Source: Planctomycetaceae bacterium (lineage in GTDB: Bacteria > Planctomycetota > Planctomycetia > Pirellulales > PALSA-1355). Taken from it: a DNA stretch of 64,000 bases. Under the pieces are notes generated by a model. That model saw nothing but the letters and a program-made list of their open reading frames with translations. It was not told where the DNA came from and did no database searches. The translations under genes were made by a program, and so were the position numbers. Where the stretch lies: positions 125 to 64,124 of the forward strand of contig PLYM01000138.1 in NCBI GenBank assembly GCA_003153375.1, read 5' to 3'. Positions 1-64,000 of the stretch are shown here, piece by piece (the stretch's first letter is position 1; the number at the start of each line of letters is the position of its first letter).

Positions 1-570
1 ATGATCGCCCACGGCATCAGCTCGCCTGGCATGTTCTTTATCGTGGGCGTGATCTACGAGCGCGTTCACCATCGGAACCTCGACCAGTTCGGCGGACTGT
101 TCGCCAAGATGCCGGTCTATTCGGCCCTGGCGATCGGCATCTTTTTCGCCGGCCTAGGTCTGCCCGGGCTGTGCGGGTTCATCGGCGAAGTGTTCGTCAC
201 CTTCTCGGTGTGGAACTATAGCCACGCCCTGGCAGTGATTTCGGCCTCGGTCGTGATCATCACGGCGGCCTACATTCTGTGGACCTTGCAACGCGTGTAC
301 TTGGGTCCCGAATACAAAGGCCCGCACGCCGATCACTTGCACCCGATGACCGCTCGCGAGCTTTCGATCGCCGCGCCGCTGCTGGCGTTGGCGATTGTCC
401 TGGGTGTGTATCCCAATGCGTTGTTCCGCTATATGACTCCCAGCGTGAACCGCGAGGTCGAGGATTTGGCCTCCTGGACCGAGAACATCAAGGCGCCGCG
501 TTTGAAGGCGGAGGCCGCCACCGCCAGCGTTGAGCCCCAAGTCGGCGAGCAGGCCGTGGCCCAGCAGTAA
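1..570 (+). CDS. nuoM: NADH-quinone oxidoreductase subunit M, C-terminal part
   Basis: This is the 3' end of NuoM, the antiporter-like proton-pumping subunit of respiratory complex I in the cytoplasmic membrane. The first visible residues (HGISSPGMFFIVGVIYER) match the conserved mid-protein segment with the functional histidine, so the gene begins left of the window and the ATG at position 1 is internal. Three to four hydrophobic segments follow, then a hydrophilic tail of about 35 residues rich in Ala, Glu and Val that is longer than I would expect. The stop lies 80 bp before nuoN, which continues the usual nuoM-nuoN order. Identity is firm; the missing N-terminus cannot be judged. Confidence 0.93.
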   Translation: MIAHGISSPGMFFIVGVIYERVHHRNLDQFGGLFAKMPVYSALAIGIFFAGLGLPGLCGFIGEVFVTFSVWNYSHALAVISASVVIITAAYILWTLQRVYLGPEYKGPHADHLHPMTARELSIAAPLLALAIVLGVYPNALFRYMTPSVNREVEDLASWTENIKAPRLKAEAATASVEPQVGEQAVAQQ

Positions 571-650
571 CCCGACCCAGCTAACCCTCGTTGCACTAGA
601 CAAACCCTCGCCAACCCGTTGACCCGAGCGAACCGGAAGCAGTTCAAACC

Positions 651-2399
651 GTGAGCTTTTTTGACCTTATCCAGGCGTTGATTCGCGACACCCAGCAGAG
701 CGTCGCCGGTTTTGGCGGCGAGTTGGCGCTGTGCGTCACGATCGTGCTGATTCTGTTTCTGAAGATTCCCCGCTCGACGGCTTGGATCGATTCGTTCTAT
801 GTCACGCTGATCGGCTCGGCCGTGGCCCTCTACCTGGCCGGCCCCTGGCATCACGTGGCCAAGCCGGCCGAGATTTTCACGGGCCTGTTGGTCTACGATT
901 CGTTCACGGTCTATTTTCGCACGCTGCTGTTGTTCTTCGCGGTGCTGTTCGCGATCTTCACGCGCATCTCGGGCGTGCCCGATCGCGATGCCGCGCCCGA
1001 CGTCTATGCGTTGGTGCTGGGCGCCACGCTGGGTATGTGCATCATGGCCTCGGCCAATCAACTGCTGATGGTCTTCCTGGGCGTCGAGATGGCCAGCGTT
1101 CCCTCCTATGTGCTGGCTGGCATGCTCAAGGGCCGGCGTAAGAGCAGCGAGGCGGCCCTTAAATATGCCGTCTATGGAGCCGGAACCGCGGGCATCATGC
1201 TCTATGGCATCAGCCTGCTGGCCGGCGTGCTCGGCTCGGTCCATCTGCCGACCATGGCCACGCGATTGGCCACGCTGATTCAACCGGCCAACATCGAACA
1301 TCACATCGGCACCGACACGCACATGGTGCTGGTGCTCGGCGGGTTGATGGTGCTGGTGGGCATCGCTTTCAAACTTTCGGCCGTGCCGTTCCATTTCTGG
1401 TGCCCCGACGTCTTCGAAGGCGCTTCGGCCGAAGTGGGGGCATTTTTGTCCGTGGCTTCGAAGGCCGCGGCCCTGGCGCTGTTGGCCCGCGTGGCCATTG
1501 GCTTTGGCTACATTCCGGCGTGGTCCGCTCCGCCCGATCCGGTGGCCGTGGTCAGCCCGGCCGATACGCCGGTCGTGAGTTCCCTGGCGGCATCAACGCC
1601 GGCGAAATCGACAGCTAAATCGGACCCCGCGCCGACCACTGAAGTCATGCCCGTGGCCTATCACAAGCCGGCCGACGCGCTGGCGACACTCAGCCGCGAC
1701 CAGCAAAATGCTTCGCTGAGCCTGGCCCGCGACTTCCTGTGGCGTGGGCTGGCCTTTTTGGCCGTGATCACCTGCACGTTCGGCAACCTGGCGGCCTATG
1801 GCCAGACGAACATCAAGCGGCTGTTGGCCTATTCGACGATTGCGCAGGCCGGCTACATGATCATGCCGGTGCCGGCGGCGATGGTGCTGGCCGACACCGA
1901 TCCCGAGGCGGCCAGTGGCGCGCTGGCGTCGATGGCATTTTATGCCGGCGTCTACGTGTTCATGAACCTGGGCGCGTTTGCCATCGTGGCGTTTTTGCGC
2001 AACGCGTTGCACAGCGAAGAGATCGCCGACTATGCGGGGTTGATCCGCCGCTATCCGGTGGTGGTCGTGTGCTTTTCGATCATCCTGTTCAGCCTGATCG
2101 GCCTGCCGCCGTTCGCGGGCTTTGCCGGCAAGCTGTTGATCTTCTCCTTCCTGGTGCAAGCCAAGCTGTGGAGCGTGCTGGTGATCGCGGGCTTGAACAC
2201 CGCGATCAGCCTGTATTACTATCTGCGCGTGGTGAAGATCATGACCATCGACGCCGAGCCCGAGAATCGCACGGCTCGCCCGTTTCCGCTGGCCGCGGCC
2301 GCTTATTCGTTGGCGATCACGGTGCCGGTGTTCGTGCTGGGCATCGACTTCAACCGCTTGAACGAGTGGGCCTTGTCGGCGGCCCGGCAGCTCTTTTAG
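651..2399 (+). CDS. nuoN: NADH-quinone oxidoreductase subunit N
   Basis: NuoN is the third antiporter-like subunit of complex I, with about 14 membrane helices. The start is a GTG; conserved family blocks such as AFKLSAVPFHFWCPDVFEGA and LAYSTIAQAGYMI are present. At 582 residues it is roughly 100 longer than typical NuoN (about 480). The excess is a Pro/Ala/Ser/Thr-rich hydrophilic insert at about residues 290-350, between the helix ending IPAWS and the one starting ARDFLWRGLAF. The frame is uninterrupted, so the insert is translated. It is probably co-transcribed with nuoM and ends the complex I operon here, because the next gene is unrelated. Function is secure; the role of the insert is unknown. 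Confidence 0.93.
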   Translation: MSFFDLIQALIRDTQQSVAGFGGELALCVTIVLILFLKIPRSTAWIDSFYVTLIGSAVALYLAGPWHHVAKPAEIFTGLLVYDSFTVYFRTLLLFFAVLFAIFTRISGVPDRDAAPDVYALVLGATLGMCIMASANQLLMVFLGVEMASVPSYVLAGMLKGRRKSSEAALKYAVYGAGTAGIMLYGISLLAGVLGSVHLPTMATRLATLIQPANIEHHIGTDTHMVLVLGGLMVLVGIAFKLSAVPFHFWCPDVFEGASAEVGAFLSVASKAAALALLARVAIGFGYIPAWSAPPDPVAVVSPADTPVVSSLAASTPAKSTAKSDPAPTTEVMPVAYHKPADALATLSRDQQNASLSLARDFLWRGLAFLAVITCTFGNLAAYGQTNIKRLLAYSTIAQAGYMIMPVPAAMVLADTDPEAASGALASMAFYAGVYVFMNLGAFAIVAFLRNALHSEEIADYAGLIRRYPVVVVCFSIILFSLIGLPPFAGFAGKLLIFSFLVQAKLWSVLVIAGLNTAISLYYYLRVVKIMTIDAEPENRTARPFPLAAAAYSLAITVPVFVLGIDFNRLNEWALSAARQLF

Positions 2400-2430
2400 T
2401 CTCCCTTCACAGGCCACACGCAAAGAATTC

Positions 2431-2868
2431 ATGAGTCAGCCCGGCACCAATCGATCGCTGAATCGGCTGCTGACGATCATCTATCGTTCGCTGCCGATGT
2501 ATTTGACCCAGGCCTGTCCGTGGACTCACCGCGGCGACGAGAAAGCCGTGGCCGCCCTGGCGCGGATCGTCGACGAGCAGAAACAACTCGCCAGCCGTGT
2601 CGCCGAGTTCATTCTCGAGCACCACGGCCCGATCGAAATGGGCGAGTTCCCCCTCGACTTCCCCGACACCCACGACTTGTCGCTCGACTACCTGCTGACG
2701 AAGCTCGTCATCTGCCAGAAAAACGACATCGCCGCCCTGGAGCAATGCGCCGCCGATCTGCAAAAAGACCGCGCGGCCGCCGCGCTGGCGGAAGAAGCAT
2801 TGGGAGCCGCGAAGGGCAATCTGGAAACGCTCGAGGAATTGGCCGGGAGAGAAGTGGTTGGTGGTTAG
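2431..2868 (+). CDS. Hypothetical protein, helical, 145 residues
   Basis: I do not recognise a family. The protein is soluble, with no signal peptide or membrane helix, and mostly helix-forming: an N-terminal basic stretch (NRSLNRLLTIIYRSLPMYL), a middle region with HRGDEKAVAALARIVDEQKQ, and a C-terminal helix rich in Ala, Glu and Leu. The acidic and His residues in the central helices resemble four-helix bundle proteins, but I cannot name metal ligands. It sits 31 bp after nuoN and before a terminator. Its last codons (VVGG and stop) are made by a 7-bp repeat array that begins at 2854, so the C-terminus appears to have been shaped by the repeat. Confidence 0.7.
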   Translation: MSQPGTNRSLNRLLTIIYRSLPMYLTQACPWTHRGDEKAVAALARIVDEQKQLASRVAEFILEHHGPIEMGEFPLDFPDTHDLSLDYLLTKLVICQKNDIAALEQCAADLQKDRAAAALAEEALGAAKGNLETLEELAGREVVGG

Positions 2869-2953
2869 TGGTTCGTGGTTAGTGAGGAAGAGGCGGGCCA
2901 TCACCGGCCCGTTTTTGGTTTTTACTAACCACTAGCCACCAACCACTAATCAC
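2854..2953. repeat. Heptamer-phased inverted repeat (family A)
   Basis: Four 7-bp units of the type GTGGTTA lie at 2854-2881 and four complementary units of the type TAACCAC at 2926-2953. Together they form an imperfect inverted repeat of 28 bp per arm around a GC hairpin with a T-run. The left arm starts inside the end of the upstream gene; the right arm ends 11 bp before tatD. A longer copy of the same family lies at 34815-35017. Confidence 0.85.
2894..2916 (+). terminator. Rho-independent terminator
   Basis: A six-pair GC stem (CGGGCC at 2894-2899 with GGCCCG at 2906-2911, loop ATCACC) is followed directly by five T residues. It lies inside the loop of the heptamer inverted repeat and would end the transcript of the 145-residue protein before tatD. 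Confidence 0.7.
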
Positions 2954-2964
2954 TATTCCCCCCC

Positions 2965-3735
2965 ATGCTCGACACGCACGCGCATCTCGATCAGGAAGAG
3001 TTCGATGCGGATCGCGAGGATGTGATCGAGCGGGCTTTTGCGGCGGGGGTCGAGGCAATCGTCGCCGTCGGGGTGACGGCTCCTTCGAGCGCGGCGGTGG
3101 TCGAGCTGGCGGCCGCGCATGCGGACATCTTCGCGGCGGTGGGCATTCAACCGAATTACACAGCGCAGGCCGGTGCGGACGACTGGCAGCGCGTGGTTGA
3201 GCTGGCGGGGCGGCCCAAGGTGGTGGCGCTGGGCGAGACGGGGCTCGACCGGCACTGGGACTACTCGCCTTTCGCCGTGCAGCAGGATTATTTCGATCGC
3301 CACCTGCGGCTCGCTCACCAGCTCGATCTGCCGTTCGTGGTACACACCCGCGAGAGTGATGCGGACGTGCTCGAGATGCTGAGAGCCGCCCGGCAGCGGG
3401 GTCCGTTGCGCGGTGTGATGCACTCCTTTACCGGCACGGCCGAGACGGCGGCCGAGTGCGTCGAGCTGGGTCTGTACATCAGCTTCGCCGGCATGGTCAC
3501 GTTCAAGAAATCGGACGCGTTGCGCGGCGTGGCCGCGGGCGTGCCCAGTGATCGTATCCTGGTCGAGACCGACAGCCCTTACCTGTCGCCCCACCCGCTG
3601 CGCGGCCGGCGCAACGAACCGGCTAACCTGGTGTACACCGTGGCTTGCCTGGCCGAAACGCGCGGCCAATCGCCCGCGGACTTTGCCGCGCAAACCACGG
3701 CCAACGCCCGATCGCTGTTTCGGCTGCCAGGATAG
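2965..3735 (+). CDS. tatD: TatD-family metal-dependent DNase
   Basis: This is a TatD-type hydrolase with a TIM-barrel fold, acting in the cytoplasm as a metal-dependent 3'-5' exonuclease or DNA repair nuclease. The metal-ligand pattern is complete over 256 residues: H5-A-H7 near the N-terminus, E91 in ALGETGLD, H127 in HTRES, H153 in HSFTG and D203 in ETDSPYL, followed by the family signature LRGRRNEP. Length is normal for the family (about 260). It starts after a terminator and a repeat, so it probably has its own promoter, though none is obvious. A strong 22-bp hairpin repeat follows 36 bp after the stop. Confidence 0.95.
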   Translation: MLDTHAHLDQEEFDADREDVIERAFAAGVEAIVAVGVTAPSSAAVVELAAAHADIFAAVGIQPNYTAQAGADDWQRVVELAGRPKVVALGETGLDRHWDYSPFAVQQDYFDRHLRLAHQLDLPFVVHTRESDADVLEMLRAARQRGPLRGVMHSFTGTAETAAECVELGLYISFAGMVTFKKSDALRGVAAGVPSDRILVETDSPYLSPHPLRGRRNEPANLVYTVACLAETRGQSPADFAAQTTANARSLFRLPG

Positions 3736-3771
3736 GACGGGCCGCGGTGAGCGATAATGCCCCCATTCACT

Positions 3772-3827
3772 AGCCCGAAGCGCCAGCGAGGGGGATCGGA
3801 CGAAGCCCCTCGCTGGCGCTTCGGGCT
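3772..3827. repeat. Perfect 22-bp inverted repeat
   Basis: AGCCCGAAGCGCCAGCGAGG begins a 22-bp arm at 3772-3793 that is perfectly complementary to 3806-3827, with a 12-nt loop. Wobble and flanking pairs can lengthen the stem outward by about five positions. There is no T-run, so it is not a standard terminator; it looks like a dispersed intergenic hairpin element. From memory, similar AGCCCGAAGCG elements occur in other planctomycete genomes, which I cannot verify here. Confidence 0.8.
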
Positions 3828-3902
3828 GGTGGGGAAGAGGCTAGTGGGGATGGATCATCGCGCTGTGAACTTCGGCCGTCATTCGCCGCCGATGGTCGAT
3901 AC

Positions 3903-3932
3903 TTGACAGTCTCCGGCGTGCTGCGAGACAAT
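3903..3932 (+). promoter_or_regulatory. Sigma-70-type promoter before nth
   Basis: A consensus -35 hexamer TTGACA at 3903-3908 is followed after 18 bp by GACAAT at 3927-3932, a four-of-six match to TATAAT. It lies 55 bp before the nth start codon and on its strand. Confidence 0.5.
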
Positions 3933-3987
3933 CAGGCCGCAGCGGACGAAGGCTCCCGTCAATCTGTCTCGAATCGCCAGGCACAGC

Positions 3988-4638
3988 ATGGTTGCGACCG
4001 CCGACGCCAAACGCCATGCCGCCCAGATTGTCAAGCGGCTCAAGAAGACCTATCCCGACGTTCGCTGCGCGCTGAATTTCGAGACCCCGCTGCAATTGCT
4101 CGTGGCCACGATCCTCTCGGCCCAGTGTACTGACACCCGGGTCAACATCGTCACGCACGATCTGTTCAAGAAGTATCCCGACGCGGCCGCGTTTGCCGCG
4201 GCGCGGCCGGCCGAACTTGAAAAGGCCGTGCAGTCCACCGGGTTCTTCCGCAACAAGGCCAAGAACATCAAGGCCGCCTGCACCGAACTGGTCGCGCGCT
4301 TCAAGGGCCAGGTGCCGCGCGAGCTGGACGCGCTGGTCGCCTTGCCGGGCGTCGGTCGCAAGACGGCCAACGTCGTGTTGGGCACGGCCTATGGAATTCC
4401 CAGCGGCGTGGTGGTCGACACGCACGTCACGCGGCTGAGCAACCGGTTGGGCCTGACCCGCCACACCGACGCGGTCAAGCTCGAACACGACCTGGACCAG
4501 GTGGTGCCCAAGAAAGAGTGGATCGATTTCAGCCATCGCCTGATCACGCACGGCCGGCAGGTTTGCCTGGCCCGCAAGCCTAAGTGCGACGCCTGCACGC
4601 TGAACGACATTTGCCCTCGCATTGGAGTGGCCCGCTGA
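3988..4638 (+). CDS. nth: Endonuclease III
   Basis: This is the base-excision-repair glycosylase and AP lyase for oxidised pyrimidines. The helix-hairpin-helix LPGVGRKTAN carries the catalytic lysine (K125) and the downstream VDTHV supplies the catalytic aspartate (D144). The C-terminal iron-sulfur loop is intact: C193, C200, C203 and C209 in the C-x6-C-x2-C-x5-C spacing. At 216 residues it has the usual length. The ATG at 3988 is chosen because the family similarity begins soon after it and a promoter lies upstream. The stop is one nucleotide before the dcd start, suggesting a nth-dcd operon. Confidence 0.96.
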   Translation: MVATADAKRHAAQIVKRLKKTYPDVRCALNFETPLQLLVATILSAQCTDTRVNIVTHDLFKKYPDAAAFAAARPAELEKAVQSTGFFRNKAKNIKAACTELVARFKGQVPRELDALVALPGVGRKTANVVLGTAYGIPSGVVVDTHVTRLSNRLGLTRHTDAVKLEHDLDQVVPKKEWIDFSHRLITHGRQVCLARKPKCDACTLNDICPRIGVAR

Positions 4639-4639
4639 C

Positions 4640-5218
4640 ATGATTCTCTCCGGCCATCAGATTCGCAAAAACCTGGGCGTCAACATCGTCATCGATCCGT
4701 TCGTCGACGCGAATCTCAATCCCAACAGCTACAACCTCACGCTGCACAACGAGCTGATGACCTATGAAGAGGTCGTGCTCGACATGGCCAAACCGAACCG
4801 GGTGCGGCGGATCATCATTCCGCCGGAAGGCCTGGTGCTGGGACCGAACCAGCTTTACCTGGGCCGCACCATCGAGCGCACCGAGACGCACGAGCTGGTG
4901 CCGATGATCGAGGGACGCTCGTCGATCGGCCGCCTGGGCCTGTTCGTGCACGTCACGGCCGGCTTTGGCGACGTGGGGTTTTGCGGCTTCTGGACGCTTG
5001 AGATGTTCGCGGTGCAGCCGGTGCGGGTTTATCCCGGCGTGCCGATCTGCCAGATCTTCTATCACGAGATCAGCGGTGCGATCACCGAGTATGCCAGCGA
5101 CAAATATCAACACAACCACGACATCCAGCCGAGCCTGCTGTTCAAGGAGCTGAACCCGGACTGCGAGAAAGACCCGCAGTTGAAGCTCAACTTCGGCATG
5201 GAGCGCTCGCACCGCTGA
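4640..5218 (+). CDS. dcd: dCTP deaminase
   Basis: The enzyme deaminates dCTP to dUTP for thymidylate synthesis, as a trimer. The family block EGRSSIGRLGLFVHVTAGF (with R93-S-S at 93-95) is present, and the expected catalytic glutamate is E121 in FWTLEMF. The 192-residue length is normal. I chose the ATG at 4640, which directly follows the nth stop and gives the typical N-terminus MILSGHQI, rather than an upstream in-frame TTG. Whether it also has dUTPase activity, as in bifunctional archaeal forms, cannot be read with certainty. Confidence 0.93.
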   Translation: MILSGHQIRKNLGVNIVIDPFVDANLNPNSYNLTLHNELMTYEEVVLDMAKPNRVRRIIIPPEGLVLGPNQLYLGRTIERTETHELVPMIEGRSSIGRLGLFVHVTAGFGDVGFCGFWTLEMFAVQPVRVYPGVPICQIFYHEISGAITEYASDKYQHNHDIQPSLLFKELNPDCEKDPQLKLNFGMERSHR

Positions 5219-5256
5219 GCGCTGGACCAACTGGGCCAGATCGAGGAGATGAGCGT

Positions 5257-5454
5257 GTGGACGATCCCCAAGTCGCGTCGCGCTGGTTCGCCGGCTGGGG
5301 CACATTGGCCCTGATTAACGCGGGTTTGGCGCAAGGCAAGAACCGCAGCGGTCTAAACTGGTTCTTGCTGTCGCTCTTGTTTGGCCCGCTGGCGACGTTC
5401 GCGCTGGTGGCACTGTTCGAGAAGCGGGGTGCGGGGCCGGTGGAGCTAATTTGA
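5257..5454 (+). CDS. Small membrane protein, 65 residues
   Basis: A short reading frame starts at a GTG preceded by GAGGAG at about 10 nt. It encodes two hydrophobic stretches (roughly residues 9-25 and 33-54) separated by QGKNRSGLNW, and ends EKRGAGPVELI. The layout small helix, KGRS-like turn, then WFLLSLLFGPLATF resembles a common class of tiny bacterial membrane proteins of unknown function. It sits 38 bp after dcd on the same strand. No function can be assigned; it is judged real from the ribosome-binding site and the membrane pattern. Confidence 0.6.
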   Translation: MDDPQVASRWFAGWGTLALINAGLAQGKNRSGLNWFLLSLLFGPLATFALVALFEKRGAGPVELI

Positions 5455-5486
5455 CGCCGCCAGCGCGGCGGTTTTACACTGGCAGA

Positions 5487-7955
5487 GTGAAAACCACGCC
5501 CCCCCTGCCCTTGCTGGTTGCCGTTTTCGTCGCCTGCTCGGCGGGTTGGGCCGGCGCCGTCGAGCCCTCGGCCGAGGCGGTCGACTTCTTCGAGCGTGAA
5601 GTCCGACCGCTGTTGGTCGCGCGCTGTCATGAGTGCCATGGCGACGTCGACAAGCTCAAGGGTGGGTTGAGTCTTCGATCGCGGTCGGGCGTTTTGCAGG
5701 GTGGCGAAACGGGCCCGGCGGCGGTGCCCGGCAAGCCGGCCGAGAGTTTGCTGGTCGAGGCGATCCGCTATCAAGGGCTCAAGATGCCGCCGAAGGCGAA
5801 ATTGCCCGAGGCAGAAATCGAAAAACTCGTGCGCTGGGTCGAGATGGGTTTGCCCTGGCCCGGCGGCGATGCGGCACCGCCCGCAGACGCGGCCGAGACG
5901 GGGTTCGCGATCAGCGAGGCGCAGCGGCAGTTCTGGTCGTTCCAGGCAGTGCGCCCGCAAACTCCGCCGACGGTGCGCGACGCGGCCTGGTGCCTGACGC
6001 CGATCGATCGGTTCATCCTGGCCCGGCTCGAAGCCCGGGGGCTTAAGCCGAATCCACTGTCCGACCGGCGGACGCTGGTGCGTCGCTTGACGTTCGACCT
6101 GATCGGCCTGCCGCCGACGCCCGAGGAGATTGCGGCATTCGTGGCCGACGATTCGCCGGAGGCTTACGAGCGGCTGGTCGATCGATTGCTGGCTTCGGAC
6201 CATTATGGCGAGCGTTGGGGCCGGCATTGGCTGGACGTGGTGCGGTATGCCGACACGGCGGGCGAAACGGCCGACTACCCGGTGCCGCAGGCGGTGAAGT
6301 ATCGCGACTATGTCATCGACGCCTTCAACAGCGACAAACCTTATGACCAGTTTGTTCGCGAACAGATCGCCGGCGACATCCTGGCCCTCGGCGGCCCGCC
6401 CGAAGCGTTCACCGAACGGGTCACGGCCACCGGCTACCTGGCGATCTCGCGGCGGTTTGGCTTCGACTCGGAGAATTACCATCACCTGACGATTGCCGAC
6501 ACGCTCGACACGTTGGGACGCTCAGTGCTGGGGCTGTCGATCGGCTGCGCCCGTTGCCACGACCACAAGTACGATCCGATCTCGACGGCCGACTATTACG
6601 GCCTGTACGGCATCTTTGCCAGCTCGCGCTACGCTTTCCCCGGTTCGGAAGAAAAAAAGCAGCCCCGCGATTTCGTGCCGCTGCTGCCCGAGCCCGAGGC
6701 CGGCCAGCGCATCGCGGAACATACGAAGCAGCTCGCCGAGTGCACCGAAAAAATCAAGCAGTTGGAGGGCGAGCTCGGCGAGTTGGCCAAGTCGATCAAG
6801 GCGGCCGAAGAACAGGCCGCGACGGCGGGCAGCGCCATGTCGCTCGACGAGTTGAAGTGCCGGCAGGAGCGACTCTCGGCCTCGCTCAACGAAAGCCGCG
6901 CCCAGCGCGACCGGCTGACGATCGCCGGGCCTTGCGAGATGGCTTATGGCGTCGTGGAAGCAACACCGGCCAACGCCCACATTCAAAAACGGGGCGAGCC
7001 CACCCGGCCCGGCGCCGAGGTGCCGCGCCGGTTCCTGGAGATTCTGGGGGGCGACCTCGTCAGCGACCCCAGTGGCAGCGGCCGGCTCGAACTGGCCCAG
7101 TGGCTCACGCGGCCATCGAACCCGCTCACGGCTCGGGTGATCGTCAATCGGGTCTGGCAATATCACTTTGGCCGCGGGCTGGTGCAGGGATCGAGCGATT
7201 TCGGCCTGCGCGGCCGCCCGCCGTCGCACCCCGAGTTGCTCGATTATCTGGCCGACACGTTGATGCGCGACGATTGGTCGCTCAAGCGTCTGCACCGGCG
7301 GATTCTGTTGTCGCGGGTTTATCAACTGTCGAGCAATGAGGGGAGCGCGGCTGCGCAAACGGATCCGGCCAACGAATCGTGGTGGCGGTTCGACCGCCAG
7401 CGGCTCGGCGCCGAGACGATGCGTGACGCGGTGCTGGCCGTCAGCGGCGAGTTGGATCGCTCGCGGGGCGGACCGCACCCGTTTCCGCCGCGCACGGCGT
7501 GGGGATTCACGCAGCATGCTCCGTTCAAGGCCGTCTATGAAACGAATCGCCGCAGCGTCTACCTGATGACGCAACGGATCGCCCGGCATCCATTCCTGGC
7601 CATTTTTGACGGGGCCGATCCCAACGCCAGCACGGCCGAACGCACACTGACCACCACGCCGGCGCAAGCCCTGTTTCTGATGAACGACCCGTTCATCCAC
7701 GCGCAAAGCGAGGTGCTCGCGCGTCGGCTGATCGCGGAGGAAACGGACGACCAGGGACGGATCGGCCGCCTTTTCAGCCGGGTGCTGGGCCGTGAGGCCA
7801 GCGGAGCGCAACAGACCGCGGCCGGCAAGTTTCTCGCCCGCTATCGCCTGGCGGCCGGCAAAACGGGCAGCGGGGACGAAGCGGCGAACCTGGCGGCCTG
7901 GAGTGGGTATGCCCGGGTGCTGCTGACGAGCAACGAGTTTCTGTATATTGATTGA
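5487..7955 (+). CDS. Secreted protein with planctomycete cytochrome motif, DUF1549 and DUF1553
   Basis: This 822-residue protein belongs to the large planctomycete family with an N-terminal heme-c-like domain (CHECH, residues 47-51) followed by DUF1549 and DUF1553. A second C-x2-C-H occurs at residues 354-358 (CARCHDHKYDP), typical of the DUF1549 region. A signal peptide is evident (KTTPPLPLLVAVFVACSAGW), so I start at the GTG at 5487 rather than the upstream TTG at 5451. A charged coiled-coil-like stretch rich in Glu, Lys and Ala lies near residues 410-470. It is followed 12 bp later by the DUF1501 gene, the standard pairing. The family is thought to act outside the cytoplasmic membrane, possibly in polysaccharide use; the reaction is unknown. 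Confidence 0.9.
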   Translation: MKTTPPLPLLVAVFVACSAGWAGAVEPSAEAVDFFEREVRPLLVARCHECHGDVDKLKGGLSLRSRSGVLQGGETGPAAVPGKPAESLLVEAIRYQGLKMPPKAKLPEAEIEKLVRWVEMGLPWPGGDAAPPADAAETGFAISEAQRQFWSFQAVRPQTPPTVRDAAWCLTPIDRFILARLEARGLKPNPLSDRRTLVRRLTFDLIGLPPTPEEIAAFVADDSPEAYERLVDRLLASDHYGERWGRHWLDVVRYADTAGETADYPVPQAVKYRDYVIDAFNSDKPYDQFVREQIAGDILALGGPPEAFTERVTATGYLAISRRFGFDSENYHHLTIADTLDTLGRSVLGLSIGCARCHDHKYDPISTADYYGLYGIFASSRYAFPGSEEKKQPRDFVPLLPEPEAGQRIAEHTKQLAECTEKIKQLEGELGELAKSIKAAEEQAATAGSAMSLDELKCRQERLSASLNESRAQRDRLTIAGPCEMAYGVVEATPANAHIQKRGEPTRPGAEVPRRFLEILGGDLVSDPSGSGRLELAQWLTRPSNPLTARVIVNRVWQYHFGRGLVQGSSDFGLRGRPPSHPELLDYLADTLMRDDWSLKRLHRRILLSRVYQLSSNEGSAAAQTDPANESWWRFDRQRLGAETMRDAVLAVSGELDRSRGGPHPFPPRTAWGFTQHAPFKAVYETNRRSVYLMTQRIARHPFLAIFDGADPNASTAERTLTTTPAQALFLMNDPFIHAQSEVLARRLIAEETDDQGRIGRLFSRVLGREASGAQQTAAGKFLARYRLAAGKTGSGDEAANLAAWSGYARVLLTSNEFLYID

Positions 7956-7967
7956 GCGATCCTGAAG

Positions 7968-9416
7968 GTGCGACGGCGGAGGAAACTGGGCGTGCAATCG
8001 TTCGGCTGGCAACCAACTCGACGCGAAATGCTGCGCGGAGCCGTGGGCGGATTCGGCGCCCTGGCCCTGCACGGCATGCTGGCCGATCAGGCCGCCGCGA
8101 CGGCGCGGGCCGAGGCGATCTCGCCGGGCGATCCGCTCGCGCCGCGCGCCGGGCATTTTCCGGCACGAGCCCAGCGGGGCATTTTTCTTTACATGACCGG
8201 CGGCGTGTCCCAAGTCGAGTCGTTCGACCCCAAGCCCAAGCTGTTCGCCGATCACGGCAAGACGATCACGGTCGACAACTGGCAGGGCAAGCTGGGCGAG
8301 TTCAAACGCTATCTCAAGCAGCCGCAGTGGAAGTTTCGGCCGCACGGCGCCTCGGGCATCGAAGTCAGCGAACTGTTTCCACACGTCGGCGCGTGCATCG
8401 ACGACATCTGCGTGGTGCGTTCGATGGAGTCGGAGCATACCAACCATTACGAAGCCACGCTGGGCATGCACACCGGCTCGTTCACGTTCGCGCGGCCGAG
8501 CATCGGCAGTTGGGTCAGCTATGGGCTAGGCACCGAGAACGCGAACCTGCCGTCGTTCGTGGCCATCGCGCCGCACGCCCCCTATGCCGGGGCCCAGACC
8601 TGGGGCTCTGATTTTCTGCCCGGCTGCCACCAGGCCACGCAGGTGTTTCCCGGCGACGTGCCGATCGCCAACATCCAACGCCGCGCGGCCTCGCTGGAGT
8701 TGCAACAACTGGAAATGGACCTGCGGGCGAGCCTGAACCACGAGCATCGCGAGCAGCGGGCCGCGGACCTGGCGCTTGACGCCCGCATCCGCTCGTTCGA
8801 AACAGCCTTCGGCATGCAGCGCGAGGCGCCGGCCATTTTCGACCTGGCGCAAGAGACCGACGAGACGCTGGGGCTCTATGGCCTGGAGCGCGGGCAGACG
8901 ACTGGCTTTGGCTGGCAGTGCCTGGTCGCGCGCCGAATGGCCGAACGGGGCGTGCGGTTCATCGAGCTGATTGACACCGGCTCGTCGAGCAATTGGGATT
9001 CGCACGGCAACATGAACGACCACATTGCACTGGCGAAAAACGTCGACCGGCCGATCGCGGGCCTGCTCCGCGACTTGAAGCGCCGGGGCATGCTCGACGA
9101 TACCCTGGTCGTCTGGACCACCGAGTTTGGCCGCACGCCCTACCATGCCGAACCCAATGCCCTGGGGCGCGAGCACCATCACCAGGCGTTCTGCTCCTGG
9201 CTGGCCGGCGGCGGCGTCAAACCGGGCATGGTCTATGGCGCGACCGACGAGTACGGCATTGCGATCGCCGAGAACAAGCTGGACGTACACGATTTTCACG
9301 CCACGATCCTGCATCTGCTGGGCATCGATCACCAGCGACTCACCTATCGGTCGAGCGGCCGCGACTATCGACTGACCGACGTCAGCGGCGAAGTGGCCAA
9401 GGGAGTGTTGGCGTAA
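7968..9416 (+). CDS. Tat-exported DUF1501 (sulfatase-like fold) protein
   Basis: The N-terminus carries a twin-arginine signal (TRREMLRGAVGGFGALAL). The body matches DUF1501, a family related to alkaline phosphatase and sulfatase folds: YMTGGVSQVESFDPKP, the middle WDSHGNMNDH, and VVWTTEFGRTPY. The start is a GTG 12 bp after the previous stop, so the two genes are surely one transcript. Partners of DUF1549/DUF1553 proteins are almost always of this type. The substrate is unknown; the conserved His and Asp residues suggest metal-dependent hydrolysis. Length (482) is normal. Confidence 0.9.
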   Translation: MRRRRKLGVQSFGWQPTRREMLRGAVGGFGALALHGMLADQAAATARAEAISPGDPLAPRAGHFPARAQRGIFLYMTGGVSQVESFDPKPKLFADHGKTITVDNWQGKLGEFKRYLKQPQWKFRPHGASGIEVSELFPHVGACIDDICVVRSMESEHTNHYEATLGMHTGSFTFARPSIGSWVSYGLGTENANLPSFVAIAPHAPYAGAQTWGSDFLPGCHQATQVFPGDVPIANIQRRAASLELQQLEMDLRASLNHEHREQRAADLALDARIRSFETAFGMQREAPAIFDLAQETDETLGLYGLERGQTTGFGWQCLVARRMAERGVRFIELIDTGSSSNWDSHGNMNDHIALAKNVDRPIAGLLRDLKRRGMLDDTLVVWTTEFGRTPYHAEPNALGREHHHQAFCSWLAGGGVKPGMVYGATDEYGIAIAENKLDVHDFHATILHLLGIDHQRLTYRSSGRDYRLTDVSGEVAKGVLA

Positions 9417-9434
9417 ACTCAAGCGGCAGGTTCG

Positions 9435-9457
9435 CACTGCTGGACAAGCCAGCAGTG
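9435..9457. repeat. Perfect 9-bp hairpin repeat
   Basis: CACTGCTGG at 9435-9443 pairs with CCAGCAGTG at 9449-9457 around a 5-nt loop, 18 bp after the DUF1501 stop. There is no T-run. It could act as a transcript 3'-end stabiliser. I recall closely similar CAGCAGTGGCACCC elements between genes in other planctomycetes, but cannot check. Confidence 0.6.
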
Positions 9458-9499
9458 GCACCCAAAACAAAACACTCGTCCAGCCAGGAGTGAAGTCGA

Positions 9500-10294
9500 A
9501 TGCAAGTTGACTTGAAAGGCCAGGTGGCACTGGTCACGGGCGGCGCGCAGGGCATTGGCCGCGCGATCGTCGAGCGGTTGGTCGCCAACGGCGCGGCCGT
9601 GGCCATCATGGATATCGAACGCGACGCGGCGCAGCGCACGGCCGATGAACTGGCCGGCGACGGCCGGCGGATCGTGGCGCTGGCCGGCGACGTGGCCGAC
9701 GGCGCGCGGTTGGCGGCGGTCGAGCAGGAGGTTCGCCAGCAGTTGGGCGGCATCAGCATTCTGATCAACAATGCCGGCATCAACACACTCAAGGAACGCA
9801 AGCCGATCCATGAGTATTCCGAGGACGATTGGAATCGCATCCTGCGCGTCGACCTGACCGGCGTGTTCATCGTCAGCAAGGCGATCATACCCGGCATGCT
9901 CGAACGCGGCGGCGGGCGGATCGTGAATATCGCCTCGGTGGCCGGGCTGGTGCCGCTGAAGTTGCAAAGCGGTTATGTCGCGGCCAAGGCAGGCGTGATC
10001 AATCTGACGCGCTCGATGGCCTGTGAGCTGGGGCCGAAGGGAATCCTGTCGAATTGCGTGGCGCCCGGCTCGATCATCACCCGCGGCACGCGGGCCCTGT
10101 TCTATGGCGCCGAGGGGGAAAAGACCCCCATCGCGCAGAGTCTGCTCTCGCACGTGCCGCTGGGACGCCCGGGCACGCCCGAGGAGATTGCCCACGCCGT
10201 GACGTTTTTGGTATCGCCCGAGGCCAGCTATGTGAACGGAGCCGTGCTGACCGTAGACGGAGGCTGGACGGCGGGTTATACACGTGATTGGTAA
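9500..10294 (+). CDS. SDR-family NAD(P)-dependent oxidoreductase
   Basis: A classical short-chain dehydrogenase of 264 residues. The cofactor motif TGGAQGIG is at residues 13-20, NNAG at 90-93, and the catalytic S146, Y159 and K163 are all in place (YVAAK). The C-terminal GRPGTPEEIA and VDGGWT blocks fit 3-oxoacyl-reductase or sugar/polyol dehydrogenase-like members. AGGAG lies 9 nt before the ATG. It follows the DUF1501 gene and precedes an Nramp-like gene, neither of which tells the substrate. Enzyme class is firm, substrate unknown. Confidence 0.9.
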   Translation: MQVDLKGQVALVTGGAQGIGRAIVERLVANGAAVAIMDIERDAAQRTADELAGDGRRIVALAGDVADGARLAAVEQEVRQQLGGISILINNAGINTLKERKPIHEYSEDDWNRILRVDLTGVFIVSKAIIPGMLERGGGRIVNIASVAGLVPLKLQSGYVAAKAGVINLTRSMACELGPKGILSNCVAPGSIITRGTRALFYGAEGEKTPIAQSLLSHVPLGRPGTPEEIAHAVTFLVSPEASYVNGAVLTVDGGWTAGYTRDW

Positions 10295-10364
10295 TTTTCC
10301 TCGACTTTAGATCTTGAATCTGGCTGCAAGGCAAGCGGCTGGCGAACCCACGCAGGAATTGCGC

Positions 10365-12161
10365 ATGGCGGAAGCGTCGATCGCGGCTGAACAGCCTCCT
10401 GTCGAAACGCACGAACTGGCTCCCTGGCCTGGTTCGCACGAGATGCCGCGTTGGAACACCGGCCCGCTGATTGACGCGCCGAAGTTCACCTGGAAGAACT
10501 GGTTCGCCATGCTGGGCCCTGGCCTGCTGGTGGGCGGATCGGCCATTGGCGGCGGCGAGTGGCTGGCCGGCCCAGCCGTGACGGCCCGCTATGGCGGCGC
10601 CCTGATGTGGCTGGCCACGCTCAGCATCGTCAGCCAGGTGTTCTACAACATGGAGATCAGCCGCTATGCGCTCTATACGGGCGAGCCGATCTTCACCGGC
10701 AAATTTCGCACGCTGCCCGGCCCGCGATTCTGGTTATTCACGTATCTCTTGCTCGACTTCGGCGCGGTGTTCCCCTACCTGGCCGCCAATGCCGCCACGC
10801 CGCTGGCCGCGATCTACCTGGGACGCATTCCCGACGGAGCCGACGACGAACCGCTGGTGCGCGGGTTGGGCATTTTCGTGTTTCTGCTGGCCATGCTGCC
10901 CTTGATCTTCGGCGGCAAGATTTATGACACGCTGAAACTCGTGATGTCGTTCAAGATCGTGACCGTGCTGGGCTTCTTGCTGTTCGTGGCGATTTTCTTT
11001 TCCAGCGCTTCGACGTGGGTGGAAATCGCCAGCGGGTTCTTCAAGTTCGGCACCGTGCCGATTCGCCAGGGCGAGGATCTAAATGGCAACGGCGTGCTCG
11101 ATGAGGGCGAGGATTGGGACCGTGACGGGCATCTGGACGTGGCCGAAGAGAAGCTGCCGCCCACGATCGATACCGATGGCGACGGCAAGCCTGATGCCTG
11201 GGCCGATATCGACGGCGACGGCAAACCCGATAAGTTTCGCGACGTCGACAAGGACGGCGTGAGGGATGGAGACAGCACCGAGAACGTGTTTTCGGCGCTG
11301 TTCCACGGCCGGCCATTCCCGACGATCGACTTCAGCACGATCGCGCTGTTGGCGGCCTTCGCGGCGATTGCCGGGAACGGCGGGCTCTCCAACGCGCCGA
11401 TCAGCAACTACACCCGCGACCAGGGCTGGGGCATGGGCCACCACGTGGGCGCCATACCGAGCGTGATTGGCGGTCACAATATCGAACTTTCGCACGTCGG
11501 CATGGTGTTCGACGCCACGGCCGAATCGCTGCCGCGGTGGCGAAGGTGGTGCCGCCACGTGCTGCGCGATCAGTTGGTGATCTGGATGCCGGCTTGCTTC
11601 TTGGGTATGGCCTTGCCCAGCATGTTGTCGGTGCAGTTCTTGCGGCGCGGCACGGAAGTGAGCGATTGGTACGCCGCCGGCATGACGGCCGACGGTGTGA
11701 GCGGCGCGGTGGGCGAGGCCTGGGGCGTGTTCGCCGGCTCGACCGTCTGGTATCTGACGCTGCTGTGCGGGTTCCTGGTGCTCGCTCCGGCGATGGCCAG
11801 CAGTGCCGATGGCGTGGTGCGGCGCTGGGTGGATGTGGTTTGGACATCGAGCCACACATTGCGAAAGTGGGATACGAAGCACATCCGCACGGTCTATTTT
11901 GGCGTGCTGGTGGGCTTCATCCTGATTGGCCTGGTGCTGCTGTCGACCGGCAAGCCGCTGGGACTGCTGAAGATCGCCACGAACATCATGAACTTCGCGC
12001 TGGGGTTCAGTTGCTTGCACACGCTGGTCATCAACCTGACGCTGCTGCCCCGCGCGCTGCGACCCGGCTGGTTCGCCCGGCTGGGACTGGCCTCGGCCGG
12101 CATCTTCTTTCTGTCGCTGGCCACGATCACGGCCATCGAAACGCTGCGGCCGTATTTCTAG
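10365..12161 (+). CDS. Nramp-related membrane protein with calcium-loop insert
   Basis: A polytopic membrane protein of 598 residues resembling Nramp metal transporters in helix order. In the first helix the usual DPGN is replaced by GSAIGGGEWLAGP, and in the sixth the usual MPH is replaced by GNGGLSNAPISNYTRDQG, so the classical metal ligands are missing. Between predicted helices five and six, residues about 237-307 hold five Asp-rich loops of the DxDxDG type (DTDGDGKPD, DIDGDGKPD and three variants), as in thrombospondin type 3 or EF-hand-like repeats; this loop should face outside the cytoplasm. I start at the ATG at 10365 with CAGGAA upstream rather than the TTG at 10314. A paralogue lies at 29892-31871. 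Substrate unknown. Confidence 0.8.
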   Translation: MAEASIAAEQPPVETHELAPWPGSHEMPRWNTGPLIDAPKFTWKNWFAMLGPGLLVGGSAIGGGEWLAGPAVTARYGGALMWLATLSIVSQVFYNMEISRYALYTGEPIFTGKFRTLPGPRFWLFTYLLLDFGAVFPYLAANAATPLAAIYLGRIPDGADDEPLVRGLGIFVFLLAMLPLIFGGKIYDTLKLVMSFKIVTVLGFLLFVAIFFSSASTWVEIASGFFKFGTVPIRQGEDLNGNGVLDEGEDWDRDGHLDVAEEKLPPTIDTDGDGKPDAWADIDGDGKPDKFRDVDKDGVRDGDSTENVFSALFHGRPFPTIDFSTIALLAAFAAIAGNGGLSNAPISNYTRDQGWGMGHHVGAIPSVIGGHNIELSHVGMVFDATAESLPRWRRWCRHVLRDQLVIWMPACFLGMALPSMLSVQFLRRGTEVSDWYAAGMTADGVSGAVGEAWGVFAGSTVWYLTLLCGFLVLAPAMASSADGVVRRWVDVVWTSSHTLRKWDTKHIRTVYFGVLVGFILIGLVLLSTGKPLGLLKIATNIMNFALGFSCLHTLVINLTLLPRALRPGWFARLGLASAGIFFLSLATITAIETLRPYF

Positions 12162-12227
12162 GCCGCGACTCAGCGGGTTCCTCGATTAAATCTCTCCTTT
12201 CAACCGGACGTCCTGGCAGGAATGCCG

Positions 12228-12256
12228 GGAACTTTTCGGCCCCGCCTGGCGTCTAA
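12228..12256 (+). promoter_or_regulatory. ECF (RpoE-like) promoter
   Basis: GGAACTT at 12228-12234 and GTCTAA at 12251-12256 are separated by 16 bp, an excellent match to the RpoE-type ECF sigma promoter (GGAACTT and TCTAA-like elements). It lies about 80 bp before the start of the secreted DUF4139 protein, suggesting envelope-stress or ECF-controlled expression. This is a pattern match only. Confidence 0.6.
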
Positions 12257-12336
12257 AAAGCTAGAATTATCCGCAGGGGCAAACCGGGACGCCCGTGGGG
12301 GTCCCTGCAAACGGAACAATCATGGGAGCCGTAACG

Positions 12337-14514
12337 ATGGCCAGGATCTCGAGGCGGATGTGGGCAGCGTGGGCGATCTGTGGCGCGGGTTTGCTGGCGG
12401 CCGGGGCGAGTTCTCCTGCGCAGGAAGCCGCCAAGGCGGCCGAGCTGGCGCAGCAGCCGCTGCCGTTGGGCAAGGTCGTGATGTTCAACTCGGGCGTGGG
12501 CTACTTTGAGCATCGCGGCAACGTCGAGGGCAACACCACGGTCGACCTGCGGTTTCGCATTGATGAGATCAACGACCTGCTCAAGAGCATGATCGTCGAA
12601 GATCGTGGCGGCGGCACGATCTCGACCATCACCTACGGGTCGCGCGATCCGATCACCAAGACGCTCAAGACCTTTCCGGTCGACCTGACGGCCAATCCCA
12701 CGCTGGGGCAGATTCTTAGCCAGGTGCGCGGCGAACGTGTTCAGATCGACGCTCCCACGGCCATCACCGGCGTGCTGGTGGGCGTGGAGAAACGCAAGAA
12801 GGAAATCGGCAAGGACCACGAGACCATCGAGACCGAATACCTCAACCTGCTGACCGACTCGGGACTGCGCAGCATTCCGCTCGACAGCGTCGGCAGCATG
12901 AAACTGCTCAACGAAAAGCTCGACGCCGAACTGCGGCAGGCCCTGGCCGTGCTGGCCGCGGGGCACAACACCGACAAGAAGACCGTGACCCTGAACCTGG
13001 CCGGCAACGGCAAGCGGCCGGTGCGGGTGGGTTACATCCAGGCGATGCCCGTTTGGAAGACCAGCTATCGGCTGGTGCTCGACGACAAAAGCCCGCCGTT
13101 TTTGCAGGGCTGGGCGATCGTCGAGAACACGACCGAGGGGGATTGGAACAACGTCGGGTTGACGCTGGTGAGCGGCCGGCCGATTTCGTACACGATGGAT
13201 TTGTACGAACCGCTGTATGCCCAGCGGCCGGTTGAGACGTTGAATTTGTTTTCGTCGCTGCGGCCGCAGAGTTATGGCCAGGATATGGACAAGGCGGATG
13301 AGGCCTTCCGCCGGCAAGCCAGCAATCAGCCACAGGACGCCGATGGCTATTTGCGAGACAATAAGAATGTGGGTCGGTATGGCGGGGGCATGGGTGGCCG
13401 GGGCAACCTGGCCGCAAAGGCCAAGGCAATGCCCGTGCCGGCAGCCGCTCCAGGTGCTCCGGCGCCACAGTTCGCGGCCGAATCGCTGGCGGCAAGTGAC
13501 GGTCAAACCGTCACGCCATATCTTAACCTTTCTGGACAGTCGGCCGCCCAGGCTGGCGACGTGGGCGAGCTGTTTCAGTATGTGATCAGCACGCCGGTCA
13601 CGTTGGCGCGGCAGAAATCGGCGATGCTGCCGATCGTCAACGAGAGCATCAAGGGAGACAAGGTCTCGATCTATAACGAGGCCGTCGACGCCAAGCATCC
13701 GCTCAACGGATTTCGGTTGATCAACTCGACCGATCTGCACCTGATGCAAGGTCCGATCACGGTGTTCGATGGCAATGCCTATGCTGGCGATGCGAAGATC
13801 GAAGACCTGGCGCCCAAAGCCGAGCGGCTGATCAGCTATGCCATGGATCTGAAGACCGAAGTGGCGCCCGAGACCAAGGGGCATCCCGAGCAGTTGCTGA
13901 GCGTGAAGCTCAACAAGGGCACGCTGCTGACGACCCGCAAGAACGTGCGCGAACGCAAGTTCACGATCAAGAATTCGGACAGCAAGGCCAAGACCGTGCT
14001 GGTCGAGTATCCGCTGGACGCGAACTGGAAGCTGGTGAAGCCCGAGAAGCCGAACGAAAAGACGCGCGACAAGTATCGCTTCGCGGTCACGGCCGAGCCG
14101 GGCAAGCCGACCACGCTGGTCGTCGAGGAAGAGCAGCCGATCCACCAGAGCCTGGTCTTGTCCGACATCCCGATCGGGTTGATCGAGTTCTACATCAGCC
14201 AGAAGGAAGTCTCGCCGGCCGTGAAAGCCGCCCTGGCCGAGGTGGTCAAACGGAAGCAAGCGTTGGAGCAGGCCGCGATGCAGCGGCAACAACTCGAGCA
14301 GCAGATCGCCACGATCACCCAGGAGCAGGACCGCATTCGCCAGAACATGGGCCAGCTCGACCATGCCACGGATCTTTATAAGCGGTACGTGCAGAAGCTC
14401 GGCACTCAGGAGGACTCGGTGGAGAAGATGCGCGAGCAGATCCAAAAGCTCACCGCCGAAGAGACCAAACAGCGCAAGTCGCTCGATGACTACTTGATCA
14501 ATTTGAATATCTAG
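12337..14514 (+). CDS. Secreted DUF4139-domain protein
   Basis: A 725-residue exported protein. The start at ATG 12337 follows GGGAG at a good distance and gives a signal peptide (ARISRRMWAAWAICGAGLLAAG). The body resembles DUF4139: VGYIQAMPVWKTSYRL, WAIVENTTEGDWNNVGLTLVSGRPISY and the later YTMDLYEPLYAQRP. A Gly/Ala/Pro-rich linker lies near residues 345-385. The last ~90 residues are a long Gln/Glu-rich coiled coil ending at the stop. Function is unknown; related domains appear in mucoidy-inhibitor-like proteins. An ECF-type promoter precedes it and a terminator follows, so it is probably monocistronic. Confidence 0.8.
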   Translation: MARISRRMWAAWAICGAGLLAAGASSPAQEAAKAAELAQQPLPLGKVVMFNSGVGYFEHRGNVEGNTTVDLRFRIDEINDLLKSMIVEDRGGGTISTITYGSRDPITKTLKTFPVDLTANPTLGQILSQVRGERVQIDAPTAITGVLVGVEKRKKEIGKDHETIETEYLNLLTDSGLRSIPLDSVGSMKLLNEKLDAELRQALAVLAAGHNTDKKTVTLNLAGNGKRPVRVGYIQAMPVWKTSYRLVLDDKSPPFLQGWAIVENTTEGDWNNVGLTLVSGRPISYTMDLYEPLYAQRPVETLNLFSSLRPQSYGQDMDKADEAFRRQASNQPQDADGYLRDNKNVGRYGGGMGGRGNLAAKAKAMPVPAAAPGAPAPQFAAESLAASDGQTVTPYLNLSGQSAAQAGDVGELFQYVISTPVTLARQKSAMLPIVNESIKGDKVSIYNEAVDAKHPLNGFRLINSTDLHLMQGPITVFDGNAYAGDAKIEDLAPKAERLISYAMDLKTEVAPETKGHPEQLLSVKLNKGTLLTTRKNVRERKFTIKNSDSKAKTVLVEYPLDANWKLVKPEKPNEKTRDKYRFAVTAEPGKPTTLVVEEEQPIHQSLVLSDIPIGLIEFYISQKEVSPAVKAALAEVVKRKQALEQAAMQRQQLEQQIATITQEQDRIRQNMGQLDHATDLYKRYVQKLGTQEDSVEKMREQIQKLTAEETKQRKSLDDYLINLNI

Positions 14515-14542
14515 CCGTTCCTCCTGGTGAACGGCTGGCTCG

Positions 14543-14582
14543 AACCGCCCGACGGATCCGGAACACCGCCGGGCGGTTTCGT
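14543..14582 (+). terminator. Rho-independent terminator
   Basis: AACCGCCCG at 14543-14551 pairs with CGGGCGGTT at 14570-14578, followed by TTCGTTT. It starts 28 bp after the DUF4139 stop and separates this gene from the amidohydrolase. Confidence 0.6.
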
Positions 14583-14637
14583 TTGCTGAAAGCGGGCGCG
14601 CTTGCGATTTGGGGCCCCAACGGGTACAACGCCCGGC

Positions 14638-15591
14638 ATGACGCAGCCCGAATTACCTCTTGATCGATCGCGCCGCGAATTGCTGCAAGCGGGGGCTTTG
14701 GCGTTGGGAGCCGCCTCGCTGGCGTCTTTCGACGCCGCGGCAGCCGACGCGCCCCTCGAGGGGGCGATCGATGCCCATTCGCACATCTGGACGCCGGACG
14801 TGAAGCGCCATCCGCTGGCTGCCGGATTCAAAGTGACCGACATGCAGCCGGCCAGCTTTACGCCCGAAGAATTGCAGGCCGAGGCCCGGCCGTGCGGCGT
14901 CGCGCGGGTCGTGCTGATTCAGATGAGCTACTATCGCTTCGACAACAGCTACATGCTGGCGGCGATGCGCGATCATCGGGGCGTGTTTGGCGGCGTGGCC
15001 GTGATCGACGAGCATGCCAGCGGGCTCGGGGAGACGATGCGCGATTTGAAGCGGCAAGGCGTGCGCGGCTTTCGCATCCACCCGGCGGCTCAGGCGGTCG
15101 ATCGCTGGTTGTCGAGCGAGGGCATGGCCGCGATGTGGCGGCTGGGCGCCGACGAGCGGTTGGCGATGTGCGCGCTGGTGAATCCGGAGGCGCTAGTGCC
15201 GTTGGAGGCGATGTGCCGCAAGTTTCCGGAGACGCCGCTGGTGATCGATCACTTCGCGCGGATCGGCATCGACGGCACGGTCCACGCGGCCGATCTGGAC
15301 AACCTCTGCCGGCTGGCGCGGCACGCCCACGTACACGTCAAGATCTCGGCCTTCTATGCGCTGGGCAAAAAAGCGGCGCCGTATACGGACCTGGGACCGA
15401 TGATCCGCCGGCTGCGCGATGCTTTTGGGGCCGAGCGGCTGATGTGGGCCACCGATTGCCCTTACCAGGTGCAGATGGGGCACGCCTACTGCGACTCGAT
15501 CGAACTGGTGCGAAGCCGTCTGGACTTTCTCACGCCGGCCGATCGGCGGGCCATGCTGATCACAACGGCGGAGCGCGTATTTTTCAGTTAG
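14638..15591 (+). CDS. Tat-exported amidohydrolase (amidohydrolase_2 type)
   Basis: A 317-residue TIM-barrel hydrolase. The start at ATG 14638 leaves a twin-arginine-like signal (SRRELLQAGALALGAASLASF). Family residues include the metal-binding DAHSHIW near the start, GFRIHP in the middle, VIDHFAR, and the terminal WATDCPYQ with the conserved Asp. This is the pattern of amidohydrolase_2 proteins (2-pyrone-4,6-dicarboxylate lactonase and related). It is followed 52 bp later by a transporter on the same strand, so the two may handle one compound. Substrate unknown. Confidence 0.85.
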   Translation: MTQPELPLDRSRRELLQAGALALGAASLASFDAAAADAPLEGAIDAHSHIWTPDVKRHPLAAGFKVTDMQPASFTPEELQAEARPCGVARVVLIQMSYYRFDNSYMLAAMRDHRGVFGGVAVIDEHASGLGETMRDLKRQGVRGFRIHPAAQAVDRWLSSEGMAAMWRLGADERLAMCALVNPEALVPLEAMCRKFPETPLVIDHFARIGIDGTVHAADLDNLCRLARHAHVHVKISAFYALGKKAAPYTDLGPMIRRLRDAFGAERLMWATDCPYQVQMGHAYCDSIELVRSRLDFLTPADRRAMLITTAERVFFS

Positions 15592-15643
15592 CGCGTGGCT
15601 CGTGTTCGCGCGCTTCAGACAGCCGCCAAGCTCGGAACGAATC

Positions 15644-16942
15644 GTGCCTGAGAGCGAGCAGCCCAACAACGCGAACGCGGCCGAGAGGATCCACCCGCTG
15701 GGGCTGAGTCTGTTGTTCGGCACGCTCTATTTCATTCAGGGGGCCAGCGAGCCGAGCGACGGCCTGATCGCCCAACCGGTTAACTCGCTGCTCAAGTCGT
15801 GGGGCGAGAACACCGCCAACGTGGCCACGTTCACCGCATTGCTGTGGATTCCCTGGACCATCAAACCGCTCTACGGGCTGATCTCCGACTTCGTGCCGCT
15901 AGGAGGATACCACCGCAAGAGCTATCTGATCGCGGCCAGCATCGTCACGGCCGGCTGTTTTCTCATCGTGGCCGGGCTGCTCTGGCGAGGTGGCGAGAGT
16001 ACTTCGCTCCTCACGCCGTTGACGTTGCTCTTGCTGATGGTGCCGGCGACGATCGGCGTGGCGTTTACCGACGTCGTGGTCGACGCGTTGATGGTGACCA
16101 AGGGCCAGCCGCACGGGCTGACCGGGCGCTTTCAGTCGGTGCAATGGGGAGCGTTGTATGGCGCTACGATTATCACCGCCAGTGCCGGCGGCTACTTGAG
16201 CGCCAGAGGCCGGCAGGATTTGGCGTTTTTGATTTGCGGCCTGCTGACCGTGGGCACGCTCGTGTTGTCGGCGGTGGCCGTTCGTGAGCCGCGAGCCGAG
16301 GGGTTGCGACACGACTTTGTGCCCACACTGAGCCTGCTGCGGCGGGCGGCGGCTTCGCGCACGATTCTGGCGGTGGGGCTGTTCATGTTTTGCTGGAACT
16401 TCAACCCGTTCTCGTCGTCGGTGCTCTATATGTACCTGACCACGCGGTTGCACTTCAGCGAGGAGTTCTATGGCAACATGATGTCGCTCTACTCGCTGTC
16501 GGCGATGGCGGGCAGCCTGCTGTATGGATTCTATTGCCGCCGCGTGCCGATGCTGGTGCTGGTTCACCTGTCGATCGTGCTGGGCATCGCGAGCACGCTC
16601 GGCTACTGGCTGTTGGACGGCGAAATCTCGGCCCGGCTGATCGGCATGATGGCGGGGTTTGCCACGGCCACGGCCACGGTGATTCAACTCGACCTGGCGG
16701 CCCAAGTGTGTCCGCAACAAACCGCCGGCACGCTGTTTGCGCTCTTGATGGGCCTCTCGAACCTGGGCACGGCGCTGGCGATGTCGCTGGGCGGCTGGTG
16801 CTATGAGCGCTGGCAGCAGGATTGGAGCCATGCGGTGGCCTTCAACCTGTTGGTCGGCATCGGCGCGCTGTTCACGGCCGGCTGCTGGCTCGTTTTGCCG
16901 TTTCTCAAGCCCGCACTGATCGCTCACCGTCGCGCCCCTTGA
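15644..16942 (+). CDS. MFS transporter, folate/biopterin (BT1)-like
   Basis: A 12-helix secondary transporter of about 432 residues. The block WTIKPLYGLISDFVPL with GYHRKSYL is characteristic of the BT1 folate-biopterin branch of the major facilitator superfamily, as is ATIGVAFTDVVVDALMV. The GTG at 15644 is preferred to the one at 15602 because the stretch between them uses codons atypical for this genome. The 3' end overlaps the convergent RND pump gene by 38 bp. Substrate is not readable; folate, pterins or a product of the amidohydrolase upstream are possibilities. Confidence 0.8.
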   Translation: MPESEQPNNANAAERIHPLGLSLLFGTLYFIQGASEPSDGLIAQPVNSLLKSWGENTANVATFTALLWIPWTIKPLYGLISDFVPLGGYHRKSYLIAASIVTAGCFLIVAGLLWRGGESTSLLTPLTLLLLMVPATIGVAFTDVVVDALMVTKGQPHGLTGRFQSVQWGALYGATIITASAGGYLSARGRQDLAFLICGLLTVGTLVLSAVAVREPRAEGLRHDFVPTLSLLRRAAASRTILAVGLFMFCWNFNPFSSSVLYMYLTTRLHFSEEFYGNMMSLYSLSAMAGSLLYGFYCRRVPMLVLVHLSIVLGIASTLGYWLLDGEISARLIGMMAGFATATATVIQLDLAAQVCPQQTAGTLFALLMGLSNLGTALAMSLGGWCYERWQQDWSHAVAFNLLVGIGALFTAGCWLVLPFLKPALIAHRRAP

Positions 16943-19900
16943 GGGCCAGATAGCCGACGGGAATCACCAACCGGGTGAGCAGCGTGTTGGTGATCAGACC
17001 GCCGATGACGGCGATCGCCAGCGGCTGCTGCATCTGGGCGCCGGGGCCGAGGCCCAAGGCCAAGGGCACCAGGCCGAAGATCGTGGTCAGGCCGGTCATC
17101 AGGATCGGGCGAAAGCGGACGCGGCCGGCCGTGACCAGCGCTTCGTCGAGTGGCATGCCGGCAGAGCGCAACTGGCCGATGTATTCGATAAGGATGATGC
17201 CGTTCTTGACGTCGAGCCCGATCAGCAGGATCGCGCCCATGAAGGACGAGACATTGAGCGGCGTGCCGGTGATCCACAACGCCAGCATGGCACTGGTCAG
17301 CGAGATCGGCTGCACCAAAAAGATCAACAGCGGCAACGTCAGGCTGCGAAACTGAAAGCCGAGCAGCAAGAACACCAACGCCGACGCCACGAGCAGCACG
17401 ACCAGCAGGTTGGCAAACGACTCTTGCTGCGAGCGATAGTCGCCGGCCAATTCCCAGCGATAGCCGGCCGGAAAGTGCAGCTTCTCCAACTCGCTTTGCA
17501 CCTGCTCGTTGACGGCCCCCAAGTCCCCCTCTTCCAGCTCGGCGGTGACGTTGAGCACGGGCTGCTGGTTTTCGCGAAAGAACTCGTTCGGGCTGCGAAC
17601 CATCGAGATCGATCCCAATTGCGCCAGCGGCACGAAGCGCGGACCGCTCTTGGCGTGCGGCGCCGGGGCGACGACGGGCAGGCTGATGGGCATCTCGCCC
17701 AGCCGATCGACGTCGAACCGCACGCGGTCGGGATAACGAACGCGGATCTTGGTCATCCGATCCTGCTCGGGCACGGTGCTGGCCACCTGGCCATAGAGGG
17801 CCGCGTGCAGTTGGTTCTCGACGTCCATCTCGGTCAGCCCCACGCGGGCCGTTTCGACGCTGTCGGGCCGCACCACGATGTCGGGGTTGCCCAGGTAGAC
17901 GTGCGAATTGACGTCGGCGCCGCCGGCCTTGGTGACGATTTCGGCCACGCGCTCGGCCAATTCGCGCAGCACGGCCACGTCGGGACCAAACACTTTCACT
18001 TCCAGCGGGCTGGCAACGCCGGCCAGGTCGTTGATCTGATCTTGAATCAGCGGTTTGAATTCCTTTTCGGTCAGCTCGGGCACCTCGAGGTCGAGCGTTT
18101 CGCGCAACTCGTCCATGATCGCGGCCATCGGTCGGCGCTCACCGGACGGCTTGAGGCTGATCAGGATGTCGCCCGTGTACGACTCGGTGACAAACAGCCC
18201 CAACTCGGCGCCGGTGCGACGAATGTAGCCCGAGATGTCGGGCGTGCGCGCCAGCACGGCCTCGACGCGGCGGATGACGCGGTCGGTTTGCGCCAATGAC
18301 GTGCCGACCGGCATTTGATAGTCGAACACGAACGCCCCTTCGTCCATGGCCGGTAAGAAACCGGTCTTCAACTGCCCCGCTAGCCACCAGCCGGGCAGGG
18401 CCACGAGCACGGCGGCCACGATGGCCAACCGCGGAAAACGCAGCGACGCACGCAAGGCGCGTTCGTAGCGATTGGCCAGCAAGTTGTAGATCGGGCCCGT
18501 GGTCGGCATCGGAGTCCGCCCCAGATAGCGGGCAGCCAGCACCGGAATGATCGTGAGGCTCACCACCATTGAGACCAGCAAAGCCACGGTGAGCGAAAGG
18601 CTAAGCGATTGAAAGAACTGCCCCACCACGCCGCGTACGAAGGCCAACGGCAAAAAAACCAGGATCGTGGTCAACGTGGAACCGACGACCGCGCCGCTGA
18701 TTTCGCGGCTGGCCTGGTCGATGGCCGCGTCGCCTTGCTGGCCCTCGGCCAAATGGCGGGCGATGTTTTCGATCACCACCACCGTGTCGTCGATCACCAG
18801 GCCGATGGCCACGGCCAGGCCGCCCAGCGACATCAGGTTCAGCGTGTCCCCTGTCAGATAGAGGAACACGAAGCTGATGACCAAGCTGAGCGGAATCGCC
18901 AGCGCCGCGATCAACGTGGCGCGAATGCTCTTGAGGAACACGAGCAGTACCAGCACGCTGAACGCGCCGCCGATGATGATCGCATCGCGCACGTTGGCGA
19001 TGGCGGTGCGCACCAGCGTGCCCTGATCGTAGACCGGGTGAATCTCGACGCCCGGCGGGGCTTCGCCGCGAGCGGCTTCGAGCACGCCGGTGAGCTGATC
19101 GGAAATCCGCAGCGCGTCGCCCCCCAAGCGGCGAAAGACGGTCAGGGCCACCGCGTTCTTGCCGTTCGAGCGAATCGCCATCGTGCGATCCTCGTGGGCC
19201 ACGACCACGCGGCCCAAATCGCCCAGTCGAATGGACTGACCGTTCTTGTTCACGATCACGCGCTGTTCCAGATCGGTCAGATCCTGGGCCTGCGTATCGG
19301 CCAGCACCTGGTATTGCAGCACGTCGCGATCGAGCCGGCCCACGGCCTTGAGCCGATGTTCCTTGCCCAGCCGGTCGGCGATGTCGGCAATCGACAATCC
19401 GGCCGCGACCAGCGACTCGGGCTCGACCTCGATCAGGATCTCGCGGATGTCGCCCCCCTGCACCGTGACGTACGAAACATCGGGGATGCGGCTGATGCGC
19501 GGCCGCAGATCGAAATAGGCATAGTCGTGCAGCGCCGCCGGGTCACGCCCTCCGGTGATCACGAACGAGATGATCGGAAAGACCGAGGGGGTTTGCCGCT
19601 CAGTAAGCGTCGTGGTGCCCGGAGGCAGTTGCGCGCCCACTTCGGCCATGCGGGCCCGCACGTCGTTGAGGGCCTGGACCATGTCGGTGTCGGGCGCGAA
19701 GAAGACCGAGACCTCGGCGGCGCCGCGCAGCGACTTCGATTGCACGCGCGTGACGCCGAGCACGATGCCGACGGCCTCTTCAATGGGCCGCGTGACGGCC
19801 ACTTCCATGTCCTTGATGGCCAGACCCGGCGATTGCGCGATGACCGTGATCCGCGGGAAGGCCACTTCGGGAAAGATGCCCGAGGCCATCTGAAACATCG

Positions 19901-20030
19901 CGATCAGGCCGAACACGCTGAGCAGAATCGTGGCCAGCACCAGCAGCCCGAAATAGGGGCGGGCCAGGGCGACCAGATTCAATCGCCCGGACGTGGGATG
20001 CGACTCGCCGGGCGCCGCGGGGCTAATCAT
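16905..20030 (-). CDS. RND efflux pump, HAE-type permease subunit
   Basis: The inner-membrane proton-driven pump of a tripartite efflux system, 1041 residues with the 12-helix duplicated layout. Helix four carries AIGLVIDDTVVVIENI with the paired aspartates used for proton relay; the second half has IGLDVKNGIILIEY and RFRPILMTG. The DD pattern is that of hydrophobe exporters rather than heavy-metal pumps. The start is the ATG at 20030, which overlaps the adaptor's stop by 8 nt (ATGATTAG); longer in-frame upstream sequence is only the adaptor gene read in another frame. Co-translation with the adaptor is likely. Confidence 0.92.
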   Translation of the reverse strand: MISPAAPGESHPTSGRLNLVALARPYFGLLVLATILLSVFGLIAMFQMASGIFPEVAFPRITVIAQSPGLAIKDMEVAVTRPIEEAVGIVLGVTRVQSKSLRGAAEVSVFFAPDTDMVQALNDVRARMAEVGAQLPPGTTTLTERQTPSVFPIISFVITGGRDPAALHDYAYFDLRPRISRIPDVSYVTVQGGDIREILIEVEPESLVAAGLSIADIADRLGKEHRLKAVGRLDRDVLQYQVLADTQAQDLTDLEQRVIVNKNGQSIRLGDLGRVVVAHEDRTMAIRSNGKNAVALTVFRRLGGDALRISDQLTGVLEAARGEAPPGVEIHPVYDQGTLVRTAIANVRDAIIIGGAFSVLVLLVFLKSIRATLIAALAIPLSLVISFVFLYLTGDTLNLMSLGGLAVAIGLVIDDTVVVIENIARHLAEGQQGDAAIDQASREISGAVVGSTLTTILVFLPLAFVRGVVGQFFQSLSLSLTVALLVSMVVSLTIIPVLAARYLGRTPMPTTGPIYNLLANRYERALRASLRFPRLAIVAAVLVALPGWWLAGQLKTGFLPAMDEGAFVFDYQMPVGTSLAQTDRVIRRVEAVLARTPDISGYIRRTGAELGLFVTESYTGDILISLKPSGERRPMAAIMDELRETLDLEVPELTEKEFKPLIQDQINDLAGVASPLEVKVFGPDVAVLRELAERVAEIVTKAGGADVNSHVYLGNPDIVVRPDSVETARVGLTEMDVENQLHAALYGQVASTVPEQDRMTKIRVRYPDRVRFDVDRLGEMPISLPVVAPAPHAKSGPRFVPLAQLGSISMVRSPNEFFRENQQPVLNVTAELEEGDLGAVNEQVQSELEKLHFPAGYRWELAGDYRSQQESFANLLVVLLVASALVFLLLGFQFRSLTLPLLIFLVQPISLTSAMLALWITGTPLNVSSFMGAILLIGLDVKNGIILIEYIGQLRSAGMPLDEALVTAGRVRFRPILMTGLTTIFGLVPLALGLGPGAQMQQPLAIAVIGGLITNTLLTRLVIPVGYLALKGRDGERSVRA

Positions 20031-21429
20031 GCTCGTGCGGCCCCTTCTCGTCAGCATGCTTCGGCTGCGCGTCGGCTTTCTCCCGCTCCGCAGCAGCCTT
20101 CTCTGGCTCCGCCCCGGGCTCTTCCGGCTCGCCTTCGGCGATCTTGACTGGCGTGTCACCTTCGAGGTTGTAGCCCCCGGCGACCACGACCCCCTCGCCT
20201 TCTTCCAACTCGACGTCGGAGATGGCGATCCAGCCCTCGTGCGCCAGGCCGAGCTTGGGGTGCAACTGTTCGATCTTGTCGTCGCGCACGACACTGACCA
20301 CGGGGCCTTCACCCAGGTCAAAAACCGCCGCCACGGGCACGCTGAGAGCCTTCACCCCCTCGTGCAATGTGATTTCGAGATTCACGGTCTGGCCAATCGC
20401 CAGCTGGCCCTCGGCATTATCGACGCGGCAGCGAACGCTGAGATTGCCGGTCTGCGCGTCGGCGATTCGCCCGACGAAAACTACCGTGGCCGGTGGGATG
20501 CCCTCGGGCGTACCAGTCGAGTCGTCTTCGGCTTTGGCCGGTGCCTGGGCGCCGACAAGCGAGACTGCGACCTTTTGCCCGGCGTGGACCTCGCGGGCCA
20601 GCCGGGGCGAGAGCCAGGCGACGATTTCGACCTGGCTCGCGTCGACAATCTCACCGACCGGCGTGCCAGGGGCGATGGTTTGACCGGGCTGGCAGGTAAT
20701 GTCTTGCAGCACGCCGTCGATCGGCGCGCGGAGCGTGTGCAGATCGAGCCGCACTTGCGAAGTCTTGGTCGCCTGCTCGGCGATCTTGACGCGGGCCTGG
20801 GCCTCGGCCGCGGCCTCGTCGCGCGGCCCCATCACCGAAATATGGTGCGCCGCTTGGGCCGACTCCATCAACAGGCGCGCCGCCTCGGCGGCTTTCTCGG
20901 CATCGAACATTTGCTGCCGCGAGACTTCATTGCGCTCGGCCAACGGTTTGAGACTGTCGAGCGCCGACTTGGCCCGTTGATAGGCCACGCTGGCCTGTTC
21001 GATGGCCAACTTCGTGATCTGCTGCTCCTGGGCGCGGGGCAGCGACTTGAGCAGCGCGAGCGAGGCCTTGGCGGCATCGCCGGCGGCCGTTTTCTCGGCC
21101 AGGTCGGCGGCGGGCAGACTGGTGTCGAGCTCGATGATCGGCTGCCCGGCCGTCACCTTGGCCCCCTGCTCGACCAGGATGGCGTGTACGTGTCCTTCCA
21201 AGGCCGGCGTCAACATGGCCAATTTGCCGACCACGGCTTCGCACTGGCCCAGCGCCTTGATGACCTGCGGCAGCGTGCGATACTCGGCCGGCTCGACCCG
21301 CACGGTCACCGCCGCTTCGTGTTCTTCGTCGGCGGGCGGCTCGGCGGTCGAGCAGGCGCAGCCGGCAACAGCGGGCACAATCAGAAAAGCCAACGCAAAC
21401 TTCCAACTCACCACGCGCGCCAACCTCAC
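20023..21429 (-). CDS. Efflux RND periplasmic adaptor lipoprotein (HlyD/MFP family)
   Basis: The adaptor that joins the pump to the outer-membrane factor. The N-terminus ends in a lipobox-like VAGC, so it is probably a lipoprotein. A lipoyl-like half-motif (GHVHAILVEQGAKVTAGQPI), a long alpha-hairpin at about residues 110-220, the second half-motif (RAPIDGVLQDI), beta-barrel and membrane-proximal domains follow in order. The 468-residue protein ends in an unusual charged tail rich in Glu, Lys and His (ending GPHEHD) that might bind metal. The start is a GTG at 21429; a second GTG five codons later is also possible. It overlaps the pump gene by 8 nt. Confidence 0.88.
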   Translation of the reverse strand: MRLARVVSWKFALAFLIVPAVAGCACSTAEPPADEEHEAAVTVRVEPAEYRTLPQVIKALGQCEAVVGKLAMLTPALEGHVHAILVEQGAKVTAGQPIIELDTSLPAADLAEKTAAGDAAKASLALLKSLPRAQEQQITKLAIEQASVAYQRAKSALDSLKPLAERNEVSRQQMFDAEKAAEAARLLMESAQAAHHISVMGPRDEAAAEAQARVKIAEQATKTSQVRLDLHTLRAPIDGVLQDITCQPGQTIAPGTPVGEIVDASQVEIVAWLSPRLAREVHAGQKVAVSLVGAQAPAKAEDDSTGTPEGIPPATVVFVGRIADAQTGNLSVRCRVDNAEGQLAIGQTVNLEITLHEGVKALSVPVAAVFDLGEGPVVSVVRDDKIEQLHPKLGLAHEGWIAISDVELEEGEGVVVAGGYNLEGDTPVKIAEGEPEEPGAEPEKAAAEREKADAQPKHADEKGPHEHD

Positions 21430-21617
21430 TTGCTATCGGAAAACTCTGCGCCGCTTGAAGCCCGGGACGAATGGGCGAGCATCTATCATAACTGCCGCAA
21501 GAGCTGGGTTTTAGGGCCCAGATGCCAAACAATCGCCAAACGGCGGCAAAGGGGCTGGCCGTTAACGCCGATAGGTTTGATACGCAACGACTTATCACTC
21601 CAACCGGCGCCCCCGCT

Positions 21618-23192
21618 TTGAAGACCTTCGTTGGCTTGCTGCTCGTGGCCTTGGCCGCCGTCGAATTGGCGTGCGCGGTGCACTGCGCCGCCCAGGGAGT
21701 GCCGCCCCCGCCGGCTCGGACGCTCAGAAAAACTCCTAGCGCGACTGCGCCCGTGCCCACGGCTGCGAACGCGGCGCCACCAAACGCACCACCGGGCGGC
21801 TTTGAGCGGCTGCCGCGGTGCGTTTCCGATATCACGCCCGCGGGGTTCGTGGCGCCGGCGGCGGCGCGGATGTCGCCGGAATTGGTGGTCACGCCCCAGG
21901 GGGTGCCGACGACGAACCTGGCCGAAGCCATCGACACGGCGCTGGAGCGCAATCCGAACCTGGTCACGCTGCGGCAGACCGAAGTCGTCAGCCGAGCTGC
22001 CGTGGGCGTGGCGGCGCAGTACCCATGGAATCCCTATGTCCAGTTGCAGGTCTTGCCGTATGGGCGCGACCTCAACGGCGCCAACACGCCGGTCAGCCAC
22101 TACGTGCTGCTGATGCAAACGCTGGAGTTGACCCATCAGCCCCGCTTTCGCTTGGCGGCGGGCATTGCCGACTTGTCGCGCACGCGCTGGAACATTCACC
22201 AGGCCGAACTGGTCAACGTGGCTCAAACGGAGCGGATGTTTTTCACGGCGCTGTATGCGCGCGGCGTGCGCGACGTGAATCTTTCGCTGGCCCGGCTGAA
22301 CGGGGAACTGGTGGGCGTGCTCAAGCGCCGCTTCGAAGCCGGGACGGCCGTGGCGAGTGACATCGCGCTAGCCCGATTGCAGGCCCACGCCGCCCGGCAG
22401 CAGGCCAACGCCTCGACTGCGGCCTACAACACGGCGCTCGTCGATTTGCGCACTCAACTCGGGCTGGTCTCGCAAGAGCCGTTCGAGCCGATCGGCGATT
22501 TGTCGCGGCTCTCTTGGGCCCAGGCGCCGGTGCCGTTCGTGACGTCGGAGAAGCCGTCGGGGCCGGAAGTGATCGAGCTGGTTTCCGGCCGGCCCGACGT
22601 GATGGCAGCGCGGGCCGACGTCGAAGTGAGCCGCGCGGCGGCCGACCTGGCCAACGCGGGTCGACTGCCCCCGCCACAAATCGGTCCTTACTATGCGCGC
22701 GACGACTTCGCCACGGTCTTTTTTGGTTTCCGCGCGCAATGGGACATCCCGATCGTCAACACCGGCATGCCGCTGGTGCGGCAGCGGATGGCCGAATTGC
22801 GGCAGCGCCAGGTCGCCTTGACGCAATTGGAAACGCGGGCCCAATTGGAAGCCGACGCGGCGCTGGTTCGCTACGAACGGGCGCGGCAATTGATCGAGGA
22901 AACCCAGGGACAATTTGGCACGTTGCTGAACGATGAATTGCGGCGCGTCGAAGATCAGTTTCGCGCCGGCCAGGCCGATCTGCTGCGGGTCTATTCGGCC
23001 CGCACGGGGATGATTCAGGCCGAACGCGCGCTGCTCGACACGCAGAACGAACTGGCCCAGGCCGCGGCGCGCGTGACGGAAACCACCGGGCTGCCGCCCC
23101 ACGTGCTGGTGCGCCCGCTGTGCGACACATCGGCGCGAAAAGCGGCGGCCAAGTCTCGGCCCCCAACTCTGCCAGACCCGGAGCAGCCGTAA
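21618..23192 (+). CDS. TolC-family outer-membrane efflux protein
   Basis: An outer-membrane factor with two OEP repeats: AIDTALERNPNLVTLRQ in the first half and ELVSGRPDVMAARADVEVS in the second. It would complete the divergently encoded RND pump and adaptor. The start is uncertain: an ATG at 21522 gives a 32-residue leader before the hydrophobic signal, while the TTG at 21618 gives a clean signal peptide (KTFVGLLLVALAAVELACAV). I prefer the latter since the extra stretch has codon use unlike genes here. A Pro/Ala-rich linker follows the signal. About 524 residues. Confidence 0.85.
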   Translation: MKTFVGLLLVALAAVELACAVHCAAQGVPPPPARTLRKTPSATAPVPTAANAAPPNAPPGGFERLPRCVSDITPAGFVAPAAARMSPELVVTPQGVPTTNLAEAIDTALERNPNLVTLRQTEVVSRAAVGVAAQYPWNPYVQLQVLPYGRDLNGANTPVSHYVLLMQTLELTHQPRFRLAAGIADLSRTRWNIHQAELVNVAQTERMFFTALYARGVRDVNLSLARLNGELVGVLKRRFEAGTAVASDIALARLQAHAARQQANASTAAYNTALVDLRTQLGLVSQEPFEPIGDLSRLSWAQAPVPFVTSEKPSGPEVIELVSGRPDVMAARADVEVSRAAADLANAGRLPPPQIGPYYARDDFATVFFGFRAQWDIPIVNTGMPLVRQRMAELRQRQVALTQLETRAQLEADAALVRYERARQLIEETQGQFGTLLNDELRRVEDQFRAGQADLLRVYSARTGMIQAERALLDTQNELAQAAARVTETTGLPPHVLVRPLCDTSARKAAAKSRPPTLPDPEQP

Positions 23193-23198
23193 GCCGCG

Positions 23199-24617
23199 TC
23201 ACTCATAGTCCCACTTGAGGATCCAGGGGTCGCCGGTTCGCTGCTGAAACTTCTTGATCTTCTCTTTCAACTCGGCCAGCACCGGTGCGAACGCGGGATC
23301 GGCGGCCAGATTGACCAGTTCGTCGGGGTCTGCTTCCAGGTCGTAGAGCTCGAACCGCGGCCGTTGGACATAGGCCGAGATCTTGCGCCGGCCCCACAGC
23401 GTGTCGGGACCGGCCGCCCAGGCTTCTTGCCAGGTGGATGCGTGCCACAAATCCGAGGCAAAGGGAAAGGGCAACGGATGGGCGATGTTCCAGATCAGTT
23501 TGTGCTTTCGCGTCCGCACCATGCGCATCGGATAGTACATCGTGATCTCGTGCAACTGGTGCGAGGCGTAGACCTCGTCGCGCGGCTCCGTCTCCTGGCC
23601 CAGCCAGAGATTCAAGAGCGAGCGGCCGTGCAGGTTCTTGCCTTGCGACTCGAGCCCGGCATATTCCAAGATCGTCGGGGCGATGTCGACCCAGGAGATC
23701 ATGGCATTCGAGCGCACACCGCGCTGCTTGGCTCCCGGATCGCGAATCAGACAGGGCAGGTTGATGCCGGGATCGTAGACCGTGGTCTTGGCGCCGGGAA
23801 ATGGAATGCCGTTGTCGGAGACGAACACGACGAGCGTGTCGTCCCAATGGCCGGCATCCTTGAGCACCTTGATCAGGCGGCCAATTCCCTGGTCGAGCCG
23901 TGAAACCGATTGATAGTATTCGGCCAGTTCGGCCCGGCAGGTCGGCGTGTCGGGCAAATAGCGGGGCACGATCACGTCGCGCGGATCGTAGTGTACCTCC
24001 TCGATCCCATCGTGAGACTTCTCGTTGCCGAACCGGTTGCCCTTGTGCGGCGCGGGGCCGGTGCCGCCGCCACGATGCGGGTCGTCGGTGCAAAAGTAGA
24101 GGAAGAACGGCCGAGAGTCGGGGGCCGAGATCAGCTCGCGACAATGCTCGGCCATCTGCACGCCGTTTCGCCCATCGCCGGCCAGCGCCTGTTCGAACGG
24201 ATAGACGGCCAGGGGGCCAACGTGAAACTTGCCGATGCGGGCCGTGCGATAATGGGCCTTGGCCAGCCGCGCGGGCAGACTTTTCACGTTGTCGAGCGAC
24301 TGAAAATGGTTCGCCCCGTGCTCGAGCCCATACTGGCCGTTGGCGTGGTTCTGCATGCCGGTCAGCAGCACCGACCGGCTGGGGCTGCAACTGGCCGTCG
24401 TGCAAAAGGCATGCGTGAAACGCGTCCCTTCGCGAGCCAATTCATCGATGTGCGGCGTCTTGATGGCCTGGTTGCCGTAGCAGCCAAGATCCAAGGAGAG
24501 ATCGTCGGCCACGATGAGCACCACGTTCTTTGGCGCCGCGGTCACCTGGCTCGTCAGGCTGCCCAGCACGCTGGGCAACAGCACGGCGGGCAGCAGCAGA
24601 ATGATAAATCGCTTCAC
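23199..24617 (-). CDS. Sulfatase, heparan N-sulfatase (sulfamidase)-like
   Basis: A 472-residue exported sulfatase. The signal is KRFIILLLPAVLLPSVLG; the start is a GTG at 24617 overlapping the previous gene's stop as GTGA. C77 in CSPSR is the expected formylglycine precursor and D38-D39 are metal ligands. Unusually clear resemblance to the sulfamidase (SGSH) branch: LLTGMQNHANGQYGLEHG, RIGKFHVGP, YDPRDVIVPRYLPDTP and FVSDNGIPFPGAK. The inferred reaction is removal of N-linked sulfate from sulfated glucosamine. It ends a five-gene operon and its stop lies 6 bp past the convergent TolC gene's stop. Confidence 0.88.
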   Translation of the reverse strand: MKRFIILLLPAVLLPSVLGSLTSQVTAAPKNVVLIVADDLSLDLGCYGNQAIKTPHIDELAREGTRFTHAFCTTASCSPSRSVLLTGMQNHANGQYGLEHGANHFQSLDNVKSLPARLAKAHYRTARIGKFHVGPLAVYPFEQALAGDGRNGVQMAEHCRELISAPDSRPFFLYFCTDDPHRGGGTGPAPHKGNRFGNEKSHDGIEEVHYDPRDVIVPRYLPDTPTCRAELAEYYQSVSRLDQGIGRLIKVLKDAGHWDDTLVVFVSDNGIPFPGAKTTVYDPGINLPCLIRDPGAKQRGVRSNAMISWVDIAPTILEYAGLESQGKNLHGRSLLNLWLGQETEPRDEVYASHQLHEITMYYPMRMVRTRKHKLIWNIAHPLPFPFASDLWHASTWQEAWAAGPDTLWGRRKISAYVQRPRFELYDLEADPDELVNLAADPAFAPVLAELKEKIKKFQQRTGDPWILKWDYE

Positions 24618-26599
24618 GGCTGTTTCCTCGTAGGAACGGGCGTCTGGTTCGGCACGAGCAAGTCGATCCACAACGATTGCTCGCCGACGTCCAGCAGGGT
24701 CGGTTGGTCGGAGTCGGCGTTGGACTCGGAGTTCGGCACGCGCAGGATCTGCAGGCGCTGGAGCCACTCGTTGCCGGCGCGTTCCACGTAACGCGCCATT
24801 CTATCAGGCCCCAATGCCCATCCGAGTTCCAGCCTGAGGCGGCCGTGCCGGTCGTGGAACCGGAGCGTGGGTGGGGCTGCCGATGTGCCAGGCGACGTGT
24901 CGGCAATCAGGATGATCGGCGCCGGCGAGGCCAGCCACTCGGCCGTGGCGGACGCGATGCGAGCCAGCGGCCGCCAGTCATAGGCCGACAGAACATGGTG
25001 CAGCGAACCGCGCGTGGTGCGCAGCAAGGTGAAATCGGCCGTGACTTTCTGGGCGTCGCTCACCGAGACGACGCCGGGGCGCGTGGATGGCGACACGCTG
25101 GCGACGGGCACGCCCTCGCGTGGCAATCGATCGAGCGCGGCGAGGCACCGTTGGCGCTCGTCGGCCGTGAGCCAGCGCTCGGCTTTGAGCTGGGCCAGGC
25201 GTTGCTTGACGATCGTGCGGCTAAAGGCCTCGTAGGACAAGAGCGGCGTGCGGTCGACTTCGCCCGGCAGCTTGCCGACGCCCAGCGGCCGGTCGAGAAA
25301 GTGGGCCATGCCCAGCTCTCGCAGCTCGGCTGCGTGGCTCAGGTCGGCGATCGACTCGGCCAGCACGCGACGGGCCATGTCGCGGAGCAGGTTGGACCAG
25401 GGGCGGTCGGCAAACAGCCGGCGCTGCCGCTTCGAGGTCTCGAGGATCTGCTCTTCGGGCACCCGGGCGTAGAGCGCGGGCAGCACACGCGTGTTTTCGC
25501 CCATCGAGGTTGGCGCATCGGGCACGCGATGGCCTTCGTATTGCCGGCGAGCCAGAGCCGCGTGGCGCAGCGCCCGGCGCCGCAGCCGCTTTTGTCGCGC
25601 CAGCGGGGCCGAATCGGCTGAGTCGTCAGCAAGAAACAATTCCGGATGCTCCTCGAGCAATCGCAAATAGGCCGTCAGCAGGGCATCCAAAAAGAGCGTG
25701 TCGGGATAATTGGCGCCGAAATTGTGGAACAGTGTCAGGTCGAAGGCGGTCAGATGGCGGCAAAGATGGCGCAGCATGTAACCGAGCGTGTCGATCGCCA
25801 CGCCGGGAGCTGTTGCTGCGCTTTCGACCACGACGGCCACGAACCGCTCGACGAAGCCTGTGTAGGGGGACAACGCAGCGCCGTTGAACACCGCGCGGAA
25901 TAGCGCGGAGCGATCGGCCGAGGCGGCGAGCACGTGCGAGATGGCAGGCACGTCATCAGCGGTTGTGGCGCGCAGCGCGGTCTCCAGCGCCTTGGCGCGA
26001 TGGAGCAATGGCCGGGTTCCGTCGAGCGCGGCCCGCAGGTAGGCCAGCGGATCGGTCCCGGAATGGTCGGACTCGGCGAGGCGCGGCAGGTAGGCGAGTT
26101 GTCCGAGCGAAAAGGCGGGCAGCGGAGATTCGAGCGAGGTGATCGGCAGGCGGCTGGTACCGATGACAGACAAGAGCACGTAGCTGCTCAGTTCCTCGTT
26201 CAGATCGCCGCGCAGGCCCTCCAGCTCCAGGGTGCCGATCAATTCGGCGACCCATTTTTGCACCGGCCGGGTGAGGATCACGCCGGGCGCGTCTTCGTAG
26301 GCCTCGAAAGCGTGCGTCAGGATTTGTCGCGTGACGAACAGCCGCGCGGGCTCGACCTGAAATTTGAGCGAGATCAACGGCGCCGGCGCTCGCTCGGCGT
26401 CATCGAGATAGACGTGCCATGATGCGAAGCGGGCCCGCGAGCGAGCATGGGCCGGATCGAGCAGGTGGCCGCGAAACACCTCCCAGGGCAAGTCCTCGGC
26501 GACCACGTGTTCGATCCGCAGACGATGACCCTGGGCCACGAAGAAGCAGCCAGGGCAAAGCGCTCGATCAACAGCCGCGCGGACGCTCTCGGAAGTCAT
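24614..26599 (-). CDS. Protein of unknown function, 661 residues
   Basis: I recognise no domain. The protein has no clear signal peptide or membrane helix and is rich in Ala, Leu and Arg. Visible parts: an N-terminal pair of cysteines (CPGC, residues 15-18); a C-terminal half with helical, charged stretches (RQKRLRRRALRHAALARRQYEG); and a beta-rich end (PAPIILIADTSPG, LRFHDRHGRLRLELGW). The ATG overlaps the E2 stop by 4 nt (ATGA) and its stop overlaps the sulfatase start by 4 nt (GTGA), so it is translated as part of the operon. Codon use resembles its neighbours. Function should be sought through the operon context. Confidence 0.8.
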   Translation of the reverse strand: MTSESVRAAVDRALCPGCFFVAQGHRLRIEHVVAEDLPWEVFRGHLLDPAHARSRARFASWHVYLDDAERAPAPLISLKFQVEPARLFVTRQILTHAFEAYEDAPGVILTRPVQKWVAELIGTLELEGLRGDLNEELSSYVLLSVIGTSRLPITSLESPLPAFSLGQLAYLPRLAESDHSGTDPLAYLRAALDGTRPLLHRAKALETALRATTADDVPAISHVLAASADRSALFRAVFNGAALSPYTGFVERFVAVVVESAATAPGVAIDTLGYMLRHLCRHLTAFDLTLFHNFGANYPDTLFLDALLTAYLRLLEEHPELFLADDSADSAPLARQKRLRRRALRHAALARRQYEGHRVPDAPTSMGENTRVLPALYARVPEEQILETSKRQRRLFADRPWSNLLRDMARRVLAESIADLSHAAELRELGMAHFLDRPLGVGKLPGEVDRTPLLSYEAFSRTIVKQRLAQLKAERWLTADERQRCLAALDRLPREGVPVASVSPSTRPGVVSVSDAQKVTADFTLLRTTRGSLHHVLSAYDWRPLARIASATAEWLASPAPIILIADTSPGTSAAPPTLRFHDRHGRLRLELGWALGPDRMARYVERAGNEWLQRLQILRVPNSESNADSDQPTLLDVGEQSLWIDLLVPNQTPVPTRKQP

Positions 26600-27465
26600 T
26601 GCGGCTGTGGCTGGGGATAGAGCATCATGGCCGGCTGCTCCAGGTAGCGGACGATGCGGCCGAGGAACTGGGCAGCCGGGGCACCGTCAAGCACGCGATG
26701 ATCGACGGTCAGCGCCAACCGCAACGTGGGCCGCGCGCAAAGCTGGCCATCGACGACAAACGGCCGCTCGACGATGCGGCCGGCGGTCAGAATCGTGCTC
26801 TGCGGCGGAAAGATGACGGCCGTGAAGTCGTCGACACGGGTGGTGCCCAAATTGCTCAAGCTGCTGGCCACGCCGCGAGTTGAGTCGGCCGAGACTCGCC
26901 CGCCCCGGGCCATGGCCACCGCCGTGCTGCGCAGCCGGGCCAGCTCAAAAATCGTTCGCTGGTCGACCGAGGTGAGCTTGGGAATCAGCAACCCGTCGAC
27001 CAGGTTCACGACCAGGCCCAGGTTGACCTCGCTCAGCCGCTCGATCGTGTCGCCGGTCCACACGGCGTTGGCCGCCGGATTGTCGCGCAGGGCCAGCCCC
27101 ATCGCCCGCAAAATCAAATCGGTGATCGACAGCCGCACGCCGTCACCGATCGGCGGCCTGGCGAGCAGTTCCTGCCGCGCGTCGAGCAGCGGCGAGGCGT
27201 CAAGCTCGGCCCGCAAATGGAATTGCGGCACGGTTGCGGCGCTAGTGGCCGTGACGCGGGCAATCGAACGTCGCATGGGCGAAAGCGTCGGGCCATTGGT
27301 GGGAGTCGCCGCGTCGAAAGCGCGCAGCACGTCGGCCTCGACGATCCGCCCGCCGGGACCGGTGCCGGAGATCTTGCGAGGGTCGAGACCGCGCGATTGC
27401 ATGGCGCGGCGGGCGCGGGGCGAGGCGGCGATGCGCGGCGTTGTCGGAGTTGTTCGGCGTGTCAT
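26596..27465 (-). CDS. 2-oxoacid dehydrogenase acyltransferase (E2) without lipoyl domain
   Basis: A 289-residue E2. It begins with a peripheral-subunit-binding domain (SPRARRAMQSRGLDPRKI with GTGPGGRIVEADV, residues about 15-47), a short linker, then the acyltransferase core ending in the active-site H256 and D260 (DHRVLDG). Typical E2 proteins are 400 residues or more because a lipoyl domain precedes these parts; here none is present, and the lipoyl domain is instead on the E1 protein immediately upstream. The ATG at 27465 overlaps the E1 stop as ATGA. No E3 gene is visible in the window. Which 2-oxoacid is used cannot be told. Confidence 0.88.
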   Translation of the reverse strand: MTRRTTPTTPRIAASPRARRAMQSRGLDPRKISGTGPGGRIVEADVLRAFDAATPTNGPTLSPMRRSIARVTATSAATVPQFHLRAELDASPLLDARQELLARPPIGDGVRLSITDLILRAMGLALRDNPAANAVWTGDTIERLSEVNLGLVVNLVDGLLIPKLTSVDQRTIFELARLRSTAVAMARGGRVSADSTRGVASSLSNLGTTRVDDFTAVIFPPQSTILTAGRIVERPFVVDGQLCARPTLRLALTVDHRVLDGAPAAQFLGRIVRYLEQPAMMLYPQPQPQ

Positions 27466-29882
27466 GATGATTTCGCGGGGCGAATCGTGCCCAGTTGTTG
27501 GCCGAGCAGAACGACCGTTTCGGCTTCGGCGAGGATTTCGATCAGTTGGCCGGCCAGGGGCGCGTCGACGTTCATCACGGCCTTGTCGGTTTCCACTTCG
27601 ACGACCGGCTCGTCCTTGGCCACGCTGTCGCCAACTCGCTTGAGCCACTGCACGACGCGGGCCTCGGTGATCGTCAGATCTTGATTCGGCATCACCAACG
27701 GCACGCCGCTGGCGCTCGACGCCGGCGACGACTTCGGCGGAGACGCTTTTGTAGCGGATTCCGGGTTCTTCGCCGCGCCACTAGCCGTCCCACTGCCCGG
27801 CGCGGCCGCCGGGACGCGACGCTTCACTTGCAGCCGCCGTGGAATTTCGGGCTCACCGGCCAGCACGGCCTTGGCGGCCGAGACGATACGCGCGGGCGTG
27901 ACCACCACGGCGTTTTCGTGCGCGGGACTGAACGGATGGCCAACTGGGTCAGTGTGCAGCCGGCCCACCGGGGCATCGAGCTCGTCGAAGGCGTGCTCCA
28001 TCACGACGGCCGCCAGTTCTCCCCCGAGGCCGCACATCGAAAAGCCCTCATCGACCACCAACAGGTGGCCGGTCTTGGCGACGCTGGCCACGACCGTGTC
28101 GACGTCGAGCGGGACGATCGTGCGCAGGTCGACGATCTCGCAACTCACCCCCTGCTGCTGGAGCTGCTCGGCCGCTTCGAGGCAGCGGGCAATCGGCGAG
28201 CCGCAAGAGACGATCGTCAGATCGGTGCCGGCGCGGACGATATTGGCGACGCCAAACGGCACCAGGTGCTCGCCGACGGGCACCTGACCCTTGGTCGGGA
28301 AGAGGGCCTTGGGTTCCAGAAAGATCACCGGATCGTGCGAACGCAGGGCCGTTTTGAACAAGCCCTTGGCGTCGGCGGGGCTCGAGGGGATGACGACGAT
28401 CAGCCCGGGACAGTGGGCCCAGATCGGGTGGTAGCTACCGCTATGATGCGGGCCGGTGTTCTTGATCGTGCCCCAGGCGGCCCGCACGATCATCGGCACG
28501 CTGGTCTGGCCGTTGCTCATGTAGCGGAGCTTGCCGGCTTGCTCGATGATTTGCGAGGCGGCCTCGAACATGAAATCGGCAAACATCACATCCGACACGG
28601 CGCGGCAGCCGCTGGCCGAGGCCCCCGCGGCGGCGCCGGTGAAGGCCAGCTCGGCGATCGGCGTGTCGATCATCCGCTGGGCGCCGAACTCGTGCCACAG
28701 GCCCTTGGTGTGGGCGAAGCTGCCGCCGCGCTCGCCGGTGCCCTCGCCCAGGTAGATGATGTGGGGATCGCGGCGCATTTCCTCGGCGATGCCGTCGCGA
28801 ACGGCTTCCAACCAGGTTTGCGTTTTCATTTCGGCCGTGGCCGGCGCCGGCTCGACGGGCGGGTGCAGCGGCTCGGCCCAAACGTGGTCGTTGGCCTGCG
28901 CCGGATCGGGATGCGGCGAGGAGCGCGAGTACTCGACAGCTCGCGTCATGCGCTCCTCGACCTGGCGATCGATCGCGTCGAGCTGGTCGGCCGTGGCGTG
29001 CTTCTTGTCGAGCAGCTTCTGGCGGAAGGTGGCGATCGGACAGCGGGCCTTCCAGGAGTCCAACTCCTCCTGCGTGCGATAGGTGCCGGTGAGCGGATCG
29101 CCTTCGTGGTGGCCGACGACGCGATAGGTCTTGGACTCGATCAGCGTGGGGCCGCCACCAGCGCGGGCCCGTTCGACGGCCTTGCGGGTAACTTCCCACA
29201 CGGCCGCCACGTCGTTGCCGTCGACCGCGACGCCGGGAATGCCATAGGAGGCGGCCTTGGTGGCGATTTCGGTGTTGAGGGTGGCCATCGTCAGCGGCGT
29301 GGCCGTGGCATACTGATTGTTCTCGCAGACGAACACGACCGGCAGCTTTTGCACGCCGGCCAGATTAAGCGATTCGTGAAACGCGCCGTGATTGACCGCG
29401 CCGTCGCCAAAGAAGGCCACGGCCACCTGGTCGGTGCCACGCGTGCGAGCGCTCAGCCCCAATCCGACCGTGGCCGGCAAGCCGCCGCCCACGAAGCCGT
29501 TGGTGCCGAACAGGCCAACAGCGAGCTTGTAGAGGTGCATGCTGCCGCCCCGCCCGCCGCAGCAGCCGCCCGAGCGGCCATAGAGCTCGGCCAGCACCTC
29601 GTCGGGCGAGACGCCCTTGGCCAGAGCATGCCCGTGTCCCCGGTGGGTGCTGGTGATCCAATCGTCGGCGCGCAGATGCGCGCAGACGCCGACGGCCGTG
29701 GCTTCTTCGCCGACATAGAGGTGAATGAAGCCGGGCATTTCACCCTTGCGATAGACGTCTTGCGCCGTAAGCTCGAAACGGCGAATGAGCATCATCTGCT
29801 CATAGAGCCTGACGAGCTCGCGGGCGTCCAACACACGTTTGCCGGACGCGCCGGCGGGCGATCGATCGAGCGTAGCACTCAT
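27462..29882 (-). CDS. E1alpha-E1beta-lipoyl fusion of a 2-oxoacid dehydrogenase
   Basis: One 806-residue chain holds three parts. Residues 1-340 are E1 alpha with the thiamine diphosphate motif (FFGDGAVNHG to CENNQYA). From residue 352 (MKTQTWLEAVRDGI) to about 690 is E1 beta. After an Ala/Ser/Pro/Lys-rich linker the last ~90 residues are a lipoyl domain, with the predicted lipoyl lysine K767 in VETDKAV. Fused alpha/beta E1 is known in several phyla; the added lipoyl domain pairs with an E2 that lacks one. The chain would oxidatively decarboxylate a 2-oxoacid (pyruvate- or acetoin-type) and carry the acyl group itself. It lies 9 bp after the Nramp-related gene and overlaps E2. Confidence 0.9.
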   Translation of the reverse strand: MSATLDRSPAGASGKRVLDARELVRLYEQMMLIRRFELTAQDVYRKGEMPGFIHLYVGEEATAVGVCAHLRADDWITSTHRGHGHALAKGVSPDEVLAELYGRSGGCCGGRGGSMHLYKLAVGLFGTNGFVGGGLPATVGLGLSARTRGTDQVAVAFFGDGAVNHGAFHESLNLAGVQKLPVVFVCENNQYATATPLTMATLNTEIATKAASYGIPGVAVDGNDVAAVWEVTRKAVERARAGGGPTLIESKTYRVVGHHEGDPLTGTYRTQEELDSWKARCPIATFRQKLLDKKHATADQLDAIDRQVEERMTRAVEYSRSSPHPDPAQANDHVWAEPLHPPVEPAPATAEMKTQTWLEAVRDGIAEEMRRDPHIIYLGEGTGERGGSFAHTKGLWHEFGAQRMIDTPIAELAFTGAAAGASASGCRAVSDVMFADFMFEAASQIIEQAGKLRYMSNGQTSVPMIVRAAWGTIKNTGPHHSGSYHPIWAHCPGLIVVIPSSPADAKGLFKTALRSHDPVIFLEPKALFPTKGQVPVGEHLVPFGVANIVRAGTDLTIVSCGSPIARCLEAAEQLQQQGVSCEIVDLRTIVPLDVDTVVASVAKTGHLLVVDEGFSMCGLGGELAAVVMEHAFDELDAPVGRLHTDPVGHPFSPAHENAVVVTPARIVSAAKAVLAGEPEIPRRLQVKRRVPAAAPGSGTASGAAKNPESATKASPPKSSPASSASGVPLVMPNQDLTITEARVVQWLKRVGDSVAKDEPVVEVETDKAVMNVDAPLAGQLIEILAEAETVVLLGQQLGTIRPAKSS

Positions 29883-29891
29883 GCGCGAATC

Positions 29892-31871
29892 TCAAAACAG
29901 GTTAATGGTGGCCAGCACGTCGGCCATCACGATCATGCTGATGCCGATAAAGAACACTCCACACAACAAGACGCCAATCTGCAATAGCCAATGCGGCTGC
30001 AGCGGCTTGGGCAGCAGCACCCGATTGGCATAGAGCGCGTGCAGGGCCGAGAAACCGAGGGCCACGTTGCCCAGCACGGCGCCAATCTTGGCGATATCGA
30101 GCGCCGGCAGCCGCCAGAGTACGAACAGCCCCCACACGGCATAGATACTGAGGATGCTGTAGTAGACGTACTTGACGCGCGTGCCGCCAAGTCGTTGCAG
30201 GCGGCTGCTGGCGGTCCAGAAGATGTCGGTCCAGCGGCGGGCAATCTGATCGCCGACGCTGATCTGACCGGGCGCGAGCACCAGGAAGCCGCAGAGCAGC
30301 GTCAGCACCCAGAACAAGTTGCCATACTCGGGATAGCGCTGCGCAATGCCCTCGGCCGTCATCGCCGCCACGCGATCGCCGGCCACGGTCGCGTTGCGAA
30401 TGAATTGAAGCGACAACATGCAGGGCAGCGCCATGCCGATGAACGAAGCCATCATCCAGACAGCCGTCTGATCGCGCACGATGTGGCGAATCCAACCTCG
30501 CCAGCGACTGAGGTTCGGCGCGTCGATGGGAAATACCTCGCCGACGTGCGAGAGCGAAATGGGCAGCCCGCCGATGGCGCTGGGAATGGCGCCGACGTGA
30601 GCGCCCATGCCCCAGCCCTTGTCGCGCGTGTAGTTGGAAAACAGGGTGTTGGCCAAACCGCCCGAGCCGGCGATGGCGATAAACGCCACGAGCATGAACC
30701 AATCGAGCTCGGGCAGCCGGCCGTGCTCCCAAAAGTAAGCCCACAGGCTCTTGTGCTCGACGCCCTGGTGTTCGATCAACTCGGTGAGGACGTCGCGATA
30801 CTCCGGCGGCACGGCGGCCAGGCTCTGATAGGTGCGCGTGATGCCGTCGGGCTCGGTGATCGAGAATTCGTCGGGCTGCCAGCCCTCGTCGTCGATCGCG
30901 CCGCGGCCCGAGAGCTTTGCGCCGCTTTCGCCGCGCGTTTCGAAGAAGAATTCTCGCGCCTTGAGCATCCGCTGCGCGCGGTCCTTCAGGTCGTCGAACT
31001 TGGGCTTCAGTTCCTCGGGCAGGTTCTTGAGGCGGTTGACGTTGTTGACGCGGAACTCGCCGATGATGGGGCCGGTGGGCTCCTTGGTGCCTTTGATCAG
31101 GTAGGTGTCGTCCCCCTCGCGCACGGTGAGGGCGAAGTGGCGGTCGACGACGATCGTGTCGGCCCGCTGTGGATAGTTGCCGAAGCGGAAGAAGCCGGTG
31201 AAGACTTCCCAACCGACGCTGGGCGAAACCATGAACACCGTCATGAACGAGAGGTAGCCCAGCACCAGCACGAGCTTGAAGCTCATGATCTTTTCGAGCA
31301 TCCGATAGACCGTGCCGCCGAAGATCAAGGGCACGAAGCACAGCACGAAGATAAGGAAGCCCAACGCGCGAACCAGTTGAGCCTCGGTGAGCAGGGTTCC
31401 GGCAACGTGCAGGCTGCCCTCGCCGGGCAAATGTCCCAGCACGGCGGCGGCCAGTGGCACCGCGGCGTTCGAGGCGTTGTAAGGCCAGATCGAGGCGATA
31501 TCCAGGATGGCATAGATGCCGATCCAGAACATTGGGCCGGGATTGGTGCGCAGGCCGCCGACGATGATCGGCTCGCCGCAATACAGCGTATAGCGCATCA
31601 TCATCAGGTTGCAGAACACTTGCAGGATGATGCTGATCGACGCAAGCCAGAGCAGCGTGGCGCCGTACTGGGCGCTGACGGCCGGTCCGAAGAGCCACTC
31701 GCCCGAGCCGATCGAGGTTCCCGCCAGCACGACGCCAGGGCCGAGCAGGCCGACCCACAATCGCCATCCACCACCGGGCGGCGGCGGCAATTGGCCGACG
31801 TGCCAAGGCGCCAGCCGTCCGCCGGGAACCGTCGGTCGGGAATCGTGTGGGGATGCCGCCTCGTCAGACAT
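29892..31871 (-). CDS. Nramp-related membrane protein with large loop insert
   Basis: A 659-residue paralogue of the protein at 10365-12161. Shared signatures are GSGEWLFGP in helix one, where DPGN would stand, and NYTRDKGWGMG with HVGAIPS after helix six. The classical Nramp metal ligands are absent. The loop before helix six carries a different insert of about 150 residues, mixed alpha/beta (EEGDDTYLIKG-like, LKPKFDDLKDRAQRML, FSITEPDGITRTYQS), with no calcium loops. It is the first gene of the operon with E1, E2, an unknown protein and a sulfatase, so it may import or export something linked to that metabolism. Start ATG at 31871. Substrate unknown. Confidence 0.8.
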   Translation of the reverse strand: MSDEAASPHDSRPTVPGGRLAPWHVGQLPPPPGGGWRLWVGLLGPGVVLAGTSIGSGEWLFGPAVSAQYGATLLWLASISIILQVFCNLMMMRYTLYCGEPIIVGGLRTNPGPMFWIGIYAILDIASIWPYNASNAAVPLAAAVLGHLPGEGSLHVAGTLLTEAQLVRALGFLIFVLCFVPLIFGGTVYRMLEKIMSFKLVLVLGYLSFMTVFMVSPSVGWEVFTGFFRFGNYPQRADTIVVDRHFALTVREGDDTYLIKGTKEPTGPIIGEFRVNNVNRLKNLPEELKPKFDDLKDRAQRMLKAREFFFETRGESGAKLSGRGAIDDEGWQPDEFSITEPDGITRTYQSLAAVPPEYRDVLTELIEHQGVEHKSLWAYFWEHGRLPELDWFMLVAFIAIAGSGGLANTLFSNYTRDKGWGMGAHVGAIPSAIGGLPISLSHVGEVFPIDAPNLSRWRGWIRHIVRDQTAVWMMASFIGMALPCMLSLQFIRNATVAGDRVAAMTAEGIAQRYPEYGNLFWVLTLLCGFLVLAPGQISVGDQIARRWTDIFWTASSRLQRLGGTRVKYVYYSILSIYAVWGLFVLWRLPALDIAKIGAVLGNVALGFSALHALYANRVLLPKPLQPHWLLQIGVLLCGVFFIGISMIVMADVLATINLF

Positions 31872-31903
31872 ATTCGGACCACGCCTTTTCCAAACGAGAC
31901 GAA

Positions 31904-31933
31904 TCCAACTTCATGGGGTCCAACTTCATGGGG
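31904..31933. repeat. 15-bp tandem duplication upstream of the operon
   Basis: TCCAACTTCATGGGG occurs twice head to tail (31904-31918 and 31919-31933), 33-62 nt upstream of the Nramp-related start at 31871. It could be an operator pair or a chance duplication in the 278-bp divergent region, which otherwise holds nothing I can name. Confidence 0.5.
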
Positions 31934-32149
31934 CATCCGGCTCGCGCGACAGTTAAGCATGATTGGCCGCGCGTGCGACACTCATCGTAATGGCCTCCAA
32001 GGGCGCCCGCAAGCAAGCCAAATCGCGCTGGGCTCGGTCCCTTGCGTGCTCCTGGAAAACGGACGATACTTCACGTCCGACAAGCGGCGGGCACCCCTCG
32101 ACGCGGGGCGCCAACGGGCCATTTCCTCCTCGACCTTGCGGACTATTCG

Positions 32150-32956
32150 ATGAAGATCATTCGCTATCAAGACGTCAAATATCAGGTCAAGTACGCGGCC
32201 CAGCAGGGCGACGGCACGGCCAAGGAAATCGCCGGCGACCTGTTCGGTAAATTCGAAGTCACGGACAACACGGCCGACGTGCGGGCCGTGCTCGCGCCGC
32301 TGGTGCCGACGGGCATTTTGTGCATCGGGCTCAACTATCGCCGCCATGCCGCCGAGGGCAACGCGCCGATTCCCAAGTGGCCCGTGCTGTTCATGAAGCT
32401 GGCCAGCACGGTGCAAAACCCGGGCGACCCGATCGTGCTGCCGCGGCGCCTGAAGAGCGAGCAGGTTGACTATGAGTGCGAGCTGGCCGTGGTGATCGGC
32501 AAGCGGTGCAAGAACGTCTCACGCGAGAAAGCCTTGGATTACGTGCTGGGATATACCTGCGCCAACGACGTCAGCGCCCGCGACTGGCAGAAGGATTTTG
32601 GCGGCAGCCAATGGTGCCGTGGCAAGACGTTTGACACGTTCTGCCCGCTGGGCCCCTGCCTGGTGACAGCCGACGAGCTGACCCAGCCCAATTCGCTGGC
32701 GATCAAGACGATTCTCAACGGCGAGGTGATGCAGGACTGGAACACGAACGACATGATCTTTGACGTGCCGACCTTGATCGAGTTCCTCAGCGGCAGCACC
32801 ACGCTGATGCCGGGCACGGTCATCCTGACCGGCACGCCGCACGGCGTGGGCATGGCCCGCAAGCCGCCGTTGTTTCTGAAGAACGGCGACAAGGTGACCG
32901 TCGAGATCGAGAAAATCGGTTCGCTGGTCAACCCCGTGGTCGACGAGATGGTCTAG
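32150..32956 (+). CDS. Fumarylacetoacetate hydrolase family protein
   Basis: A 268-residue FAH-family enzyme. The fold's key blocks are present: CIGLNYRRHAAE, DYECELAVVIG with the metal-binding glutamates, and YTCANDVSARDWQ. The C-terminal TGTPHGVGMARKPP is also typical. Members hydrolyse or decarboxylate 2,4-dioxo acids in aromatic or sugar-acid breakdown. The start at ATG 32150 is chosen over an in-frame ATG at 32042 because similarity begins at MKIIRYQD. It is divergent from the Nramp-led operon. Specific substrate unknown. Confidence 0.88.
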   Translation: MKIIRYQDVKYQVKYAAQQGDGTAKEIAGDLFGKFEVTDNTADVRAVLAPLVPTGILCIGLNYRRHAAEGNAPIPKWPVLFMKLASTVQNPGDPIVLPRRLKSEQVDYECELAVVIGKRCKNVSREKALDYVLGYTCANDVSARDWQKDFGGSQWCRGKTFDTFCPLGPCLVTADELTQPNSLAIKTILNGEVMQDWNTNDMIFDVPTLIEFLSGSTTLMPGTVILTGTPHGVGMARKPPLFLKNGDKVTVEIEKIGSLVNPVVDEMV

Positions 32957-33203
32957 GGGAAGTCTTCGGGCCCAGCCCCGGGGAAGACCGGGCGGCAGCG
33001 GGCTCCCGGTTGCCCGTGACCCGGCGAGTGGATGCGGGGACTAACGGGCCGGCGGCGGGCTTTCTGACGCGCCGCGACGGACTACCTGAATAGGCCGAAA
33101 GGCAGTATCTTGGTGGGCGACTCGCCGGGAAGACGCCGGGCGAGGAGAGGCCCAGGCAGTTTCTCACACCCGAACCAGCCAAGTTCGCAAAGAGCCCGGA
33201 CTG

Positions 33204-34814
<1,611 letters not shown>

Positions 34815-34829
<15 letters not shown>

Positions 34830-35017
34830 TGGTCAGTGGGTAGTGACGAAGAGAAGGCGCGGATGCGCATGATCTCAGCGCGTTGCCAGTCACTCGCCTG
34901 TTCAGTGGTTGGCCATCGGTGGTCCACGTGGTTTTTTCCTCACTAACCACTAACCACTAACCACTAACCACTAACCACTAACCACTAGCCACTAGCCACT
35001 AGCCACCAACCACTACT
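34815..35017. repeat. Heptamer-phased inverted repeat (family A, long copy)
   Basis: Left arm: four 7-bp units of the GTGGNTA type at 34815-34842. Right arm: eleven units at 34941-35017 (six CACTAAC, three CACTAGC, one CACCAAC, one CACTACT). The 98-bp centre includes a T6 run at about 34932-34937 after a CCACGTGG palindrome. The element begins inside the end of the acyl synthetase gene and ends exactly at the stop of the convergent gene, so it fills the whole intergenic space and may serve as a two-way transcript end. Confidence 0.88.
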
Positions 35018-35872
35018 TCACTCTTTCACCGTCACGATCGTCGGGGCGTCGTTGCGCAACGGCTCGCGGGCGGAGGTTCTGGCGGCTCGCTCTTGGGCCT
35101 TGGCGCCGACGGCTAGCGAGAGTTCGGCGAACCGATCGCGGACGCTGGGCTCGACGTTAGTGAGCTTGCCGGCCAGACGGTGCAGGCCGGCGGCGTTCAT
35201 CTCGGCCGTTCGCGAGACCATGCCCACGAAGGCGGCGGTCTCGACAAAGTTGTAGTCGGCCGAGCGGTGCAACAGCGGCTTGAGCGTCTTGGCCAGGATC
35301 TCGAGCCCGACGTGCTCGATCTGGATGAAGGTATCCATGCGGCTGGTGACGTAAAACTTGCCGTTGGTCTCTTGCACATAGCCGCTCTTGAGCAGCAACA
35401 CGCACTTGGCTTTGACCGGTTTGCTGAGCAACTGGCCGGTGTAGGTGCCCTCGGCATAGATGACGTGCGTTTCGTGGTCGCTATAGCAATACTTCACGTT
35501 GCACAGCGTGCCCATGCCGTCGCTGGCGCGAAACGTATCGGGGCCGGTGCGTGACAGGGCCACGTTGCTGATCTTCATCACTTCCCAGATGTTGACGATC
35601 ACCTCGGGATGGCGGACGAGAAACAAGTACAGGTCCGGATCGGCATCGATCACCTGGATCGGCAGGCGGCGAAAAAGACTGGTTTCGGCAATCGTGCCAC
35701 TGATCTTCTCGCGCATCTGCGGGTCGAGCTTGTCCAGGGGAATCGAGCGCACCGCGTCCTCGCGGGCGGCGCGGCTCGACGTCGGTCCCGGCGGATTCGC
35801 GGCAGCAGCCGGCAGTGCGAGCACGGCCAGCAGGCCAAGCGCCAAGCCGAAGGTGCCCACGCGTCTGGTCAT
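35018..35872 (-). CDS. Secreted protein of unknown function
   Basis: A 284-residue protein with a clear signal peptide from the ATG at 35872 (TRRVGTFGLALGLLAVLALPAAA). I do not recognise the mature domain. It contains blocks such as LFRRLPIQVIDADPDLYLFLVRHPEVIVNIWEV-like beta/alpha alternation, CNVKYCYSDHETHVIYAEGTYTG with three cysteine-spaced residues, and a C-terminal charged helix. The amphipathic, lipid-binding-like central part suggests a periplasmic or surface role. Its last codon touches the heptamer repeat. The 379 bp upstream hold no gene. Confidence 0.75.
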   Translation of the reverse strand: MTRRVGTFGLALGLLAVLALPAAAANPPGPTSSRAAREDAVRSIPLDKLDPQMREKISGTIAETSLFRRLPIQVIDADPDLYLFLVRHPEVIVNIWEVMKISNVALSRTGPDTFRASDGMGTLCNVKYCYSDHETHVIYAEGTYTGQLLSKPVKAKCVLLLKSGYVQETNGKFYVTSRMDTFIQIEHVGLEILAKTLKPLLHRSADYNFVETAAFVGMVSRTAEMNAAGLHRLAGKLTNVEPSVRDRFAELSLAVGAKAQERAARTSAREPLRNDAPTIVTVKE

Positions 35873-36251
35873 CTGATCGGTAACTCTTCGCCCCGTGAAT
35901 GGCGCGCAAGCGCGCTCGTGTTCAGGTCGCCTTGGCATAGTTCCCCCCCTAAGCCGAGTCCCCCCATTCGCCGCTGATATCGCGCGACAGTGCCAGCGCG
36001 GTAGCGGCTGCCTTGGCCGGTTGTGCCGGTGTTAGAAGTTTTTCGGCTCGCGGAAGCAGCCGAGGCGAGGGAAACTTTTCCAGCGGACCACCGTTTCGAG
36101 CTAGCAGCTAGCTAGCCATAGTGATCGACGCGGGGAGCGGGGCACTGAAGGCAGAGGAGGAAAAACCCCGGAAGAGCTGGGCGCGACGTCCGACAACCGG
36201 CCTGGCAGCGTGCCAGCCTAGGAATGGGGCAAGCCTGGCGAAGGGACCGGC
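35873..36251. other. 379-bp intergenic region, palindromes only
   Basis: No credible reading frame. It holds a perfect 7+1+7 palindrome (AGCTAGC at 36099-36105, GCTAGCT at 36107-36113), a 6-bp hairpin CTGGCA/TGCCAG at 36202-36216 just after the next gene's stop, and two AACTTTT-like tracts (about 36037 and 36073). One G-rich half-site resembles an ECF -35 element (GGGAAACTT at 36069) but no matching -10 stands at the right spacing. Confidence 0.5.
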
Positions 36252-37454
36252 CTAGCGACGCTGGACGTCGAGCACCGTGACCCGCTGCACGCTGATGTGC
36301 TGACGCTGCAACTCGGTCAGATAGCCGCGCTGGCCGTTGACGCCGATGTACTTGTCGATGAACGGCCGCAGATTCACCCCGGGGGCGGGGGTGACGAACG
36401 AGATCACGTTGTTGGTCGAGTCGACCAGCGCGAATTGCGGCGCGCCGGTCTTTTGCGAAACCACCGGCGACAACCGGCCCACGCCGTCATAGCGCGGATC
36501 GTCTTGTTTCGGCGGCGCATACCCGCCCGGCGGCCCCGTGCGGCCGGCCGTTTCCTCGCGCGATTGCTTGAGGGCCTCGTGACGCTGTTTGATGTCGTCG
36601 AAGCGGGCCAGCTTGTCGAGCAACACCCGGGCCTGGCCGCGGTCGGCCGAATTTTGGGCATCGCGCAGCACGGCCTCGGCGCGGCGTTTCAAGTCGGTGA
36701 ACGACCATTGCGAGGGATCGTCGATGACCATGGCCGAAAGTTTGAACTCGATGTAATCGATTTCGCGCTGGATGACCGGAGTGGTTTGGCGTGGGGGACC
36801 ATCATCCGCGGCCTGCTGCGACGCGGCCTGTTGCGAACCAGCGGAATCGCGCGGCGCGTCGTTCGCCTCAGAGCCGCTTGTCAGCCGGACGTCGCGCATG
36901 CGTGGGGCCAGGTCGCGGGGCATGGGTTCGAGGCCGGCCGCTTCGCGCTCATCGGCGGCCAGATCGTGGGGCAACTCGCGCTCGACGAATTTGGCGAATA
37001 CCCAACGGAATTCGCCCGAGGGGGGCGCGATCTTGCACCAGGGAGAATCCTTGGCGGGGCCGTGGCTGTCGAGCACTTCGACTTTCTCGCCCTCGTCCAG
37101 CCGCACCTGGATCACGTCGCGGGCGTCGCTGAAGGCGCTGCCCACGCGGGCCACGACGCGCGGCGAGTTGACCGTGGCCAGGCCGTCGGAATTCAGATCG
37201 AGATGCCGCGAGGCGACCCAACTAAAACTTTGCCGCGGCGGACGAATGGCATACCAGCCGCCGGGATCGTGTCGATAGACCTCGACCTTGGCTCCCTTGG
37301 GCAGCTTGTCGGTGGGATAGTAATTGCGGCCCGGGCCGGAGCGCACGTAGACGTCGGCCGAGTTGACGTAGGCCTCGTAGGGAAAATCCACGGCCCGCGT
37401 CGGCGCAGCCGCGCACAACGCCATGATCGTCGCCAGGACAATACGCCACTGCAT
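36252..37454 (-). CDS. Secreted protein with bacterial SH3-like domains
   Basis: A 400-residue exported protein. The start ATG at 37454 has AGGAG 8 nt upstream and leads to a signal peptide (MQWRIVLATIMALCAAAPTRA). Residues about 25-75 form an SH3b-like unit (ADVYVRSGPGRNYYPTDKLP), and residues about 80-150 a second, weaker one (VVARVGSAFSDARDVIQV then WVFAKFV). A low-complexity Gln/Ala linker and a charged helical C-terminal region follow. Such proteins bind cell-wall or surface polymers, or other proteins, in the periplasm. A fully functional role is unknown. It is on the same strand as the STAS/kinase pair upstream but 190 bp apart. Confidence 0.78.
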   Translation of the reverse strand: MQWRIVLATIMALCAAAPTRAVDFPYEAYVNSADVYVRSGPGRNYYPTDKLPKGAKVEVYRHDPGGWYAIRPPRQSFSWVASRHLDLNSDGLATVNSPRVVARVGSAFSDARDVIQVRLDEGEKVEVLDSHGPAKDSPWCKIAPPSGEFRWVFAKFVERELPHDLAADEREAAGLEPMPRDLAPRMRDVRLTSGSEANDAPRDSAGSQQAASQQAADDGPPRQTTPVIQREIDYIEFKLSAMVIDDPSQWSFTDLKRRAEAVLRDAQNSADRGQARVLLDKLARFDDIKQRHEALKQSREETAGRTGPPGGYAPPKQDDPRYDGVGRLSPVVSQKTGAPQFALVDSTNNVISFVTPAPGVNLRPFIDKYIGVNGQRGYLTELQRQHISVQRVTVLDVQRR

Positions 37455-37564
37455 GGTGGAACTCCTGGACAAGCGAACTTCGTCCGGGATCTGAAGAGTT
37501 GAAGCGAGATAAGGGCGGGATTTGTAGCGGAAGGCGGCGCGGGGCTCAAGAGCAGTTGGAAGAG

Positions 37565-37594
37565 AAGGATGAAGGCGGAAGGATGAAGGATGAA
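37565..37594. repeat. Heptamer repeat arm (family B)
   Basis: Four 7-bp units (GGATGAA, GGCGGAA, GGATGAA, GGATGAA at 37567-37594) form a 30-bp stretch identical to 43918-43947. Unlike the second copy, I find no complementary arm nearby. It lies 53 bp beyond the stop of the anti-sigma kinase gene at 37647. Confidence 0.85.
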
Positions 37595-37646
37595 AACGAG
37601 GAGACGGGGCAGGATGAGGACGAGCGAGAAGGGTTGCTGGCTGCTA

Positions 37647-38078
37647 TCAGGCGGCGGGGGTTTCGCGGACTTTTTCCATGGTGACGACGTTGCCCTGGTC
37701 GTTGTATTCGACGCGGGACATGAAGTTGCGCATCAGCATGATGCCGCGGCCATGGGGAACGTCGATGTGCTCGGCGTCGGTGCAATCGGGCACGGATTCG
37801 GGGTCGAACCCAGGGCCTTCGTCCGAGATCTTGATCCAGATCTTTTCGCTGCTGGACTGGCAGATGACGTGGACCTGCTTGTTGGGGTCGAGGCAGTTGC
37901 CGTGCTTGATGGCGTTGACCACGGCCTCCTCCAGGGCCAGCCGGATGCCAAAGATCTCGCGCGAGGTCCAATTCTCGCCCTGCAAGCGCTCGAGCAATTC
38001 TTCGAGAACGCGCCGGCCCGAGAGCAATTCGCTGGGGATCGTGCGATCGATGGTCCAGGCCGAAAAATCTCGTGACAT
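37647..38078 (-). CDS. RsbW/SpoIIAB-like serine kinase (HATPase_c_2)
   Basis: A 143-residue GHKL-fold ATP-binding kinase. The N box is EEAVVNAIKHGN (residues 50-61), the G1 box DEGPGFDP (86-93) and the G2 region HGRGIMLMRNFM (109-120). In partner-switching systems this kinase phosphorylates a STAS-domain antagonist and holds a target, often a sigma factor. The STAS protein encoded 155 bp upstream on the same strand is the natural partner. No sigma factor or PP2C phosphatase is seen in the window. Length is typical of short RsbW-like proteins. Confidence 0.88.
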   Translation of the reverse strand: MSRDFSAWTIDRTIPSELLSGRRVLEELLERLQGENWTSREIFGIRLALEEAVVNAIKHGNCLDPNKQVHVICQSSSEKIWIKISDEGPGFDPESVPDCTDAEHIDVPHGRGIMLMRNFMSRVEYNDQGNVVTMEKVRETPAA

Positions 38079-38232
38079 GGCTTACCGCGTTCTCAGCAAG
38101 ACATCCGGACGATTTGAGTGCCGAGGACTTTCAGGGTTTCGCAGTGCAATCGCGATCGGACCGCTGGGGTTGCCATGAGTCGAAGAGGCCGCGCCCCGCT
38201 GGACCGCTGACAGCGGCAGCTCTGGGAGCGAA

Positions 38233-38586
38233 CTAAAAGGTCGCCAGGGCGTCGGCTTCGTCGTCTCGGATGTCGAACAACTTATTCAACTTGGTGATCG
38301 CGAAGACTTCGTAAATCTCCGGCCGGATATTGCTCAGTTTCAGCTTGCCGCCGTGCGCTTTGACTTTTTTGTCCAAAGTGATCAGCTTGCCCAGCGCGGC
38401 GCTGGAGAGAAACTCGACGGAGGAAAAATTGAGCAAGAGATTCTTGCGATCCTCGTCTTCGATGAGGTGGAACAGTTCCTGCCCCAGTTCCTGGATATTC
38501 GCCTCGTCAAGAATCTTGCGGTCGACAAAGCGCACTACCGAGACGTCGCCGACCTCCGAAAGCTGCAACCGCCGATGAACGGCCAT
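38233..38586 (-). CDS. STAS-domain anti-anti-sigma factor-like protein
   Basis: A 117-residue single STAS domain. The phospho-acceptor site is expected at S61 or S62 in VEFLSSAALG. The start is ATG 38586 with AGGAG 8 nt upstream; a TTG one codon earlier is less likely. Together with the kinase downstream (gap 154 bp, no gene between) it forms a partner-switching pair: the unphosphorylated form should bind the kinase and free its target. Upstream 38587-38709 shows no convincing promoter. Confidence 0.88.
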   Translation of the reverse strand: MAVHRRLQLSEVGDVSVVRFVDRKILDEANIQELGQELFHLIEDEDRKNLLLNFSSVEFLSSAALGKLITLDKKVKAHGGKLKLSNIRPEIYEVFAITKLNKLFDIRDDEADALATF

Positions 38587-38709
38587 CAAACCAACTCCTG
38601 TTGAAATTCCCCGCGCAAGATCCGAGCAGCGAGCAGCGGCGCGGGGCTGCGAATCGCATCACGGCATCCTATCAGATACCGCGTCTGCAAGCACTGATGA
38701 TAGTCCCAC

Positions 38710-38748
38710 GGGGGGGGGTGTCAAGTTACGGGACAGGGGGCTAGGGGG
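38710..38748 (+). other. G-run tract, possible quadruplex
   Basis: Four G-runs on the plus strand: G9 at 38710-38718, GGG at 38730-38732, G5 at 38736-38740 and G5 at 38744-38748, with loops of 11, 3 and 3 nt. It lies between the small minus-strand reading frame ending at 38760 and the STAS gene. It may form a quadruplex; it may also mark the 3' end of the upstream transcripts. Confidence 0.45.
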
Positions 38749-38759
38749 TCAGTCGAAAG

Positions 38760-38873
38760 TCAGATTCTCGGGAATCGGCGACGCCACCCAATTGCTGCTT
38801 TCCGGCAAAACCAAGCGACCAGCTTCCAGGCGGCATAGACAGTCACCAGGACCACCGCGAGTATGGCAAGCAT
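38760..38873 (-). pseudogene. Short transmembrane reading frame, possibly the shifted end of the next gene
   Basis: From the ATG at 38873 this frame encodes 37 residues: one hydrophobic segment (AILAVVLVTVYAAW) then a basic tail (WRRRFPRI). The same frame is open back to about 38978 and would join, by a +1 shift inside the last ten codons of the coiled-coil frame at 38944-39135, into a single coiled-coil protein with a C-terminal membrane anchor. I therefore read this as either a frameshifted gene (mutation or sequence error) or an independent tiny membrane protein. No ribosome-binding site is clear before the ATG. Confidence 0.4.
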
Positions 38874-38943
38874 TGCGAATTGCGCACGAGCAATTTCTGG
38901 CCACCACGGTGCTGTTGCAATTACGGCTTCGCTCTTAGGTCGA

Positions 38944-39135
38944 TTACCGGGCGGCCGGTGGACTGGGGATAGCGCGGATCAATTCAAGCGCCTTTTCGAG
39001 TTCCACAGCCAATTGCGCTTCCGACCCTCCTGGCTGCAATTGATCCATCATTTGTTGCAAGAGCTCTTTTTGGGCCGATAGCCGATCCATCGCCGCTTGG
39101 AATTGCCAATGATATAGGCGAGATTCTGTAGTCAT
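38944..39135 (-). CDS. Small coiled-coil protein, 63 residues
   Basis: A short frame whose product is strongly helical: SRLYHWQFQAAMDRLSAQKE then LLQQMMDQLQPGGSEAQLAV and ALELIRAIPSP. The two helices with a PGG turn suggest a helical hairpin. It follows a second small helical frame on the same strand at 61 bp. It may be truncated by a frameshift, since the continuing frame encodes a membrane anchor (see 38760-38873). No family recognised. Confidence 0.45.
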   Translation of the reverse strand: MTTESRLYHWQFQAAMDRLSAQKELLQQMMDQLQPGGSEAQLAVELEKALELIRAIPSPPAAR

Positions 39136-39196
39136 CGGCTCATTATTGGGGGGGAGGGCGAGCGAGCCTATCTTCGGGCAGTGCGTCGGTTTGGAA

Positions 39197-39496
39197 TTAG
39201 GAATCGTTGCAAGGGTTTGGCGGCGTCATTCGGAATTCAGCCAGAATTGCCGTTGGTGTGGCTGCAACGAGCCTGGCAATCTGGGTTTCAAGTCTTGCGA
39301 TCCGTCTGTTCTGCACGGGCGTCAGAAGGACCGACGGCATCTCGCCTATCTTGGCCCGCAGAACTTGGATTCTGGCGTCGCGCACTCTTCCCGCGGCCTT
39401 GACCAACTGATATTCGCTGGCGCTTTGCCGCAGCATAGTGCGCAGCGTGGCCGCTCTCTTTTCAAGGGTCAGGGTTGTCCTCTGGAGTTTATGCAT
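39197..39496 (-). CDS. Small helical protein, 99 residues
   Basis: An open frame on the same strand as the previous small gene. The product is basic and helix-rich, with a heptad-like pattern (LEKRAATLRTMLRQSASEY, VQNRRIARLETQIARLVAA), so likely a coiled coil, and lacks a signal or membrane helix. Upstream is 114 bp to the PIG-L deacetylase stop. A weak GGA-rich site precedes the ATG. Codon use fits coding but the evidence is modest; it may belong with 38944-39135 as a two-gene unit. Function unknown. Confidence 0.45.
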   Translation of the reverse strand: MHKLQRTTLTLEKRAATLRTMLRQSASEYQLVKAAGRVRDARIQVLRAKIGEMPSVLLTPVQNRRIARLETQIARLVAATPTAILAEFRMTPPNPCNDS

Positions 39497-39610
39497 CGGC
39501 AGTCCTTCCGCGGTGATGCCTTAGCGACATACGTCGAGGACTGCGGGTTCGGGAGAATGTGCAGATCGGCCAGCAATCCCGTAAAGGGCGGCACCGCTGG
39601 TCTCGGCGCG

Positions 39611-40390
39611 TCACGCCTGCCGCAAAACGTGGTCTTTCAGCGCCTCGCTCAGCGGATCGACGACCGTCGGTGAAAAACCGAGATGATTGTGGCGGTGCCA
39701 GCCTTCGGCGAATTCATAACGACCTGACATCCGGCCCACTTCGCGCATCAGCTCCTGCATGGTCTCCAGGTAGGAGTTCAAACCCTGGCTGGTGTCGAGC
39801 CACTGCTGCTGACTCTTGTGGCAGGCCAGCATGGCGGTCTTCTCGGCCATCACGCTGCCCACGTCGACGAACAGGCTCGGACGCACTTCGTAGCCCAGCG
39901 GATCGCGATTGCCGTGCGGCTGGGCGTGGTAAATGGTCACGTTGCCTTCGACTGGCTCGCGCGGCGGGCGCGTTGCATAGTTGGGCATGCCGCGGGCGAA
40001 GGCGGCGGTGATCGCCAGCCGGCAGGCGTTCATGTGGTCTTCCATGTAATCGTTCGGCGAGTGAACCAGCAGGATTTCCGGCTCCACTTCGCGCATCACG
40101 GCCGCCAAGCGAATCAGCGTCTCGTGGTTGTAGAAAATCTCCAGGTCGTTCACGAGGCTGGAATGAAACTCGGCCCCGATGCTGTCGGCCGCCGCCACGG
40201 CTTCCTGTTGTCGCAATTCGGCGGTGTGCGCGGCGCTGTACTCGGTCGAGCCGCAGCAGCCGTTGGCGATGTTCATGTAGTGCAGCTCATAGCCCGCACG
40301 GCCCAGCAGGATCAGGGTGCCGGCCATGACAAACTCGATGTCGTCCGGATGCGCGGCCACGGCCATGGCGCGGGGCGAAGGTTTTTTCAT
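39611..40390 (-). CDS. PIG-L/LmbE-family deacetylase
   Basis: A 259-residue zinc-dependent amide hydrolase. The signature AHPDDIE (residues 13-19) gives the catalytic and metal residues H14, D16 and D17, and the later HSPNDYMEDHMNA carries the remaining metal histidine. Members remove N-acetyl groups from amino-sugar conjugates. The ATG at 40390 is used rather than one 27 nt upstream. It lies 42 bp after the NagB-like gene, so both are probably one transcript; an amino-sugar deacetylation and deamination pair is a reasonable reading. Confidence 0.9.
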   Translation of the reverse strand: MKKPSPRAMAVAAHPDDIEFVMAGTLILLGRAGYELHYMNIANGCCGSTEYSAAHTAELRQQEAVAAADSIGAEFHSSLVNDLEIFYNHETLIRLAAVMREVEPEILLVHSPNDYMEDHMNACRLAITAAFARGMPNYATRPPREPVEGNVTIYHAQPHGNRDPLGYEVRPSLFVDVGSVMAEKTAMLACHKSQQQWLDTSQGLNSYLETMQELMREVGRMSGRYEFAEGWHRHNHLGFSPTVVDPLSEALKDHVLRQA

Positions 40391-40432
40391 GGAATGACTC
40401 GCGAAGCGAATTGGCAAACCGGTGAAACCAGT

Positions 40433-41359
40433 TTAATGCATTTCGGCGTCGGTGGTGCCGATGCCCGAGCGCAGGAAATTGAATTGCACGTTGGGATGAT
40501 CGGCCAACAGCGACATCGGCACGGCGCTGTCGGGCAGTCGTTTGGAAATCATCAGCGTCGTCAGCCGCAGACCAAACGGATTGTCGTGCGCGCCGGCGTG
40601 CCAGATCGAAACCTTCTCGGCCTTCCAAGTTTCCAGCGGCCCCACGCTGATGGCCTGGGTGGGCACGTTGGTCACCACGCCGCCGCCGCTGGTGCGGGCG
40701 TTCTGAATGATCGTCATCGGGTGCAGGTCGACGATGCGCGTGCCGAGTTTTCGATATTCGGCCGGCGAGGGCGGGACATCGCGATAGGCGCCGGCGCGGC
40801 GTGGCGGATCGTTGAACGCCCAGTGCTTGACCTCCCCCTGCCCCCCCTGCATCACGAGGCAACGGGCCTGGTCGAAGCTGCGGCTGTAGGCATCGGGGGG
40901 GATGTCGGGAAAGTGTAGCTGACTCTCGGGCATCCGCAGTTCGGGGCGAATGCGATCGAAGCACAGTTGGCGATCGGCCCGGGCGAAGCTCAGGGGAAAA
41001 TCCTCGGGCGCCGCGCGGCCGTCGAGCACCCACTCGTCCATGCCCCAGAAGTGGGCATGGCGCAAGTTCAAATCCAACTCATTGACCAGGCGTGCCACGA
41101 GCGGCAACTGCTCGGTGGGACCGATCGGGCCGCAGATGCCCGCGGGACGGTCGGGCGTGGCCTGTCGCCAAGCGGTGATGTACTCGAGCGCTTCGGCCAG
41201 ATAAAAATCTTCAATCGTGTCGTAAAACTGGATCGCAAAGCCCGGGCGGGCCAAAGCGGCCAAATCGCCGGCCGAAAGCCGCGCCGCATCGTTGAGCAAC
41301 TCGACGTCGAGCGTCGTATAGTCCCACCAGTCGGGGGCAATCTTACTGAGCGGCCGCAC
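40433..41359 (-). CDS. Glucosamine-6-phosphate deaminase-like protein (divergent)
   Basis: A 308-residue protein with the NagB fold pattern. WGMDEW corresponds to the NMDEY block carrying the ring-opening aspartate, and [13 protein letters not shown] aligns with GxGxDGHIAFNEP of the active site. In that alignment one catalytic aspartate is valine and the glutamate is aspartate while the histidine stays, so the reaction may differ from classical deamination. The start is a GTG at 41359 with GGAGG about 7 nt upstream. It is followed by the PIG-L deacetylase. Confidence 0.75.
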
Positions 41360-41415
41360 TCACTTTCCTCCGCGCGATCGGGCATCACGGTCCACGAAAT
41401 CGAAATTCCACCGGG

Positions 41416-41475
41416 TGGCTGGCCCAATCTGCCGATGGCTGGCCCAATCTACCCGTGGCAGGCCCAGTTTAGCAG
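41416..41475. repeat. Three 20-bp tandem units between divergent genes
   Basis: TGGCTGGCCCAATCTGCCGA (41416-41435), a second unit sharing its first 15 bases (41436-41455), and a degenerate third (41456-41475) lie 57 bp upstream of the NagB-like start and before the TlpA-like promoter. They could be operator sites; nothing else is recognisable in this 266-bp divergent region apart from the promoter noted next. Confidence 0.6.
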
Positions 41476-41537
41476 ATCGGGCCCGGCCGTTCATGGCCCT
41501 TGCCGCGGGACCGGGCGCGCGAAACAATGAATTCGGC

Positions 41538-41568
41538 TTGCAGCCAAAGTGCCGAATCACGCTATACT
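41538..41568 (+). promoter_or_regulatory. Sigma-70-type promoter before the TlpA pair
   Basis: TTGCAG at 41538-41543 and TATACT at 41563-41568 (five of six) with a long 19-bp spacer, about 58 bp before the first TlpA-like start. Confidence 0.4.
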
Positions 41569-41625
41569 TAGCGAACTCGGCACGCCGGCCGAGTGCGAGA
41601 ATTCTTCAAGGAAGGGAGCCGTGTG

Positions 41626-42810
41626 ATGCGAGTCGCCGGAATTGCGTTGGGCCTGATCTTCTTGTTTGCCTGTTGGGGAGGTCCGCCGCAGTTGCGCGCG
41701 GCCGACGAGGCGAACAAGAACAAGAAGTCGGACGCACCGCAGGCCGAACAAAAAGACGACGCCAAGTCGGGTGAGGCCGAGCAGGAAGAGGCCGATCCGT
41801 ATCAGTTGCCGGAGAAGGCGACCGTCAAGCAATTGCTCGATTTCATGAAGTCGGTACAAGCCCGCCGCACGCAGATCAAAACGCAAGCCGAGGCGATCGC
41901 GTTTCAAACCCGCGGCCAGGCGGCGCTGCGAGTGGCCGGCGAGAAAATCGAGCAAATCGCCACGGACGACGACAAGAAGCTGCCCGGCTATACCGACGCC
42001 GTGGCGTTCAATCTGGTGTTGCGTGCCTCGGCGTCGCGAGACAATTCACCGGGGGAAGTCAAGGAACTGGCGGCCGACATCAAGAACGCCATCGTTGCCA
42101 ACGAAGCGGCTCCCCCGCAGCAGCCATTCTTCATGTTCAGCGCCACCAAGTTTCTGCTGGCGGCAGCCACGCAGTTGGGGGTCATGCTGGAATATAACCG
42201 GCACCCCGAATTGCACGACCTGGCCGCCGAAGTCTATCGCGAGCTGGGCACGCCCTTGGCCGCGAGCAAGGATGCCGAGGCCGCCAAGACCGGCGAGAAG
42301 ATGATCGGCGCCGCCCGGCGGCTCGATTTGCCGGGCAAGCCGTTCGAGCTGACGGGCACCGAGATGGACGGCTCGAAGTTCGACTGGGCCAAGTATCGCG
42401 GCAAGGTGGTGCTGGTCGATTTTTGGGCCACCTGGTGCCGCCCCTGCCTGATCGCGCTGCCGGACTTGAAGCGGAGCTATCAGCTGTTCCACGATCTCGG
42501 CTTCGAGGTGGTCGGCATCAGTATGGACCGAGACCGCAACGCGCTCGAGCAGTTCATGGCGCGGGAGAATTTCCCCTGGGTCATTCTCAGCGACGGCGAC
42601 TTTGACGCGAACCCGTTGGCCACGCAATATGGCATCTTCGGCATCCCGAACGTCATTCTCGTCGACAAAGAGGGCAAGGTCGTGAGCACCGCGGCCCAAG
42701 GGCCCGAGCTCGACCGGCTGCTCACGAAATTGCTCGGCGAACCCAAACCGCCCGAGACCGAAAAGCCGGACAGCGACGCGCCGAAAGATCAGTCCGGCGC
42801 GGGCAAATAA
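41626..42810 (+). CDS. TlpA/ResA-like thioredoxin-fold lipoprotein (WCRPC)
   Basis: A 394-residue exported redoxin. The ATG at 41626 follows GAAGGGA and gives a signal ending LFAC, a plausible lipobox. Residues about 20-65 are Lys/Glu/Asp-rich and disordered; about 65-230 is an unassigned helical domain; the C-terminal part is a thioredoxin domain with DFWATWCRPC (C271, C274), GIPNVILVDKEG and a charged tail. Arginine replaces the usual Gly in the active site of most TlpA. It is followed 35 bp later by a paralogue, so the two are a tandem duplication and probably one operon. Likely a periplasmic or membrane-bound thiol reductant carrier. Confidence 0.85.
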   Translation: MRVAGIALGLIFLFACWGGPPQLRAADEANKNKKSDAPQAEQKDDAKSGEAEQEEADPYQLPEKATVKQLLDFMKSVQARRTQIKTQAEAIAFQTRGQAALRVAGEKIEQIATDDDKKLPGYTDAVAFNLVLRASASRDNSPGEVKELAADIKNAIVANEAAPPQQPFFMFSATKFLLAAATQLGVMLEYNRHPELHDLAAEVYRELGTPLAASKDAEAAKTGEKMIGAARRLDLPGKPFELTGTEMDGSKFDWAKYRGKVVLVDFWATWCRPCLIALPDLKRSYQLFHDLGFEVVGISMDRDRNALEQFMARENFPWVILSDGDFDANPLATQYGIFGIPNVILVDKEGKVVSTAAQGPELDRLLTKLLGEPKPPETEKPDSDAPKDQSGAGK

Positions 42811-42845
42811 CCTCCCATCCTCTCCGCCAGTAAAGGTATTGATTC

Positions 42846-43913
42846 ATGGTCAACTGCAAACGGACCTGCGCGTGGATGCTGTTCGCCGTGCTGACTACGT
42901 TGGTGTACGCGTGCGGCACTCCGGCGGCCGGCGAGCCCGCGGACAAGAAGGCCAAGCCCGCGGCGAAGCAGGCTCAGCAGGACGAGCAGCCGCCGAAGGA
43001 CCGTTATCAATTGCCCAAGGGAGGCGTGAAGGAGTTGCTGGCCTTCATCAAGGAGATTCGCACCTTCCGCCCCAAGAGCCAGGAAGAGGCCGACCTGCAC
43101 GGCGAAAAGGCGGTCAAGGCGATTCAGGCCGCCGCCGAGAAAGTGCAAAAGATCGCCAAGGACAGCGACAAGCAACTCGAGGGCTTAGACGAAATACCCA
43201 GCTTGCTGTTGGCGATCCGCGCGATGCAGGTGGGCGAGGCCACGCCCGAGGAGCAGAAGAAGTTGATCGCCGACATCAAGGCTCGGCTGGCGAAGGGGGA
43301 CGAGCCCAACCAGCAGGATGTGGCCGCCGCGATGCAAACGGCTTCGACGCTGGAAGAGACCGATCCGAAAATGGCCGCGACCGCCTATCGCGAGTTGGGC
43401 GAGACGATGGCCAAGAGCAAGAACGAACAACTGGTTAAGATCGGCGAGCGGATGGAAGGCGCCGCCCGGCGGCTGTTGCTGGTCGGCAATCCGCTGGAAC
43501 TCAAGGGCACCGAGTTCGACAGCGAGAAGTTCGACTGGGAGAAATATCGCGGCAAGGTGGTGCTGGTCGACTTCTGGGCCACCTGGTGCGGACCGTGCCG
43601 GGCCGAGTTGCCGAACGTGAAGAAGAACTATCAGCTGTACCATGACCGCGGATTCGAAGTCGTCGGCGTCAGCCTCGACGACGACCGCGAGGCGCTCGAG
43701 AAGCTGATGGCCGAAGACAAGAACCCCTGGGTCACCCTCTATGACGGCGGCTGGGAAGCGAACCCCAACGCGACGTATTACGGCATCATGGGCATCCCCA
43801 CCGTGATCCTCGTCGACAAGGAAGGTAAGGTGGTCAGCACGAACGCCCGCGGCCCAGAACTCGGCAAGCTGCTCGCCTCGCTGCTGGGACCGGCGGAAGA
43901 GAAGAAGGAGTAG
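42846..43913 (+). CDS. TlpA/ResA-like thioredoxin-fold lipoprotein (WCGPC)
   Basis: The 355-residue paralogue of the preceding gene, with the same order: signal with lipobox-like VYAC, charged low-complexity stretch, helical domain (LPKGGVKELLAFIKEI, matching LPEKATVKQLLDFMKS upstream), and thioredoxin domain with the classical WCGPC (C248, C251). The paralogues share KLDWEKYRGKVVLVDFWATWC-like blocks. The stop is followed after 4 bp by a family B heptamer repeat. Role inferred: extracytoplasmic disulfide reduction or cytochrome maturation; the helical domain may bind a partner. Confidence 0.85.
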   Translation: MVNCKRTCAWMLFAVLTTLVYACGTPAAGEPADKKAKPAAKQAQQDEQPPKDRYQLPKGGVKELLAFIKEIRTFRPKSQEEADLHGEKAVKAIQAAAEKVQKIAKDSDKQLEGLDEIPSLLLAIRAMQVGEATPEEQKKLIADIKARLAKGDEPNQQDVAAAMQTASTLEETDPKMAATAYRELGETMAKSKNEQLVKIGERMEGAARRLLLVGNPLELKGTEFDSEKFDWEKYRGKVVLVDFWATWCGPCRAELPNVKKNYQLYHDRGFEVVGVSLDDDREALEKLMAEDKNPWVTLYDGGWEANPNATYYGIMGIPTVILVDKEGKVVSTNARGPELGKLLASLLGPAEEKKE

Positions 43914-43917
43914 GAAA

Positions 43918-44018
43918 AGGATGAAGGCGGAAGGATGAAGGATGAAGGACGGAAAAAAACACTGAGAAACGGCGTATTGGTTTCCGACCTTCGACCTTCA
44001 GTCTTCAGCCTCTGACCG
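43918..44018. repeat. Heptamer-phased inverted repeat (family B)
   Basis: Five units of GGATGAA type at 43920-43954 face five units of TTCGACC type at 43984-44018, an imperfect inverted repeat phased at 7 bp around a centre with an A7 tract (43955-43961). The first 30 bp (43918-43947) are identical to 37565-37594. It begins 5 bp after the TlpA-like stop. Confidence 0.85.
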
Positions 44019-44062
44019 GGACCAAACACAACTCATCAATTCAACCTCACCAGGAGATTCCC

Positions 44063-45538
44063 ATGGCCACTATGACCAAGACGGCTCGTGGGCCGCAGAT
44101 TCGGCAGACGCAGTGTTTCATTGGCGGCAACTGGGTGCCGGCGGCGAGCGGCAAGACATTCGAGACGATCAACCCGGCGACCGAGGAAGTCATCACGCAA
44201 GTGGCCGAGGGAGATGCCGAAGACGTCGACCGGGCGGTCAAGGCGGCGCGGCAGGCGTTCGAAAAAGGCCCCTGGGCGAAGATGGACGCCCGCGATCGGG
44301 GCCGGCTGATGTTCAAGCTGGCCGACCTGATCGAGGAGGACATCGATGAATTGGCGCAATTGGAAACGCTGGACAATGGCAAGCCGATTCGCGAGTCGCG
44401 CCACGGCGATCTGCCGCTGACGATCGACTGTCTGCGCTACTATGCGGGCTATGCCGACAAGATTCACGGTCAGACGATTCCGATCCGCGGCAACTATTTT
44501 TGCTACACGCGGCGCGAGCCGGTGGGCGTGGCCGGCCAGATCATCCCTTGGAACTTTCCGATGCTGATGACGGCCTGGAAATGGGGCCCTGCCCTGGCCG
44601 CCGGCTGCACGATCGTGATGAAGCCGGCCGAGCAGACCCCGCTCACCTGCCTGCGAATGGCCCGGCTGGCGCAGAAGGCAGGCATTCCCGATGGCGTGAT
44701 CAACGTGATTCCGGGCTATGGCCCCACGGCCGGCGCTTCGATCGTCAAGCATCCGGGCGTCGACAAGGTGGCTTTCACCGGCGAACACCGCACGGCGCAA
44801 ATCATCATGCGTGACGCCAGCGAGACGCTCAAACGGCTCACGTTCGAGCTGGGCGGCAAGAGCCCCAACATCATTTTCGACGACGCCGATCTCGACGCGG
44901 CCGCCGTCGGCACGCACGTCGGTTTGTATCTCAATCAAGGTCAGTGCTGCTGCGCGGGCAGCCGCGTGTTCGTGCAAGAGAAGGTTCACGACAAGTTCAT
45001 CGACAAACTGGTTTCGATGAACAAGGCCCGCAAGGTGGGCGATCCGTTCGATCCGGCCACCGAACAAGGTCCGCAGGTCGACAAGGCGCAGTTCGACAAG
45101 ATCATGCACTATGTCGGCCTGGGCAAGAGTGAAGGGGCCAAGTGCCTGACCGGCGGCGTGCGCTCGGGCGATCGCGGCTATTTCATCGAGCCCACGTTGT
45201 TTGCCGACGTGAAGGACACGATGTCGATCGCCACGGACGAGATCTTTGGCCCGGTGCTTTCGGTGCTGAAGTTCAAGGACATCGACGAAGTCGCCCAGCG
45301 CGGCAACAACACGTTCTATGGCCTGGCGGCCGCCGTCTGGACGCGGGACATCGGCAAGGCCCATCGCCTGGCCAATCAGCTGCGGGCCGGCACCGTGTGG
45401 GTCAACTGCTACGACGTGTTCGATGCCGCCGCCCCGTTTGGCGGCTTCAAGATGTCTGGCATCGGCCGCGAGCTCGGCGAGGAAGGTTTGAAGAACTACA
45501 CCGAGAGCAAGACGGTCACCGTGGCCTTGGATAAGTAA
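44063..45538 (+). CDS. Aldehyde dehydrogenase (ALDH1/2-like)
   Basis: A 491-residue NAD(P)-dependent aldehyde dehydrogenase. The block [11 protein letters not shown] contains the catalytic cysteine (middle Cys, about 296) and ELGGKSPNI the general-base glutamate, as in the ALDH1/2 class. The coenzyme loop that normally reads FTGSTEVG is FTGEHRTA here, so cofactor contacts differ. AGGAG lies 8 nt before the ATG. It stands alone between the repeat at 43918 and a convergent TPM gene. Substrate is not readable. Confidence 0.93.
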
Positions 45539-45651
45539 AGCGGGCCGGAACGGATCAATCTCGGCGCGGCCGCGGCGAAGGTTCAGGCGAGTCGGGTGCG
45601 AGTTCACGCCGCCGGGGTGACGATGCATACCGCTGGGGCACCGGGCGTGCC

Positions 45652-46329
45652 CTATTCCAACAGGACCAGCGCGTCGCCGAGTTCGTTGATGTCGTCGGTG
45701 GCGCGGGGAAGGACGGGGGCGAGGAGGCGGCCGGCCGAGGCGATCGTGGTGCAGAAGGCGGCGGTGGGGTTGCCGTGGCGCAGGGCGGCGGTGAGTTGTT
45801 GACAGAGCTCGTCGAGGCCTTTCGCGCCGAGCTTTTCGTAGACGGCGTCGTCGGCCACGACGGCGGCCATCCGCTCGTAGAGTGAGACGTAGATCAGAAT
45901 GCCCGAGCGGCCGGCGGTGCGGCTGACGCGGCGGTCATAAAAGACTTGCCGGGCGCGGCCCCAGACTTCGGCGTGCATTTCGCGCGCGGGCGTGAACAGG
46001 CGGCGCAGGGTGCCGAAGTGGCTGCCCGCGACAGCGCCGGCGATGAAGCCCACCACCACGGCAGTGACCAGCGCGATCAATTGCAGAACGGGAGCTTTCT
46101 CGCCCCAACTGCCGGGCTGCGGGGCTTCGACTTTCCAGAGGGCCCAGGTGACGCAGAGGGCGATGATGGCGGTCCACAGGCCAATGATGTCCTCGGGCCG
46201 GTCGTAGCGACCGGACGAGCCGGCCACGGCGGCCACGATCTCGGCCGAGGTGTGCGACTCGGCAGCCGCGACGGCTTGCTCGACTTGCTGGCGGTCGGCG
46301 GTGCTGAAGGTCTGGCTGGGACGTTGCAT
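45652..46329 (-). CDS. TPM-domain membrane protein
   Basis: A 225-residue protein. The N-terminal SHTSAEIVAAVAGSSGRYDR matches the start of TPM (DUF477) proteins; two hydrophobic helices follow (IIGLWTAIIALCVTWALW and LIALVTAVVVGFIAGAVAG), then the ending with RSGILIYVSLYERMAAVVADD. This matches the short, YgcG-related form. A second TPM protein is encoded 48 bp upstream on the same strand. Both should work in the membrane, but their reaction is unknown. Confidence 0.8.
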   Translation of the reverse strand: MQRPSQTFSTADRQQVEQAVAAAESHTSAEIVAAVAGSSGRYDRPEDIIGLWTAIIALCVTWALWKVEAPQPGSWGEKAPVLQLIALVTAVVVGFIAGAVAGSHFGTLRRLFTPAREMHAEVWGRARQVFYDRRVSRTAGRSGILIYVSLYERMAAVVADDAVYEKLGAKGLDELCQQLTAALRHGNPTAAFCTTIASAGRLLAPVLPRATDDINELGDALVLLE

Positions 46330-46377
46330 GGCGGGCCCTTATGTTGCGTGAGGTACTGATTTACCAGGAGCCGGCCT

Positions 46378-47250
46378 TTACCACGAACCGGTCGAGCCGC
46401 CCCCGCCGGAAGAGCCGCCGCCAAAACTGCCGCCCGAAAATCCGCCGCCGCCACCGCCGCTGTTGCTCATCATGTTATAGAGCAACACGCCGAGTACCCC
46501 GAAGATGCCCGCCCACAACAGCCAACCCCAACCGTGGGCGCCGCTGCGCACGAGCGAAATGACGGTGAAGATCGCCACCCCGGCCAGACCAACCATCAAC
46601 ATGATCGCCAGGGGACTGGGCGGTGCCGACGCGGTGTGACCATGGGCGGCCGACGCCGGCATTTCGAGTCCGCGCGCCATGTTGTCCAAGGCCTCGACGC
46701 CGGCCAGGATGCCGCCGGAGTAATCACCCTGCTTGAACTTGGGAATGATGATGTCGTTCATGATCTGATCGGTTTGCCGGTCGTGATCGTGTTTCCAATG
46801 CCCACCCAGCTCGATGCGGGCCTTGCGGTCGTTTTTCGAGACCAGCAGTAGGATGCCGGTGTTCCAATCCTCGCCGTTGAGCTTGGCTACGCCGATGCCC
46901 CACTGATCGAAGAGGAGTTGAGCGAAGGCTTCGATGCGCATCTCGAACTTGCTGTACTTGGCCATCGAGTCGATCGTCACGACCAGGATCGGCGTCGCCT
47001 TGTCGGTCAACAACTTGTCGGCGAGCTTCTTGATTTGCTCTTTGTCCTTGTCGGTGAGCAGGTGCGCCTCGTCGCGCACGAACTCGCGCGGGCCCGGCGG
47101 TTCGAGCGCGATGGGCTTCTCGGTTGTCTTGGGAAAATCGGCAGCCCGGGCGGGAGCTAGGCCGACCGCACAACCGCAAAGGACCAGCAAGGCGAGACAA
47201 ACCGCTGGCGAAAAACCAACAGGACGGGCAACGATCGAAAACCGAATCAT
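46378..47250 (-). CDS. YgcG-like TPM-domain protein with Gly-rich C-terminus
   Basis: A 290-residue exported protein with a signal peptide and TPM domain (FVRDEAHLLTDKDKEQIKKLAD, ILVVTIDSMAKYSKFEM, LLVSKNDRKARIELGG). A membrane helix follows (WLLWAGIFGVLGVLL) and a glycine/serine tail ending GGGSTGSW, as in YgcG-family proteins. The ATG at 47250 is chosen over two upstream in-frame starts because a hydrophobic signal follows it. YgcG is often paired with LemA, which is absent here. It precedes the shorter TPM gene. Confidence 0.82.
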   Translation of the reverse strand: MIRFSIVARPVGFSPAVCLALLVLCGCAVGLAPARAADFPKTTEKPIALEPPGPREFVRDEAHLLTDKDKEQIKKLADKLLTDKATPILVVTIDSMAKYSKFEMRIEAFAQLLFDQWGIGVAKLNGEDWNTGILLLVSKNDRKARIELGGHWKHDHDRQTDQIMNDIIIPKFKQGDYSGGILAGVEALDNMARGLEMPASAAHGHTASAPPSPLAIMLMVGLAGVAIFTVISLVRSGAHGWGWLLWAGIFGVLGVLLYNMMSNSGGGGGGFSGGSFGGGSSGGGGSTGSW

Positions 47251-47311
47251 GCTTGGCAAACTCTCAGGGTCCGCGGGATGGATCATGGGGATCACGCTCA
47301 GCTCTCTCATT

Positions 47312-49387
47312 CTACGCATGGGGGGGCCGGCGGGGTTGTTTCGTTGGACCGCCAGCGGGCCGGCGCAGGGGCGGATTTGTCGGGGAATGTGGACCGGCGG
47401 CGGTTCGGGCCTTGGCGGGCGGACGGGCTGGGGCGCCTGGGCGCGGCTGGTCGCCCGCTTTGTCGGCCTGGCCCGTGATCTCGAACAGGAACCGGCTGGG
47501 CACGGTGGGGCGCGACTTGCCCCACTTCATCCGCCCCAGAGCCAACGAAATCGTCAGGCGGTCCTGGGCCCGGGTGATGCCGACGTAGCACAACCGGCGC
47601 TCTTCGTCGATCGCCGTGGCTTCCATCTCGACGGCACGACGGTGAGGCAGCAGCCCCTCTTCCATGCCCACCAGGTAGACCTGCGGAAACTCCAAACCCT
47701 TGGCACTGTGCAGAGTCATCAACGCGATCGCGTTGCGGGCCAACTGGGTTTCCTTGTCCTGCTCGTTGTCGCGATCACCCAGCGTGATCTCGTCCAGGAA
47801 ACCGCTCAGCGTGCCCCCCTGCTCGCGCTGCTGATAGGTGGCCAATGTGTTGACGACCGACTCGACCGTCGCCCAGCGTGTGAGCTGGTCCTGCGGATCC
47901 TTGTGAATCCGCGCGATCTCGTCCTGATAACCGATGTGCGAGATCAGGCCCGAGACGACTTCGACCAGCGGCTCGCGCTTGGCGCGCTGCGAGGTTTTCT
48001 CCATCAAATTGCGAAACGTGGCGATCGATTCTATCGCCGCCGGGGGCATGCCCGTCAGACTGGCAGCGCGGGGCAATACTTCCCACAGCGGCTTGCCGGT
48101 GGCGACGGCCTCGGCGATCAGCACTTCGACGGCCTTGCGGCCGATGCCGCGCGCCGGCGTGTTGATGATCCGCCGCAACGAGACTTCGTCGCTGGGCACG
48201 ACCAGCAGTTTCAAATAGGCCAGGATGTCGCGCACCTCGGCCCGATCGTAGAAGGACATGCCGCCCACGAGCACATAGGGCAATTTCGCCTTGCGCAGCT
48301 CCAGCTCGAAGGGACGGGGCTGTTCGTTGGTGCGAAACAGGATCGCGAAGTCGCGCGGCTCGGACACGCCGTCGCGCAAGAGCGAGGCGATGTCGGCCAC
48401 GACCATCTTGGCTTCGGCCGCTTCGTCGGGACATTGCAGGATCAGCGGTTTTTCGCCGCCATGCCGAGCTGGACGCAACGTCTTGTCATGCCGGTGGCTG
48501 TTGAACTGAATTAACTTGTTGGCCAAACCGAGGATGGCCGCGGTCGAGCGATAGTTGTCCTCGAGTCGCACCACCTTGGCATCGGGCCAATCGTGCTTGA
48601 AACGCAGAATGTGAGTCACCTCGGCCCCGCGCCAACCGTAGATCGACTGGTCGTCGTCGCCCACCACGCACAGGTTGCGATGCGCCTGGGCCAGGGCCTT
48701 GACAATCCGATATTGCACGGCGTTGGTGTCCTGGTACTCGTCAACCAGCAGGTGGGCAAAGCGGTCGGCCTCGGCACGTCGCGCGTCGGCGAACTTCTCG
48801 AACAGCTCCTCGGTACACAGCAGCAGATCGTCGAAGTCGACCGCGCCGGCCTGTTTGAGCGCGTTTTGATAGCGACGATAGGCCATCGAGGCCAGATGCT
48901 CTTTGTCGGTCTGGGCCACCGAGGCGGCCTTGTCGGGCCGCACGCGCTGGGTCTTCCAACGGCCGATGATGTTCACCAGGTCGCCGGGGCGCAACAGCTC
49001 GTCGCCCACCTTGATCTCGCGCAGAGCCCCGCGGGCCAGGCTTTCCTGATCGCCGCGATCGTAGATCGCGAACTGCGCGGGATAGCCCAGGCGCGGAGCA
49101 TGACGACGCAGGATGCGGACGCACAGCGAATGGAACGTCGAGATCTCGGGCTTGAGCTTCAGCCGTTTGCCCAGCAGGACGGCGGCCCGCTGCTGCATTT
49201 CGGCTGCGGCCTTGTTGGTGAACGTGACGGCCAGAATGCGGTTGGGCGGCGTGCCGTGGCGAATCAGCTCGGCGATGCGATGGGTGACGACCCGCGTCTT
49301 GCCCGTGCCGGCCCCGGCCAGGACCAGTAAAGGGCCGGAGAGCGTGGTCACCGCATCATGCTGTGCCGGATTAAGGCCGTGCGACAT
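47312..49387 (-). CDS. UvrD/PcrA/Rep-type DNA helicase
   Basis: A superfamily 1A 3'-5' helicase, 691 residues. Motif I is AGAGTGKT, motif II DEYQDTN, motif III GDDDQSIYGWRGA, and the C-terminal RecA-like half ends with TLHSAKGLEFPQVYLVGMEEGLLPH and GITRAQDRL. It functions in DNA repair and replication restart. The last ~40 residues are a basic Pro/Arg/Lys-rich tail (KARTAAGPHSPTNPPLRRP), as often seen after the helicase core. Start is the ATG at 49387. Uncommon length but motifs complete. Confidence 0.94.
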   Translation of the reverse strand: MSHGLNPAQHDAVTTLSGPLLVLAGAGTGKTRVVTHRIAELIRHGTPPNRILAVTFTNKAAAEMQQRAAVLLGKRLKLKPEISTFHSLCVRILRRHAPRLGYPAQFAIYDRGDQESLARGALREIKVGDELLRPGDLVNIIGRWKTQRVRPDKAASVAQTDKEHLASMAYRRYQNALKQAGAVDFDDLLLCTEELFEKFADARRAEADRFAHLLVDEYQDTNAVQYRIVKALAQAHRNLCVVGDDDQSIYGWRGAEVTHILRFKHDWPDAKVVRLEDNYRSTAAILGLANKLIQFNSHRHDKTLRPARHGGEKPLILQCPDEAAEAKMVVADIASLLRDGVSEPRDFAILFRTNEQPRPFELELRKAKLPYVLVGGMSFYDRAEVRDILAYLKLLVVPSDEVSLRRIINTPARGIGRKAVEVLIAEAVATGKPLWEVLPRAASLTGMPPAAIESIATFRNLMEKTSQRAKREPLVEVVSGLISHIGYQDEIARIHKDPQDQLTRWATVESVVNTLATYQQREQGGTLSGFLDEITLGDRDNEQDKETQLARNAIALMTLHSAKGLEFPQVYLVGMEEGLLPHRRAVEMEATAIDEERRLCYVGITRAQDRLTISLALGRMKWGKSRPTVPSRFLFEITGQADKAGDQPRPGAPARPPAKARTAAGPHSPTNPPLRRPAGGPTKQPRRPPHA

Positions 49388-49438
49388 CGAGAGGAGACGG
49401 CTGGTTGATTTCGCCGCCGAGTTTATTGGGTCGCCCGC

Positions 49439-50788
49439 TTATTTGGCAGGCTGCGGGGCCTGGATGCAATAGAGCCGGGCCGAGGTGCGAATCAGCATCC
49501 GATCGCCGACCAGTGCCGGCGTTGCCATACACATGTCGTCGTCGGCCAGGGTGTTAGTGCCCAGGATCTTGAACTCCCTGCCCGTGGCGAGCACGAACGT
49601 CACGCCGTCCTCGTTGAGGCAGAAGATCTTGTCGCCGCTGGCCCAGGGCGAGACGGTGAAGGCTTTGCCTTCGGGAATGCGCTGACGGCCATAAACTTCC
49701 TCGCCGGTTTTGGGATCGTAACAGGCGAAGAACCCCTGGTCGTAGAGCACGTAGAGCAAGTCGTTGTACAAGAGCGTCGAGGGATTGTAGGGCGCGGCGG
49801 TTTTGTTGCACCAGGCGATGAACTCGTTCTGCGTCTCATCGTCCTTGAGCGAAATATCGCCCGAGGCGCCGGGACGGATGGCATAGAGGGGCTTCTTCTT
49901 ATCCATCACATAGCCCGAGCTGATAAACAGCGTGTCGTCTTTCGAATAGGGAGTGGCGATCGTGATGCTCGACATGCCGGCGAGCTCCCACAGCAGCCGG
50001 CCTTCGAGGTCGTACGAGCGATTGTGGCCCGTGCCCGTAGTGATCAGCTCGGTGCGGAGGCTGTTCTTCCAGATATAGGGCGTGGCCCAGTTGCTCTTTT
50101 CCTCACGCGCGACGCGAAACAGCTCGTTGCCGGTCAAGGCGTCGAGGCACAGCAGGTACGAATCCTCGTCGTTGTCGTTGACGATGTAGAGCCGGCCGTT
50201 GTAGAGCACGGGCGAGGCCGCGGTGCCCCAGCCAAAGCGATTCTTGTGGGGGTCGATCGTCTTGCTCCACAGCAGCTTGCCGTCGAGGTCATAGCAGAAC
50301 ACGCCCACATTGCCGAAGTAGGCATAGACTCGCCCGCCATCGGTAATGGGCGTCTCCGAGGCATAACTGTTCTTCAAATGAATCGACGTGGTGGGCACGC
50401 CCTGGTGGGCCAACTGCTCCCACACCACTTTGCCGGTATGGAGGTCCAGACAGAGCACCTTCCACTGATGTTCCGACTCGGGCGGTTTTTCGCGGTTGCC
50501 GCCAAAGTAGAGCCCCTTCTTGGGGGCCTCCGGCTCGCCGGTATTGACCACGGTGGTCAGAAAGATGTTGTTGCTCCACACGATTGGGCTCGACCAGCCG
50601 CGCCCGGCCACTTCGGTCTTCCAAGCCACGTTTTCGGTGGCCGACCAATGATCGGGCAGATTGGCGGCGGGCGCAAAGCCCAGCGAATCGGCGCCGCGAA
50701 ATTGCGGCCAGTTGTCCTCGGCATGCAAGGTCGCGGCCACCAACGTGGCCAGCGCCAAGCTGAGCAGCCCCAAGAATTTTTGCGCCAT
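49439..50788 (-). CDS. Secreted PQQ-like beta-propeller protein
   Basis: A 449-residue exported protein. Start ATG 50788 with AAGGTGG upstream; signal FLGLLSLALATLVAATLHA. The mature end begins NWPQFRGADSLGFA, the hallmark of planctomycete PQQ-like propellers. Repeats with the W-docking pattern appear, such as DLHTGKVVWEQLA, DLDGKLLWSKTI, DALTGNELFRVA and DPKTGEEVYG. No PQQ-binding residue set can be confirmed, so it may be a binding rather than an enzyme domain. The start faces a small plus-strand gene at 50940 across 151 bp. Confidence 0.87.
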   Translation of the reverse strand: MAQKFLGLLSLALATLVAATLHAEDNWPQFRGADSLGFAPAANLPDHWSATENVAWKTEVAGRGWSSPIVWSNNIFLTTVVNTGEPEAPKKGLYFGGNREKPPESEHQWKVLCLDLHTGKVVWEQLAHQGVPTTSIHLKNSYASETPITDGGRVYAYFGNVGVFCYDLDGKLLWSKTIDPHKNRFGWGTAASPVLYNGRLYIVNDNDEDSYLLCLDALTGNELFRVAREEKSNWATPYIWKNSLRTELITTGTGHNRSYDLEGRLLWELAGMSSITIATPYSKDDTLFISSGYVMDKKKPLYAIRPGASGDISLKDDETQNEFIAWCNKTAAPYNPSTLLYNDLLYVLYDQGFFACYDPKTGEEVYGRQRIPEGKAFTVSPWASGDKIFCLNEDGVTFVLATGREFKILGTNTLADDDMCMATPALVGDRMLIRTSARLYCIQAPQPAK

Positions 50789-50939
50789 AAATGCCACCTT
50801 TCTGCCGCCAGCGGCTGTGTGGTTGATCCTAGGGGCCGGCCCCGGCGCGGTCAAGCAGCGTGCGCGGCGGAGATGGTATAAACGGGTGGCGTCTGAGCTG
50901 GTCCAAGCCGGTCCTTTCTCGCATCGAGAACCCGCCGAG

Positions 50940-51056
50940 ATGCAATCCCAATCGATTCACTTAAGCTGGCTGGGCATCCTCTTGCTGGGGCTCATTGTGT
51001 TCGTCGCGGCGGCAATCTTGGTCTGGCTCTTTTCCAGGGGCCGGAATGACGGTTGA
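50940..51056 (+). CDS. Small single-helix membrane protein, 38 residues
   Basis: A short frame of 38 residues: eight polar residues, then one hydrophobic helix (WLGILLLGLIVFVAAAILVW) and a basic tail (FSRGRNDG). It is located in the gap between divergent propeller and convergent RtcB genes. Such tiny proteins are common in bacteria. No strong ribosome-binding site is visible, so the support is the membrane pattern. The 150 bp before it hold no other gene. Confidence 0.4.
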   Translation: MQSQSIHLSWLGILLLGLIVFVAAAILVWLFSRGRNDG

Positions 51057-51108
51057 CCATGCGACGTTCGTCGCGGCCAGAGGTGTTCGATCGGCTTCGC
51101 TGGCCGCC

Positions 51109-52575
51109 TCAGCCCTTGATCACGCCGATGGGCCGCATGCGGGCGACTTTGCGGGCGAGACCGGCCCGATGCACCACTTCGACAACCAGGTCGACGTCCT
51201 TGTAGGCCGCCGGCTGCTCTTCGGCCAGGCCCTTCCAACTGCGGGCCCGGGCGACGACGCCGCGGTCGGCCAACTCGCGATCGATGCGGCGGCCTTGGGC
51301 GTGCTTCAAGGCGGCGGTGCGGCTCATCACCCGGCCGGCGCCGTGACAGGCGGTGCCGAAGGTTTGCTGCATGCTGCCCGGCTGCCCAACCAGCACCCAA
51401 CTGGCGCGGCCCATGTCGCCGGGAATGATCACCGGCTGGCCGATCTGGCGATAGGCGGCCGGCGTTTCGGCGTGGCCGGGCGGAAACGCGCGGGTCGCTC
51501 CCTTGCGGTGTACCCAAACTCGCTTGCTGCCGCGGTCGATGGCGTGCTCCTCGAGCTTGGCAATATTGTGCGCCACGTCGTAGACCAGACTCATGCCCAG
51601 TTCTTGCCAGGTGCGATTGAAAACCGTCTCGAAACATTCGCGGGCCTGCCACATCAGCAATTGCCGGTTGCACCAGGCAAAGTTGGCGGCGGCGCACATG
51701 GCGCCGATATAGGACTGGCCCTCGGGGCTGTCGATCGGCGCGCAGACCAACTGCCGATCGGGCAACTCGATGCCGTACTTTTGCGGTGCATTGCGCAACG
51801 ACTTGAGCGCATCGTCGCAAACCTGGTAGCCCAGGCCGCGCGAGCCGGAGTGGATCATCACGCAGATCATGTCCTTGGCCAGCCCCATCGCGCGCGCGGC
51901 GGGCTCGTCGAAAATCGCGTCGACCACTTGCACTTCGAGAAAGTGATTGCCCGAGCCCAGCGTGCCGCACTGGTCGTAGCCTCGCTCCAGCGCGCGCGGG
52001 CTGACGCTATCGGGCTCGGCGCCGCCAAGTCGGCCACGGGCTTCGGTGTGTTCCAAATCGCTTTCGACGGCCAGCCCGCGATCGACGAGAAACGAGACGC
52101 CCTCGCCCATCAGCCGGCGAAGTTCGGCAGGGCTGAAGCGATACTTGCCGCCCCGGCCGGTGCCGGTGGGCACCTGGCGATAGAGCTCTTCGACCAGCCG
52201 CGTCTGGTGCGGTTCCTCGACGTCGCGACGAAACAGCTTGGAACGCACCAGGCGCACGCCGCAATTGATGTCATAGCCCACGCCGCCGGGCGAGATCACG
52301 CCTCCTTCGAGCGGATCGGTCGCGCAGACGCCGCCGATGCAGAAGCCGTAGCCCCAGTGGATATCGGGCATGGCCAGGCTGGCGACCTGAATGCCGGGCA
52401 AGAAGGCGACGTTGGCCACCTGCTCGAGCGCCTGGTCCTGGCGAATGCTCTCCATCAGCCGATCGTCGGCATAGATGATGCCGTCGACGCGCATGCCCTG
52501 GCGGTAGGACTTGGGGATGCGCCAGGTCGTGTCATTCACGCGCTCGAGCGGTCCGCGAAAGAGTTCCTTGGGCAT
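51109..52575 (-). CDS. rtcB: RNA ligase RtcB
   Basis: RtcB joins 2',3'-cyclic phosphate or 3'-phosphate ends to 5'-hydroxyl ends using GTP and Mn2+. The metal core is complete: D102 and C105 in GYDINCGVR, HWGYGFCIGGV, MIHSGSRGLGYQV and the guanylylated-histidine region CHGAGRVMSR. Length (488) fits the long form. I take the ATG at 52575; a GTG two codons earlier is a possible start. It lies 62 bp after the archease gene on the same strand, and archease promotes RtcB guanylation, so they make a functional pair. A target RNA is not evident in the window. Confidence 0.96.
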   Translation of the reverse strand: MPKELFRGPLERVNDTTWRIPKSYRQGMRVDGIIYADDRLMESIRQDQALEQVANVAFLPGIQVASLAMPDIHWGYGFCIGGVCATDPLEGGVISPGGVGYDINCGVRLVRSKLFRRDVEEPHQTRLVEELYRQVPTGTGRGGKYRFSPAELRRLMGEGVSFLVDRGLAVESDLEHTEARGRLGGAEPDSVSPRALERGYDQCGTLGSGNHFLEVQVVDAIFDEPAARAMGLAKDMICVMIHSGSRGLGYQVCDDALKSLRNAPQKYGIELPDRQLVCAPIDSPEGQSYIGAMCAAANFAWCNRQLLMWQARECFETVFNRTWQELGMSLVYDVAHNIAKLEEHAIDRGSKRVWVHRKGATRAFPPGHAETPAAYRQIGQPVIIPGDMGRASWVLVGQPGSMQQTFGTACHGAGRVMSRTAALKHAQGRRIDRELADRGVVARARSWKGLAEEQPAAYKDVDLVVEVVHRAGLARKVARMRPIGVIKG

Positions 52576-52637
52576 GGTCACGAAACCTCGGTGGGTGAAG
52601 ATCGCAATCGTATGCGAGGAAGTAATTCAAAACGCGT

Positions 52638-53048
52638 TCAAATATCAACGATCACTTCGGCCAGCCAGCCGTCATCGGCCGGCTCGAGTTTGAGACCGTG
52701 GTAGGTGATGGCTTTGACCTCGTGGTCCAGTTGGTGTCGATGGTCATCGCAGGCCTCGCCGCGGGCCGTGGCACGCAGACCGGACTCGCTGAGCTGCACT
52801 TCGAATTGAGCGAACAAAAGATGCCGGGTTTCGTAGGTGTAGAGCAGTTCATTAAGCCAATCGAACAACAGCAACTCGGAAACCGGGCCCTCGATGGTAA
52901 ATTCCAGCTCGTCAACGAGCCGCACTGAATCCAAATCGGGCACGATCATCGAGAACAGCCCACGGGCGGCGTCGGCGAACAGCGCGGGCAATTCGTTGGC
53001 TCTAATGCGCAAGCCCAAGTCGGCCGTGTGTTCGAAGGTTTCAAACAT
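52638..53048 (-). CDS. Archease
   Basis: A 136-residue archease. The N-terminus FETFEHTADLGL carries the conserved HTAD aspartate, and the C-terminus ends WLAEVIVDI, as is typical. The protein activates RtcB. The ATG at 53048 is used; upstream in-frame sequence overlaps the trxA gene on the other strand and looks non-coding. The 204 bp between this gene and trxA contain the trxA promoter; no minus-strand promoter was recognised there. Confidence 0.92.
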   Translation of the reverse strand: MFETFEHTADLGLRIRANELPALFADAARGLFSMIVPDLDSVRLVDELEFTIEGPVSELLLFDWLNELLYTYETRHLLFAQFEVQLSESGLRATARGEACDDHRHQLDHEVKAITYHGLKLEPADDGWLAEVIVDI

Positions 53049-53145
53049 GAGTGGGCACCAGCGGGCGAAGTTCGCCTGTTTTTGCGTGAAAAAACCGCAA
53101 CCTTCCGGCATTATATGCCGCAGGCCGGTGAATCCGGGGGCTTCG

Positions 53146-53173
53146 TTGACACTCCTATCGCTCCCCCTATAAT
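53146..53173 (+). promoter_or_regulatory. Consensus sigma-70 promoter of trxA
   Basis: TTGACA at 53146-53151 and TATAAT at 53168-53173 are both perfect, with a 16-bp spacer. This is among the strongest-looking promoters in the window. The predicted transcript starts about 70 nt before the trxA ATG. Confidence 0.85.
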
Positions 53174-53191
53174 TCGACTGTACTAAACCGT

Positions 53192-53233
53192 TGGCCGGGC
53201 CGATGTCTGGCTTAGGGAGCCGTTGCCCGGCCA
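53192..53233 (+). other. Hairpin in the trxA leader
   Basis: TGGCCGGGC at 53192-53200 can pair with GCCCGGCCA at 53225-53233 (24-nt loop), followed by TTTT and then the AGGAG of trxA. It may act as an attenuator or 5' stabiliser. Only the pairing is seen; no regulator is implied. Confidence 0.4.
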
Positions 53234-53252
53234 TTTTCAGGAGAGGATTTCC

Positions 53253-53582
53253 ATGGGCGCCAATGTCACCGAATTGACCGACACAAACTTTCAAAAAGAA
53301 GTGCTCGATTCCAAAGAACCCGTCCTGGTTGACTTTTGGGCTCCCTGGTGCGGTCCGTGTCGCATGATCGCGCCGCTGCTGTCCGAACTGGCCGGCGAGT
53401 ACAGCGGCTCGGTGAAGGTCGTCAAGGTCAACATCGACGACAATCCCGGCGCAGCCCAAAGCTACGGCGTCAGCAGCATTCCGACCTTGTTGATCTTCAA
53501 GGACGGCAATGTTGTCGAGCGCTTCGTGGGCGTGCAGCCGAAGACGAAGCTGCAGCAAGCGCTCGACTCTGCCAAGGGTTGA
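53253..53582 (+). CDS. trxA: Thioredoxin
   Basis: A classical 109-residue thioredoxin with WCGPC (C33, C36), the cis-proline block SIPTLLIF and DFWAPW before the active site. It is the cytoplasmic general disulfide reductase. The ATG at 53253 has AGGAG upstream and gives a normal length; an earlier in-frame ATG at 53223 is ignored. A perfect sigma-70 promoter lies upstream. Two 15-bp direct repeats (GCGCYAAAGGTTGA-like, near 53585 and 53601) follow the stop. Confidence 0.96.
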
Positions 53583-53716
53583 CGCGCGCTAAAGGTTGAC
53601 GGGCGCCAAAGGTTGAAATCGCCTCGTGGCTTTGCGCGTGAAGGGTGCCATTCGCTCGCGTGAGGCTGTTAGGGAACGCGCCTGGGATTCGAGCCCCGAC
53701 GTCGGGCATCGCCCCT

Positions 53717-53746
53717 TTGACAATGCGCGGCGGCGGCCCGTAAAAT
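53717..53746 (+). promoter_or_regulatory. Sigma-70 promoter of purM
   Basis: TTGACA at 53717-53722 and TAAAAT at 53741-53746 (five of six), spacer 18 bp, starting 69 bp before the purM ATG. Confidence 0.7.
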
Positions 53747-53785
53747 GGCTCTCTTCTCTGGAGCTGGGTGCCGCAGGCATATTGA

Positions 53786-54847
53786 ATGGCGAAGGCGACT
53801 TACAAGGAATCGGGCGTCGACCTCGCGGTCTATCGCCAGTCGATGGCGCGGCTGCCCAAGCTGCTACACCGCACCTACAGCCCACGCGTCATTCCCAACG
53901 ACGGCGGCTTTGCGGGCCTGTTCCAGCTCGACTTCGCCAGCCCGCTGTTCGCCCGCGGATATCAGGATCCGGTGCTGGTTTCGTGTACCGACGGCGTGGG
54001 CACGAAGCTGAAAGTGGCCACGCAAGCCGGCGCGCACCGCACGGTGGGCATCGACCTGGTGGCGATGAGCGTCAACGACGCGATTTGCTGCGGGGCCGAA
54101 CCGCTGTTCTTCCTCGACTACGTGGCCATGTCGCACGACGATCCAGAATTGCTCGAGCAGATCGTCGAAGGCGTTTCCGAAGGCTGCCTGCAAGCCGACT
54201 GCGCACTTCTGGGCGGCGAGACGGCGATCATGCCCGATCTTTATGCCCGCGGCGACTATGACCTCGCCGGCTTTTGCGTGGCCGTGGCCGAGCGCAAGAA
54301 ACTGGTCGATGGCCGTTCGATTTCGCCCGACGACGTCCTGCTGGGATTGGCCTCGAGCGGCCTGCACTCCAATGGGTTCAGCCTGGCGCGCAAAGTGGTG
54401 TTCGAGATCGGCGGGCTGGACGTCGACGACACCGTGGCTGAGTTGGGCACCACGGCCGGCGCGGCGCTGCTGGAGCCGACGCGCATCTATGTCCGCCCGC
54501 TACGGCTGATCCTGAGTCACTACAAGATCAAGAAAGTCGTACACGGCATCGCGCACATCACGGGCGGAGGCTTGCTGGAAAACCTGGGCCGCATTCTGCC
54601 CAAGGGCATTCAGGCCGTGATCGAGCGCGGCAGTTGGCCGGTGCCTCCGGTGTTTCCCTGGATTCAGGGGCTTGGGCAGGTCGACGCCGAGGAGATGGAC
54701 GAAGTCTTCAACATGGGCATCGGCCTGGTGCTAATCGTCAGCACTCACTACGCCGACAGCATTCGCCACCAATTGGACGACAGCGGCGTCGAAAGCTGGC
54801 CCATCGGCAAGATCGTGGCCGGCGACAAGAAGGCCGTTTGGGCGTAG
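53786..54847 (+). CDS. purM: Phosphoribosylformylglycinamidine cyclo-ligase
   Basis: AIR synthetase of purine biosynthesis, ATP-dependent, forming aminoimidazole ribonucleotide. The 353-residue protein has [38 protein letters not shown] and [13 protein letters not shown]. Length and order match. It has its own sigma-70 promoter and converges with dsbD 40 bp later. Confidence 0.95.
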
Positions 54848-54887
54848 CGCTGAGTGCCAAGGCACCCGGGCGCCCGAAACCGTGTCG

Positions 54888-57293
54888 CTACTTGGTCGAG
54901 GCGGTTAGCGACTTGCCGTCGCCATCGGACTTCGAGGGGCCGGCGGCTTTGAGGGCGTCGAGCACCTGCTGTCGGGAAACCAGGTCGCGCATGACGATCG
55001 CTTCGTCGAGCGGCTTGCCGGCCGGAAAGATGGCCAGCACCGGAATCGACGCGCTGCGAAGCGATTCAAGCATCTGTTTGATCTCGGGCGAGATCGTGGT
55101 GTAGTCGGCCAGCAGCGGCACCACCTTGTTCTCGACCATCAAGTCGCGCACCTCAGTAGTTTCGATGGCCACGGCGAGGTTCGTTTTGCAGTTGAGGCAC
55201 CAGTCGGCCGTAAAGTCGACCAGCACGGTGTGTCCTTCGCCGGTCAGCCGGGCCAGTTCGGCCCGCGAGAAGGTCTGCCAGGGAATGATCGACGCGTGCG
55301 GCCCGAGCCAGTGAAATGCGGCGACGCCGACGACGGCGGCAAAGGCCGAACCTTGGGCCCAGGCCCGCAGTTTACGCCGCAGCGGCTCGACGAGCGACGT
55401 GCGGCCGATCCACCAGCAGCCGGCCCACAGGCCAACCATCATTGCGAATGTGGGCACAAGATAGTTGCGGTCCATGAAGCTGAAAAAGAAGACGATCGTG
55501 CCGAGCATCACGAAGCCCATCATCTGCTTGAACGTGTCCATCCAAGCGCCGGGTTTCGGCAAGAAGCGGATCAGGCGCGGGTAGGCGCCGATAATCAGAT
55601 ACGGCGAGGCCATGCCCAGGCCGATGCAGGCGAAGATCAGGTAGGTAATCGCGGGCGGCTCGCCCAGGGTGTAACCAAACACGGCGCCCAGCAGCGGTCC
55701 GCTGCACGGTGTGGCCAGCAGCGTGGTCAGCACGCCCTTGGTGAACGCGCCGACGGCGCCCTCGCGCGCGGCAACTTCGTTGGCAGCGCCCGAGCCGACC
55801 AGCCCGGGAATGGGAATCTCCCACACGCCCAGGAAGCTCAAAGCCATTACGAACACGACGGCAACCATCACGATGTTGAACGAGGTCGAGCCATACTGCT
55901 CGCCCCAATTCAGGTTCGTATCGCGCAAGCCCAGACTGGCGGCCGAGGCCAGCGTGGCCAGCACCATGAACACGCTCAGCAGGCCGAGCGAATACCAGAT
56001 GTTGAGCGCCAAAACTTGCGAACGGTGCCGCCCGGCCTGCTCGGCGAACGAAAGAATCTTGAGTCCAATGACCGGCAGCACGCAGGGCATGAAGTTCAGC
56101 AGGAAGCCGCCGGCCAGGCTCGACAACAGGGCCAGCCACAGGCTCAGGCCCGGGGCATCGCCAGTTTTCGTACCAGGGCCCAGTCGCGTGTCTGATTCCG
56201 CGGCCTTGGCGGCTTCGCCATATTTGGCGTCGCTGAAGGCCAGCAGCGCCTTCTCCTTGCCGCTGGCCGCCGCCACGGTCACGGCGGCGCTAAAGCGGGC
56301 CGCGCGGGGCAGGTCACAATTGGCATCGTTGCAGGTCTGATAGCCGACGAGTCCTTCGATCGGATAAGTGCCGGGCTTGATGTCCTTGGGAATCTTGATC
56401 GTCGTCGTCCAGGTGACCGGGCCGTTGTAATAGTGCTGGGCCGGCACGCCGGGCAGATCGGATTTGGCTTCGACCGCCTTCTGGCTGGCTTGCGTGCGTT
56501 CGGCCTCGAAGCCGGAAGTCTTGGTGAAGGTGACCAGCGTCGGCTTGGAGCCGGGCGTGTTGGCGTCGCGGTCGGCCAGGGCATAGATGTGCCAGCCGGC
56601 CTGGGGCTCGGCGGTGACGACCAGTTTGACCGTCGAACCGGGAGCGACTGTCGAGGGCTCCAGGTGACCGCGCAAGACCGCGTGAATGTTGGCCGGGGAG
56701 TACACGCCCGTGGCGGCGGGCCTGGCAGTAGCGGGTTCCGGCGGAACGTAGGCGGCGCCAAACTCGAAATTCGTCGGGCTCAAGCAACTCTTGTCGTCGC
56801 AAACCTGAATCCGCGCCTGGCCCGTGATCTTCAAGCCCTTGGGGTCAACGCCCGGCTTGATCTCCAGAGGCGCCTGCCAAACGACCGTGCCTTCGTGAAT
56901 CTCCAGATCGCCCAGGGCGTCATGAACTGCCTTGGGTGGCAAGTTGGGGCGAAAGTCGCCGACCAGACGGTAGTCTGGCGACGCGGCCACCTTGATCTCG
57001 GTGGGACTGGCGATCGTTGGCTTCTGCGTGATGGCGTAGGTGTGCCAGGGGGGCGCGATGGTAGCGGTGACCGAGAGCGTGCCCGGTTGTCCGTGGTCAC
57101 CCGGCGTGAACTGCGCATTGACCGACACGACCGACTCGGGACCGCTGGCACCCGCTAGGCCAGTGTCGCCGATCGACTTCAGCGGCTGCCCACTGAGGAT
57201 GTTCAGTTGCCCCCAGGCGGGAGCCGTCGCGATCCACAGCATCGCCACCGTGAATGCCGCACTGAGGGCGCGGCTGCCACGCATCACGCTCAT
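54888..57293 (-). CDS. dsbD: Thiol:disulfide interchange protein DsbD, with duplicated N-terminal domain
   Basis: An 801-residue reductase that moves electrons from cytoplasmic thioredoxin to periplasmic targets. Order: signal peptide; two DsbD-alpha-like domains, each with a Cys pair (VCDDKSCLSP and TCNDANCDLP), at about residues 55-175 and 195-330; the membrane domain with FMPCVLPV and TPCSGPLLG; and a C-terminal thioredoxin domain with DWCLNCK. E. coli DsbD has only one N-terminal domain. A minus-strand sigma-70 promoter lies just upstream, and trxA is nearby, a sensible electron source. Confidence 0.9.
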   Translation of the reverse strand: MSVMRGSRALSAAFTVAMLWIATAPAWGQLNILSGQPLKSIGDTGLAGASGPESVVSVNAQFTPGDHGQPGTLSVTATIAPPWHTYAITQKPTIASPTEIKVAASPDYRLVGDFRPNLPPKAVHDALGDLEIHEGTVVWQAPLEIKPGVDPKGLKITGQARIQVCDDKSCLSPTNFEFGAAYVPPEPATARPAATGVYSPANIHAVLRGHLEPSTVAPGSTVKLVVTAEPQAGWHIYALADRDANTPGSKPTLVTFTKTSGFEAERTQASQKAVEAKSDLPGVPAQHYYNGPVTWTTTIKIPKDIKPGTYPIEGLVGYQTCNDANCDLPRAARFSAAVTVAAASGKEKALLAFSDAKYGEAAKAAESDTRLGPGTKTGDAPGLSLWLALLSSLAGGFLLNFMPCVLPVIGLKILSFAEQAGRHRSQVLALNIWYSLGLLSVFMVLATLASAASLGLRDTNLNWGEQYGSTSFNIVMVAVVFVMALSFLGVWEIPIPGLVGSGAANEVAAREGAVGAFTKGVLTTLLATPCSGPLLGAVFGYTLGEPPAITYLIFACIGLGMASPYLIIGAYPRLIRFLPKPGAWMDTFKQMMGFVMLGTIVFFFSFMDRNYLVPTFAMMVGLWAGCWWIGRTSLVEPLRRKLRAWAQGSAFAAVVGVAAFHWLGPHASIIPWQTFSRAELARLTGEGHTVLVDFTADWCLNCKTNLAVAIETTEVRDLMVENKVVPLLADYTTISPEIKQMLESLRSASIPVLAIFPAGKPLDEAIVMRDLVSRQQVLDALKAAGPSKSDGDGKSLTASTK

Positions 57294-57332
57294 GCCTTAT
57301 ATCCTTATGCATTAACGTATTAAGCAGGCGAC

Positions 57333-57362
57333 ATTTTACCTCGCGCCGCGCAGGCGGGTCAA
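57333..57362 (-). promoter_or_regulatory. Sigma-70 promoter of dsbD
   Basis: On the minus strand TTGACC (57362-57357) and TAAAAT (57338-57333) are separated by 18 bp, each five of six to consensus. The start would lie about 30 nt before the dsbD ATG. The rest of 57294-57507 shows nothing recognisable. Confidence 0.7.
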
Positions 57363-57507
57363 CGGCGGTCCGATGTGGCGGCCGTGGGACCGGGCCGCCT
57401 TCGCGCTGCTGGCAGGGAGCTTCTTTACGTAACGCCTGAATCAGGAGTTCTTGGCCTGGCGTCTGCCGCAGTCCGCCCTCTTGTATTTTAGCCTTATCTC
57501 CACGACG

Positions 57508-58521
57508 TCACTTGTGCGATTCGCCAAGTTTGGCCAGCCGAGCCAAAAAGTCGTCTACCCGGGCCAGCACCGCGGCCCGATTGGCGAACTCGCGCTGGAC
57601 CAGGTAGATCCAGTCGAGCCATTGCAAGCCGCCCATCAGGACCGTGCTCTGGTCGAAGGCCGAAACCAACGTCAGCTCCTCGGGCGACAGACGTCGAATC
57701 GCCTGGTAGGCCGCCAGGCCGCGTTGCCAATCGGCGGGGTTATCTCCGGCCAGACTGCCCAGCAGCCGCGCTACGTCGGCCGCTGGATTCTCGGGACGCA
57801 ACGAGCCGAAATCGACCAGACCGCTCACCTCATCTCCCGTGAACAGCACGTGGGCGCTCCAGACGTCGCGGATGCAGGGCTGCAGGTGGACCTGTGCCAC
57901 CGCGGCCGCGGCCAGGAGCGGCTCGACTTTGGCCGCGCTCTTGCTGAACAGAGCCAGCAGCTCGCGAGCACGCGAGGCCAGTTCGGGCCAATCGCCGGGG
58001 GTAATGGCCCCTTGCAGATCGGCCAGCCGCCCGGCCTGCAGTTCGCGCAGTCGATCGCGCCGTTCTTGAATGCCGGGCGACGTGGCGGGCCCCACATCAG
58101 GCAGGGGAAACGTCGCGGCCGCCAGGTGAAACTCAGCCAAGGCGCGCAGCGCATTTTCCAGCCGCTGGGGACTGGGCTTCTCGGCGTAGTCGGCCGCTCC
58201 GCTCAGCCAGGGGGTCAACTCCCACAGGTGGCCGGCGTGCCAGACGTAGCCGTGGTGATGGCGCGTTTCCAGGGGCAGCGGAGCATGGCGAAAGCCTTCC
58301 TGGTCGACGTGCCACAGCACGGCCTGAATGAACTCGAGCCGCTCGACCGAGGGGTGCTCCGCGGGCCAGCGGCGCAAGCAGAGCGGGCCCCGCGGCGAAA
58401 TGACGCGCCACAGCCGCGCGCCGCTAAAACTGGTGGCAGCCGTGAACGGAGTCAGCGCCCGTGGCTGACAATCCTCGGGATAGAGCCCGAGGATCCGCTC
58501 GATTCTGTCGTCGGCCGCCAT
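57508..58521 (-). CDS. APH-like phosphotransferase with altered active site
   Basis: A 337-residue protein with the aminoglycoside/choline kinase fold. The nucleotide lobe is present, and the catalytic stretch reads PCIRDVWSAHVLFTGDEVSGLVDFGS, where the common HGDxHxxN pattern becomes RDxWxxH: the aspartate is kept but His replaces the usual Asn. A His-rich ETRHHHGYVWH lies near residue 90. It may be an active small-molecule kinase with unusual geometry or an inactive relative. Monocistronic; convergent with nothing, since the DsbD promoter lies beyond its stop. Confidence 0.7.
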   Translation of the reverse strand: MAADDRIERILGLYPEDCQPRALTPFTAATSFSGARLWRVISPRGPLCLRRWPAEHPSVERLEFIQAVLWHVDQEGFRHAPLPLETRHHHGYVWHAGHLWELTPWLSGAADYAEKPSPQRLENALRALAEFHLAAATFPLPDVGPATSPGIQERRDRLRELQAGRLADLQGAITPGDWPELASRARELLALFSKSAAKVEPLLAAAAVAQVHLQPCIRDVWSAHVLFTGDEVSGLVDFGSLRPENPAADVARLLGSLAGDNPADWQRGLAAYQAIRRLSPEELTLVSAFDQSTVLMGGLQWLDWIYLVQREFANRAAVLARVDDFLARLAKLGESHK

Positions 58522-58830
58522 GGGCGTGGGGTTTCTTGGGCTGGAGTAGCGGAAAACGTCGCACTACCGCTCTCATCGTCACGTATAATACACGTTGCAC
58601 TCCCTGGCGGCGGAAACCGGCAAATAGCGCCGAAATCGGCACGGCCTGCCGAGCCGCCCTCGCTGGCCCAATGCGAAAACCGAAGGCATTCGCGGGACGG
58701 ATAGCGGGATATTTGGGACTAGTTAGATTAGGATATATTTAACGCGATTTTTGGCTGCCTGAGTTCCCGCCTCGCGGGCGTCCGACTCAAAATCGCCTCG
58801 CCCACCGTTTCAAGCCAGTGAGAACCCACG
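58522..58830. other. 309-bp divergent intergenic region
   Basis: No reading frame that I trust. AT-richer than its surroundings near 58704-58745. Candidate -10 boxes are TATAAT at 58584-58589 (no good -35) and TATATT at 58734-58739 with TTGGGA at 58713-58718, 15 bp apart, a weak promoter for the metalloprotease. Confidence 0.4.
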
Positions 58831-61527
58831 ATGATTAAGCGCTTTGCTGCGGCTGGTTATGCTTTGCGGTCTGCCTGTTTTGCGGCAGCCCTTTTGGCGA
58901 CGGGAGCCATGACGGCCCGTGGCGACGAATCGCAAACGGCCCAGGCCGCGCCCGCCGCCGCGGCTGCCGCGGCAGCGTCCGGCGAAGCCAAGCCGGCTAC
59001 TCCCCCCAAATACCCGCCCTTCGCCGAGGTGACCAAGGACTTCGACTCGGTCGATGGCTTGATCAAGCTGCATCGCAAGGGCAATCGCCTGCTGGCCGAG
59101 TTGAGCGGCAGCCAATTGAACCGCGACTTCATCGTGCTGATCTCGATTGCCAAGGGCATTGGCCGCGGCCAGTTGCTGGGCGGCATGAGCTGGGGCTTTG
59201 GCGACGATTGGCTGTGGCAGTTCCGCAAGGTTGACGATCGCATTCACCTGGTCCGACGCAACGTGCGCTTCACGGCCTCGAAGGACGATCCGCAAGAGAA
59301 GGCCGTGAACCTAGCCTACACCGACAGCGTGCTGTTCAGCCTGCCGATCGTCACGACCAGCCCCAGCGGGGCGTATGTCGTCGAGCTTACGCCGGTGTTC
59401 ATGAACGACCTGCCGCAAATATCGAGCGTGTTGCCGGGCTTCTCGTTCTCGGAAAACAAATCGACCTGGGCGGCCGTGAAGGGCTTTCCGAACAACATCG
59501 AACTGGAAGTGGCCGCCACCTATGCGTCGAGCGGATCGCAAGACATCGATTCGGTCGCCGATAGCCGCGGCGCCACGATCAACGTTCACTACTCGATCAG
59601 CACCGTGCCGCAGACCGGCTATCGCCCGCGGCTGGCCGACGATCGCGTGGGCTATTTCTTGACGGTGGTCAAGGACTGGTCGCACAAGGGAGACGACGAC
59701 CGGTTCGTTCGTTACATCAATCGCTGGGACCTGCAAAAGGCCGACGCCTCGGCCGAGCTGTCGCCGCCCAAGCACAAGATCAAGTTCTACGTCGAGAAGA
59801 CCGTGCCCTTTGCCTATCGCAAGCCGATCGTCGAGGGCATCTCGGAATGGAACAAGGCGTTTGAGAAGGCCGGCTTTGCCAACGCGATCGAGGTCATTCA
59901 ACAGGAAGACTCCGACACCTGGGACCCGGAAGACATTCGCTACAACACCTTCCGCTGGATCACGGCTGGCGCGGGCTTTGCCATGGGCCCCTCGCGCGTC
60001 AATCCGAGCACCGGCCAGATTCTCGATGCCGACGTGATCTTCGACGCCGACTTTCTGCAGTTCTGGAAGCAGGAGTATGAGAATTTCACGCCCGAGGGCA
60101 TCGCGGCCGCGACCGGCGGTCCGCTGGATCTGAAGAGCTATCAGGAGCATCTCAAGGCCGAGGGCTCGCTGCACCATCACAATTGCGAGTTGAATCACAG
60201 TCTGCCCCGCGAGTTGGCCTTTGGGTCGGCCATCTTGGCCACCCGCACCAGCACCCCGGCTGACCGCGAGAAGCTGATTACGCAGGGCCTGAAGGAAGTG
60301 ACGATGCACGAGATCGGCCACACGCTGGGCCTGCGACACAACTTCAAGGCCAGCACGATGCTCTCGCTCGAGGAAATGAACGATACGAACAAGACCAAGG
60401 ATACCGGTCTGGCCGCCTCGGTGATGGACTACGCTCCGGCGAATTTGATGCCCAAGGGGGTCACTCAGGGCGATTACTTCTCGACCACGATCGGTCCCTA
60501 CGACATGTGGGCGATCGAGTATGGCTACAAGCCGTTTTCGGGCGGCACCGACGGCGAGTTGGCCGAGCTGAAGAAGATCGCGGCCCGCAACAGCGAGCCG
60601 GGTCTGGCTTTCGCCACGGACGAAGACACGCGCGGCATCGATCCCGATCCGTTGTCGAACCGCTTTGACATGAGCCAGGACCCGATTGCCTATGCCAGGA
60701 TGCGGGCCCAACTGATCAGCGAGCAATGGCCCAAGGTGATCGACGAGACCGCCAAGGCCGGCGACGGCTATCAGAAAGTTCGCCAGGTCTTCGGCGTGCT
60801 GCTGCTGAACCATGGCCGGGCGATGCACTTCGTGTCGCGCTACATCGGCGGCATGTACGTCAATCGGGCCCACAAAGGCGACGCCAACGCCCAGGCGCCG
60901 TTCGTGATCGTCGAGCCCGCCAAGCAACGCGAGGCGCTGGCCCTGCTGGAAGAGCAGGTGTTCAGCGACAAGCCGTTCCAGTTCCCGCCGAGCTTGTACA
61001 GCTACCTGGCGTCGACGCGCTGGTCGCACTGGGGCACCGACGTGCCGCTGCGGGCGGACTATCCGGTACACGAGGTGATCTCGATGTGGCAGGATCGCAT
61101 CCTGCAACAGTTGATGTCGCCGCTGACGCTCGATCGCCTGCACGACAGCGAATTGCACCTGGCACCCGATCAGGACGCGCTGACCACGGCCGAACTGCTC
61201 GACCGACTGACCAAGGCCATCTTTTCGGAAGTCGACAAGATGCCCGAGGGCGAGTATACGAATCGCAAGCCGGCCATCAGCAGCTTGCGGCGCAACCTGC
61301 AACGCGAATACCTGAAGCGGCTGTCGCGACTGGCGATGGGCAACTCGGGCGCTCCGCAGGATTGCCAGACCGTGGCCTATGCCGACCTGTCGGCACTCGA
61401 GGCGCGGATCAACAATCTGCTCAAGAGCAACACCAAGCTCGACAGCTACAGCCGGGCCCACCTGGATGAATCGGCCAGCCGCATCCACAAGGTGCTCGAC
61501 GCCCGCTTGAACCTGTCGGGCCCCTGA
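58831..61527 (+). CDS. Secreted zinc metalloprotease (DUF5117-type metzincin)
   Basis: An 898-residue exported protease. Signal peptide: AAAGYALRSACFAAALLATGAM; then an Ala-rich stretch of about 20 residues. The zinc site HEIGHTLGLRH (residues 493-503) and the Met-turn VMDYAPAN mark a metzincin. The layout of a DUF5117-like N-terminal part (LIKLHRKGNRLLAEL, DFIVLISIAKGI) and a DUF5118-like segment fits a family common in planctomycetes. The C-terminal ~300 residues are alpha-helical. It likely degrades extracellular or surface protein. A strong terminator follows 40 bp after the stop. Confidence 0.9.
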   Translation: MIKRFAAAGYALRSACFAAALLATGAMTARGDESQTAQAAPAAAAAAAASGEAKPATPPKYPPFAEVTKDFDSVDGLIKLHRKGNRLLAELSGSQLNRDFIVLISIAKGIGRGQLLGGMSWGFGDDWLWQFRKVDDRIHLVRRNVRFTASKDDPQEKAVNLAYTDSVLFSLPIVTTSPSGAYVVELTPVFMNDLPQISSVLPGFSFSENKSTWAAVKGFPNNIELEVAATYASSGSQDIDSVADSRGATINVHYSISTVPQTGYRPRLADDRVGYFLTVVKDWSHKGDDDRFVRYINRWDLQKADASAELSPPKHKIKFYVEKTVPFAYRKPIVEGISEWNKAFEKAGFANAIEVIQQEDSDTWDPEDIRYNTFRWITAGAGFAMGPSRVNPSTGQILDADVIFDADFLQFWKQEYENFTPEGIAAATGGPLDLKSYQEHLKAEGSLHHHNCELNHSLPRELAFGSAILATRTSTPADREKLITQGLKEVTMHEIGHTLGLRHNFKASTMLSLEEMNDTNKTKDTGLAASVMDYAPANLMPKGVTQGDYFSTTIGPYDMWAIEYGYKPFSGGTDGELAELKKIAARNSEPGLAFATDEDTRGIDPDPLSNRFDMSQDPIAYARMRAQLISEQWPKVIDETAKAGDGYQKVRQVFGVLLLNHGRAMHFVSRYIGGMYVNRAHKGDANAQAPFVIVEPAKQREALALLEEQVFSDKPFQFPPSLYSYLASTRWSHWGTDVPLRADYPVHEVISMWQDRILQQLMSPLTLDRLHDSELHLAPDQDALTTAELLDRLTKAIFSEVDKMPEGEYTNRKPAISSLRRNLQREYLKRLSRLAMGNSGAPQDCQTVAYADLSALEARINNLLKSNTKLDSYSRAHLDESASRIHKVLDARLNLSGP

Positions 61528-61567
61528 CGCGCAGCCGGCGGCCACGTTGGGCAGGAAAACTCTAAAG

Positions 61568-61599
61568 CCGCTCTCCCAGCCGGGAGGGCGGTTTTTTTT
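61568..61599 (+). terminator. Rho-independent terminator
   Basis: A 10-bp stem (CCGCTCTCCC at 61568-61577 with GGGAGGGCGG at 61582-61591, one G-U pair, 4-nt loop) is followed by eight T residues. It ends the metalloprotease transcript and isolates the PII gene. Confidence 0.9.
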
Positions 61600-61685
61600 G
61601 CGTTGACCAACCGGGTGAAGGCAATGCTTTTCCAAACCCACGCGGCGGGCTATGCTGGATGCGCAAGCACAAGGAACGCGACGCC

Positions 61686-62033
61686 ATGAGAGTTTTGATC
61701 GCCGTCATCCAGCCGACCAAGCTCACCGCCGTCCGCGAGGCGCTGTGCAAGGTCGGTGTCACGCGCATGACCATCTGCGACGCCCAGGGCTATGGGCGAC
61801 AGCGCGGGCAGACGGCCCAATATCGCGGGGTCGAATACAAGACGAACTTGCTACGCAAGATCGCCCTGGAAATCACGGTGAACGATGATTTCGTCGAGCG
61901 AGCGATCGAAGTCATCGTCAGCGTCGCCCGCACCGGGCCGGAGGGGACGATCGGCGACGGCAAGATTTTCCTGCTGCCGCTCGATGAGGTCGTCGACATG
62001 GGTCGCGACTTGCGTGGCCCCGAAGCCATCTGA
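61686..62033 (+). CDS. PII-family signalling protein (GlnB/GlnK-like)
   Basis: A 115-residue PII. The T-loop reads GQTAQYRGVEY with the modifiable tyrosine at Y51, and GKIFLLPLDEVVDM matches the C-terminal core. The ATP-binding positions in TGPEGTIGDGK are kept. PII senses 2-oxoglutarate, ATP and ADP and controls nitrogen uptake and glutamine synthetase. The ATG at 61686 gives the normal MRVLIAVIQP start; nine upstream in-frame codons are disregarded. It is followed 28 bp later by a receiver-like gene, unlike the usual amtB. Confidence 0.93.
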   Translation: MRVLIAVIQPTKLTAVREALCKVGVTRMTICDAQGYGRQRGQTAQYRGVEYKTNLLRKIALEITVNDDFVERAIEVIVSVARTGPEGTIGDGKIFLLPLDEVVDMGRDLRGPEAI

Positions 62034-62061
62034 ACCGCTGGCAAACCCGCGAGAAGCAATA

Positions 62062-62415
62062 ATGGCCAGCGTGGCCCTGATCTCGGACCTGATGATGCAG
62101 TCGCACGTCTCGGGCGCCGCGACCCGAGCGGGCACAACCGTGAAAATCGCCGGCAGTGGCGAGGCGCTGCTGGCCGCCATCCAAGCCGATCCGCCGGCAC
62201 TCGTGATTCTCGACTTGAGCCACCCGGGCCTCGATCCGGCCGACCTCGTGCCGCGGATCAAACAACTCGCGCCCACCGCCCAGATTGTCGCCTTCGGCCC
62301 GCACGTGCACCATGCACGCCTGGCCGCGGCCGAAGCGGCCGGCTGCAATCTGGTGATTTCGCGCGGCCAGTTTCACGCACAGACGGAAGAGATCTTGAAG
62401 CGGTCGACTGTTTAG
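62062..62415 (+). CDS. Degenerate receiver-domain protein
   Basis: A 117-residue single-domain protein with the alternating pattern of a CheY-type receiver: VALISDL, phospho-acceptor-like D51 in VILDLSHPG, IVAFGP where the Thr/Ser switch stands, and VISRG where the conserved Lys is Arg. The acidic pocket is reduced to one Asp (D9). It lacks an output domain. GAGAAG precedes the ATG. Adjacent to PII, so co-expressed; a phospho-independent partner role is possible. Function unproven. Confidence 0.65.
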   Translation: MASVALISDLMMQSHVSGAATRAGTTVKIAGSGEALLAAIQADPPALVILDLSHPGLDPADLVPRIKQLAPTAQIVAFGPHVHHARLAAAEAAGCNLVISRGQFHAQTEEILKRSTV

Positions 62416-62473
62416 AGCGGCGAGTCCAAGGCGAATACCTACCGCTGCGGTTCGTCGAATCGAGAGCCCCGCG

Positions 62474-64000
62474 TTACTGCCGATCGCTGAAGCCGTGCAG
62501 GCCTTTGGAGAAGTCGGGGTAGGTGATCCAGACGGTGGGTTTGGGATCGCCCTTGGCGGGGCGCCAGGCGTGGTCGTCGAAGCCGGGGCGGTTCCAGCCG
62601 GGTTCCTCGCTGGCGTTGACCTTCCAGGTCGCGTCGGACGCAATGGGTTGAAGCTTTCCACTGGCGTCGCGGATCTCGCCGTAGAGGTGGAAGCCGCCGC
62701 TGCGGTCGGGGCCGCCGGGTTCGAGTTCGGGATTGGCGGTGCCATAGTCGCGGGCGTCGACGGCGATCACGTTCTCGCTGGGCCGCAGGTGCGGCTTGAT
62801 GTCGTAGACCATCAGCAGCTTCGGATTGACCGGCGCGGAGAGATTTCGCCGTGCGAACTGCTCGCCGACCCGCGTGCCGTTGACGTAGATCTTGACGTGT
62901 GTGTCGCCCTGAACCTGGATGCCGGCCGAGGCGACCTCGCGCGGGTCGAGATTGAGCACCTTGCGAAAGTAAGCGTGCTGCACCGGGTGGCCGGCGGCGG
63001 CATCGGGATGATAAATCCACTGGGCCTTGGCACGCGGGTCGTAGGCAAAGGTTCGCTGCCGCGCACGCTCCGCCGCGTCGTCCCAGACTTTGACGATGGC
63101 GTTGTACTCGTCGATCGCATAGTGCAGGTTGGCCGGCAGGTTCGTGCGCAGCCACAGCTCCTGAAACGTGTCGCGCAAATTGGCCGCCTCGTCGCGAACC
63201 GCCTGGATGCGCTCGAGGAATCGCGCCTGCGCGGCGTCGATCGCCTCGCTGGAAAGTCCCTTGGCGGCAAAGGCGTTCAGGTCGGCGACCAGCCGTTGGC
63301 TTTCGACATAGTGGACGTGCATCCGCGCGCAGTAGCGCAGGTAGTCGACGTCCCCCTTGCGGCGAGCGACCAGCGGTTGCAGCAGGTCGCACAGTTTCTG
63401 CGCCGTGCGTGCGTCCTCATAGACCCGATACAGCTCCTGAGTCGTGTGCGGCCGCTCGTCCTTGCGCGGCAGGAAGGGGTGCCGGAAATAATCGAGCATC
63501 GGAAACCACCACGGCCACTTTTCCAGCAGGGCGTAGATCGCCTCGAAGTAGGGCCCGGTGCCGGGACCATTCCAGAGCGTGAAGAAGCGATCGGAATAGT
63601 TCGAGACGTCGGTGGAGTCGGGCGACCAGGTGACCTGGGCTCCGTAGGCGTAGCCGTAGTACAGCAACTCGCGCAGGTTTTTGGAGCCGTTGTCGCCCCA
63701 GGTCGAGGTGATCGAGCCCAGCGGGCGCGGCTGGCGGTAGCAATCGAGTGTGAAGTTGCGAATGTTGATCATGGCCTTGGACATATCGGGAAAGATCCGG
63801 TCCCAGTTGCTCATGCCGGGCAGCACGAGGATCGGAAACCCCTTCGAGCCCAGCACGTCGACCGTCGGATAGTGGTCGAAAGGCTCGTACTGCCAGTCCA
63901 TCAGGATGATGTCCTTGGGAATCAGGTCGAGAATCTCGGGATACTTGAGAATGATGTCGCCATACATGATCATCGTCTTGCCGCGACTCTTGAGCAGATC
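62474..64000 (-). CDS. GH20-like glycoside hydrolase, C-terminal part
   Basis: The 3' end of a large gene whose start lies beyond the right edge; the frame stays open through the last nine codons of the window. Visible: GDIILKYPEILDLIPKDI and LMDWQYEP resemble the end of the GH20 beta-N-acetylhexosaminidase barrel, and the final third (IQVQGDTHVKIYVNGTRVGE) looks like a galactose-binding-like beta-sandwich. Likely hydrolyses amino-sugar polymers outside the cytoplasm, matching the nearby sulfatase, PIG-L and NagB-like genes in theme though not in operon. GH20 assignment is moderate because the catalytic Asp-Glu lies outside the window. Confidence 0.6.
   Translation of the reverse strand, partial: DLLKSRGKTMIMYGDIILKYPEILDLIPKDIILMDWQYEPFDHYPTVDVLGSKGFPILVLPGMSNWDRIFPDMSKAMINIRNFTLDCYRQPRPLGSITSTWGDNGSKNLRELLYYGYAYGAQVTWSPDSTDVSNYSDRFFTLWNGPGTGPYFEAIYALLEKWPWWFPMLDYFRHPFLPRKDERPHTTQELYRVYEDARTAQKLCDLLQPLVARRKGDVDYLRYCARMHVHYVESQRLVADLNAFAAKGLSSEAIDAAQARFLERIQAVRDEAANLRDTFQELWLRTNLPANLHYAIDEYNAIVKVWDDAAERARQRTFAYDPRAKAQWIYHPDAAAGHPVQHAYFRKVLNLDPREVASAGIQVQGDTHVKIYVNGTRVGEQFARRNLSAPVNPKLLMVYDIKPHLRPSENVIAVDARDYGTANPELEPGGPDRSGGFHLYGEIRDASGKLQPIASDATWKVNASEEPGWNRPGFDDHAWRPAKGDPKPTVWITYPDFSKGLHGFSDRQ

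Follow-up and report, generated by a model that had tools for sequence, protein, structure and literature searches.

The loop between TM5 and TM6 of a predicted Nramp-fold transporter, encoded in a 64,000-nucleotide stretch of planctomycete DNA (the window), carries an insert of about 75 residues with EF-hand-type motifs whose putative ligand positions are conserved among relatives under purifying selection. Judging from sequence and structure prediction, we favour with moderate confidence a reading in which the insert is a Ca2+-ordered periplasmic module that would stabilise or modulate the transporter. A limited literature search found no earlier description of a LeuT-fold transporter with a module of the EF-hand type inside it. 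The gene and the elements of its insert are as follows.

10365..12161, + strand: Nramp-fold transporter with a putative extracytoplasmic calcium-loop insert (ORF, NCBIfam, AF2, Foldseek)
11052..11066, + strand: predicted neck strand 1, residues 230-234 (DSSP on the AF2 model)
11076..11111, + strand: loop 1, DLNGNGVLDEGE, a complete EF-hand-type 12-residue loop, kept in 23 same-length inserts
11112..11147, + strand: loop 2, DWDRDGHLDVAE, a complete EF-hand-type 12-residue loop, all six ligand columns invariant in the 23 inserts
11169..11204, + strand: loop 3, DTDGDGKPDAWA, DxDxDGxxD (column conservation in the 23 inserts)
11205..11240, + strand: loop 4, DIDGDGKPDKFR, lineage-specific (column conservation in the 23 inserts)
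11241..11276, + strand: loop 5, DVDKDGVRDGDS, DxDxDGxxD, with D1, D3, D5 and D9 invariant in the 23 inserts
11271..11285, + strand: predicted neck strand 2, residues 303-307 (DSSP on the AF2 model)

The open reading frame extends from an ATG at 10365 to 12161 on the + strand and encodes 598 residues plus a stop. Its product scores 149 bits against the curated NCBIfam model Nramp_1 (NF037982; cut-off 50). The AF2 model of the full protein, built on an alignment with 68 relatives, has a mean pLDDT of 89.4 and a pTM of 0.89, and in a Foldseek search against the PDB, DraNramp, BfraNramp, EcoDMT and EleNRMT rank at the top with probability 1.0, the TM-scores by target of the Nramp matches being mostly 0.62-0.76, as for a LeuT-type/Nramp fold. 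Together, the family score, the model and the structural matches bear out the Nramp relationship that a sequence-only reading of this DNA had proposed. We take the protein to be a secondary transporter with a LeuT/Nramp fold, from a clade outside the metal-importing SLC11 proteins. With SLC11/Nramp proteins (MntH, DraNramp, BfraNramp) it shares the fold, the placement of the TM5-TM6 loop outside, a TM1 start that aligns with their GPG-rich one, and the above-cut-off Nramp_1 score, but it differs in the putative Ca2+-loop insert of about 75 residues and in giving no match to the Pfam Nramp family (PF01566) at E≤1.

The metal site was compared in a mixed MAFFT alignment with canonical Nramps taken from the window's own order.

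10548..10559, + strand: GGGE of TM1, residues 62-65, replacing the metal-binding DPGN (alignments with canonical Nramps)
11331..11420, + strand: TM6, residues 323-352 (AF2 model and alignment)
11364-11393, + strand: AIAGNGGLSN within TM6, opposite the canonical GATVMPHN (alignment)

In this alignment DPGN is absent from TM1, where GGGE stands instead, and MPH, with its Met ligand and His, is missing from TM6, where the aligned region reads AIAGNGGLSN; the loss of both classical motifs had been noticed from the sequence and is confirmed here. G62, G64 and E65 are invariant in 68 relatives. The binding-site Asp is reported to be universally conserved in SLC11 and required for transport (PMC8806188), and its position in the window protein is Gly62. 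Because of this substitution the substrate is probably not a classical divalent metal, and the earlier suggestion that a divalent metal is unlikely to be transported in the usual way stands as a fair one. The Nramp-related Mg2+ transporters (NRMT, represented by EleNRMT) have the same fold as the window protein (7qia, probability 1.0) and, like it, fall outside classical SLC11; their signature is DxxG in TM1 and TxxA/T in TM6, with the binding-site Asp retained (PMC8806188), whereas the window protein lacks this DxxG/TxxA/T pattern, having Gly62 at the Asp position and an acid one turn later (Glu65). Glu65 might face the substrate. On these alignments, the protein appears to belong neither to the metal-importing SLC11 set nor to NRMT. 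Cellier's PF01566 'outgroup', likewise neither SLC11 nor NRMT, is characterised, in the parts of that account considered here, as nearest to Slc11 and without its features for Mn and protons (PMC9606685). That characterisation would fit the GxGE relatives of the window protein; those same parts describe no comparable insert (PMC9606685). The insert also draws attention to a widespread clade of Nramp-fold proteins that lack metal ligands. Several Nramp-like subfamilies without the DPGN metal site (L148-L162) are encoded in genomes of the window's order as well, with TM1 motifs GPGT, GPGS, GAGS, GSGEL and GTGELL.

In the AF2 model the insert lies between TM5 (186-212) and TM6 (323-352), between helices five and six as had been anticipated. 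In DraNramp, loop 5-6 is the element through which TM6a pulls TM5 (PMC6398981). Because this loop is extracellular in Nramps (PMC6398981), the insert is placed by homology in the periplasm, or more generally outside the cytoplasm, which supports the earlier assignment. The five repeats that the sequence-only reading had seen in one loop are indeed there: five Dx[DN]x[DN]G motifs fall within 75 residues, against a mean of 0.17 in composition-preserving shuffles, and among the window's ORFs of at least 150 residues only one other has such a motif, in a single copy. The region is acidic, with 27 D/E against 11 K/R over residues 213-322. The insert is modelled with pLDDT of about 90-95 in the full protein and, when folded alone, with 78-92 over its core. 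Strands 230-234 and 303-307 bracket it and are read as a predicted β-hairpin neck with the insert at its tip; beside the neck, G229, P232 and N307 are conserved in the relatives' alignment with or without the insert, G229 and P232 invariantly so.

Loops 1 and 2 fill every ligand position of the canonical EF-hand loop (1, 3, 5, 6, 9 and 12, Glu12 included), the class defined by the Dx[DN]xDG motif (PMC3123361), and as 12-residue EF-hand loops both are conserved in the 23 inserts. Canonical EF-hands have flanking helices, whereas none flank these loops in the AF2 model, which thus shows no helix-loop-helix. Loops 3-5 make up an array of tandem 12-residue Dx[DN]xDGxxD units, resembling the tandem DxDxDGxxD loops, 12 residues apart, of thrombospondin type 3 and bacterial TSP3 repeats; matches to these classes are confined to weak ones in 5-6 of the 23 members, with best E values of 0.99 (TSP_3) and 0.15 (TSP3_bac). 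Bacterial TSP3 repeats carry a GTDP-type signature, which is not seen in the insert. No Pfam model, the EF-hand models included, matched the insert above its cut-off in the 23 members; below the cut-offs there are weak matches, to EF-hand_5 in 19 of the 23 and also to FG-GAP, TSP_3, TSP3_bac and Excalibur, for the most part Ca2+-binding motif classes. The insert alone gave no meaningful PDB fold match. How an ion would be bound is therefore reasoned from linear motifs. We infer that the bound ion would be Ca2+ and its role structural or modulatory.

Scanning 84,980 genomes yielded 204 candidate relatives, of which the best 80 loci were read; the resulting 83 aligned rows include the query and, for two loci, a split or second row. 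At least one motif is present in 70 of the 83 rows from these best 80 of 204 relatives, with counts from 0 to 7 and a mean of 3.3 per row against 0.12 in shuffles. Across the 23 inserts of the same length, 17 of the 22 EF-hand ligand columns are invariant, compared with 5 of the 71 columns elsewhere in the insert (Fisher p=3e-10); among the remaining ligand columns, four reach a conservation of at least 91% and one contains only D or N. In loop 3, D1, D5 and G6 are invariant, D9 is conserved at 91% and position 3 is always D or N. Loop 4 retains D1, D5 and D9 in only 39-43% of the 23 inserts, is often swapped for a KDxxGxPIKF-type stretch and is not conserved outside close relatives, leaving loops 1, 2, 3 and 5 as the conserved set. 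By the Nei-Gojobori method the insert has a dN/dS of 0.10-0.16, against 0.09-0.20 for the core and 0.35-0.45 for the N-terminal tail, values that are relative because some dS are near saturation. The insert is under purifying selection. Its length and loop number vary and it can be absent, as a neutral, acidic Asp/Gly-rich spacer without ion binding would allow; given the ligand-specific invariance and the low dN/dS we rejected such a spacer as scarcely credible. Nor is the insert the lineage-specific linker lacking conserved aspartates that the sequence-only reading had considered against itself, since the aspartates are conserved in relatives. A profile of the insert found one match per insert-bearing genome, in each case the transporter, and two weak matches in large other proteins; a mobile domain was rejected, as the profile matches the transporter and little else.

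The insert is dispensable although it is kept under selection. The number of loops in relatives is 0, 1 or 3-7, and transporters with closely similar cores can differ in this respect: L046, with a 125-residue loop, and L071, with one of 17 residues, have cores that are 83% identical, and L006 (75 residues) and L028 (11 residues) cores that are 79% identical. Reduced forms with a 26-residue loop, a related set of Schlesneria-like sequences, have a single EF loop of the loop 1 type. Many relatives among the planctomycetes, and some among the acidobacteria, have kept the loop cluster; others are cleanly without it. On a tree built on the core without the insert (113 rows, quick search, SH-aLRT only), the states none, single and multiple need 15 changes, and at least 7 changes in the no-insert state are forced by starred branches. 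Change counts alone cannot separate gain from loss; because the ligand pattern and the neck are shared, they argue together for one module lost several times. Relatives with 0, 1 or 3-7 loops are natural controls, the domain deletion having in effect been done several times.

This distribution bears on the proposal, made in the sequence-only reading, that the region gates or senses calcium. Bound Ca2+ would then alter the coupling between TM6a (the outer gate) and TM5 (the inner gate), and external Ca2+ would switch transport. The position of the insert makes the proposal interesting, as the TM5-TM6 linker couples the gates in DraNramp (PMC6398981); furthermore, the loop ligands are under strong selection, and two complete loops with Glu12 have the form found in regulatory EF-hands. 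Where a linker matters mechanically, strong conservation could just as well reflect regulation. Against gating, presence and absence alternate repeatedly among similar transporters, with 0 to 7 loops, which would be odd for an essential gate, and free-living bacteria do not usually receive external Ca2+ as a fast signal. Since the neck persists without the insert, leaving the TM5-TM6 linkage independent of it, and insert-less orthologues are common, we consider a calcium gate or sensor unlikely, if still worth entertaining. If true, external calcium would gate a LeuT-fold transporter that belongs to a substrate-divergent clade of Nramps. Since the insert occupies the linker by which the DraNramp gates are coupled, tuning of alternating access by an extracellular ion through loop 5-6 is directly testable.

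Under the Ca2+-ordered module that we favour, the effect on transport would be at most modulatory, because the neck is kept with or without the insert and the insert has been lost repeatedly from near-identical transporters. Periplasmic Ca2+ is abundant in most waters. It would fill the EF-hand-type Dx[DN]xDG loops, and the insert, otherwise highly acidic, would fold as a rigid cap or stalk, which in turn may stabilise the outer face of the transporter or dock a partner or polymer; 'cap or stalk' is one guess among several structural roles. The same acidic loops could instead concentrate Ca2+ or another cation at the mouth of the transporter, as substrate or co-ion. The excess of 27 D/E over 11 K/R would suit such a trap, as would the conserved TM1 Glu65, which stands at the Asn metal-ligand position and could bind a cation. 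The canonical metal ligands are absent, though, insert-less orthologues are common and retained, and what is conserved is a specific ligand pattern, beyond mere acidity. Nor did a search for a riboswitch near the gene find one, Rfam giving no match for the window or for 10 relatives, and we regard a cation trap as quite improbable.

The window encodes a second member of the family, which bears on how the insertion site is used.

29892..31871, - strand: paralogue of 659 residues in the same transporter family (sequence comparison)
30756-31178, - strand: unrelated segment of about 141 residues in the paralogue at the TM5-TM6 site, with no DxDxDG motif

The paralogue's segment is conserved in relatives and has no Pfam match, and a third subfamily has no insert at TM5-TM6. 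Because one site thus holds a different segment in the paralogue and none in the third subfamily, the TM5-TM6 tip apparently tolerates domain insertion in this transporter family. An unrelated domain at the same site, together with modular presence and absence, would also fit an accessory module whose loops, once loaded with Ca2+, attach to a partner protein, S-layer or polysaccharide, the transporter serving only as an anchor. Thrombospondin type 3 repeats and surface proteins of biofilms have related arrays of Ca2+ loops, and loops 3-5 of the insert profile weakly match one such biofilm protein. Set against this, the window locus has no conserved partner-like gene neighbour, inserts of the common class hold closely to one length and the core of the transporter is fully conserved; we think docking or adhesion improbable as the main role.

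Within 26596-32956 of the window, the paralogue is neighboured by genes for a fused E1/lipoyl 2-oxoacid dehydrogenase (27462-29882, - strand) and an E2 (26596-27648, - strand) and by a fumarylacetoacetate hydrolase family gene (32042-32956, + strand). These neighbours may hint at an organic-acid-related substrate. Around the insert-bearing gene, the close relative L034 retains the SDR, transporter, DUF4139-like, amidohydrolase and MFS genes, L035 retains only the DUF4139-like neighbour, and farther relatives differ; an assignment of substrate from gene context was dropped, the neighbours differing beyond L034.

The acidobacterial copies L057-L060, L062 and L101 group together in a single supported clade of a tree dominated by planctomycetes, which suggests horizontal transfer. 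Contamination as their source was judged unlikely, because seven acidobacterial loci come from separate assemblies and six fall in the one supported clade. Among them, L058 sits on a 5.1-Mb chromosome.

A gene set that is not present at the window locus accompanies the transporter in about 15 relatives (L038, L050, L055, L067, L069, L074, L075, L078-L080, L082, L083, L085, L090, L093 and L104). There the transporter gene adjoins a gene for a MotA/ExbB-like proton-channel protein (PF01618), and the same loci encode two membrane-anchored coiled-coil proteins, ExbD-like by eye, and a protein of about 1400 residues without a Pfam match.
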